From: Deltaproteobacteria bacterium
GTDB taxonomy: Bacteria > UBA10199 > JADFYH01
NCBI GenBank assembly: GCA_015233135.1
Contig: JADFYH010000030.1
Span: forward strand, 1 to 35,097
Reading direction: 5' to 3'
Length of the DNA: 35,097 nucleotides
A model generated the notes under the pieces. That model searched no databases, had not been told where the DNA came from, and was given only the letters and a program-made list of their open reading frames with translations. Below, piece by piece: positions 1 to 35,097 of this stretch; the first letter of the stretch is position 1, and each line of letters opens with the position of its first letter. A program made the translations under genes and the position numbers.

Positions 1-1
1 C

Positions 2-382
2 GCGCTCAAAACCTGCCGCAATTTTAAATATGGGACGAGTGACGGAAATCTACCTAACGAGAGCAATGCCGATTTTAATAGAACCCATGACGAAGGCCCG
101 AAGGATGTGGATGCTGTTCCAGTGAGTCCATTAAGGATAAGGATGAACGGAGTATTGGAGTGGTGCAACGGTTGGTATAGAGATAGTTTAGAGGGACTGG
201 CCAAGACAACGGCTGGGTTTCTAAATCCGGAAATAATTAATGAACATGTTATTAGACGCGAGCTGCGTGGTGTTTCCTGGGACGACGATTTTGTCGGGGA
301 CGTGCGGGCGGCCAATCGGAACAACTTCAAACCTGTTGCTCGCTTCAATAATTTCGGGTTTCGGGCCGTCGTTATGCCCTAG
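2..382 (+). CDS. FGE-sulfatase (SUMF1/C-type-lectin fold) domain protein, C-terminal part; candidate DGR target
   Basis: The reading frame is open from base 2, so the 5' end lies outside the window; 126 codons are visible. The frame reads YGTSDGNLPNESNADFN near the start, then MNGVLEWCNGWYRDS, and ends ELRGVSWDDDF...VRAANRNNF...NNFGFRAVVMP. This is the C-terminal signature of the formylglycine-generating-enzyme fold (family pattern: DMAGNVWEWC-DWY, LRGGSW, VRAA-R, GFR). The family includes true sulfatase-activating enzymes, but also the hypervariable ligand-binding proteins of diversity-generating retroelements (DGRs). The last 40 codons, rich in AAY-derivable codons and ending in GGGTTTCGGGCCGTC, look more like a DGR variable region than an enzyme. 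The usual DMAGN motif is degraded (RMNG). No reverse transcriptase or template repeat is seen in the window. Fold assignment is firm; the DGR role is inference. Confidence 0.7.
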   Translation, partial: ALKTCRNFKYGTSDGNLPNESNADFNRTHDEGPKDVDAVPVSPLRIRMNGVLEWCNGWYRDSLEGLAKTTAGFLNPEIINEHVIRRELRGVSWDDDFVGDVRAANRNNFKPVARFNNFGFRAVVMP

Positions 383-449
383 GACTAGTGTTTTCCCTTT
401 GTTTTCTTAAAATTTTACACTTTTTTCATGAAAAAATAGACTGTCAATC

Positions 450-487
450 TTGACTTTATTTGACCTTCTATCCCATACTTCAGTATG
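450..487 (+). promoter_or_regulatory. Promoter and overlapping operator of the mazEF-like operon
   Basis: A -35 box TTGACT (450-455) and a -10 box CATACT (474-479) are separated by 18 bp. The -10 lies in a perfect inverted repeat, CATACT-TC-AGTATG (474-487). A ribbon-helix-helix antitoxin binding here would block RNA polymerase, the normal autoregulation in this type of operon. A Shine-Dalgarno AAAGGAG (488-494) follows directly. The sites are seen; their use is inferred. Confidence 0.5.
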
Positions 488-500
488 AAAGGAGTATTCT

Positions 501-755
501 ATGGAGTATTCTGTGAAAACGGCTATTTCTTTACCTAAAGAGGATTTTCTAAAAATAGAGGCCTATCGTAAAAAAAATAAAAAAAGTCGAAGCGAAGTTA
601 TTCAAGAAGCAGTTCATCAATGGTTTGAAAACCATGCTCTCCAGGAAAAAGAGCAGCAATACATGCAGGGATATGCCCAAAAACCAGAAGAAGCGCAGGA
701 AATAGAGCCTTTTTTCAAAGCAGGTTTAGGAGCCTGGAAAAAGGAGGAATGGTAA
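501..755 (+). CDS. Ribbon-helix-helix antitoxin (MazE/CopG-like)
   Basis: 84 residues. The N-terminal half (VKTAISLPKEDFLKIEAYRKK, then KSRSEVIQEAVHQWF) is a typical ribbon-helix-helix DNA-binding domain: a short beta strand with Thr/Ser-Leu-Pro, then two helices with the S-R-S-E-x-I-x-E-A motif. The charged C-terminal half (about residues 45-84) would wrap the toxin. It is followed after 1 bp by a MazF-family gene, so this is the antitoxin of a type II pair. The start is fixed by an AAAGGAG ribosome-binding site 6 bp upstream. The operator-like palindrome at 474-487 supports autorepression. Confidence 0.8.
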   Translation: MEYSVKTAISLPKEDFLKIEAYRKKNKKSRSEVIQEAVHQWFENHALQEKEQQYMQGYAQKPEEAQEIEPFFKAGLGAWKKEEW

Positions 756-756
756 A

Positions 757-1077
757 ATGCAGAGAGGAGAAATATGGTGGGCCCATTTTCCAAGACCTGT
801 AGGTAAACGTCCGGTTGTTCTGCTTTCTCGAGACAAGGCAATTCAGGTGAGAACCCATCTCACGGTTGTGCAAATTACCCGTACTATCCGCTCTATTCCG
901 ACGGAAGTTTTATTGGGGCCTGAGGAAGGTCTGCCCAAGAAGTGTGTGGCAAATCTGGATGTGATTCAAACTATTCCCAAGTCAATTTTACTAGATAAGG
1001 TTTGTCTTTTGTCTTCCGAAAAAATGGAAGAAATTGAAAGTGCAGCATGTTTTGCATTGGGGTTTAAACTGATTTAG
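757..1077 (+). CDS. mazF: MazF/PemK-family endoribonuclease toxin
   Basis: 106 residues, the usual MazF length. The N-terminus (MQRGEIWWAHFPRPVGKRPVVLLSRD) is the family hallmark: RGEIWW strand, then a loop and the R-P-V-V-L-L-S strand with the conserved Arg. VVQITRTIRSIPTEVLL carries the second conserved strand with Thr, and VANLDVIQTIPKSIL matches the family's 'vn-dqi-ti-k-rL' segment. Family members cleave single-stranded RNA at short motifs; the target here cannot be predicted. A GGAGG at 743-748 inside the antitoxin gene serves as ribosome-binding site, and the 1-bp gap implies translational coupling. Confidence 0.87.
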   Translation: MQRGEIWWAHFPRPVGKRPVVLLSRDKAIQVRTHLTVVQITRTIRSIPTEVLLGPEEGLPKKCVANLDVIQTIPKSILLDKVCLLSSEKMEEIESAACFALGFKLI

Positions 1078-1090
1078 TTGATTATACTTG

Positions 1091-1119
1091 GCTGGGTTTC
1101 GCGTCGTTGCGCCCAGGGC
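1091..1119. repeat. REP-like hairpin downstream of mazF
   Basis: GCTGGGTTTCGCGTCGTTGC followed by GCCCAGGGC folds as a CTGGG/CCCAG stem with an internal CGC/GCG pairing. The sequence resembles the widespread TGGGTTTCGC...GCGCCCA type of intergenic repeat. There is no T-run, so it is not a classical terminator. Only one copy was seen in the window. Confidence 0.4.
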
Positions 1120-1132
1120 TTACCCTACCGAT

Positions 1133-1187
1133 GGTTGTACTAGAGAGTCGCATTGCGTCAGTTTATTTGGCGACTCGTCAGTATACC
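1133..1187 (+). repeat. 55-bp intergenic repeat, copy 1
   Basis: The segment running GGTTGTACTAGAGAGTCGC ... GGCGACTCGTCAGTATACC is repeated in inverted orientation at 28489-28539, identical except for a 4-bp insertion (ATTT) here. It contains a GAGTCGC/GCGACTC stem. Origin unknown; it looks like a small dispersed palindromic repeat lying between genes. Confidence 0.75.
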
Positions 1188-1255
1188 AGAGGTGTAGGTT
1201 CAATCCCATCCTCTCAATTGACAGCAGGCAATAGCTATTCTAGTGCCTAAGGTCT

Positions 1256-1651
1256 ATGACTTCCCAAGATCTAACATCCCTCATCCAGCATTGGCTTTCC
1301 AGCTCGGATTACGATTGGGAGACCGCTCAAACCCTTTATAAATCCAAAAAATACCCCTACAGTTTGTTTTTTGGACATCTCTCCATTGAGAAACTGCTCA
1401 AGGCCTTATATACAAAAGAGCATAAAAAACATGCCCCCTTTACCCACAGTTTAAGCTACTTAGCGGGTAAGCTGAGCTTTGAATTGCAAAAAGAGCAGAT
1501 TCAATTTCTGGAATCGATTAATGAATTTAATATCGAGGCCAGGTACCCCGATGAAAAACTGGTTTTCTATAAAAAAGCAGATCAAAAATTCTCTAAATTA
1601 AATCTCAAGAAGATGGATGAGTTGAGGCAATGGTTAAAAAAACAATTTTAA
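1256..1651 (+). CDS. HEPN-domain protein (toxin-side partner of MNT pair)
   Basis: 131 residues, all helical in character. LFFGHLSIEKLLKALYTKE (about residues 37-55) is the H-x-x-x-E-K-L-L-K-A-L signature of the PF05168-type HEPN domain, and NEFNIEARYPDE (about 89-100) is the second conserved motif. The gene overlaps the downstream nucleotidyltransferase by 22 bp, the classic HEPN/MNT arrangement. In characterised pairs one member modifies the other by nucleotidylation or AMPylation, controlling a HEPN ribonuclease. I do not see a clear R-x(4-6)-H ribonuclease motif, so RNase activity is doubtful. The ribosome-binding site is weak (AAGG very close to the ATG). Confidence 0.8.
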   Translation: MTSQDLTSLIQHWLSSSDYDWETAQTLYKSKKYPYSLFFGHLSIEKLLKALYTKEHKKHAPFTHSLSYLAGKLSFELQKEQIQFLESINEFNIEARYPDEKLVFYKKADQKFSKLNLKKMDELRQWLKKQF

Positions 1652-1950
1652 ATCGCTTGAAAAAATTCCATCAGCTTTTGCTCAAAGAGGGCGTTGAGGT
1701 GAGCGCCCTGGTGCTTTACGGTTCTTACGCCCGTGGAACTGCCCATCGGGATAGCGATATTGATGTCTGTGTGGTTTCTCCTCAATTTGGAAAAGACCGT
1801 TTCGAAGAAGGAGTTTTTTTAAGGCACATTTCAGGGAGGGTGCATGCGCTGATTGAGCCGGTTCCCTGTTCGTTGAAGGATTATCAAAAGAATAAAGTTT
1901 CACCTCTGTTGCATGAGATCCGCAAAGAAGGAATTACTGTCTTTCACTAG
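1630..1950 (+). CDS. MNT-type minimal nucleotidyltransferase
   Basis: 106 residues. LVLYGSYARGTAHRDSDIDVCV (residues 28-49) has the complete pol-beta-superfamily motif: G-S at 31-32 and catalytic acids D43 and D45 (GSxxxG...DSDID). Minimal nucleotidyltransferases of this size act as antitoxins of HEPN proteins by transferring nucleotide from ATP to the partner. The start lies inside the HEPN gene (22-bp overlap), implying coupled translation. The gene runs convergently toward addA with only 10 bp between stop codons. Confidence 0.85.
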   Translation: MVKKTILNRLKKFHQLLLKEGVEVSALVLYGSYARGTAHRDSDIDVCVVSPQFGKDRFEEGVFLRHISGRVHALIEPVPCSLKDYQKNKVSPLLHEIRKEGITVFH

Positions 1951-1960
1951 TGCTATCACG

Positions 1961-4900
1961 TTAATTATAAAACCGCTGATTCACCCTACCCATCAAGTCT
2001 ATCAAGAATTGCTCGTGAGTTTTCGCTTCCTCCTCACTGAAATCAAACAAAACGCTGCGTCCCGAGCGAATGAAGTAAATGCTCGCATGAAGCACTATTT
2101 TATTCAACATTTTGCTTGCAGCCAGGCAATAGCTGAGCAGTTGAAAGCGGTATTGTGAGGCAATCTCGGAGGCTTGTTGTGGTGAGAAGCTGGCTAGATG
2201 GGTTTTGTAGTCTACAATTTGCCATTTGGAATCGAGAAAATAAAGCCGATCGATACTTCCTCTCAGAAAATAAGTGGAGACTTGCAGCAAGAAGGGAATC
2301 TCGGAATACGCAGGTTTTGAGTTCAGAATTTGACTGAGCGTTTCTTCCTTTCGGGCTTCTTTAAGCAGTTTCAGATTTTCTTGAAAAGACTCCGGATGAT
2401 CGAGGGGTTCTAACAGATTTTTCTGCCAGACTAATTTCAAGATCTCCTCGCTAGCTTGATGAAGATCTTTGGAAAGAAATTCCAGGCTTTGATGCAGGAG
2501 AGTTCCTAGAGTGAGGGCATCTAATTTAGAGACTGAAGTATTCCTGCGATCAAAAGCCTCTACATCCAAGTTTAAAGGTGGAAGCAAAAGGATATAGCGG
2601 GAATGGTATTCCTCTGGAGAGAGGAGAAAACATTCGAGTTCAGTGACGGAAAAGGTTTTTTTGCCAAGTAATTTTTGGGTTTTGAAAGGGTGAAAAACTT
2701 GCTTTGTCATCTCGAGAGAAGCGAGAGATCCAGTGGGTGCAATTGACAACCCAACTGGATCTCTCACTTCGCAAAGCTCCGTTCGAGATGACAGGCGCGG
2801 AGGATCGCGTGAGAGTAGCGATTTCTTCAACAGCTTTTTGAATTCCAATTTTTCATTGGTCTTCTCTTCGGGCAAAAATCCCAGGATCAATTTTTTTTCA
2901 GTGCGTGTCGCTGCGACATAGAAAATTCGATTTTCTTCCACTTCATTTTCTTTTTTCTTTTGCTCTGAAATCTCTTTCAAAAGGGCAGAGGCTTCAGTCT
3001 TGTACTGGAGGCCCAGAGAGGTTTTTGGAATTTTAAATCCAATGTTATCGTCTTGTCTTTGTGCGATGGGGACTTGATCGCTATTCATCCGATTGTCCAA
3101 AGAGGGAAGTAGCACAATGGGAAGATCCAAGCCCTTCGACTGGTGAATGGTCATGAAACAGAGGCTCTCTTGTGCACCGAGTTGGTCGGAAAGGGGGGCA
3201 ATTTCGATATGCTCCTTTTGCATTTGACGAATATTTTTTAAAAATTCCGCGCAGGAGCAAGGGCTTTTTTCTTCGAAGTTTTGTATCCAATGTAAAAATT
3301 GCAGCAGGTTTTGAGCGCGTGATTGGGAAAAAGAATCTTGCTGATAAAGGGAGACGATCTGGCTTTCTTCAAAGATCCATTTTAATAATTCGGAGGCCTT
3401 CAGGCCGGGGGCCAGCGCTTTTATTTTTTGGCAGAAGGCTTCTTTCATCCAGAATTTTTCATTCGTCTTTTCCCAAGCCAGGTTTAAAATTTCTTCGTCG
3501 CTTTTTGCGATGAATGGGGAACGTAAAATTCCCAACCAGGGGATAGGATTTTCGGCTTCGCAGTAGGCCTTGAAGACTTGAAGGCAATCCAGAATTTCCT
3601 GGCATTCTAATAAACTGGAAACCCCTTTGACGAAGACGGGGATTCCTTTTTCACGAAACACATCCCAATAAATCTTCATAGGAGTTTTGCTGCGAAAAAG
3701 CACAAAGATAGACGCCGCTTTTTCGCCTTTGGCAAATAAGGCTAATACTCGCTCTGCGAGCAGTCTGGCTTCGCGTTCTCTTTTTTGAGAGGCCGATTCC
3801 TTTTCTTCCGCTGCGGCTTGCTCAATGACTTCCAGGCAGGCCTCTGCTGCTGCCACGCGTGCCGCGATCAGCGGTGGTTCCTGGGGAAACAATTCTTGAG
3901 AGAGGGTATTGACCCAATGCACCAAAGCGGGAGGGGATCTGAAATTGTGAGATAAAAAAAGTGTTTTTCCCCCCGAATTTTCTATCCATTGTCTGAAGCG
4001 TTCAAACACCGAGGCCTGGGCCCCGCGAAAATTGTAAATGGATTGTTTGGGATCTCCGACGATCAGCAGATGTGGGGCTGTAAAGCTTTCTTCCCTTGTT
4101 TCCCACTGCAGCAGATCTTTTAGAAAACGTTCTTGAGTAAAGCTGGTGTCCTGAAATTCATCAATCAAGAGGGCCTTAAAAAAACCTTGATAATGCGCCG
4201 CAATTTTGGGTTTGTTTTCTAACAGCTGATGACACTCTTCTTCGAGATCATTGAAGTCGAGGGCCTTCTTTTGTTTTTTAAGCTGAGTGTAATTTTGTAA
4301 ACAAAGATTGAAAATAAACTCCAAGGCCTTTGGAATTTCAGGGGCTATGTCAGGATCCATTGGCCAGGGATCACTTTCCTGGCCTTTCCACTTGGGCCAA
4401 TCTTTCAGCATACCCAAGAGCTGCCTTCTTAAAACTTTCCAGCTGTAGGCCTCAATCAAGAGTTTTAATTCCTGGTTTTGATCCAATAGTTTTTTTTCAA
4501 GCACTTCTTGGATGCCTTCTTGTTGTAACAAAAGGGCATCGCTTTGTTCCAAAATTTCAAAATCGAGTCCTCTCTCTAAACTCAGAGTCTCTCGTAAAAT
4601 TTTAGAGGCAAGGCCGTGAAGGGTTAAGATGGGGGCCCGTAACAGTTCTTGTTTGGCTTGCTGCAATTCTTCAAGAGTCAATTGGGCATAGAGTTGAAAG
4701 ATTTCAGATTCTGAATTTTGTAGCACCGTTTCTTTTTCAATTTCGTGCAGGCTTTTAAGCACTCTTTGTTTTAAATCGGAGGCGGCTTTGTCGGTAAAAG
4801 TGACCGCCAAAATCTGGGCAGGGCTTATTTTTTTTTGAAAAACCAGTTGCAGATAATGATGTACCAACACCGTTGTTTTTCCTGAGCCAGCGCCGGCAAG

Positions 4901-4969
4901 CAGGCAGAGGGGCACGTCTAGCTGCAGTATGGCTTCACGTTGTGCAGGGGTGAATTTAAGCGCGGTCAT
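1961..4969 (-). CDS. addA: AddA: helicase-nuclease subunit for double-strand break processing
   Basis: 1002 residues, UvrD/RecB superfamily 1A helicase with C-terminal nuclease. Visible: Walker A GAGSGKT (26-32), DEFQDT (270-275), GDPKQSIYNFRGA, the VAATR motif VI, and the PD-(D/E)XK nuclease IVDYKT (DYKT 920-923). With AddB it unwinds and resects broken ends for RecA loading. I chose ATG 4969 over the upstream GTG at 4996, because a GGGAGGT ribosome-binding site lies between them. The chosen start overlaps the addB stop by 14 bp. Residues about 726-755 are unlike any AddA: they are a translated palindromic repeat (2705-2793) sitting in frame in the linker between helicase and nuclease. Confidence 0.9.
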   Translation of the reverse strand: MTALKFTPAQREAILQLDVPLCLLAGAGSGKTTVLVHHYLQLVFQKKISPAQILAVTFTDKAASDLKQRVLKSLHEIEKETVLQNSESEIFQLYAQLTLEELQQAKQELLRAPILTLHGLASKILRETLSLERGLDFEILEQSDALLLQQEGIQEVLEKKLLDQNQELKLLIEAYSWKVLRRQLLGMLKDWPKWKGQESDPWPMDPDIAPEIPKALEFIFNLCLQNYTQLKKQKKALDFNDLEEECHQLLENKPKIAAHYQGFFKALLIDEFQDTSFTQERFLKDLLQWETREESFTAPHLLIVGDPKQSIYNFRGAQASVFERFRQWIENSGGKTLFLSHNFRSPPALVHWVNTLSQELFPQEPPLIAARVAAAEACLEVIEQAAAEEKESASQKREREARLLAERVLALFAKGEKAASIFVLFRSKTPMKIYWDVFREKGIPVFVKGVSSLLECQEILDCLQVFKAYCEAENPIPWLGILRSPFIAKSDEEILNLAWEKTNEKFWMKEAFCQKIKALAPGLKASELLKWIFEESQIVSLYQQDSFSQSRAQNLLQFLHWIQNFEEKSPCSCAEFLKNIRQMQKEHIEIAPLSDQLGAQESLCFMTIHQSKGLDLPIVLLPSLDNRMNSDQVPIAQRQDDNIGFKIPKTSLGLQYKTEASALLKEISEQKKKENEVEENRIFYVAATRTEKKLILGFLPEEKTNEKLEFKKLLKKSLLSRDPPRLSSRTELCEVRDPVGLSIAPTGSLASLEMTKQVFHPFKTQKLLGKKTFSVTELECFLLSPEEYHSRYILLLPPLNLDVEAFDRRNTSVSKLDALTLGTLLHQSLEFLSKDLHQASEEILKLVWQKNLLEPLDHPESFQENLKLLKEARKEETLSQILNSKPAYSEIPFLLQVSTYFLRGSIDRLYFLDSKWQIVDYKTHLASFSPQQASEIASQYRFQLLSYCLAASKMLNKIVLHASIYFIRSGRSVLFDFSEEEAKTHEQFLIDLMGRVNQRFYN
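2705..2793. repeat. 89-bp palindromic repeat inserted in frame inside addA
   Basis: Terminal inverted repeats TGTCATCTCGA (2705-2715) and TCGAGATGACA (2783-2793) are perfect. The next bases are also symmetric: GAGAGATCCAGT on the left, ACTGGATCTCTC on the right. It has the size and layout of the palindromic elements known to sit in genes of Rickettsia and other bacteria. On the addA strand it is open and adds about 30 codons (residues about 726-755). Confidence 0.85.
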
Positions 4970-7526
4970 AATAGCGACAGACCTCCCGAAATTCACAATA
5001 GGCCAAACAAGGGTCGGGTTTTATTTCAAAGTTTCCCGATTTTATTTGTTCGGCATATTCCAAAATTTTGATTTCCAGATTTTTCCAAAATTCTTCCCAT
5101 TCTGCGTCTTGGTAAATGGCGCCACTTCGAGCATTTTGAGAAAAACGCCTTTGATTTGTTTTGGGTAAAAGGCCGTATTTGAATTCCATGTCTTTTAAAT
5201 TGAGGGCCATGCTGGCCAGCAATTGCATGGGTTTATTAAATTTCTTTTCTAATAGTTTTTTTGCGGCCAAGGCATAGAGAGGGAGCTGTATTTTTTGATA
5301 GGCCTTGATTTGCGGATTCAATTTGCTGAGCTCTCCTGTCTTATAATCAAAGACGGCAAATTCCCCTTTTTCGACATTGCAATCCACCCGATCAATCTTT
5401 CCCTGAATACGAATGCTGTTGTTTTTATTTTCAAAATGCAAGCTGTCTTCTTCTGAAAAACTGGCTTCAAAGAGGGTGGGTTTGCAGGGGGCCTCTGCAT
5501 TTTCTTCATTTTTCCAGTAGAGGATTAATAGTTCCTGCAAAGTTTGCACGGCCTTGTGTTCAAAGGCCTTGCAGAGCTGAGTTTCCAGGTAAGGATGTTC
5601 TTTTTGAAAGCCTTCAGAGAATAAGCTGAATTCTTGAGCGAGTAGATTTTTAATCTCTTCGCGTTTGCTGCCCGAAAAAAGAGCGGCAAAAATATCCTCC
5701 GAAAACTTTTTGAAAAAAAGCTCCAAAAACGAATGCAACCAGCGTCCAGTGTCGAGGGCGTTAGGGTCTATTTCTTGTTCTTCCTTGCCCTTCATTTTCA
5801 ACAGTACCTTGCCATAAAAACGGAAGGGACATTGGGCATAGTCTTCGAGTTGTGTGGCAGAAAATATGTGGGGGATTAATTGCTTGCGAAGTTGCTGCAA
5901 GATTTCCGGGTTCAAGATTTTCCCCGAATAAGAGTGCTGACCTTTCCATTCGAAAAGTCTTTTTCTTTCGGCGGCTAATTTTTTTTCAGCCTCAAAAATA
6001 TTTTGAGTGGGTTTGTAATAGGCGATGGCTGCTTCTGAATCCAAGACTTCAGCGGCTTCAGAAATATCTTGAAGTAAAGGAAAGGGGGCCTGGGCCTTTC
6101 CTTGGGCATCCAGAATTGAATAGGAAAAAAATATTTCTTGTTCACTCAGGCTGAGTAATTCCTGAAAATGTCTTTCTTCGTGAAAAGCTTTATTCTTCAA
6201 GAGGGGCAAGGCCTTTCCCCAGAGTGAGATCTTTTTTTGACCAAAGACATTTTCGTTCATCTGAAAGACGAATACTTTCTCATAGCTTTCTAAACCCAGC
6301 TCGTTCCAAGTGGAGAGCCTTATTCCACAGTCATTTGCGCTTCCCAAAGGATAAAATATTTTTTGAGCGAGTTGAGCAAGATTGATTTGATCGAATCGAA
6401 AGGAAGGAAATTGATCCTGATAAAAAAGAAGGGCTTCCAGGCTTTCTTTCCAGATCTCAAAGGCCTTGTGCTCACGAATTTTTTCTTTGCAAAGCTTCAT
6501 TGCCTCCTGAATTTCCAGACCTGAATTTTGTCTTAAAGTGTCACAGTTCAAAATGCTTTTATAATTTTTGATTCCCGTAGAAAATCCCAAATACCCCAGT
6601 TGTTCGCTCCAATAGTCTCCCCAAAAAGTTGAAGGGGGAATGAGCAGCAACATCTTACTCGCTTCTATTCCACTTTGCAGGGCCTCATCGATTTTTTGAA
6701 GGAGGAATCCTGCTTCCTCAAACGGCGTGTTAAAGGCACGACACTTGATTTTTGCCGTGTTTGGTTCTGGTTTTGTTTCTTGAATCTCTACATAATTTTC
6801 TCGAAACTCTTCCCAATCCTGGGCAATAAAATCCTGAGGATGCGTCTTGCCGGATTGCAGCCAGAGCAAAATCTGAAGTTTAGGATAAGAGCTGTTCAGT
6901 TGTTTTAATATTCTTTTGAAATTTAAATTCCCTTCTGGAAATCCAATAAAATAAAGGCTTTCCAGGCGATGGAGTACTTTACTTTTTTGTTGGACTATCC
7001 ATTTAAAGGCCTGGTCTGAAAACTTGCGTTCATCCCAAAGTGTTTTTTGCTGTCTGAGCAGCAGATCATATTGCTCAAAAACTTTTTTCCATTTTTGGGC
7101 CAGCTCTTGTTCGAGTGGAACGATAAACTGAAAAAGTTGACTACTGCTTAAGCCTTCTTTTCGCCACTCTTGAGTCAGAGCAAAGAGGCTTTCTGAAAGG
7201 GTTTGCGGAATTTGCTCTTTTTGGGCGAGTTCGTTCCACAAATGTTCCAGCACCCAAGTTGCACTTGCCGACGGAATCTCCACATTTTCCTGCAATAATT
7301 CGCTGTAGAATCCTTCCAAAGTTAAAATACTTTTTCCAGTCAACACGCCTCCCAAATCCGGAAATTTCAATAAGGCCATTTCCACACTTTCCACGGCCGC
7401 TTGATGCGGACAAACAATGCGAAAGGAATCTTCCAAACGATGGGCAATGAATTTCTGGACAACAGACTGCAGCAGAATGGGCAAATCGGAACGTAAATTG
7501 GGAGAGCAGAAGAGGTGGAGAGTCAT
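4956..7526 (-). CDS. addB: AddB-like nuclease subunit with Fe-S cluster motif
   Basis: 856 residues. The C-terminal part is a PD-(D/E)XK nuclease: GKIDRVDC then VFDYKTG (DYKT 727-730). Four cysteines, C566 (YAQCPFRF) and C840/C844/C850 (CLAYCEFREVC), form the iron-sulfur staple typical of AddB-type nucleases. The N-terminal helicase-like part has no recognisable Walker A, so it is probably a non-motor scaffold that scans for a Chi-like sequence, as in other AddB proteins. Its ATG overlaps the crotonase stop by 4 bp (ATGA), and its stop overlaps the addA start by 14 bp, so the two subunits are translated together. Confidence 0.85.
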   Translation of the reverse strand: MTLHLFCSPNLRSDLPILLQSVVQKFIAHRLEDSFRIVCPHQAAVESVEMALLKFPDLGGVLTGKSILTLEGFYSELLQENVEIPSASATWVLEHLWNELAQKEQIPQTLSESLFALTQEWRKEGLSSSQLFQFIVPLEQELAQKWKKVFEQYDLLLRQQKTLWDERKFSDQAFKWIVQQKSKVLHRLESLYFIGFPEGNLNFKRILKQLNSSYPKLQILLWLQSGKTHPQDFIAQDWEEFRENYVEIQETKPEPNTAKIKCRAFNTPFEEAGFLLQKIDEALQSGIEASKMLLLIPPSTFWGDYWSEQLGYLGFSTGIKNYKSILNCDTLRQNSGLEIQEAMKLCKEKIREHKAFEIWKESLEALLFYQDQFPSFRFDQINLAQLAQKIFYPLGSANDCGIRLSTWNELGLESYEKVFVFQMNENVFGQKKISLWGKALPLLKNKAFHEERHFQELLSLSEQEIFFSYSILDAQGKAQAPFPLLQDISEAAEVLDSEAAIAYYKPTQNIFEAEKKLAAERKRLFEWKGQHSYSGKILNPEILQQLRKQLIPHIFSATQLEDYAQCPFRFYGKVLLKMKGKEEQEIDPNALDTGRWLHSFLELFFKKFSEDIFAALFSGSKREEIKNLLAQEFSLFSEGFQKEHPYLETQLCKAFEHKAVQTLQELLILYWKNEENAEAPCKPTLFEASFSEEDSLHFENKNNSIRIQGKIDRVDCNVEKGEFAVFDYKTGELSKLNPQIKAYQKIQLPLYALAAKKLLEKKFNKPMQLLASMALNLKDMEFKYGLLPKTNQRRFSQNARSGAIYQDAEWEEFWKNLEIKILEYAEQIKSGNFEIKPDPCLAYCEFREVCRYYDRA

Positions 7527-8299
7527 TTGGTTGAGCCCACTCGGCCTTTTCCCTTTGTAAAATTCTCCACTCCAAAAATAATTTCTCCACTTTGAATCGC
7601 CTGCATCCCATGATTGAATTCGTTGAGGAGCGCTTGGGGAAGCGGCATGTCAAACTGTTCATAGGCGCTCAGGCGATCGTGGCGCAGGCAGGCTTGAGGA
7701 AAGCGAATCAAGTCGGCTGCTAGCTGTTCAGCTATTTCACGAGCTTTGCCGTCTTCGGCAATCCGGTTAGCGAGCCCCATACTCAAGGCTTCGTCCGCTG
7801 CAACTGGCCTTCCCGTGAGAATCAAATCCATCGCCCGACTCAGACCAATGAGGCGTGGCAATCGGATGGTTCCTCCATCCACCAGTGGCACACCCCAGCG
7901 GCGGCAGTAAACCCCCACAACGGCGCTTTTTTCCATCACCCTCAAATCACACCAGAGCGCCAATTCCAAACCACCCGCCACCGCATAGCCTGAAATTGCT
8001 GCAATCACGGGCTTACTCAAAAGCAGTCGTGTAGGCCCTAAAGGCCCGTCGCCGCTTGGGTCCAAACGATGAGCCTGATTTTCATTCTGAGGATTGAGAA
8101 TCGCCTTGAGATCGGCCCCCGCACAAAAAGTTCCACCCTTTCCATAGAACACCGCCACATCTGATTCCGGATCTTGATCAAAGTCTCTAAAGGCATCCGC
8201 TAAAGCCGCTGCTGTCGGCCCATCAATGGCGTTTTTCACTTCCGGGCGATTGAGGAGGACTGTCGTGATGCGGTTTTTCTTTTCGATGAGGAGAGGCAT
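7523..8299 (-). CDS. Crotonase-fold protein (enoyl-CoA hydratase/isomerase family), atypical active site
   Basis: 258 residues, full crotonase length. The two oxyanion-hole segments are present: TFCAGADLKAI and AISGYAVAGGLELALWCDLRV. Aligned by eye to rat enoyl-CoA hydratase, the two catalytic glutamates fall on Cys (VYCRRWG) and Asp (RAMDLILTG). A plain hydratase activity is therefore unlikely; many 'EchA-like' paralogs share this CRRWGVPLxDGGT segment and have no assigned substrate. It lies 32 bp downstream of methylmalonyl-CoA mutase and overlaps addB by 4 bp, so it is co-transcribed with both. AGGGGGAAAATTT ahead of the ATG is a good ribosome-binding site. Confidence 0.8.
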   Translation of the reverse strand: MPLLIEKKNRITTVLLNRPEVKNAIDGPTAAALADAFRDFDQDPESDVAVFYGKGGTFCAGADLKAILNPQNENQAHRLDPSGDGPLGPTRLLLSKPVIAAISGYAVAGGLELALWCDLRVMEKSAVVGVYCRRWGVPLVDGGTIRLPRLIGLSRAMDLILTGRPVAADEALSMGLANRIAEDGKAREIAEQLAADLIRFPQACLRHDRLSAYEQFDMPLPQALLNEFNHGMQAIQSGEIIFGVENFTKGKGRVGSTK

Positions 8300-8331
8300 A
8301 AATTTTCCCCCTATGGCCGACAGTATAAAAG

Positions 8332-9990
8332 TCAGATTACAATTCTCTCCCGATACACCCCAAACACCTCTCTCAAGGTGTCGCTGATTTCTCCAAGCGA
8401 GGTGTAGCAGCGTACAGCCGTCAAAAGATGGGGCATTAGATTTTCACTGGTTCGAGCAGCAAGCGTCAGTTTTTTGCGGGCATTTTCGACCGCCAAGTTA
8501 TCGCGATTGGCCTTTAATTTCTTGAGGCGTTCTACCTGCCGGGTTTCTACTTCAGAATTGACGCGCAAAATATCTTTCATCGCTGCTTCTTTTTTCTGAA
8601 ATTTATTCACGCCCACGATGATAATTTTTTCTTCTTCGATAGCTTTTTGATATTGATAAGCGGCTTCCTGAATTTCCCGTTGCTGAAAACCTTCCTCAAT
8701 CGCCTTAACGGCACCGCCCAGTTGGTCGATTCTTTCGATGTATTCCAGGGCGCGCTTTTCAATTTCATCGGTCATGGCTTCTACGGCGTACGATCCTGCA
8801 AAAGGATCGATTGTCTCTGTCACTCCAGTTTCATAAGCGATGAGTTGTTGGGTGCGCAAAGCAAGCGTGGCCGAGGCCTCGGTGGGAAGCGCCAGGGCTT
8901 CATCGCGTCCGTTGGTATGTAAACTCTGAGTGCCGCCAAAGACGGCCGAGAGGGCCTGGAAGGCGACGCGAACTCCGTTGTTGTCAATTTGCTGGGCCGT
9001 GAGGGTACTTCCACCGGTCTGTGTGTGAAAACGCAGCATGCAACTTTTGTCCGAGGCCTTGAAACGTTCGCGCATCAGCCTGGCCCACAAACGACGAGCG
9101 GCGCGAAATTTGGAAACTTCTTCCAGAAAATTATTGTGCGAGTTGAAAAAGAAAGAAAGTCGAGAGGCAAAGTCGTCTACCTTCAACCCTTTGTCTAACG
9201 CAGCTTTCACGTAAGCCAGTCCATTGGCCAGAGTAAAGGCTACTTCCTGCACCGCCGTCGAGCCGGCTTCGCGGATGTGATAGCCGGAAATCGAAATGGT
9301 ATTCCACTTGGGGACATTGCTTTTGCAGAAGGCAAACAGGTCGGTAATGATGCGCATCGAATGTTCCGGGGGATAAATATAGGTGCCGCGGGCGATGTAT
9401 TCCTTGAGTAAATCATTTTGCACCGTGCCAGAAATTTTATCGAAAGAGACCCCCTGTTTTTCGGCTACGGCCATGTAGAGCGCGAGTAGCGTGGATGCGG
9501 TGGAGTTGATGGTCATCGAGGTGGAAACTTTATCCAGGGGGATTTGCTTGAAGAGAATTTCCATGTCTTCCAGCGAATCGATGGCCACACCGGATTTGCC
9601 GACTTCACCACGAGAACGCGGGGAATCGGAATCGTAACCCATCTGGGTGGGCAGATCGAAGGCCACCGAAAGTCCAGTGCCTCCATTTTCAATGAGATAA
9701 CGGTAACGCTGGTTTGATTCTTCGGCGCTGGCAAAGCCTGCATACATACGCATGGTCCAATGCCGACCGCGGTACATCGTCGGTTGCACGCCGCGTGTGA
9801 AAGGAAATTCTCCAGGGAAGCCCAATTTTTCTCCGTAATCGGGATCTTCATCCTCAGGAAGGTAGAGTCGCTCGACTTCGATGCCCGACGAGTTTTCAAA
9901 GCGCGTCTTCATTTCAGGATCGCGACTAAGGGATTTGGCGAGGGTGGTATTTTTCCAATTTTCGAATGAGTTTTTTAGTTTTGAGCACAT
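8332..9990 (-). CDS. Methylmalonyl-CoA mutase, large (catalytic) subunit without B12-binding domain
   Basis: 552 residues. It carries the mutase TIM-barrel signature: [50 protein letters not shown], then the [10 protein letters not shown] and [12 protein letters not shown] segments. The enzyme interconverts (R)-methylmalonyl-CoA and succinyl-CoA using adenosylcobalamin. The sequence ends soon after the barrel ([13 protein letters not shown]), so the cobalamin-binding domain must be a separate small subunit; none is in this window. The frame is open to 10167, but homology begins at [12 protein letters not shown], which sets the start at 9990. It heads the mutase-crotonase-addB-addA operon and pairs functionally with the carboxylase genes at 17-22 kb. 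Confidence 0.93.
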
Positions 9991-10039
9991 GATATCTGAG
10001 TTATTCAATTTTATGCGTGGCTTTTCAACTATTTTTGAT

Positions 10040-11443
10040 ATGGATGAGAATATAATGAGACAAAGCCAAAATCTTTCGAAAATGCTCCGTTTGGGAGAGT
10101 CTGAGACTCTAGAGTTCAAAGAATCTTTCAATCGTGAATCGTTGGAAACTCTTTGTGCCTTTGCCAATACAAAAGGAGGTTCACTTCTGATTGGTATTGA
10201 AGATAATGGGGTTATTATTGGAACTCCTGCTCATTCCAATTTATTAAAAGACTGGGCAAATCAGATTGACCAAGCCACTGGCTTACAACCCTCTTTAAAA
10301 CAAATTCAGAGGCAGGGCAAAAAAATTGTCCTTCTCAAAATTCAGGAAAGTAAAATCAAACCGGTATTGTACCGGGGGCGGGCTTATAGAAGAGTGGGAA
10401 ACACCACGCGACAAATGAATGTTGAGGAACTGACACGTTTAGTTCTGGAAAATGGAGGTTCCACTTGGGATGAAATGACAGAGCCTCGGGCAAAGTGGAA
10501 TGATATCAATCCTGCTAAAATAAAAATGTTTATCGGACTTGCGAATAATGTTGGGCGGCGGCCAATCTCAAGTCCTATTTCGGCTAAGCAACTTTTGGAA
10601 AAATTGAATCTGATTCAAAAAGGTAAATTGACAAGGGCCTCCCTTCTCTTGTTTGGAAAAAATCCACAAAAATTTTATCCTCAATCGCTGCTCAAAGTGG
10701 GACGTTTCAAATCAGAAACAATGATTGTAGATAATCAGGAGATGGAGGATACCCTTTTTGATCAGGTAGAATCGACTCTGAATTATTTGAGGGGACATTT
10801 GCAGACAAAATTTGAAATGACAGGAAAGCCTCAGCGCAAGGTGGTTTGGGAATACCCTTTGGAAGCCCTTCGTGAGGCAGTGATCAATGCTGTCTGTCAT
10901 AGAGATTATAGCGACAAAGGGCATACACAAATTCGAATTTATGATGATAGACTTTTGATATGGAATCCTGGAGTCTTGCCGGACGGGCTTTCGGTTAAAA
11001 TATTAAAAAAAGAACACCGGTCTATACCAAGAAATTCCTTGATTGCTAAAGTTTTGTTTTATGCGGGCTTGATTGAACAGTGGGGCAGTGGCGTTACAAA
11101 GATGCTTGAAGCAACGAAAACCGCCGGTCTTCCTGAGCCTCTTCTTGAAGAAGAAGAAGGATTCCGGGTAACTTTTTTGACTACCCCCCAAGCTACCCCC
11201 CAAGCTACCCCCCAAGCTACCCCCCAAGCTGATGGCAATTCTTTCAGCGAGATTGAAGAACAGCTATTGAAATTTTGCAAAAAACCTAGAACAAGAAAAG
11301 AAATTGTAAAGAATACAGGACTCAGTTTGGATTATGTTCGAAAAGAATTGTTGCCTCGTCTCATTCGAAGTGGAGAGCTTGTTTATACTCTGCCTCATTC
11401 TCCCCGAAGTCCGAAGCAGCAATATATTAGAAAACCAGAATAA
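10040..11443 (+). CDS. AlbA_2 (Schlafen-like) DNA-binding / HATPase_c_4 ATP-binding protein
   Basis: About 467 residues. [29 protein letters not shown] is the start of the AlbA_2 divergent DNA-binding domain. [18 protein letters not shown] ends it. [16 protein letters not shown] and [13 protein letters not shown], with [11 protein letters not shown], form the GHKL-type ATP-binding domain. A TPQA-repeat linker (12-bp DNA unit x4) connects to a winged-helix tail ([22 protein letters not shown]). Family members are putative transcription regulators or helicase-like proteins without a settled role. The frame is open upstream to 9881, overlapping the mutase; I prefer ATG 10040, with ATG 10055 (GATGAG upstream) a close alternative. 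It is transcribed divergently from the mutase. Confidence 0.8.
11181..11228 (+). repeat. Four perfect 12-bp tandem repeats (TPQA linker)
   Basis: The unit CTACCCCCCAAG occurs four times without error inside the AlbA/HATPase gene and encodes Thr-Pro-Gln-Ala four times. Being a multiple of three, copy-number change would lengthen or shorten the linker without shifting the frame. Pro-rich TPQ/TPE repeats at this place are common in the family. Confidence 0.9.
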
Positions 11444-11457
11444 ACTAAGGAGTTACT

Positions 11458-12378
11458 ATGGCCCTATCCGTTGCCGAAGCCAGTTCTATTACACTCAAAA
11501 CCCTGCCTTATATTTTTCTAAGAATGCTCGTCTATTTAGGCGCGGCGATGTGTTTTTTTATTTATTGGATTGTCGTTTTTTTTGTGGGGCAGGGCGCGGC
11601 GCATATTCATGAAAATGTGCGTGTGGCAGTTTGGATTGTTGCCCTTATTTTACCCTTTCCACTGCTGAAACTTTTTCGAGAATATTTTCTGTATATGCTG
11701 AAAGCAGGGCATGTGGCGGTGATCACCCAGCTGGTGTTGCATGGAAGTCTTCCTGAAGGGGCGAGTCAAGTGGAATGGGGTAAACAACAGGTGATGAATC
11801 GATTTAAAGAAACTTCCGCTTTATTCTTGGTGGATCGATTGGTGAATGGAGTGATTCAATCGATTAATGGAATCATGCAAGGCATGGGCAATGCTTTTTC
11901 GGGCGTACCGGGGATGGAATCGATTATGAAATTTGCCGGCCTGGTGCTTCGCTTTAGTTTAACCTATATGGATGAAGCGATTCTGGCGCGAAATTTTATG
12001 ACCCCCCAGGAAACCGTGTGGCAGTCGGCCAAAAACGGTTTGCTGCTCTACGCGCAAAGCTGGAAGGAAATTTTGAAGACCGCTTTTATTTTGGGCCTGG
12101 TGGCCCTCTTTGCTTATTCTGTGTTGTTTGTACTTTGCGCCATTCCTGTTTTTGCCTTGGGGGCGATGTTGCATCTGCATTTTTTAATCTCTGCCCTGGT
12201 GAGTTTAACTTTTGCCGCGGCCCTCAAATTGGCCCTGCTCGACCCTTGGGCGCTTACCAATATGATCTTGGTTTATGTGCGGAGCACTCAGGGGAAAGAG
12301 CCTGATGCAAGCTGGGAATCTAAATTAGAGGCAGTGTCGAGTAAGTTCAGGCAGATTAAAGAGAAGGCTTTGGCTTGA
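11458..12378 (+). CDS. Polytopic membrane protein, function unknown
   Basis: 306 residues. Hydrophobic segments at about 16-45, 56-76, 205-230 and 235-262 suggest four or more membrane helices. A soluble, partly amphipathic stretch of about 110 residues sits between the second and third, containing GIMQGMGNAFSGVPGMES. The C-terminal tail is charged and cytoplasmic in character (ASWESKLEAVSSKFRQIKEKALA). I recognise no named family. It begins 14 bp after the AlbA gene behind a strong AAGGAG, and a YhaM-type gene follows 28 bp later, so the three probably form one transcript. Confidence 0.7.
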   Translation: MALSVAEASSITLKTLPYIFLRMLVYLGAAMCFFIYWIVVFFVGQGAAHIHENVRVAVWIVALILPFPLLKLFREYFLYMLKAGHVAVITQLVLHGSLPEGASQVEWGKQQVMNRFKETSALFLVDRLVNGVIQSINGIMQGMGNAFSGVPGMESIMKFAGLVLRFSLTYMDEAILARNFMTPQETVWQSAKNGLLLYAQSWKEILKTAFILGLVALFAYSVLFVLCAIPVFALGAMLHLHFLISALVSLTFAAALKLALLDPWALTNMILVYVRSTQGKEPDASWESKLEAVSSKFRQIKEKALA

Positions 12379-12406
12379 GTTTTTATATTCGAAAAGGGGA
12401 ATCCCG

Positions 12407-13576
12407 ATGTCCAAACTCATGATCCGCGATCTAAAAGATAATGAACAATTCGAAACGGCTGTGCTGGTGCTGCAAAAGTCGACCCTGATGTCCAAGGCCA
12501 ACAAGCCTTATTTGAGTGTGAAGGTGATGGACGCCTCGGGAGAAATGGAGGCTCGGGTTTGGGATCATGTCGAAGAATTGGGCGCCCTCTTTGATAAAGA
12601 AGATTTTGTTTTAACGCGTGGAAAAGCCGTCCTCTATCAAGAAAAAATGCAGCTGAGTCTGATTAGTTTTAAAAAATTGAATCCGGATGATGTAAACATT
12701 TCTGATTTTTTACCCACCACTAAAAAGAATATCGAGGAAATGTTTTTGCAGTTCATGGGCCTCATCCAAAATAAAATCGAAAATCCCTGGATCAAAAAGT
12801 TTCTCCTGGCGGTCTTTGAAGATCCTAGAGTTCAAAAGAAATTCAAACGGGCCCCTGCTGCCAAAACCAATCATCATGCGTGGATCGGTGGCTTGCTCGA
12901 GCACGTGCTGCATCTCTGTGAGTTGGCGGGGGATGTACTGAAATATTATCCTCAAGTGAATGCAGATCTCGTTTATACCGGGCTCATGATGCACGATTTA
13001 GGGAAGATTGATGAAATGTTTTACGATCGGGGTTTTGGTTATACCGACGAAGGCCAGCTGGTAGGGCATCTGATTCAGGGCGTAGAACTTGTGTATGACA
13101 AGATCCGGCAGATAGAAAATTTTCCTCCCAAAATAAAAACGCATATTGTGCATCTTATTTTGGCGCATCACGGGAAACTGGAATTCGGTTCGCCGAAATT
13201 GCCTATGACCCTGGAAGCGATTATGGTGCATTATCTGGATGATCTGGATAGTAAAATTCAAGGCGTGATGGATTTGGCGGCAAAAGAAAATAATGGTAAT
13301 TCCTGGGTCTCTTTCAATCGCCTGTTTGGAAGGCCGATGTACAAAGATAGTCGAATCGATTTGGAGGAAGATTTGAAGCCTGAGTTAGTTCAGCCACAAA
13401 AAAATGAAGTGACGAAAACGCCTGCAAAAGCTTTGGGAAGATTTCAAAACAGTTTGGGGGAGGCCTTGAAGAGAACTACTGAAAAAACCCAATCTTCGAA
13501 AACTCTCCAAAATTTTCAATCAAATAATCCGGCTGACAATCTACCAATTCCTGGCGAGGGCGCAGGCCGTAGGTGA
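12407..13576 (+). CDS. YhaM-family 3'-5' exoribonuclease (OB-fold + HD domain)
   Basis: 389 residues. The N-terminal OB-fold (about 15-90: VKVMDASGEMEARVWD ... RGKAVLYQEKMQLSL) binds nucleic acid. The HD phosphohydrolase domain follows: H156/H157 (KTNHHAW), H166 (GLLEHVLHL), H196-D197 (MMHDLGKI), and later LAHHGK and HYLDDLD. This matches YhaM/CBF1-like enzymes that trim RNA or DNA 3' ends, with metal at the HD site. The last 60 residues are low-complexity and basic. Its 3' end overlaps the convergent gph gene by 101 bp, so the final 33 codons may be a recent read-through extension. Confidence 0.88.
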   Translation: MSKLMIRDLKDNEQFETAVLVLQKSTLMSKANKPYLSVKVMDASGEMEARVWDHVEELGALFDKEDFVLTRGKAVLYQEKMQLSLISFKKLNPDDVNISDFLPTTKKNIEEMFLQFMGLIQNKIENPWIKKFLLAVFEDPRVQKKFKRAPAAKTNHHAWIGGLLEHVLHLCELAGDVLKYYPQVNADLVYTGLMMHDLGKIDEMFYDRGFGYTDEGQLVGHLIQGVELVYDKIRQIENFPPKIKTHIVHLILAHHGKLEFGSPKLPMTLEAIMVHYLDDLDSKIQGVMDLAAKENNGNSWVSFNRLFGRPMYKDSRIDLEEDLKPELVQPQKNEVTKTPAKALGRFQNSLGEALKRTTEKTQSSKTLQNFQSNNPADNLPIPGEGAGRR

Positions 13577-14129
13577 CTCCGCAGGTTTGAATGCCGGCAT
13601 TTTTACCGGTATCGATGTCGATTTTTGAATCGCCTACCATTAAAATTTTTTGTGTGCTCAGTCCTTTCCGTTTTAGATCATCCAGAATGGGTTTTAGAAT
13701 TCCTGCATCTGGTTTTTGAATAGGAAGAGAATCGCCGCCGATGAGCCAATCAAAATGGTGAGAAATATTTAACTCCTCCAAAATTTTTTTTGAAAAGGCA
13801 TAAGGTTTATTGGTCACCACTGCTTTTTTGTGGTGTTGGTCTTGCTGTAGAAAATCCAATACGCCTGGATAAAGTTGCGAATGGTCGAGCAGATGTTCCT
13901 GGTAATGTGTCCAAAAGGCCTCCACCACGGTCTGGACAGGATCTCGTTCAGAAGAATTGAGGCAATCGCCAATCAATTGAGGAAGTCCCCGGCCCACAAA
14001 ATCGATAATCGTTTCTTCGGGAAGTTCTTTATTGCCTGTAGAAGAGAGGGCGTAATTGACGGAAAGGGCGATGTCCTTTTTGGAATCGAGTAGGGTGCCG
14101 TCCAAGTCAAAAAGAAGTAGGCCATGCAT
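13476..14129 (-). CDS. gph: HAD-family phosphoglycolate phosphatase-like hydrolase
   Basis: 217 residues, standard length. HAD motif I is FDLDGTLLDS with nucleophile D8 and acid D10; motif II is in AVVTNKPY; motif III/IV is KPDAGILKP followed by ILMVGDSKIDIDTGKNAG. The family removes phosphate from 2-phosphoglycolate produced during DNA 3'-end repair or oxygenase activity; a related small phosphosugar substrate is possible. It begins 7 bp after the malic enzyme stop with a TAAGG ribosome-binding site that overlaps the preceding stop codon, so the two are co-translated. Its C-terminal coding end overlaps the yhaM gene on the other strand. Confidence 0.85.
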   Translation of the reverse strand: MHGLLLFDLDGTLLDSKKDIALSVNYALSSTGNKELPEETIIDFVGRGLPQLIGDCLNSSERDPVQTVVEAFWTHYQEHLLDHSQLYPGVLDFLQQDQHHKKAVVTNKPYAFSKKILEELNISHHFDWLIGGDSLPIQKPDAGILKPILDDLKRKGLSTQKILMVGDSKIDIDTGKNAGIQTCGVTYGLRPRQELVDCQPDYLIENFGEFSKIGFFQ

Positions 14130-14136
14130 AAGAACC

Positions 14137-15474
14137 TTACAGCGCCTTGCTCAACAAGGGTTCTTCCGCAAATAAACTCGAGTCCATGATTTCATCCCGC
14201 TTGAATTTGAGTGCAATCTTGCTGAGAAGCTGTTGGTGGTAAGCGGAGAAATCATGAATAGGACGACTGGCAACACCGGATTCCATGGCCGCCTTCGCCA
14301 CGGCGGGCGCTACATAGAGTAGTACGCGAGGGTCTAAAGGTTTAGGAAGAATATAGTCACTTCCAAATTGCAGCTCTTTCAGTTGATAGGCCTGGCATAC
14401 CGAAAGGGGTACTTTTTCTCTGGCGAGTGTTGCCAAGGCCTTGGCAGCGGCGAGTTTCATCTCTTCGTTGATTTTTATGGCTCCCACGTCCAGGGCCCCA
14501 CGGAATATAAAGGGAAATCCCAAAACATTATTGACCTGATTGGGGTAATCGGAGCGTCCTGTGGCGATGAGAATGTCTTTGCGTGTGGCCAAGGCCAGCT
14601 CAGGCGTGATTTCAGGATCAGGATTTGCCATCGCAAACACAATGGGTCTGGGGGCCATATTTTCTAACATCTCAGCGCTGACTAAGCCCTTTTCAGAAAG
14701 ACCCATAAAGACATCGGCATCTTTTAAGGCCTCTGCCAGAGTGGAAAGTTTGGAGTCTTGAGCGAAGAAACCGCGTTGGGCTTCCAGATTTTTTCGATCT
14801 TTGGTGACCAGGCCTTGTCGATCGACCATCCAGATATTTTCTCTTTTTACGCCGATCTTCATGAACATGTGTGCGCAGGCAATGCCCGCAGCGCCTGCAC
14901 CCGAAAAGACTACCTTCACGGATTCCGCTTTTTTCCCGCTGATCTCCAAGGCATTCATCAAGCCCGCTGTACTAATGGTGGCCGTCCCATGCTGGTCGTC
15001 ATGAAAAACAGGGATGGACATTTCATCGATGAGACGTTTTTCAATATAAAAACACTCGGGGGCCTTGATATCTTCCAGATTGATTCCACCAAAGGTGGGT
15101 TCCAGGGACTTTACAATTTGTACAAATTTTTCAGGATCCTTTTCATTAATTTCCAAATCAAAGACATCTACATCCGCGAATTCTTTAAAAAGGACGGCCT
15201 TCCCCTCCATCACGGGCTTTGCCGCAATGGCACCAATATCTCCCAAACCCAAGACCGCCGTGCCATTGGTGATGACCGCTACCAGATTTCCTCGCGTGGT
15301 GTATTTGTAAACCTCTTCAGGATTTTTTTCGATTTCCAGACAGGGGGCTGCTACACCGGGAGAATAGGCAAGGGACAAGTCGTACTGAGTGGCACAGGAT
15401 TTGGTAGGTTGAATGGAGATTTTTCCAGGTCGTCCTTGAGAATGGTAATCTAAGGCTGCATTTTTAAAAGGCAT
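14137..15474 (-). CDS. Malic enzyme (MaeB-like), without phosphotransacetylase domain
   Basis: 445 residues. Oxidative decarboxylation of malate to pyruvate. Conserved parts: [11 protein letters not shown] with the catalytic Tyr region, [49 protein letters not shown] (metal-binding Asp), and a Rossmann GAGAAG for the dinucleotide. Typical MaeB proteins are about 760 residues with a C-terminal phosphotransacetylase-like regulator; that half is absent here. I chose ATG 15474 rather than the upstream 15501, because GAGGT lies 6 bp before it. A second malic enzyme with a different N-terminus is at 22255. Downstream is gph. Confidence 0.9.
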
Positions 15475-15519
15475 GTGTACCTCGATTTTTTTGCATAACA
15501 AAAAAAATATGGAAAGAAG

Positions 15520-15548
15520 GTCTTAGCGAAGTGTTTTGGAGATGTCAA
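15520..15548 (-). promoter_or_regulatory. Candidate promoter of the malic enzyme-gph operon
   Basis: On the minus strand a perfect -35 TTGACA (15543-15548) is followed after 17 bp by TAAGAC (15520-15525), a weak -10. It lies about 45 bp upstream of the chosen start. Seen by eye only. Confidence 0.35.
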
Positions 15549-15589
15549 TTAGGTGTGTGTTGCTTATAAAAGGGGATCGTGTTCATTTT

Positions 15590-15667
15590 TTTTACATCTT
15601 CTACAATACAGCGTAGATTAACATTTTCGCCCTCTCCCCCGGAGGGAGAGGGTCAGGGAGAGGGGAT
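15590..15667. repeat. Composite palindromic repeat (CCCTCTCC family), with TACATCTTCTACAA arm
   Basis: CCCTCTCCCCCGGAGGGAGAGGG (imperfect hairpin, 15632-15652) is preceded by an arm reading TACATCTTCTACAATACAGCG. The reverse complement of that arm resembles the segment next to the repeat at 18400-18480 (GATCTACACTGCGCTGTATGAGATGTG). This is a member of the same intergenic repeat family. It separates the malic enzyme promoter from the ATPase gene; I see no gene in 15502-15729. Confidence 0.6.
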
Positions 15668-15729
15668 TTCTGCGGAACCGATTATCGCAAATATCGCGTA
15701 ACATGAGTCAGTAAAAAAGAAACGCTTTC

Positions 15730-16920
15730 CTAAACCAAACAAGAACAAAAATCTTCCGCTGCAAGGATAGCATTGAAGCGAGTTTCTGAAATCCCCATGC
15801 CCTGCGCTTTAATGTTTTGCACGACCTGTAAAGAATATTTGGGTTTTAAAATATTGGAGTAATATTGAAGCGAAGGGCTTAAATGGGTGTCTGAAAGTTT
15901 TGCTTCTACCAAAAGGAAAGGCAGTCCTTTCTCAGTGACCAAAAAATCGACTTCGCGTTTTTGTTTATCGCGAATGTAGTAAAGTTCATATTCTCCCAGG
16001 CCGGTGTCTGTCCAATAGTGAACCGATTTTAAAAGATGCGAAGCAATCATGTTTTCAAATCTTGCACCTTCGTCTTCAATTTCGGACCAGTCCCACAAAT
16101 AAATTTTGGGCATTTTTTTGAGGGAAGTTTTACTCGTGCCTCGGTAGGGTTGCAAAGTATAGATGTAAAAAAGATGTTGGAGAAATTGTATCCAACGCCG
16201 AACGGTATCCACACTATTGTCCAAGTCCTGAGCCAGATTTTGAGTATTGAGAAGGCCCGCTGCTCTTTTGCTGAGCAGGCGTACAAGTAATTCTATGGCT
16301 GAGAGGTCTTCAATGCGAGAAAGATCTCTCAGATCTTCTCGTATTAATAAATCTCTTCGGGTTTGAATCCATTTTTGATGAGAGCTTTCTCGGGCGGCCA
16401 AAAAAGGTTGAGGAAATCCGCCAAATTTAGACAAGGCAGACCAAACTTTGGGAATTTTCTGGGCTTTGCGAAACAGCTTGTCTTCAAAAGGATGATTTGA
16501 AATTTCTCCCAAACTCAAGGGATGATGCCGGTAGAGATAATAACGGCCTAGCAAACTGTCTCCACCGCGGTGAAACACATTCAGGCGTGCACTGCCGGTG
16601 ACTACAAATTGAAGCTCACGATGATGCTTGTCATAAATACCCTTTAACCAATTTCTCCATTTTGGATTTTTATGAATTTCATCAAGGATGAAGACTGTTT
16701 TGTTTTTACCCCGTTTTGCAGCCTCTTCAAAAAAACGAGCAGGAGAACTTCGAAGAAAAATTCTGTCGTCTGCATCGTCCCAGTTCCAGTAAATATTTTG
16801 TTTGGATTTATAATCTAAAGCGGTGGTGGTTTTTCCCGATTGCCGAGGACCGGCGAGAAAAGCCATGTTTTTTTCGAACTTGAAATGATCTTCTAGAACT
16901 TCTTCGTAGATTCGGCGCAT
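15730..16920 (-). CDS. AAA_14/DUF4143 ATPase
   Basis: 396 residues. Walker A GPRQSGKTT (about 24-32), Walker B VFILDEIHKNPKW, sensor VVTGSARLN. The C-terminal DUF4143 part carries the characteristic DNSVDTVRRWIQFLQHLF helix and the nuclease-like ExK core EVDFLVTEKGLPFLLVEAK. These proteins are widespread, often patchily distributed, and their role is unknown; links to archaeal-type toxins or mobile DNA have been proposed. The start codon sits 6-7 bp after a good -10 with no ribosome-binding site, suggesting leaderless translation. It is flanked by a perfect inverted repeat (16937-16976) and repeats, consistent with acquisition as a unit. Confidence 0.88.
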   Translation of the reverse strand: MRRIYEEVLEDHFKFEKNMAFLAGPRQSGKTTTALDYKSKQNIYWNWDDADDRIFLRSSPARFFEEAAKRGKNKTVFILDEIHKNPKWRNWLKGIYDKHHRELQFVVTGSARLNVFHRGGDSLLGRYYLYRHHPLSLGEISNHPFEDKLFRKAQKIPKVWSALSKFGGFPQPFLAARESSHQKWIQTRRDLLIREDLRDLSRIEDLSAIELLVRLLSKRAAGLLNTQNLAQDLDNSVDTVRRWIQFLQHLFYIYTLQPYRGTSKTSLKKMPKIYLWDWSEIEDEGARFENMIASHLLKSVHYWTDTGLGEYELYYIRDKQKREVDFLVTEKGLPFLLVEAKLSDTHLSPSLQYYSNILKPKYSLQVVQNIKAQGMGISETRFNAILAAEDFCSCLV

Positions 16921-16926
16921 TTGACT

Positions 16927-16976
16927 ATTCTAGGACCTATCGTAAAAAAGTCAAACTTATAACTTTTTTACGATAG
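16927..16976 (-). promoter_or_regulatory. Promoter of the AAA_14 gene with a perfect 15-bp inverted repeat
   Basis: On the minus strand TTGACT (16949-16954) and TAGAAT (16927-16932) are separated by 16 bp. The inverted repeat CTATCGTAAAAAAGT (16937-16951) / ACTTTTTTACGATAG (16962-16976) has a 10-bp centre and overlaps the -35 box and spacer. It is a likely repressor or self-regulation operator, since it lies within the promoter. Confidence 0.6.
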
Positions 16977-16988
16977 CCTTGAGAAAAG

Positions 16989-17507
16989 TCATTTTCCCTC
17001 TTTCATCACTAATAGCAATTTTTGTCCCGATTCCACCGTATCTCCTGCTTTCACAGCAATTTCTGCTATCACCCCATCGCAGGGAGCTAGAAGCTCATTC
17101 TGCATTTTCATCGCTTCGACCACCACCAGGGGCGTTCCCTTTTTGACAGTGTCTCCGAGCTTTACTTTTACATCCACTACTTTCCCAGGCATGGGGGCTG
17201 TAATCAGTCCACCGCCTGCACCAGCGACTGCTTCCCCTTGAGAAAAGAGACGCCGCCGGGGATCAAAAACTTCGAGATGATAGGGAACATGGCCAATATT
17301 TAAATCACAGGCATCTTTGTTAAAGCTGATTTCGGCTTCCAAAATTTTGGAGTTGTCGATGGAGAAAGAGTAGAGGGGATTTTTATCAAAAAGAGGACGG
17401 AAACGGTGCGAGGTTTCGCCTAAACGAATGAGAAAGTCCTCTCCCTCTCGAGTGATGTCGATGTTGTGTTCCTGTTCGTCTAAAATGAGGGTGTATTGTC
17501 GTGTCAT
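16989..17507 (-). CDS. Biotin carboxyl carrier protein of acyl-CoA carboxylase
   Basis: 172 residues. The biotin attachment motif VVEAMKMQNEL carries Lys134 in the C-terminal lipoyl/biotinyl domain, after the TAPMPGKVVDVKVKLGDTV strand pair. The first 90 residues resemble the biotin-transfer linker domain of propionyl-CoA carboxylase alpha chains, here carried on the carrier instead of being fused to biotin carboxylase. It carries the carboxyl group between the biotin carboxylase (18502) and carboxyltransferase (20498). A repeat and a membrane-protein gene separate it from the rest of the cluster. Confidence 0.9.
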   Translation of the reverse strand: MTRQYTLILDEQEHNIDITREGEDFLIRLGETSHRFRPLFDKNPLYSFSIDNSKILEAEISFNKDACDLNIGHVPYHLEVFDPRRRLFSQGEAVAGAGGGLITAPMPGKVVDVKVKLGDTVKKGTPLVVVEAMKMQNELLAPCDGVIAEIAVKAGDTVESGQKLLLVMKEGK

Positions 17508-17533
17508 AGGGATCTCCTCCTCTCCTCTGCCAT

Positions 17534-17585
17534 CCCCTCTCCCTCGAGGGGAGAGGGCAGGGTGAGGGTGATATTGGATGCAATT
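17534..17585. repeat. Half copy of the palindromic repeat family upstream of the biotin carrier gene
   Basis: CCCCTCTCCCTCGAGGGGAG forms a hairpin and is followed by GGTGAGGGTGATATTGGATG. The same order (hairpin, then GATATTGGATGCAA) is found, reverse-complemented, in the right half of the full palindrome at 22068-22174. It lies immediately upstream of the biotin carrier start codon, within its 5' untranslated region. Confidence 0.7.
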
Positions 17586-17680
17586 TGTATTCTTTTTTTC
17601 TACTTTCGCTTCATTCGTTCCTTATATAGATTGAGATTAGCACGGCGGCTATACAATCCAGGCGAATGCTTTGAAAGCTG

Positions 17681-18283
17681 CTACGCAATATGCCATTCTC
17701 GCTTTGAGGCATTCCACACATAATCTTGCACATTACCGAGATCTTTAGCCCCTTGATAAGTATGCTCGTAAAAAATTTTTAAGACCACTTGAATACCCTG
17801 TGATGCAACGACGTTAATATTTAATCCACGGCTCTGTAATTCTTCGTTTACCACAAAGTCACGTTGACGCTGATCTTGACCAACCATGACCATACGCGCA
17901 GTAAATAAGTTGGACAAATCGAATTCGAATTCACGATTTTGGGCGATGATAGCTACATGGATTGTTAAATCTGCAAAACGATTATTTGTGATATTTTTGT
18001 AGTGTATGCGAGTAACATCAACAACTTGATTTTTCACCTGGGGGTGAAGATTGACAACTTGTATTAGCAGTTGGGGCCGTTTACTTTCCACAAAAGCCAT
18101 ATTTGCCTGGAGATAACTGTAGACGACAATTGTTGCGGAAATCAACGCCCCAAGGCATGTTATAATTGAGATAATGGAAGTAATATGCTCTGATGGAGTA
18201 AGATTAGCATTGCTAACCCACCACACAGTAAACCCAGATACAATCAATAAGAGAACTGAAATTATAATTGGAATCTTTCTCAT
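17681..18283 (-). CDS. Membrane-anchored protein of unknown function
   Basis: 200 residues. Two hydrophobic segments lie at about residues 5-23 and 37-58, with a short loop between, then about 140 soluble residues rich in beta strands (QLLIQVVNLHPQVKNQVVDVTRIHYKNITNNRFADLTIHV). I recognise no family. It sits between biotin carboxylase and biotin carrier genes but has weak translation signals and more A+T than the carboxylase genes, so it may have been inserted into the cluster together with the repeats on each side. Confidence 0.6.
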   Translation of the reverse strand: MRKIPIIISVLLLIVSGFTVWWVSNANLTPSEHITSIISIITCLGALISATIVVYSYLQANMAFVESKRPQLLIQVVNLHPQVKNQVVDVTRIHYKNITNNRFADLTIHVAIIAQNREFEFDLSNLFTARMVMVGQDQRQRDFVVNEELQSRGLNINVVASQGIQVVLKIFYEHTYQGAKDLGNVQDYVWNASKREWHIA

Positions 18284-18399
18284 ATGTAGCGAGATCTCTG
18301 TTGTCTAACTTGTTATTGTGTAGAATTCTATTCCCAATAATATCGGATTAAAGCATTAATCATAAGAGTTGGTTCTATCTAATATCCATTCTTTTTATC

Positions 18400-18482
18400 C
18401 CCCTCTCCCTGCCCTCCCCCTCCAGGGGGGAGGGTGGAAAGATTGATCTACACTGCGCTGTATGAGATGTGTAGATACCTAT
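18400..18482. repeat. Composite palindromic repeat with MITE-type end
   Basis: A hairpin CCCTCCCCCTCCAGGGGGGA is followed by GATCTACACTGCGCTGTAT and then GAGATGTGTAGATACCTAT. The last segment is the terminal inverted repeat sequence of the 203-bp element at 25425-25627, here as a single end. It lies in the 218-bp gap between accC and the membrane-protein gene; no other gene is seen there. Confidence 0.6.
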
Positions 18483-18501
18483 TCCCGTTGGGGTTGAGGT
18501 C

Positions 18502-20010
18502 TCACTTTCTCATTCCTTCAGCTCTCCCTGCCAAACGCCAGTTGGAGGCATCTTGCACGCTGCCTGCTGTGATTTGAGGTTTTCGTTTTTCATCTTCCAG
18601 AAACTTGGCCAGGGCGGCGGCCATTAGGGCATAAGTTTGTTCTGTAGGGTCAATCTTAAGTATCTCTTCCAAATGTTTTGCGACAAAATGGGTGTCGTAA
18701 TTCCCTTGCACGAAATCGTCGATCTCCAAGGCCCGGCGGTGAAAGTAGAGATTGGTCTTGGGCCCACTGACGCGATATTCGGTGAGGGCGCGTTTGGTTC
18801 GCTCGATGGCTTCAGTGCGATCTCGTCCCCAGCAAATGAGTTTAGAAAGTACTGGATCGTATTCAAGAGGAATTTGAAAGCCTTGATAGATTCCATTATC
18901 CAGCCGCACTCCAGGGCCATGGGGATATTGCTGGTCCACCACGAGACCCGGAGAAGGCATGAAATTATGAAAAGGGTCTTCGGCGTAAACACGGCATTCG
19001 ATGGCATGCCCCGTCTGTTTCAGATCTTCCTGTCTGTAAGGAATGGCTTCTCCTTGTGCGACGAGAATCTGCAGTTTCACCAGATCCACGCCGGTGACCA
19101 TTTCGGTGACGGGATGTTCCACCTGCAAACGCGTGTTCATTTCCAGAAAATAATAATTCTGATGTTTATCCACCAGGCATTCGATGGTTCCGGCGTTATA
19201 ATAGTTCACCGATTTACACAGTTGCACGGCCATGTCACAGACGGCTTTGCGGGTTTTTTCGCTGATAAAGGGGGAAGGCGATTCTTCGATGACTTTTTGA
19301 TGTCGACGTTGCACCGAGCATTCGCGCTCGAAGAAATGAATCACAGACCCGTGCAGATCCCCAAATACCTGCACTTCAATGTGATGTGGGCCTTCGACAT
19401 ATTTTTCAATGTAGATGGCGCCGTCCTTAAACGATTTGATGGCCTCACTCTGCGCCATTTCGAAGGCACTTTTGAGTTCTTCCTCTTTTTGAACCGCGCG
19501 CATTCCCTTGCCCCCTCCGCCGGCTGCGGCTTTGAGGAGGACAGGGTAACCGATTTCTTTGGCGACCCCCAAGGCCTCAGCGACATCCAGCAAAGGGCGC
19601 TCAATGCCCGGGACAATAGGCACTCCGGCTTTCTGGGCAATTTTACGGGCCTCAATTTTGGAACCCATGGCACGAATCAAGGCGGGATTCGGTCCGATGA
19701 AAATCAGACCGGCCTTTGTGATCTGTTCGGCAAAATCCGCATTCTCCGATAAAAAACCATAACCCGGATGAATGGCATCGGATCCCGACTTGCGAGCGGC
19801 GTCTAAAATTTTAGGGACATTCAAATAACTTTCCGAAGGCGTGTTAGCTCCCAGATGATAAGCTTCGTCCGCACGACGCACATGCAGGGCCGCACGATCG
19901 GCATCCGAATAAACGGCCACGGTTTGGATGCCCATTTCGCGGCAAGCACGAATGACTCGCACAGCAATTTCGCCACGGTTGGCGATGAGGATTTTTTTAA
20001 TTTTTTTCAT
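18502..20010 (-). CDS. Biotin carboxylase subunit of propionyl/acetyl-CoA carboxylase
   Basis: 502 residues. ATP-grasp biotin carboxylase: KKILIANRGEIAVRVIRACREMGI start, ATP loop AAAGGGGKGMR (GGGGKG 164-169), HIEVQVFGD, ERECSVQRRHQKVIEESPS, and the catalytic EMNTRLQVEHPVTE. It carboxylates biotin on the carrier protein using ATP and bicarbonate. The family's acyl-CoA carboxylase alpha chains often fuse a biotin domain; here it is separate (16989). The ATG overlaps the toxin stop by 4 bp (ATGA), so translation of this enzyme may be coupled to the toxin gene. Confidence 0.93.
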   Translation of the reverse strand: MKKIKKILIANRGEIAVRVIRACREMGIQTVAVYSDADRAALHVRRADEAYHLGANTPSESYLNVPKILDAARKSGSDAIHPGYGFLSENADFAEQITKAGLIFIGPNPALIRAMGSKIEARKIAQKAGVPIVPGIERPLLDVAEALGVAKEIGYPVLLKAAAGGGGKGMRAVQKEEELKSAFEMAQSEAIKSFKDGAIYIEKYVEGPHHIEVQVFGDLHGSVIHFFERECSVQRRHQKVIEESPSPFISEKTRKAVCDMAVQLCKSVNYYNAGTIECLVDKHQNYYFLEMNTRLQVEHPVTEMVTGVDLVKLQILVAQGEAIPYRQEDLKQTGHAIECRVYAEDPFHNFMPSPGLVVDQQYPHGPGVRLDNGIYQGFQIPLEYDPVLSKLICWGRDRTEAIERTKRALTEYRVSGPKTNLYFHRRALEIDDFVQGNYDTHFVAKHLEEILKIDPTEQTYALMAAALAKFLEDEKRKPQITAGSVQDASNWRLAGRAEGMRK

Positions 20011-20300
20011 TCTGTAATCTCGTAATTTCGAGCCCCATGAACGATAGCCATTATGAAAACAAGATCTTCTGAAGTTTGATAAATAATTCTATATTTTTTT
20101 ACAAAAACTTCTCTTAAATTATGTACGCCTTCCGCCTCTACATGAACTCCCCGCTCAGGAAATAAAGTGAGTTCAGCTACTTTATCTTTAATTTCTTTGA
20201 TAAATTCTTTTGAATAATAAATAGAATCCCTTGCAATGAATTTGCGGATTTCCCGCAAATCTTCCCTTGCATTTATAGACCAAACTATTCTTCTAGCCAT
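20007..20300 (-). CDS. ParE/RelE-family toxin
   Basis: 97 residues. RIVWSINAREDLREIRKFIARDS and EFIKEIKDKVAELTLFPERGVHV are the two N-terminal helices of the ParE/RelE fold. REVFVKKYRIIYQTSEDLVFIMAIVHGARNY is the family's beta-sheet end ('kYRIiY...v-i--i-HgaR'). Members inhibit gyrase or cleave mRNA at the ribosome; the two cannot be distinguished here. The gene overlaps its antitoxin by 16 bp and the next gene (biotin carboxylase) by 4 bp. Confidence 0.87.
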   Translation of the reverse strand: MARRIVWSINAREDLREIRKFIARDSIYYSKEFIKEIKDKVAELTLFPERGVHVEAEGVHNLREVFVKKYRIIYQTSEDLVFIMAIVHGARNYEITE

Positions 20301-20473
20301 TGATTCATCTCTTTTTCTACTTCTTCCTGAGAAACAACTTCGCCTCGTTCAATTTGTTTCTGAGCGCGTTTTATTTTTTGCAAGACATACAAATGATATT
20401 GGACATCTTCTAAGGTACAAGTATCCGGGAGATGAGATAGAATTTTTTTTACATCTTCTTTAATGGTTTGCAT
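20285..20473 (-). CDS. Small antitoxin of the ParE/RelE-type pair
   Basis: 62 residues: MQTIKEDVKKILSHLPDTCTLEDVQYHLYVLQKIKRAQKQIERGEVVSQEEVEKEMNQWLEE in pattern, mostly helical with an acidic C-terminal end (GEVVSQEEV motif common in small addiction antitoxins). It has no obvious DNA-binding domain. A strong GGAGGAAAA ribosome-binding site precedes the ATG, whereas the toxin start has none, giving more antitoxin than toxin. It starts 25 bp after the carboxyltransferase stop. Confidence 0.8.
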   Translation of the reverse strand: MQTIKEDVKKILSHLPDTCTLEDVQYHLYVLQKIKRAQKQIERGEVVSQEEVEKEMNQWLEE

Positions 20474-20497
20474 TTTTCCTCCTTCAGTTAATCTCTA

Positions 20498-22051
20498 TTA
20501 TAAAGGAATATTCCCATGTTTCTTCGCCGGATTTTTATCTACTTTATTTTTGAGCATTTCTAGCGATTGAATAATCTTGATTCGGGTTTCGCGGGGATAA
20601 ATGACTTCATCGATAAATCCAAGTTCCGCCGCTTTATAGGGATTGGCGAAGGTTTCCCGATATTCTTGGGTGAGTTTTGCGCGTTTGGCGTTGGAGTCTG
20701 TGGCCGTTTCAATTTCTTTCTTAAAGATAATGTTGACGGCGCCATCCGAGCCCATGACGGCAATTTCCGAGAAAGGGTAGGCCAGGTTGATGTCGGCTCC
20801 CAGATGTTTGGAGCTCATCACATCATAAGCGCCGCCGTAGGATTTGCGGGTGATGACGGTGATTTTTGGCACTGTGGCCTCGGCAAAGGCATAAAGCAAT
20901 TTGGCTCCGTGCAAAATGATGCCTCCAAATTCCTGACTGGTACCGGGTAGAAACCCAGGGACATCCACAAAAGTAATAATGGGGATATTAAAGGCATCGC
21001 AGAAGCGCACAAAGCGGGCGGCTTTAATCGACGCCGCTATATCCAGGCAGCCCGCCAGCACATTGGGTTGGTTGGCGACGATTCCTACAGATCTTCCATT
21101 GTATCTTCCAAAACCGACAATCATGTTTTTGGCGTAATCGGGGCCGATCTCAAAGAAGTAGCTTTCATCCAAAGTGGATTTAATGAGGGCCTTCATGTCG
21201 TAAGGTTTGTTGGGATGGTCGGGAATAAAGGCATCCAGACTTTCATCCACGCGATTGGCATCATCTTTGGTGTTTTGCAGAGGGGCATCCTCTTTATTAT
21301 TGGAAGGAATAAAACTGAAAAGTTCGCGAATCATCAAAAGCGCGGCCTTGTCGTCCGGGGCCTTGAGCAAAGAAACGCCCGATTTGGAATTGTGCGCCGC
21401 GGCTCCGCCCAAATCTTCTTTGGTGACCACTTCGTGGGTGACGGCCTTGATGACATCCGGACCGGTGATAAACATCTGAGAGGTATTTTCAACCATCAAA
21501 ATAAAATCGGTAATCGCCGGGGAGTAAACCGCGCCGCCTGCACAAGGCCCCAAAATAGCCGAAATTTGAGGAATGACCCCCGAGGCCTTCACATTTCTTA
21601 AAAAGATATCTCCGTAACCGGCCAAAGATTGCACGCCCTCTTGAATGCGTGCCCCACCGGAATCGTTCAAGCCAATCACCGGTGCGCCGGTCTTCATCGC
21701 CAAATCCATCACCTTGCATACCTTGCGGGCGAAGGCTTCACCGAGGGATCCCCCAAAACTGGTGAAGTCCTGGGCAAACACATAGACGAGGCGTCCGTCA
21801 ATATTGCCGTAACCAGTAATGACTCCATCCCCTAAAATTTTCTTTTCCTGCATGTTGAAATCGGTACAACGGTGGGCCACAAATTTATCGAGTTCCACAA
21901 AGCTGCCGGGGTCGAGCAAAAAATCCACGCGTTCCCGTGCGGTGAGCTTCTTGGCCTTATGCTGGGCCTCGATGCGGGCCTTCCCTCCGCCCAGTTCGGC
22001 TTCTGCACTTTTCTGTTTCAAGAGTTCTATCGATTGGGCATTGGAAGACAT
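20498..22051 (-). CDS. Acyl-CoA carboxylase carboxyltransferase (propionyl-CoA carboxylase beta-like)
   Basis: 517 residues, two crotonase-like halves. [14 protein letters not shown] and [14 protein letters not shown] line the acyl-CoA site; [27 protein letters not shown] and [25 protein letters not shown] line the biotin site. The Asp in GGAYDVM is the position associated with propionyl-CoA preference in characterised enzymes (Ile in acetyl-CoA-specific ones), supporting propionyl-CoA. With the adjacent carboxylase and carrier it makes methylmalonyl-CoA, the substrate route for the mutase at 8332. The start codon lies 16 bp downstream of a 107-bp palindrome. Confidence 0.92.
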
Positions 22052-22067
22052 AAGTTTAATATTTATG

Positions 22068-22174
22068 CCCTCTCTCCCTTGAGGGGAGAGAGTTGGAGAG
22101 AGGGTACTATTGGATTTTAAGTTGCATCCAATATCACCCTCTCCCTCACCCTCTCCCCTCTCAAGGGAGAGGGG
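22068..22174. repeat. 107-bp full palindrome of the CCCTCTCC repeat family
   Basis: Left half: CCCTCTCTCCCTTGAGGGGA, then GAGAGGGTACTATTGGATTT. Right half, reverse-complemented: CCCCTCTCCCTTGAGAGGGG, then GAGAGGGTGATATTGGATGC. Each half also holds its own small hairpin, so the element could fold as a cloverleaf. It lies between the ACT-malic enzyme and pccB in the same transcription direction. Confidence 0.85.
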
Positions 22175-22254
22175 AATTTCGAGTAACTAGGAAAACAGGT
22201 TATAAACATCTGAAGTTTTTTGAAGAAGTCAGTTAATGGCAGAGGTCTTGGGCG

Positions 22255-23583
22255 TCAAGAATTAATACACACTCCAGCCTTGACAGCCGCCTTGGCGACG
22301 GCCTTGGAAACCGCAGCATGCACCGTCATATCCAAGGCATCGGGAATGATTTCGCCTTCGGGGGTTTGCTGGACAATGGCTTCCACGGCGGCGATGAACA
22401 TTTCATCGGTGATGCGAGTGGCCTTGGAATCGAGAGCCCCCTTAAAAATTCCGGGATAGCCCAGAAGATTGTTGACGCGGCTGCCATCAGTGGCAAAGGC
22501 AGCGCCGGCGTTGATGGCATCGGCGATGGAGATTTCCGGGAAGGGATTGCTGAGGGCCAGGATGACCTGTTTTTTTTGTATCATTTCCGGCTTAATCAAG
22601 TTGGCGATGCCTGTGGTGGCGACGACGGCCTGACAATTTTTCATTAAATACTCAAGGCTGCAATATTCACCGCCAAAACTTTTGAAACGATCGATGCAGT
22701 CCTGACTTAAGTCTGTGCCGTAAACCGGGTTTCCCGTATATTTCATGATCAGGCGGGCAATGGCCGAACCTGCCGCCCCCAAGCCGACTTGTCCCACCTT
22801 TATTTTTTTGATGTCGATGCCCGCCAGTTGGCAGGAATTGATAAGACCCGCCAGGGCAACCGTGGCGGTTCCATGCTGGTCATCGTGCATGACAGGAATT
22901 TTCAGGCGACGAATGAGTTCTTCTTCGATCTTAAAGCAGTCGGGTGCGCGAATGTCTTCCAGCTGAATGGCAGAAAAGGTACAGGAAATGGTTTCGACGG
23001 CATCCACAAAGCGTTTCACATCCAAAGTATCCATCAAAATAGGGATCATGTGCAGGCCTGAAAATTGATTAAAAAGCGCGGCCTTTCCTTCCATCACCGG
23101 CATGGACGGCACAGGGCCCAAATTGCCCAGGCCCAGCACGCGACTTCCGTTGGTGATGAGGGCAACGGTTTTAGAGATGGTGGTAAATTGTGCTGCCTGG
23201 CGAGGATCTTCTTTGATAAGACGGCAAACACTGGCCACTCCTGGGGTGTAGACTTTGCGTAAATCGTCGATGCTGGTGACCGGATGTTTGGGAAGAAGGA
23301 TGATTTTTCCACCGCGGTGCATTTCCAACACCTCGTCGATGACTGCCTCGAGTTCGACCTCGGATAATTTCCTAACAGCTTCGACAATGCGATTCAAATG
23401 ATCTTCGCCATCGACCATGACGCTGATATCTCGAACGTTATTGAAATCGCCCAGGCTCACGGTTGAAACATTGCCGATATCTCCACCGAGGCCGCTGATG
23501 GTATTGATCAGCTTGGCAAGCACACCAATAATTTTTTGATTCTTACAACGGAGAGTTTTGATGATTTTTTGTTTGTCCGACAT
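22255..23583 (-). CDS. Malic enzyme with N-terminal ACT domain
   Basis: 442 residues. Residues about 5-80 (LRCKNQKIIGVLAKLINTISGLGGDIGNVSTVSLGDFNNVRDISVMVDG) form an ACT regulatory domain, often amino-acid-binding. Then come the malic enzyme domains: [66 protein letters not shown] and the Rossmann VGLGAAGSAIA. It makes pyruvate from malate; cofactor choice is not certain. ATG 23583 is preferred over a TTG two codons earlier. It is the second malic enzyme here and stands upstream of the carboxylase cluster, so both may serve the drain of C4 acids formed via methylmalonyl-CoA. Confidence 0.9.
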   Translation of the reverse strand: MSDKQKIIKTLRCKNQKIIGVLAKLINTISGLGGDIGNVSTVSLGDFNNVRDISVMVDGEDHLNRIVEAVRKLSEVELEAVIDEVLEMHRGGKIILLPKHPVTSIDDLRKVYTPGVASVCRLIKEDPRQAAQFTTISKTVALITNGSRVLGLGNLGPVPSMPVMEGKAALFNQFSGLHMIPILMDTLDVKRFVDAVETISCTFSAIQLEDIRAPDCFKIEEELIRRLKIPVMHDDQHGTATVALAGLINSCQLAGIDIKKIKVGQVGLGAAGSAIARLIMKYTGNPVYGTDLSQDCIDRFKSFGGEYCSLEYLMKNCQAVVATTGIANLIKPEMIQKKQVILALSNPFPEISIADAINAGAAFATDGSRVNNLLGYPGIFKGALDSKATRITDEMFIAAVEAIVQQTPEGEIIPDALDMTVHAAVSKAVAKAAVKAGVCINS

Positions 23584-23667
23584 AGACAAATTTTCCTAAC
23601 GGGGGGGAGTGAGGAGAGTCAAGGATTTCTTCCGTTCCAAACAGGTCCCCCTTGAATGATTCTTTTT

Positions 23668-23734
23668 AAGCACTCGATTATTTTTTGAGCAAAGCTCGCA
23701 AGGTCTCTTTCTAGCTCAAAAATACTAAGTGCTT
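23668..23734. repeat. Long imperfect inverted repeat in the malic enzyme/glnA divergent region
   Basis: Outer arms AAGCACT (23668-23674) and AGTGCTT (23728-23734), inner arms TTTTTGAGC (23682-23690) and GCTCAAAAA (23714-23722), loop of 23 bp. The left inner arm can pair instead locally as GAGC-AAA-GCTC. It lies about 40-100 bp upstream of the candidate sigma-54 promoter, the usual distance for an activator site. Confidence 0.6.
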
Positions 23735-23765
23735 GAAATGTTATATGGAACGGTAAAATCACTTT

Positions 23766-23781
23766 TGGTATGTGTTTTGCT
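23766..23781 (+). promoter_or_regulatory. Candidate sigma-54 promoter of glnA
   Basis: TGGTATGTGTTTTGCT matches the -24/-12 consensus TGGCACRNNNNTTGCW at GG and GC, with exactly 10 bp between them (two mismatches in the first block). It is 192 bp upstream of glnA, and glnA is a classical NtrC/sigma-54 target. The leader then contains a CCCTCTCC-family hairpin. Not tested. Confidence 0.45.
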
Positions 23782-23815
23782 CTGTGCTTTGCTGTGAGTG
23801 TGCCTCAAAGTTTCA

Positions 23816-23852
23816 CCCTCTCCCTAACCCTCTCCCGTCAAGGGAGAGGGGA
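23816..23852. repeat. CCCTCTCC-family palindromic hairpin in the glnA leader
   Basis: CACCCTCTCCCTAACCCTCTCC then CGTCAAGGGAGAGGGG folds as a CCCTCTCC / GGAGAGGG stem. It lies between the candidate sigma-54 promoter and glnA, so would form a strong hairpin in the leader RNA. Confidence 0.7.
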
Positions 23853-23972
23853 CTAGGATTCAGCTAAAGATGTGACGAAATAATTAGACAGCCAGGGGAG
23901 ACTTTGCTATGCGCGGGTGCTTCAAAAAAATTTTGTTCAGTAATGAACCTATTTAAATAAGGAGAGAGAAAA

Positions 23973-25400
23973 ATGGCTAAAACAGCAAAAGACGTTGTGG
24001 CCTTCGCCAAAGAAAACAAGGTCGCAATGATTGACGTCAAATTCACCGATTTTATTGGAACTTGGCAGCACTGGACTTGTCCGATGTCCCAATTTTCCGA
24101 GGCCACCTTTACCGATGGTTTTGCCTTTGATGGATCTTCCATCCGCGGATGGCAGCCTATCAACGCGTCGGACATGGGAATGATTCCAGATGTAAACACC
24201 GCCGTGCTGGATCCCTTCACTAAAGTTCCCACCTTGAGTGTGATTGCCGACATCGTCGATCCCATCACCAAGCAACCTTATAGCCGTGATCCCCGCTACG
24301 TGGCCAAAAAAGCAGAGGCCTATGTGAAGAGTTCTGGAGTGGGGGATAGTATCAACTTCGGGCCCGAGGCCGAGTTTTTCATCTTCGATTCAGTGCGTTT
24401 TGATCAAACCTGCAATTCCGGTTTTTATTTTGTGGATTCCGTGGAAGGTCGCTGGAATTCCGGCAATGAAATCCTTCCCGATGGTTCCACCAACCTAGGC
24501 TACCTGCCTCAGAATAAGGGCGGATATTATCCCGTAGCCCCTGTGGATACCCTGGTGGATATTCGCGCTGAGATGTGTCTCGAAATGGAAAAGGTGGGAA
24601 TGATTGTAGAAGCTCAGCATCACGAAGTGGCTACCGGTGGGCAATGTGAAATCGATTTTAAATTTTCTACCTTAACCACCACCGCCGATAATTTAATGTG
24701 GTTTAAGTACATTGTGAAAAATGTTGCGCGTCGTTACGGAAAGACCGTGACCTTTATGCCCAAACCTTTGTTCGGTGACAATGGTTCGGGTATGCATTGC
24801 CATCAATCCATCTGGAAAGGTTCTACGCCCTTGTTTGCGGGTGAAAAATATGGCGGTATTTCCGAGATGGCTTTGCACTACATTGGCGGTATCTTGAAAC
24901 ATTCCCGTTCCCTGGCTGCCTTTACCAATCCGACCACCAACTCCTATCGTCGTCTGGTGCCGGGTTATGAGGCTCCCGTCAATTTAGCTTACTCCGCTCG
25001 TAACCGTTCTGCGGCGATTCGTATTCCCATTGTTTCGTCTCCCAAGGCAAAGCGTATCGAAGTGCGCTTTCCTGATCCTTCTGCCAATGGCTATCTGGCT
25101 TTCGCGGCCCTGTGTATGGCAGGTCTCGATGGTATTGCGAATAAGATTGATCCAGGTTTGGCCCTGGAGAAGGATATTTATGCTCTTTCTTCTGAAGAAT
25201 TAAGAAGTGTTCCTCAAATGCCTGGAAGCCTGGAAGAGTCTTTGAATGCCTTACGAGAAGACAATGCCTACTTGTTAAAGGGCGATGTGTTTACCGAAGA
25301 TCTGCTCACTAAATGGTTGGAATATAAAACCGAGAATGAAGTGGATCCTGTTCGCTTGCGTCCAGTTCCTTACGAATTCTCGCTTTATTTTGATATTTAA
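23973..25400 (+). CDS. glnA: Glutamine synthetase, type I
   Basis: 475 residues, GSI length. Motifs: [27 protein letters not shown] (metal site Glu), [13 protein letters not shown], the ATP site [35 protein letters not shown] and [10 protein letters not shown]. The end [28 protein letters not shown] keeps the Tyr that is adenylylated in beta-type enzymes (Tyr397 of E. coli), so activity control by GlnE is plausible. It makes glutamine from glutamate, ammonia and ATP. AGGAGAG precedes the ATG. A long leader, a possible sigma-54 promoter and a strong terminator at 25665 suggest a single-gene transcript. Confidence 0.95.
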
Positions 25401-25424
25401 TCGCCAGTCCCCTCTCTCTTGAGA

Positions 25425-25627
25425 GCATAGGTATCTACACATCTTTTGGTATTGCCCCCTCTTAAGCTAAGAGGGGGTTGGGGGAGTTATGGAAAACCGT
25501 GCAAATTACAGTATTTTTGAGTTCAGCAAGATCTTCCATAACCCCTCCTAACCTCCCCTTAGCTTAAGGGGAGGAACAGCAGAGTCAATAAAACCAATAG
25601 TTTGCTGAGATGTGTAGATACCTATGC
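25425..25627. mobile_element. 203-bp palindromic MITE-like element nested in another repeat
   Basis: Perfect 20-bp terminal inverted repeats: GCATAGGTATCTACACATCT (25425-25444) and its complement at 25608-25627. The interior is also symmetric: each half contains a hairpin built on CTTAAGCTAAG and a GTTATGGAA segment. It has no coding capacity. Outside it, CCCCTCTCTCTTGAGAG on the left and CTTGAGAGGGTGAGG on the right look like the two halves of a CCCTCTCC-family repeat split by the insertion. The element lies in the glnA 3' untranslated region. Confidence 0.8.
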
Positions 25628-25664
25628 TTGAGAGGGTGAGGAATCAATTGCAGAATAGTTGCAG

Positions 25665-25717
25665 GAAGGGGGCCGCCATAAATCATTTTGGTTTATAGTG
25701 TCCCCCTTCTTTTTTTT
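25665..25717 (+). terminator. Rho-independent terminator of glnA
   Basis: GAAGGGGG (25665-25672) pairs with CCCCCTTC (25702-25709), an inner CATAAA/TTTATAG adds to the stem, and eight Ts follow (25710-25717). In the plus direction it is a textbook terminator, placed about 265 bp after the glnA stop beyond the MITE. Confidence 0.85.
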
Positions 25718-25732
25718 GGGATTAGTCTGTCA

Positions 25733-26821
25733 CTAATATCGGTCAAACACCTGGCTGTTCACATCCCCAATATAGCTGTTGTAGGCATGGATAAAATTAT
25801 CCAGTAGGGTGTCATTTACCTTTTGTTGTGTGGACATTTCCCGGTTCAGTATTTTTGCCTGGGCATAAAGACCATTCGAAGACCTATCCAGACGACTCCA
25901 CATCGACTTCACTTTTTCTTCATCGGCATGAGAGTTCACATAGAGGGTCAATCCCTGAAAGGTCTTTTCAAAATCAGGGAAATCCCGTTGATACTCTGCT
26001 GCATTATATCTCCCATTTTGTTCCAAGTGCAGGGTCTTCAGCAGATTTTCAGCCTGAATGGTAAAGCTCAAGTAATACCATTCGAATTTTCGGCCCTCAC
26101 TTTTTTCCATCTCGGCCAATTCAGTAAGATCCAGACTGCGCTTGATTTTATCCATCTCCAGGGCAATGGCGATCTCTTTACCTCGCATGACATCGAGTTT
26201 TCCGGTGATAGCATCAAATAATTTCTTACCCTGTGCACAGGCATCGTCCTTATAATTTTGCTGAGAGTAGTAATTTTTCACCAGTTCCAAATCTGCCACC
26301 ACAGCTTCCAGCGTTTCTACATAAGGCTTTAAAAAACTGGTTGCTGTGGCATAGCTGCCAGGATTTTTTTCAGCGAGAGTCAGGCTTTGCTTGCAGATCT
26401 CAAGCGCCTTCTTTCCATTGTAGCCTCCAAAACCTTGGCCCAGATGGCTGGAAATCGAAGAAAGCTGGGCAGTCAACTCGATGGGACTGGGAATTCGTCG
26501 ACTGTATTTGCAAATACTTTGTGAGGTTTGCAAGGTGCTGAAATAATCGTGCTCCGTCACTGCAATCGCAGGCTGAGTGTTGTTATAGCAGTTGATAATC
26601 TGATTAATGGTTTCTCGAGGGTTTTCTTGTACTTTAGGTTTCTCTAAAGTGTTCTGCACTTCGTTTGTCAGCTTTTGAGTCAGGGAATTCAAATTGTTGT
26701 TTTGAGTCAGAGTTTGAGCATTTTTTTTTTGCTCTTCCAGTTTCTTCAAAAGTTTATCGAAACCGCAGGCGGGCAAGAGGGAAACCAAGAGAAGGGATAG
26801 AAGTAGAGTTTTGTTTCTCAT
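25733..26821 (-). CDS. Lipoprotein of unknown function
   Basis: 362 residues. MRNKTLLLSLLLVSLLPACGF is a lipoprotein signal peptide: basic start, hydrophobic core and lipobox LPAC with the lipidated Cys19. Gly at +2 favours outer-membrane sorting. Residues about 23-65 (KLLKKLEEQKKNAQTLTQNNN..., EVQNTLEKPK) are probably coiled-coil; the rest is mainly helical with no recognised domain. A GGAATTCC ribosome-binding region precedes the ATG. The gene follows glpD by 26 bp on the same strand, so the two probably share a transcript. Confidence 0.75.
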   Translation of the reverse strand: MRNKTLLLSLLLVSLLPACGFDKLLKKLEEQKKNAQTLTQNNNLNSLTQKLTNEVQNTLEKPKVQENPRETINQIINCYNNTQPAIAVTEHDYFSTLQTSQSICKYSRRIPSPIELTAQLSSISSHLGQGFGGYNGKKALEICKQSLTLAEKNPGSYATATSFLKPYVETLEAVVADLELVKNYYSQQNYKDDACAQGKKLFDAITGKLDVMRGKEIAIALEMDKIKRSLDLTELAEMEKSEGRKFEWYYLSFTIQAENLLKTLHLEQNGRYNAAEYQRDFPDFEKTFQGLTLYVNSHADEEKVKSMWSRLDRSSNGLYAQAKILNREMSTQQKVNDTLLDNFIHAYNSYIGDVNSQVFDRY

Positions 26822-26847
26822 AAGGGAATTCCTTTTTATTTTTGATA

Positions 26848-28449
26848 CTACCTCAAATACTCCAACACATTTTTTCGTTCTTCATCCTGCCTCGCTTCAC
26901 TCCAGGAAAGTTCTTTTGCCATCAATTCAATGACCCGCGGCAAGGCAATGAGGGTCGCTTGATGATCCAAAAAAGCCAGGCGGGTTCGACGTGCCAAAAC
27001 ATCCAAGGCGCATTGGGCCATCTCATTTTTTAGGGCGTAAAGCACCTCCGCTTCCAGATAAGGATGATTGGTGGCAAGCAAAGTTTCGTGGCCCATTTTT
27101 GCAAGTATTGCCACATCAGCAGCCCGACCTCCATAGGCCAGCGACAAATGATGTGCTACGGTATCGGTAAATCCATATTGCTCGGCCAACTCCTGGCGAA
27201 GGCTATTTTTATAAAATCTGCCGCCTACCAGCCTGGTCGTTTCGGTTTTGGAAGCACCTGCCTCTTTTAATTTTCCAAGTTTAACCGCCTGATTGACCGC
27301 GTCCAAGGCCATTTTGCGGTAGGTGGTCCATTTGCCGCCCGTAATAGTCAACAAGCCCGATTTGGAGATTTGAATAATGTGATCGCGTGAAAGCCTTGCC
27401 GTATCTACTGCTTTGGGATTGGAGACGAGCGGTCGCAAACCGCACCAGGCCGAAAGCACTTCTTTTCGGGCGATGGGTTGTTCATAATAAAGTTCCAGAT
27501 GTCGCAAGATATAGCGGATATCTTCTTCGCTGGCCTTGGGATCATCCACAATTTTGGCCGGATTGTCGGTGGTACCCGCCAAGGTGTGCCCTAACCAGGG
27601 GAGCAGAAAAAGCACGCGGCCGTCTTCTGTTTTAGGGATGAGTAAACCCGTATCCGGTGGAGAGAATTTTTTATCTAGAATAATATGAACGCCCGAACTC
27701 GCCTTGAGGATAGCTTCGGTCTGAGGATCATCCATCTTGCGAACTTTATCTACGAAAGGCCCGGTGGCATTAATAATCACCTTGGCCCGCACCTCGAATT
27801 TCTTTTTGGAAAAGCGGTCTTGCAACTGCGCGCCCACCAATTTCTCTTGCTCATGAATCAAGGCCAACACTTCCACATAATTCACCACCACTGCCCCTTC
27901 TTCCAAGGCTGTCATGGCAATGGCCACATTCATGCGTGCATCATCAAACTGTCCATCCGCATAGATCACGCCGCCTTTTAAGTGTTTGCTCTTGAGCATG
28001 GGAAAAATGCGCAGCGCCTCTTTGGCAGACACCGAACGACTGGGAAACAGATTACTCTTTCCGGCCAGCCAGTCGTACATTTTGAGACCAATTTTAAAAT
28101 AGGATTTTTGAAAGGGTTTGTAGAGCGGAGTCAGCAAGGCCAAAGGTCGCGAAAGATGCGGGGCATTTTTAATGAGAATGGCGCGTTCTTTCAACGCATC
28201 TTTCACCAGATTGAGCTGCCCCTTATCCAGGCCTTTTACGGCCTGTTCCAGATAGCGCACGCCTCCGTGAATGAGCTTGGTACTTTTACTGGAAGTGCCC
28301 GAAGCAAAATCATCTCGCTCGACCAGGGCGACAGAAAGTCCACGAGTGGCCGCATCCAAGGCAATACCAGCACCGGTAGCACCACCCCCGATGACTAAAA
28401 GATCAAAAGATTGAGATTGGAGTTTTTCCAGGTTTTGGGAACGTTGCAT
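26848..28449 (-). CDS. glpD: Aerobic glycerol-3-phosphate dehydrogenase
   Basis: 533 residues. FDLLVIGGGATGAGIALDAATRGL gives the FAD-binding GGGATGAG (21-28). DDFASGTSSKSTKLIHGGVRYLE is the family signature. The C-terminal DAO-C domain (EQYGFTDTVAHHLSLAYGGRA ... LARRTRLAFLDHQATL) is complete. The enzyme oxidises sn-glycerol-3-phosphate to dihydroxyacetone phosphate at the inner face of the membrane and reduces quinone. No other glp gene is nearby. The ribosome-binding site is weak; copy 2 of the 55-bp repeat lies just upstream. Confidence 0.93.
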   Translation of the reverse strand: MQRSQNLEKLQSQSFDLLVIGGGATGAGIALDAATRGLSVALVERDDFASGTSSKSTKLIHGGVRYLEQAVKGLDKGQLNLVKDALKERAILIKNAPHLSRPLALLTPLYKPFQKSYFKIGLKMYDWLAGKSNLFPSRSVSAKEALRIFPMLKSKHLKGGVIYADGQFDDARMNVAIAMTALEEGAVVVNYVEVLALIHEQEKLVGAQLQDRFSKKKFEVRAKVIINATGPFVDKVRKMDDPQTEAILKASSGVHIILDKKFSPPDTGLLIPKTEDGRVLFLLPWLGHTLAGTTDNPAKIVDDPKASEEDIRYILRHLELYYEQPIARKEVLSAWCGLRPLVSNPKAVDTARLSRDHIIQISKSGLLTITGGKWTTYRKMALDAVNQAVKLGKLKEAGASKTETTRLVGGRFYKNSLRQELAEQYGFTDTVAHHLSLAYGGRAADVAILAKMGHETLLATNHPYLEAEVLYALKNEMAQCALDVLARRTRLAFLDHQATLIALPRVIELMAKELSWSEARQDEERKNVLEYLR

Positions 28450-28488
28450 AGGTAGCTGGGCCTATAAAACCTGCTGCCAAATGACAAG

Positions 28489-28539
28489 GGTATACTGACG
28501 AGTCGCCAAACTGACGCAATGCGACTCTCTAGTACAACC
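28489..28539 (-). repeat. 55-bp intergenic repeat, copy 2 (inverted)
   Basis: The reverse complement reads GGTTGTACTAGAGAGTCGC ... GGCGACTCGTCAGTATACC, matching 1133-1187 except for a missing ATTT. It lies between glpD and the 273-residue unknown gene. Confidence 0.75.
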
Positions 28540-28584
28540 GTCCTGCGTTTCGAGAACAGGTGTCGACGTCGGGAAGTATTCGGT

Positions 28585-29406
28585 TCATCGAACCTGAGCC
28601 CTGATAATGCGATAAGGCACAAGGGTCGGATCATTGGCGTTCCGATAGGTGTAAAATGCCCCATCCACAATTTGATAATAATTTACTCTACCCACCCAGT
28701 CTGGATCCAGATTTTCTATGAAAGAAGCCCCGGGAGTGTATTGCGCCATGACATCATCTACACTTCTAACCCCCCCCTCTAAGTGCTGACGAATTTGCAC
28801 TAAAACATGTTCTCGAATAGCCCCCAGAAGACCACGCACAAAAGCAGTTCTATCTTCAAAATGAGCGGTGCTTAATAAGTCGACATCGGCTGCACTCACC
28901 ACATAGTAATTATCAATATTTGTTGAAGAGTTTAAATGAATAGGAATTTGCCTTTCATTTACTCTTCGATCATATTCCCTGAGAACTGCTGAATAGATGC
29001 TGGGATAAGCACTGCGTTGAACGACTCCTCCCACAGTGCCCACTTGGATTGCTTGACCCACAGGGGTGGTTTGCATAGGACCAGGCCTGGGTGGAACTGC
29101 TGGAGAAGGGCAAGAAGCCTGTGCTGCCACTAATCGGAACGTATTAGAATTACAAATAGGAGTTGTGAAACCACAAGCCCTTTGGCCTACTATAGAATAA
29201 TTGTGCCCATTAATAATAAAAGACCTCATTCTGTCACGAATTTGAAGATCATTTAAACGTGCCGCACGGTAATGATCGATCATTCCATACACCAATTCAT
29301 CTTGTTCTTGCCGATTTAGATTACTAGGGTTTTCATCCCTCTCCTGAATCTCAATACCAAAAGAAGCACTTCCCCCACAATTTTCTTGAATCATAATTCT
29401 TGTCAT
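28585..29406 (-). CDS. Hypothetical protein
   Basis: 273 residues, no signal peptide or membrane segment. A soluble N-terminal part (QDELVYGMIDHYRAARLNDLQIRDRMRSFIINGHNYSIVG) is followed by a Pro-rich link (CPSPAVPPRPGPMQTTP) and a C-terminal part with SAADVDLLSTAHFEDRTAFVRGLLGAIREHVLVQIRQHLEGG. I do not recognise a family. The start is at an ATG with AAAGAG upstream; a second ATG five codons in is possible. It lies 40 bp downstream of recR on the same strand. The gene ends before the 55-bp repeat. Confidence 0.55.
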   Translation of the reverse strand: MTRIMIQENCGGSASFGIEIQERDENPSNLNRQEQDELVYGMIDHYRAARLNDLQIRDRMRSFIINGHNYSIVGQRACGFTTPICNSNTFRLVAAQASCPSPAVPPRPGPMQTTPVGQAIQVGTVGGVVQRSAYPSIYSAVLREYDRRVNERQIPIHLNSSTNIDNYYVVSAADVDLLSTAHFEDRTAFVRGLLGAIREHVLVQIRQHLEGGVRSVDDVMAQYTPGASFIENLDPDWVGRVNYYQIVDGAFYTYRNANDPTLVPYRIIRAQVR

Positions 29407-29445
29407 ACAGAGCTCTTTTTAATTTCAATAAGAAGTTGCCAAATC

Positions 29446-30036
29446 TTACAATACACGCCGACCCTCAATCGCCCGAAACAAGGTCATGCTGTCGATATAT
29501 TCCAAGTCTCCACCCACAGGGATCCCCGAGGCAATTCGGCTCACTTTCAGTCCCAACGGCTTAAGGATTTTAGTCAAATAGAGTGCAGTGGCCTCGCCTT
29601 CTACATTAGTGTTCGTCGCCAAAATGACTTCCTGAACTTTTCCATCCGAAAGCCGACCCAGTAATTCTTTAATCTTCAGATCTTCAGGGCCTACGCGATC
29701 CAGGGGTGAAATGGCCCCGTGGAGAATGTGGTAGTAGCCCTTATAATTTTTGGATTGCTCTATCACACGCAGCTCCTGTGGCCCTTCAATCACCAACAGG
29801 AGTTGCTCATCCCGATGGGGGTCACGACAAACCGCGCAAGGATCCTGTTGGGTGAAATTCTGGCACAGTGAACAAAAAAACATTTCATTGACCACTTCAC
29901 GCAGCGAAACCGCCAGCTTTTCTGCATAAGCCTTGGGAGAGCGCAAAACAAAAAAAGCCAGACGCGTGGCCGTTTTTTCCCCGATACCGGGGAGTTTGGA
30001 GAGTTCTTGAATGAGGTGGTCTAAGGAGGAAGACAA
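29446..30036 (-). CDS. recR: Recombination mediator RecR
   Basis: 196 residues from the chosen start. LIQELSKLPGIGEKTATRLAF is the helix-hairpin-helix, FFCSLCQNFTQQDPCAVC the four-Cys zinc site, and LLLVIEGPQELRVIEQSKNYKGYYHILHGAISPLDRVGPEDL the Toprim domain. It loads RecA onto SSB-coated gaps with RecO/RecF. I prefer a TTG start at 30036, preceded by AGGA at 5 bp and giving the normal RecR length. The alternative ATG at 30081 adds 15 unrelated residues and lies inside a perfect palindrome without a ribosome-binding site. Confidence 0.88.
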   Translation of the reverse strand: MSSSLDHLIQELSKLPGIGEKTATRLAFFVLRSPKAYAEKLAVSLREVVNEMFFCSLCQNFTQQDPCAVCRDPHRDEQLLLVIEGPQELRVIEQSKNYKGYYHILHGAISPLDRVGPEDLKIKELLGRLSDGKVQEVILATNTNVEGEATALYLTKILKPLGLKVSRIASGIPVGGDLEYIDSMTLFRAIEGRRVL

Positions 30037-30069
30037 AGTAAATCCTGTGTTAATCTTTAAAAACTCTGA

Positions 30070-30103
30070 ACAAAATTGCATAAATAAATTTATGCAATTT
30101 TGT
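30070..30103. repeat. Perfect 34-bp palindrome (16-bp arms) between ybaB and recR
   Basis: ACAAAATTGCATAAAT and ATTTATGCAATTTTGT are exact complements with two bases (AA) between. The element fills the ybaB-recR gap. In RNA it would form a long A-U-rich hairpin; as DNA it is a possible protein-binding site. It begins directly after the ybaB stop codon. Confidence 0.9.
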
Positions 30104-30412
30104 CTAAAACAAGCCTGGGATTTTCATCCCTCCCATCAGCCCACCCATCTCCTGTTCGGCGGCTTCTTTGGAGCGGCGGATAGCTTCATTCACGGCAGCT
30201 AAAACGAGATCTTGTAACATTGTCACATCTTCAGGATTCACCACCTCTTTTTCAATCTTGAGGGAAAGTAATTCATTTTTTCCGCTCACCACCACATTCA
30301 CCATCCCGCCGCCACTACTGGCTTCGTAGGTTTTGGTGGCAAGTTCTTCTTGTTGTTTGAGCATTTGTTTTTGAAGCTGTTGGGCTTGCTTCATCATTTG
30401 TTGGATGTTCAT
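30104..30412 (-). CDS. YbaB/EbfC nucleoid-associated protein
   Basis: 102 residues. MNIQQMMKQAQQLQKQMLKQQEELATKTYEASSGGGMVNVVVSGKNELLSLKI is the full family signature: N-terminal coiled helix, GGG turn and V-V-V-S-G strand. DLVLAAVNEAIRRSKEAAEQEM is the second helix. It is a small DNA-binding dimer often co-transcribed with dnaX and recR, as here. The ATG overlaps the dnaX stop by 4 bp. Confidence 0.93.
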   Translation of the reverse strand: MNIQQMMKQAQQLQKQMLKQQEELATKTYEASSGGGMVNVVVSGKNELLSLKIEKEVVNPEDVTMLQDLVLAAVNEAIRRSKEAAEQEMGGLMGGMKIPGLF

Positions 30413-32007
30413 GAAGTGACCTCCTCGATTTTTGCGTTTAAAATATTCATTGCCTTAGAAACTGTAGGATCATTGCTTTGCTGGGTGAGCACTTCTTTTT
30501 TTACAGGGCTCTGAAGAATTAATTCTTCCTCAAAAGGCCCCATCAAATCTTGATCACTCAACACAAACTTCAATTTTTTTTGGAAATATTCCTTCGCCAG
30601 ACTTTGTAAAATTTCTTCTCTTTCTTTCAACCACTCCAACCAGTGCGAATTGGATTCCACCTTCACAAATATTTCAGATTCTTTCAATGCCAACTTCATC
30701 GCTCGAGATAAAATAGAAGAGACCTGAGGTTTTTTTTGCTCGGTAAAAGTAAGAAAGCCTTGCAACGTGAGCTCTCCCCTCATCCGCCCTTCAGGCACCT
30801 TCTCCCCTAGGAGAAGGGAATTCGACTTTCCCCTCTCCTCGAGAAGAGGGTCAGGGTGAGGTAAGGAGTTCACTGTGACATCACCGCCCGATTCCATCCA
30901 ACGCGTCAGCTCCAAAAACTGTGAGGCATAAGCCAGTCGGACCAACAGAACTTCCAAAATCATCTTTGGAAATTCACTGTGACTCATCTCCTGAATTCCC
31001 TGATGCAAAATCTGAAACATCAGATCCAAAACCTGGGGAGTGGACAAAGCCGCCTGCTCCTTCAAGAACAATTGTTCCGACTCGGTTAAATCTTTGATCA
31101 CCGATAAATCCTTGCTCACCCGGTAGAGTAACAAATTTTTAATCAACTCCAGCCATTGGATGCAGAATTGCTTTAAATCGTGGCCCCGATCGTAAAGTTC
31201 ATCCAACAGGACAAGCGCGCGTGTTAAATTTTGAGCAATCAGCACTCGCGTCAGCTCCTGCAGAACAGAGGCATCTGTCAAACCCAGCATCTCCGCCACA
31301 TCGCTACATTTCAATTTTCCAGAAGCATAGGCCATGGCTTGATCGAGCAGACTCTGGGCATCCCGAATAGAACCTTGGGCCTCACGGGCAATCAACAATA
31401 GCACATCCGGTTCGAACTCCACTTTTTCCAGTTCACAAATGGTCTTCAAAATTTGTTGTAATTTTTCGAGAGAAACCCGTCGCAGGTCAAAACGCTGGCA
31501 ACGCGATAGGATGGTGGCCGGAATTTTATGTGCTTCGGTGGTTGCCATGAAAAAAACGGCATGCGGGGGAGGTTCTTCCAAAGTTTTTAGCAGGGCATTG
31601 AAGGCAGAGGTAGACAACATATGCACTTCGTCGATAATGAATATTTTGTAGCGTCCCGAAGCGGGTAGATACTTAAGCTCCTCACGGAGTTCTCGAACAT
31701 CTTCTACCGAAGTATTGGAAGCACCATCGATTTCTCGAACGTCTAAGGCCGAGCCCTCGGTAATCTGTCTGCAATTGGAACAGTGGTTACAAGGCTTGGC
31801 TGTGGGGCCTTGTTCACAATTGAGGGCCTTTGAAAAAATTCGAGCCAGCGAGGTTTTACCGGTTCCGCGTACCCCCGTAAAAAGATAGGCCTGATGGATA
31901 CGCCTCGCCTGAATGGCATTTTTGAGCGTAGTGACAACGGCATCCTGACCAATCACTTCGTCAAAATTCTGGGGGCGATATTTTCGGGCTAGGACTAGAT
32001 AAGACAT
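30409..32007 (-). CDS. dnaX: DNA polymerase III tau (and possibly gamma) subunit
   Basis: 532 residues. Walker A GVRGTGKTS (45-53), zinc Cys C64/C73/C76/C79, DEVHMLS, sensor TTEAHKIPATILSRCQRFDL. It loads the sliding clamp and ties polymerase cores together. Residues about 383-412 are a translated palindromic repeat (30773-30861) not found in the family. At codons 424-426 the message runs CAA AAA AAA, giving A AAA AAA in the correct frame for a -1 shift. Either shift would meet a stop after 10-18 codons and give a gamma-like product of about 440 residues. The gene begins an operon with ybaB and recR. Confidence 0.93.
   Translation of the reverse strand: MSYLVLARKYRPQNFDEVIGQDAVVTTLKNAIQARRIHQAYLFTGVRGTGKTSLARIFSKALNCEQGPTAKPCNHCSNCRQITEGSALDVREIDGASNTSVEDVRELREELKYLPASGRYKIFIIDEVHMLSTSAFNALLKTLEEPPPHAVFFMATTEAHKIPATILSRCQRFDLRRVSLEKLQQILKTICELEKVEFEPDVLLLIAREAQGSIRDAQSLLDQAMAYASGKLKCSDVAEMLGLTDASVLQELTRVLIAQNLTRALVLLDELYDRGHDLKQFCIQWLELIKNLLLYRVSKDLSVIKDLTESEQLFLKEQAALSTPQVLDLMFQILHQGIQEMSHSEFPKMILEVLLVRLAYASQFLELTRWMESGGDVTVNSLPHPDPLLEERGKSNSLLLGEKVPEGRMRGELTLQGFLTFTEQKKPQVSSILSRAMKLALKESEIFVKVESNSHWLEWLKEREEILQSLAKEYFQKKLKFVLSDQDLMGPFEEELILQSPVKKEVLTQQSNDPTVSKAMNILNAKIEEVTS
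30773..30861. repeat. CCCTCTCC/CCCTTCTCC-type palindromic repeat inserted in frame inside dnaX
   Basis: It contains CCCTCATCCGCCCTTCAGGC, then CTTCTCCCCTAGGAGAAGGG and CCCCTCTCCTCGAGAAGAGG, each with hairpin symmetry, as in intergenic repeats of many genomes. On the dnaX strand it is open and translates as LPHPDPLLEERGKSNSLLLG then EKVPEGRMRGELT. Approximate boundaries; about 30 codons. Confidence 0.75.
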
Positions 32008-32017
32008 TTTGAACTCA

Positions 32018-32104
32018 CGGAAGGAGTGGGATTTGAACCCACGATACCCGTTAAGGTATACTCGCTTTCGAGGCGAGCGCCTTCAGCCACTCGGCCATCC
32101 TTCC
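32018..32104 (-). tRNA. tRNA-Ser (anticodon CGA)
   Basis: The complement begins GGAAGGATGGCCGAGTGG and ends with acceptor TCCTTCC plus discriminator G; CCA is not encoded. Anticodon loop CTCGAAA between CTCGC and GCGAG gives anticodon CGA (Ser). A long variable arm (TATACC..GGGTATC) and T-arm GTGGGTTCAAATCCCAC are present, as expected for class II tRNA-Ser. It stands 10 bp before the dnaX start codon. Confidence 0.95.
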
Positions 32105-32114
32105 AATTTCTGTA

Positions 32115-32136
32115 TTTTACGGAGAGAGTGGGATTC
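32115..32136 (+). repeat. 22-bp direct repeat of the tRNA-Ser(GGA) 3' end (left copy)
   Basis: TTTTACGGAGAGAGTGGGATTC is identical to 32226-32247, which spans the 3' end of the tRNA-Ser(GGA) gene. The interval between copies (about 90 bp) carries a GGGATTC/GAATCCC inverted pair and CATCGCTTCGCTCTACTCGG, but no gene. It resembles a remnant att site or a decayed tRNA fragment. Confidence 0.7.
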
Positions 32137-32230
32137 CTTCTCCCCCATCTCCCCCATCGCTTCGCTCTACTCGGGCCTCATCGGCCCGCGCTCAGGTCGT
32201 CCTTCGAATCCCAATTCATTAGATTTTTTA

Positions 32231-32317
32231 CGGAGAGAGTGGGATTCGAACCCACGGTACCCGTTAAGATACACACGCGTTCCAGGCGTGCGCCTTAAAC
32301 CACTCGGCCATCTCTCC
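32231..32317 (-). tRNA. tRNA-Ser (anticodon GGA)
   Basis: The complement starts GGAGAGATGGCCGAGTGG and ends TCTCTCC plus discriminator G. Anticodon loop CTGGAAC between CACGC and GCGTG gives GGA (Ser). The class II variable arm and T-arm GTGGGTTCGAATCCCAC are present. CCA is not encoded. Its 3' end is duplicated at 32115-32136. Confidence 0.95.
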
Positions 32318-32376
32318 AAAATGGAACAGGGCTCCTATATCTTGTCCCGGCCGGAACTCAAGTGCAAAATCATTAC

Positions 32377-32405
32377 TTGATTCAAGAAATGAAAACCCGT
32401 AAAGA
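32377..32405 (+). promoter_or_regulatory. Promoter of the SRP RNA gene
   Basis: TTGATT (32377-32382), 17 bp, TAAAGA (32400-32405), placing transcription start at about 32412-32413, which coincides with the base of the SRP RNA stem. Confidence 0.5.
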
Positions 32406-32412
32406 ATTTCCC

Positions 32413-32505
32413 GTCAGGTCCCACGCAAAGGAGCTCTGCGAACCCCGCCAGATCCGGAAGGAAGCAACGGTAGTGGAATACTTCTTGTGCCGTGGGTAAC
32501 CTGAC
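32413..32505 (+). ncRNA. ffs: Bacterial signal recognition particle RNA (4.5S-like)
   Basis: The 93 nt begin GTCAGGTCCCACG and end CGTGGGTAACCTGAC, pairing as one long stem. The conserved apical part CGCCAGATCCGGAAGGAAGCAACGG carries the GGAA tetraloop and the asymmetric/symmetric loops that bind Ffh. With Ffh it targets nascent membrane proteins. A T-run follows directly (CTGACTTTTTATTTT), ending transcription. Confidence 0.95.
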
Positions 32506-32508
32506 TTT

Positions 32509-33135
32509 TTATTTTCCTATTTTTCTCTCAAAATCTTCCAGACTCGTCACATTCAAACCCAGATCCCGAATCAAACCATCGTGAATATCATAAATAAAGC
32601 CATGTACACTGAGCGTCTGACCTGCGCTCCAGGCATCTCGAACCACATTGGTCGAACAAACATGCTTCACTTGCTCCAGCACATTGAGCTCGCACAAGCG
32701 ATTGGCGAGTTCCATTTCGTTGGGAATGGCCTCTAATTCCTCACGATGCAGGGCATAAATATTTTTGATATGCCAAAGCCAGTGGTCTATTAAACCAAAT
32801 CGGGCCTCCGATAGGGCCCCCAAAACCCCTCCACAACCATAATGTCCGCAAACAATAATGTCTTTCACCTGAAGAAATTCAACCGCATATTGAATGACCG
32901 ACAGACAATTGATATCCGAATGTACCACCTGATTTCCCACATTGCGATGCACAAATACCTCACCGGAAGCAAGCCCCAGTATGGTGTTAGCTGGCACACG
33001 GGCATCGGAACAACCTATCCATAAATAATCGGGTTTTTGCAGCTCAGACAGTTTTGTAAAATAAGCAGGGTCTTCTTGGCGGCATTTTTTTGCCCAGGCC
33101 TCATTTTTTTCTAGAAGTTGTTGGATGCTCTTCAT
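32509..33135 (-). CDS. Beta-class carbonic anhydrase
   Basis: 208 residues. Zinc ligands C42, H98 and C101 lie in IGCSDARVPA and VCGHYGCGG, with the catalytic D44-R46 pair. LGLASGEVFVHRNVGNQV and VIQYAVEFL are conserved. It interconverts carbon dioxide and bicarbonate; bicarbonate is a substrate of the biotin carboxylase in the window. ATG 33135 is preferred to a GTG three codons earlier (33144). The gene is divergent from crcB with 15 bp between starts; the stop lies 3 bp past the SRP RNA terminator stem. Confidence 0.93.
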   Translation of the reverse strand: MKSIQQLLEKNEAWAKKCRQEDPAYFTKLSELQKPDYLWIGCSDARVPANTILGLASGEVFVHRNVGNQVVHSDINCLSVIQYAVEFLQVKDIIVCGHYGCGGVLGALSEARFGLIDHWLWHIKNIYALHREELEAIPNEMELANRLCELNVLEQVKHVCSTNVVRDAWSAGQTLSVHGFIYDIHDGLIRDLGLNVTSLEDFERKIGK

Positions 33136-33150
33136 ATGCTGCACTCTGCT

Positions 33151-33513
33151 ATGCTTAAAAATTTTTTATTGGTTTCCACCGGGGGAGCTTTGGGTTCAAG
33201 CTTGCGTTACGCGGTCAGCCTGCTGCTTCCCTTGTTTTATTCTTCTGCTTTCCCTTGGCCTACCTTTTTGGTCAACTTTTCAGGTTCGTTTCTGATTAGT
33301 TTTTTACTGGGTTTTTTTATCAACGATTCTATGCCACTCAAACTCTTTTTCTGCACAGGTATTTTGGGCGGATTCACCACCTACTCCAGTTTTAATAACG
33401 AAAATCTTCAGCTGCTGCTTCAGGGCCAATGGTTCACTGCCCTTTCGTATATTTTTCTGAGTCTATTTGGATGCCTATTTGCGGGTTATTTAGGATTTAT
33501 TTTTTCGCATTAG
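33151..33513 (+). CDS. crcB: Fluoride ion exporter CrcB/Fluc
   Basis: 120 residues, four hydrophobic helices, usual length. LLVSTGGALGSSLRY is the family start, PWPTFLVNFSGSFL holds the conserved Asn, and GGFTTYSSFNNE is the second signature with the F-box region. The protein forms a dual-topology dimeric fluoride channel. I set the start at ATG 33151 because homologs begin there; the open frame extends upstream with TTG at 33118. No fluoride riboswitch can fit, since the upstream sequence belongs to the divergent carbonic anhydrase. The end overlaps the convergent tadA by 24 bp. Confidence 0.88.
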   Translation: MLKNFLLVSTGGALGSSLRYAVSLLLPLFYSSAFPWPTFLVNFSGSFLISFLLGFFINDSMPLKLFFCTGILGGFTTYSSFNNENLQLLLQGQWFTALSYIFLSLFGCLFAGYLGFIFSH

Positions 33514-33993
33514 GCCAGACCTATTCATTTTTCTTTGCCGCAACTGCTTGAAAAAACCAGAAAGCAAATCTACACATTCTTTTTGCAACACGCCTGATCT
33601 CACTTCTATTCGATGATTGAGTCTCAAATCTTTCGAAAAATCATACAATGATCCACAGGCCCCTGCTTTGGCATCCAGACAGCCAAACACCAGGCGATCC
33701 ACTCGGGCCTGCATCAGCGCCCCCATGCACATGAGGCAAGGTTCCAGAGTTACATAAATGGTCACCCCACTCATTCGCCAACAAGCCAGTTTTTTTGCTA
33801 CTTTTGAAAGCAGATAAATCTCTGCATGCCCCAAAGGATCTTGCTTTGACTCCCGAAGATTATGGGCCCGCGCAATGATTTTATTTTGATAAACGGCAAT
33901 AGCTCCAATGGGTACTTCATTTTTCTGAGCGGCTTTCTGGGCTTGCTGCAAGGCTTGAAGCATCCATTTTTCGTCCGAAGCAAGGGGAGACAT
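33490..33993 (-). CDS. tadA: tRNA adenosine(34) deaminase TadA
   Basis: 167 residues. Zinc deaminase core: HAEI (H56, E58), PCLMC (C86, C89), and MQARVDRLVFGCLDAKAGACGSLYDF. It converts A34 to inosine in tRNA-Arg(ACG). The N-terminal NEVPIGAIAVYQNKIIARAHNLRES is typical. The C-terminal tail KQLRQRKMNRSGLMRKNKS is basic. The 3' end overlaps crcB on the other strand by 24 bp. A repeat of the CCCTCTTGG...TAAGAGGGGG type lies just upstream of the ATG (34000-34027). Confidence 0.92.
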   Translation of the reverse strand: MSPLASDEKWMLQALQQAQKAAQKNEVPIGAIAVYQNKIIARAHNLRESKQDPLGHAEIYLLSKVAKKLACWRMSGVTIYVTLEPCLMCMGALMQARVDRLVFGCLDAKAGACGSLYDFSKDLRLNHRIEVRSGVLQKECVDLLSGFFKQLRQRKMNRSGLMRKNKS

Positions 33994-33999
33994 AGAAAT

Positions 34000-34027
34000 T
34001 TCCCCTCTTGGGTTAAGAGGGGGTTAG
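34000..34027. repeat. CCCCTCTTAA-type hairpin
   Basis: CCCCTCTTGGGTTAAGAGGGGG then TTAGG forms a stem like the inner hairpins of the 203-bp MITE (CCCCCTCTTAAGCTAAGAGG). A short stand-alone relative lying upstream of tadA. Confidence 0.55.
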
Positions 34028-34070
34028 GCGGCGTTACTGTGAAAGAAAAGCACATTAAGAAAATAGGACA

Positions 34071-34268
34071 TTATTGGTAATTCTCAAATTCTTCCAGAGG
34101 AGCATCAAAATCCTCAGAAATTTTAATTAAATCTTTTTTAGCTGAACCAGGAACTCTCTTAACAATTTTTTTCTTATTTTCCAAAACATAGACAAATTTT
34201 AACACTTCTTTCACCAGAGCTTCTGGCATGCTTTTCAAATGATCATAAACTTGTTCTAAAGTATTCAT
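34071..34268 (-). CDS. DUF2281/VapB-like small antitoxin, orphan
   Basis: 65 residues: MNTLEQVYDHLKSMPEALVKEVLKFVYVLENKK, then RVPGSAKKDLIKISEDFDAPLEEFENYQ. The N-terminal part 'LPEALVKEVLDFVEYL' and the C-terminal acidic PL-x-x-F-x-x-Y end match DUF2281-type antitoxins that precede PIN-domain toxins. No toxin gene is adjacent; only a repeat and tadA follow. I place the start at ATG 34268 (TGGGGGTG upstream) rather than the longer 34295. Confidence 0.65.
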   Translation of the reverse strand: MNTLEQVYDHLKSMPEALVKEVLKFVYVLENKKKIVKRVPGSAKKDLIKISEDFDAPLEEFENYQ

Positions 34269-34305
34269 AACACCCCCATCTATTAACCTGCTCATTCAAG
34301 GTAAC

Positions 34306-34336
34306 AAAAAACCCCTTCCGTTGGGAAGGGGTTTTT
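34306..34336. terminator. Bidirectional rho-independent terminator
   Basis: AAAAACCCCTTCC pairs with GGAAGGGGTTTTT around a GTTG loop. It ends the minus-strand surface-protein gene (stop 34365) and could also act in the other direction. Confidence 0.85.
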
Positions 34337-34364
34337 GCATATCACATTCGCTAGTTACATCTTT

Positions 34365-34972
34365 TTATTTTCGTCTCCGCAAGGCCCACATCGAAACCAG
34401 GCCAAACATCCAGAAAAGTAGGCCAAAGGAAGAAGACGCCTCACCCAAGGAACATCCACCACCGCCGCTACCTGAAGGAGGAGGGATAGGAGTTACATCC
34501 GCATTGACTCCCACACTCAGGGTGACTGCATGGCTTAAGCCACCGCTGGTTCCAATGATGTTCACGACATAGGTGTTTGCAACAATGCTGCTATTGGTGT
34601 GAAGCGTTAACACCCCCGTAGTTGCAGAAGCGGGAATAGTAAGGGTATCTGCCGTAATTCCAGGATCGGTACTACTAATTGTCACCACCACATCTCCCGC
34701 AAATCCATTGCGACGATTTACCGTCAAATTGACTGTGCTCGTGGCACTGTGATCCAGCGTAATACTTGCCGCGGAAGAAAGTGCCAAATCAAAATCGGGG
34801 GCAGTGGGGTCCACACCGGTGCCTGAAATAGCCGTCGAGACAATATTTCCGGCGGTACCTCCCGCGTTACTTGTAACACGCACTGCCGCAGTTTTTGCGC
34901 CTGCAGAAGTAGGTCTGAAAGTAACCCCCACATCACAAGTTTGTGTAGGTTCCAAGTTGATTGCCCCATCAT
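34365..34972 (-). pseudogene. Truncated surface protein: choice-of-anchor-D-type domain with C-terminal sorting signal
   Basis: About 202 native codons remain. TCDVGVTFRPTSAGAKTAAVRVTSNAGG is the end of an ASH/choice-of-anchor-D immunoglobulin-like domain; a second beta-rich domain follows (SITLDHSATSTVNLTVNRRNGFAGDVVVTISS). Next come a Pro/Gly-rich link, GSGGGGCSLGE, a hydrophobic helix FGLLFWMFGLVSMWAL and RRRK. This Gly-Cys/TM/Arg tail resembles MYXO-CTERM and JDVT-CTERM signals for surface anchoring. Upstream of about 34973 the open frame continues, but translates sequence of an IS end, so the N-terminal part of the gene is missing or displaced. Confidence 0.65.
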
Positions 34973-35097
34973 TGTCAGCGCGCATGACAGGGAGCCTGGA
35001 GTTCGCATGATAGGGCCCCACCTGTACGCATGATAGGGACCCGGTGGTTCGCAAGGATAGGGACCCACTTTTTCCTCTAAAAAATAGCGACGGATCT
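34973..35097. mobile_element. End of a probable IS21-family element
   Basis: Starting at TGTCAGCGCGCATGACAGG, four related units occur at exactly 23-bp steps: GCATGACAGGGAGCC (34982), GCATGATAGGGCCCC (35005), GCATGATAGGGACCC (35028) and GCAAGGATAGGGACCC (35051). Multiple internal repeats at a TG-starting terminus are typical of IS21-family ends, where the transposase binds. The element runs out of the window; no transposase gene is visible. Confidence 0.55.

What the first reader, a model, noticed from the sequence alone, without database searches (positions are those of the whole stretch)
2..382. Possible diversity-generating retroelement target at the left edge
The FGE-fold tail ends in codons GAC GAC GAT TTT ... 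AAC AAC TTC ... GTT GCT CGC TTC AAT AAT TTC. Nearly all variable-looking codons are one or two changes from AAC/AAT, then the sequence becomes a G+C-rich GGGTTTCGGGCCGTC end. That is what adenine-directed mutagenesis by a DGR produces before its initiation-of-mutagenic-homology site. A retroelement near this edge, or a remote target locus, is implied.
Basis: partly seen in the sequence, partly recalled or inferred. Interest (0 to 1): 0.66.

Follow-up and report, generated by a model that had tools for sequence, protein, structure and literature searches.

The report
Retroelement target; relatives' mutator gene switchable
The left edge of this contig is one of seven gene copies whose ends were scrambled by a bacterial retroelement that mutates its own targets, and in related bacteria the enzyme that drives this mutation carries a slippery short repeat that probably switches it on and off, which I have not found described before.

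Summary
The DGR reading is right for the target, but the engine is missing from this assembly. Window 2-382 is the 3' part of an FGE-type gene with six paralogues in the genome. Between ELRGVSW and GFR their codons are hypervariable at positions 1-2 while third bases are conserved. Adenines of template repeats (TRs) from other genera of the phylum predict the variable columns (Fisher p = 1.7e-11), and the 3' end matches the relatives' VR end. No RT, TR or Avd was found in the 98%-complete draft: remote targets of an unassembled DGR, or relics.

Following the lineage gave the surprise. Nine of 46 genomes of the phylum have DGR RTs (11 loci). Eight loci carry a tetranucleotide or octamer repeat at the same point of the RT gene, with different units (CAGC, CAAT, TCAC, CATC, CAGA, CATCACTC). 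Six loci are out of frame there, although both halves are otherwise open and TR/VR pairs differ almost only at adenines. 43 viral DGR RTs and 398 kb of control DNA lack such repeats. Best reading: a phase-variable DGR reverse transcriptase. Switching itself was not observed.

The parts
2..382 (+). 3' part of an FGE-domain target gene, cut by the contig edge; one of seven paralogues in the genome
   Evidence: open frame; PF03781; paralogues
281..355 (+). DGR variable region: 25 codons, mostly AAC/AAT-derived
   Evidence: codon alignment; relatives' TR adenines predict variable columns; inverted codon-position divergence
356..386 (+). IMH-like 3' end, GGGTTTCGGGCCGTCGTTATGCCCTAGGACT, matching the VR ends of paralogues and relatives (CCCCAGGACT, against CCCCAGCACT in relatives' TRs)
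1094..1114 (+). possible solitary IMH-like fragment (GGGTTTCGCGTCGTTG also occurs in the C31 paralogue); weak
   Evidence: the reversed-pattern control gives 2-3 hits per strand at 3 mismatches

Best explanation
Window 2-382 is the 3' end of a target gene of a diversity-generating retroelement (DGR): the variable region (281-355) and IMH (356-386) of one of seven dispersed FGE-domain genes. Their VRs were overwritten by cDNA copied from an adenine-rich template repeat with errors at the adenines. The core (RT, Avd, TR) is not in this assembly: it lies in an unassembled piece, or it was lost and these VRs are slowly decaying. In eight relatives' loci of the same phylum the RT gene carries a 4-bp (once 8-bp) tandem repeat in the loop just before RT motif 4. 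Slipped-strand mispairing there would shift the frame, so the mutator would be ON in about one of three repeat lengths: a phase-variable DGR. Shown: VR signature, seven targets, no core in the draft, repeats at one conserved site with different units, out-of-frame assemblies with intact halves and near-pristine TR/VR pairs. Inferred: slippage in living cells, loss of RT activity when out of frame, and that this genome's own DGR was of that type. The confidence given is for the whole statement; for the VR alone it is about 0.95.
For: VR. IMH. Relatives' DGRs (FGE target, avd, RT, TR). A-only TR/VR pairs: G014 16/17, G024 15/16, G032 16/17, G012 19/21, G045b 21/22; the one other mismatch in G014, G024, G032 and G045b is the fixed IMH difference. 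Repeats at the same site with six different units. Out of frame in both directions (four by 2, two by 1). C-halves under purifying selection, dN/dS 0.05-0.21 where computable. No tetranucleotide array of 16 bp or more in 398 kb of three of these genomes. No repeat in 43 viral DGR RTs. The site is a loop extension relative to PDB 8ub7.
Against: No RT, TR or Avd in the own genome. Own VRs carry some non-A changes and two paralogues are frameshifted, which suits relics. No within-species variation of repeat number could be shown; all six complete repeat-bearing or vestigial loci are OFF, none ON (chance about 0.09 if one third were ON). Some loci are plainly decayed (G016, G025).
Confidence: 0.78

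Rival explanations
1. The seven VRs are fossils: the lineage lost its DGR core and the targets now decay by ordinary mutation.
For: No RT, TR or Avd found; 4-18 of 63 non-A columns depart from the majority in each copy; copies on C4 and C26 are frameshifted.
Against: VR third positions are still less diverged than flanking third positions; the window copy has only 4 non-A departures; contigs break in this very family, so a core could be missing from the draft.
Confidence: 0.45
2. An ordinary paralogous FGE family under diversifying selection, with no retroelement.
For: Paralogues do diverge; surface-binding domains can be under positive selection.
Against: Selection does not single out the columns that are adenine in unrelated TRs while sparing third positions.
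Confidence: 0.03
3. In the relatives the RT is made by programmed frameshifting over the repeat, or as two separate polypeptides, so the repeat is not a switch.
For: All complete repeat-bearing RTs are out of frame in their assemblies; both halves are conserved.
Against: Offsets go both ways (four by 2, two by 1) and units differ, unlike a recoding signal. In G014 and G024 the first ATG, GTG or TTG of the second frame is inside YMDD, so it cannot start separately with motif 4.
Confidence: 0.12
4. The repeat is neutral filler in an unconstrained loop and the out-of-frame RTs are young pseudogenes.
For: The site is an extra loop relative to 8ub7; some loci are decayed (G016, G025).
Against: Both halves are otherwise open, C-halves show dN/dS 0.05-0.21 where computable, TR/VR pairs carry almost no non-A change, and the genomes sampled otherwise lack such repeats.
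Confidence: 0.12

Closest known systems
Diversity-generating retroelements (type: Bordetella phage BPP-1; also chromosomal DGRs)
   Same: Adenine-specific VR, IMH-like GC-rich end, FGE-type target domain; in relatives also bAvd, an RT with the [I]GN..SQ motif and YMDD, and a TR with AAC/AAT codons.
   Different: In the window's genome no RT, TR or Avd is found. In the relatives the RT has an extra loop with a 4-bp tandem repeat that breaks the frame.
Phase-variable contingency loci with tetranucleotide repeats (for example mod genes of Haemophilus and Moraxella; PMC4525171, PMC7118194)
   Same: In-gene 4-bp repeats (8-12 copies in five loci) whose copy number sets the reading frame; units open in all three frames.
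   Different: The switched gene would be a mutator reverse transcriptase rather than a surface or DNA-modification gene; the unit differs from genus to genus at one site.

Membership tests
DGR (window's own genome) | Variable region with substitutions at template adenines | tested here: met
   predicted by relatives' TRs, p = 1.7e-11; codon-position pattern
DGR (window's own genome) | IMH at the 3' end of the VR | tested here: met
   conserved GGGTTTCG...CCCCAGGACT end shared with paralogues and relatives' VRs
DGR (window's own genome) | Target in a ligand-binding fold (C-type lectin / FGE) | tested here: met
   PF03781
DGR (window's own genome) | Reverse transcriptase of DGR type | tested here: not met
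   none in the draft; draft of 64 contigs, 98.3% complete
DGR (window's own genome) | Template repeat | tested here: not met
   TR-like protein search returns only the seven VRs
DGR (window's own genome) | Accessory protein Avd | tested here: not met
   none
DGR (relatives G014, G024, G012, G045) | RT, Avd, TR and VR together, mismatches at TR adenines | tested here: met
Phase-variable contingency locus (relatives' RT) | Tandem repeat of a unit not divisible by three inside the coding frame | tested here: met
   eight of 11 loci
Phase-variable contingency locus (relatives' RT) | Out-of-frame alleles with otherwise intact halves | tested here: met
   G014, G024, G012, G045 (two loci); also G017 with a vestigial repeat
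Phase-variable contingency locus (relatives' RT) | Repeat number varies within a species and switches expression | not testable with these tools
   one genome per species, no reads; G032's contigs end inside the repeat, which is only suggestive

The most novel reading that the evidence does not exclude
Across a bacterial phylum, the DGR reverse transcriptase is itself a phase-variable gene: a tandem repeat before RT motif 4 switches targeted hypermutation ON and OFF, and the repeat has been kept at that site through replacement of its unit (CAGC, CAAT, TCAC, CATC, CAGA, CATCACTC).
Probability: 0.72. Interest if true: 0.82.

Novelty: new variant of a known kind. Interest (0 to 1): 0.66.

Why it matters
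DGRs are strong local mutators, and how their activity is regulated in nature is called an open frontier (PMC12875486). A slippage switch inside the RT gene would be a simple heritable answer: a minority of cells diversifies its target proteins while the rest keep a proven variant. It would nest one hypermutation mechanism inside another, and it can be tested directly on existing metagenomic reads. The window's seven targets also show that FGE-type families at contig edges deserve a DGR check even when no RT is assembled.

Tried and rejected
RT by RVT_1 and by a DGR RT profile in the own genome: nothing. TR-like protein search: only the seven VRs. Avd: nothing. A phylum-wide search returned the same 46 genomes as the class search. 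Rfam on the window and on eight relatives' loci: only SRP RNA and tRNAs, no family for the conserved stretch after the TR. A second VR/TR relic at 1094-1114 was considered; the reversed-pattern control makes it weak. Split RT and programmed frameshift were considered and disfavoured. The RT tree confirms one clade for the phylum (100/100) but does not resolve the order of repeat-unit changes. dS was saturated for most RT pairs. Papers: none found on a phase-variable DGR RT; the library is open-access only and the large NAR survey of DGRs is not held.

Full report
What is in the window. The contig starts inside a gene: frame 2-382 is open from the first bases to a stop at 380-382. The fragment matches the FGE-sulfatase domain (PF03781), and its longer paralogues match it strongly. 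The genome (G000, 2.6 Mb, 64 contigs, 98.3% complete) holds six paralogues, on C4, C20, C24, C31, C26 and C37. They share an N-terminal region of about 230 residues that is nearly identical in some copies. Several copies are cut at contig ends, as expected of a repeated family in a draft assembly. The copies on C4 and C26 are frameshifted.

Is the variability of DGR type? Between ELRGVSW and GFR the seven copies differ at nearly every AAC/AAT-like codon. To avoid circularity I used template repeats from six loci in five other genera (G014, G024, G012, G045 twice, G016) as the predictor. Of 27 columns that are A in most of those TRs, 26 are variable in the seven copies, against 14 of 63 other columns (Fisher p = 1.7e-11; permutation restricted to codon positions 1 and 2, p = 1e-5). 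Third positions in the VR diverge less (0.217) than third positions in the flanking gene body (0.362), while first and second positions go the other way. Diversifying selection alone does not do this; copying from a template with errors at its adenines does. The copies on C4 and C20 end in GTGCCCCAGGACT, and the window's copy in ATGCCCTAGGACT. Several relatives' VRs end in CCCCAGGACT, with CCCCAGCACT in the TR, so one fixed mismatch marks IMH against IMH*.

Where is the engine? Searches of the own genome for RVT_1, for the phylum's DGR RT profile, for a TR-like protein and for Avd found none. The VRs are therefore either remote targets of a DGR that is missing from the draft, or relics. I cannot decide. 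The frameshifted copies and the non-A changes favour some decay; the contig breaks in this very family favour an assembly gap. In the window's copy 13 of 27 A columns but only 4 of 63 other columns depart from the majority.

Relatives. No genome of the same genus, family or order is held; 46 genomes of the class, which is the whole phylum in this collection, were searched. Nine have RTs close to the DGR profile, at 11 loci. Where complete, the order is FGE target with VR, avd, RT, TR (bAvd and NF033474). TR/VR pairs are nearly pristine: G014 16 of 17 mismatches at TR adenines, G024 15 of 16, G032 16 of 17, G012 19 of 21, G045b 21 of 22. The single other mismatch in G014, G024, G032 and G045b is the fixed IMH difference.

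The unexpected feature. The RT appeared in two reading frames in genus after genus, always broken at the same place. The DNA there is a short tandem repeat: G014 (CAGC)10, G024 (CAGC)9, G032 CAGC repeats at the ends of two contigs, G045 (CAAT)12 in one locus and (TCAC)8 in the other, G016 (CATC)8, G025 (CAGA)4, and G012 an octamer, CATCACTC, four times. G017 keeps only CATCCATCC, and G044 has none and is open. The site lies just before GIPIGNLTSQ. In the best PDB match, 8ub7 (named only 'Reverse transcriptase'; from my own knowledge probably the Bordetella phage bRT-Avd-RNA structure), three residues separate the two aligned stretches, against 22 profile positions here. Six loci (G014, G024, G012, G017 and both of G045) are out of frame in the assembly, four by 2 and two by 1. 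Control DNA of 398 kb from three of these genomes has no tetranucleotide array of 16 bp or more. Forty-three DGR RTs in viral contigs, found by the same motif, have no repeat there and are open across the site as far as the stored DNA reaches. C-terminal halves show dN/dS of 0.05-0.21 where dS could be computed; most pairs are saturated.

Mechanism. The simplest account is a contingency locus: slippage changes the number of units, gain or loss of a unit moves the frame, and about one length in three gives a working RT. That the TR/VR pairs are fresh although the assembled RT is out of frame fits recent switching from ON to OFF. Programmed frameshifting is disfavoured by the two different offsets and by the changing units. 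A two-subunit RT is disfavoured because in G014 and G024 the first start codon of the second frame lies inside YMDD. Neutral decay is disfavoured by the intact halves and pristine repeats, though loci in G016 and G025 are decayed. What is not shown is repeat-number variation within a species, or loss of activity in the OFF form. That none of the six complete loci is ON (probability about 0.09 if one third were ON) suits a mostly-OFF mutator but also keeps recoding alive.

Relation to the literature. Phase-variable genes with tetranucleotide repeats are well known (for example PMC7118194, PMC4525171), and so are DGRs. I found no paper joining the two at the RT, and the large survey PMC8144416 mentions neither frameshift nor tandem repeat. 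[quoted passage not shown] The library is open-access only, so an existing description in a subscription paper cannot be excluded.

Verdict. Observation confirmed. Interpretation right for the target, unproven for the engine. The window feature itself is a new member of a known kind. The phase-variable RT of the phylum is a new variant of a known kind and carries most of the interest.

Noticed in passing
window 501-1077 and 1256-1950: Two toxin-antitoxin-like pairs directly after the target gene: RHH plus PemK/MazF, and HEPN plus nucleotidyltransferase.
   Followed up: partly
window 1094-1114: Solitary IMH-like fragment GGGTTTCGCGTCGTTG, identical over 16 bases to the C31 paralogue, between the two toxin-antitoxin pairs; could be a relic of another target tail, but the pattern control is not clean.
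   Followed up: partly
L002 (G000:C4:1-1403) and L006 (G000:C26 right end): Two of the seven target genes are frameshifted upstream of their VR, without a simple repeat being evident.
   Followed up: partly
L166 (G014:C133:18378-18500): A second AAC-rich TR-like repeat in G014, far from the RT and different from the first TR: perhaps a second template or an orphan DGR.
   Followed up: partly
downstream of the TR in L075, L076, L077, L078, L079, L080, L084, L085: A conserved stretch of more than 100 bases after the TR (CTTCAAGCC.GAGTC...GGGAGTCCAGATC...CCTGGT) with complementary segments, not in Rfam: probably the 3' part of the DGR RNA.
   Followed up: no
L081 (G044:C202) 4745-4776, 6413-6436, 6483-6509: Heptamer tandem repeats TCGTGTA and its complement near the one DGR whose RT has no repeat; role unknown.
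   Followed up: no
L082 (G025:C56), upstream of the RT: The RT start is replaced by repeated AAAATTCAGACGGAG-like sequence, which looks like an insertion that truncated the gene.
   Followed up: no
L078 (G017:C4) near the TR: TR and RT are present, but no VR was found nearby or elsewhere in that genome at the threshold used.
   Followed up: partly
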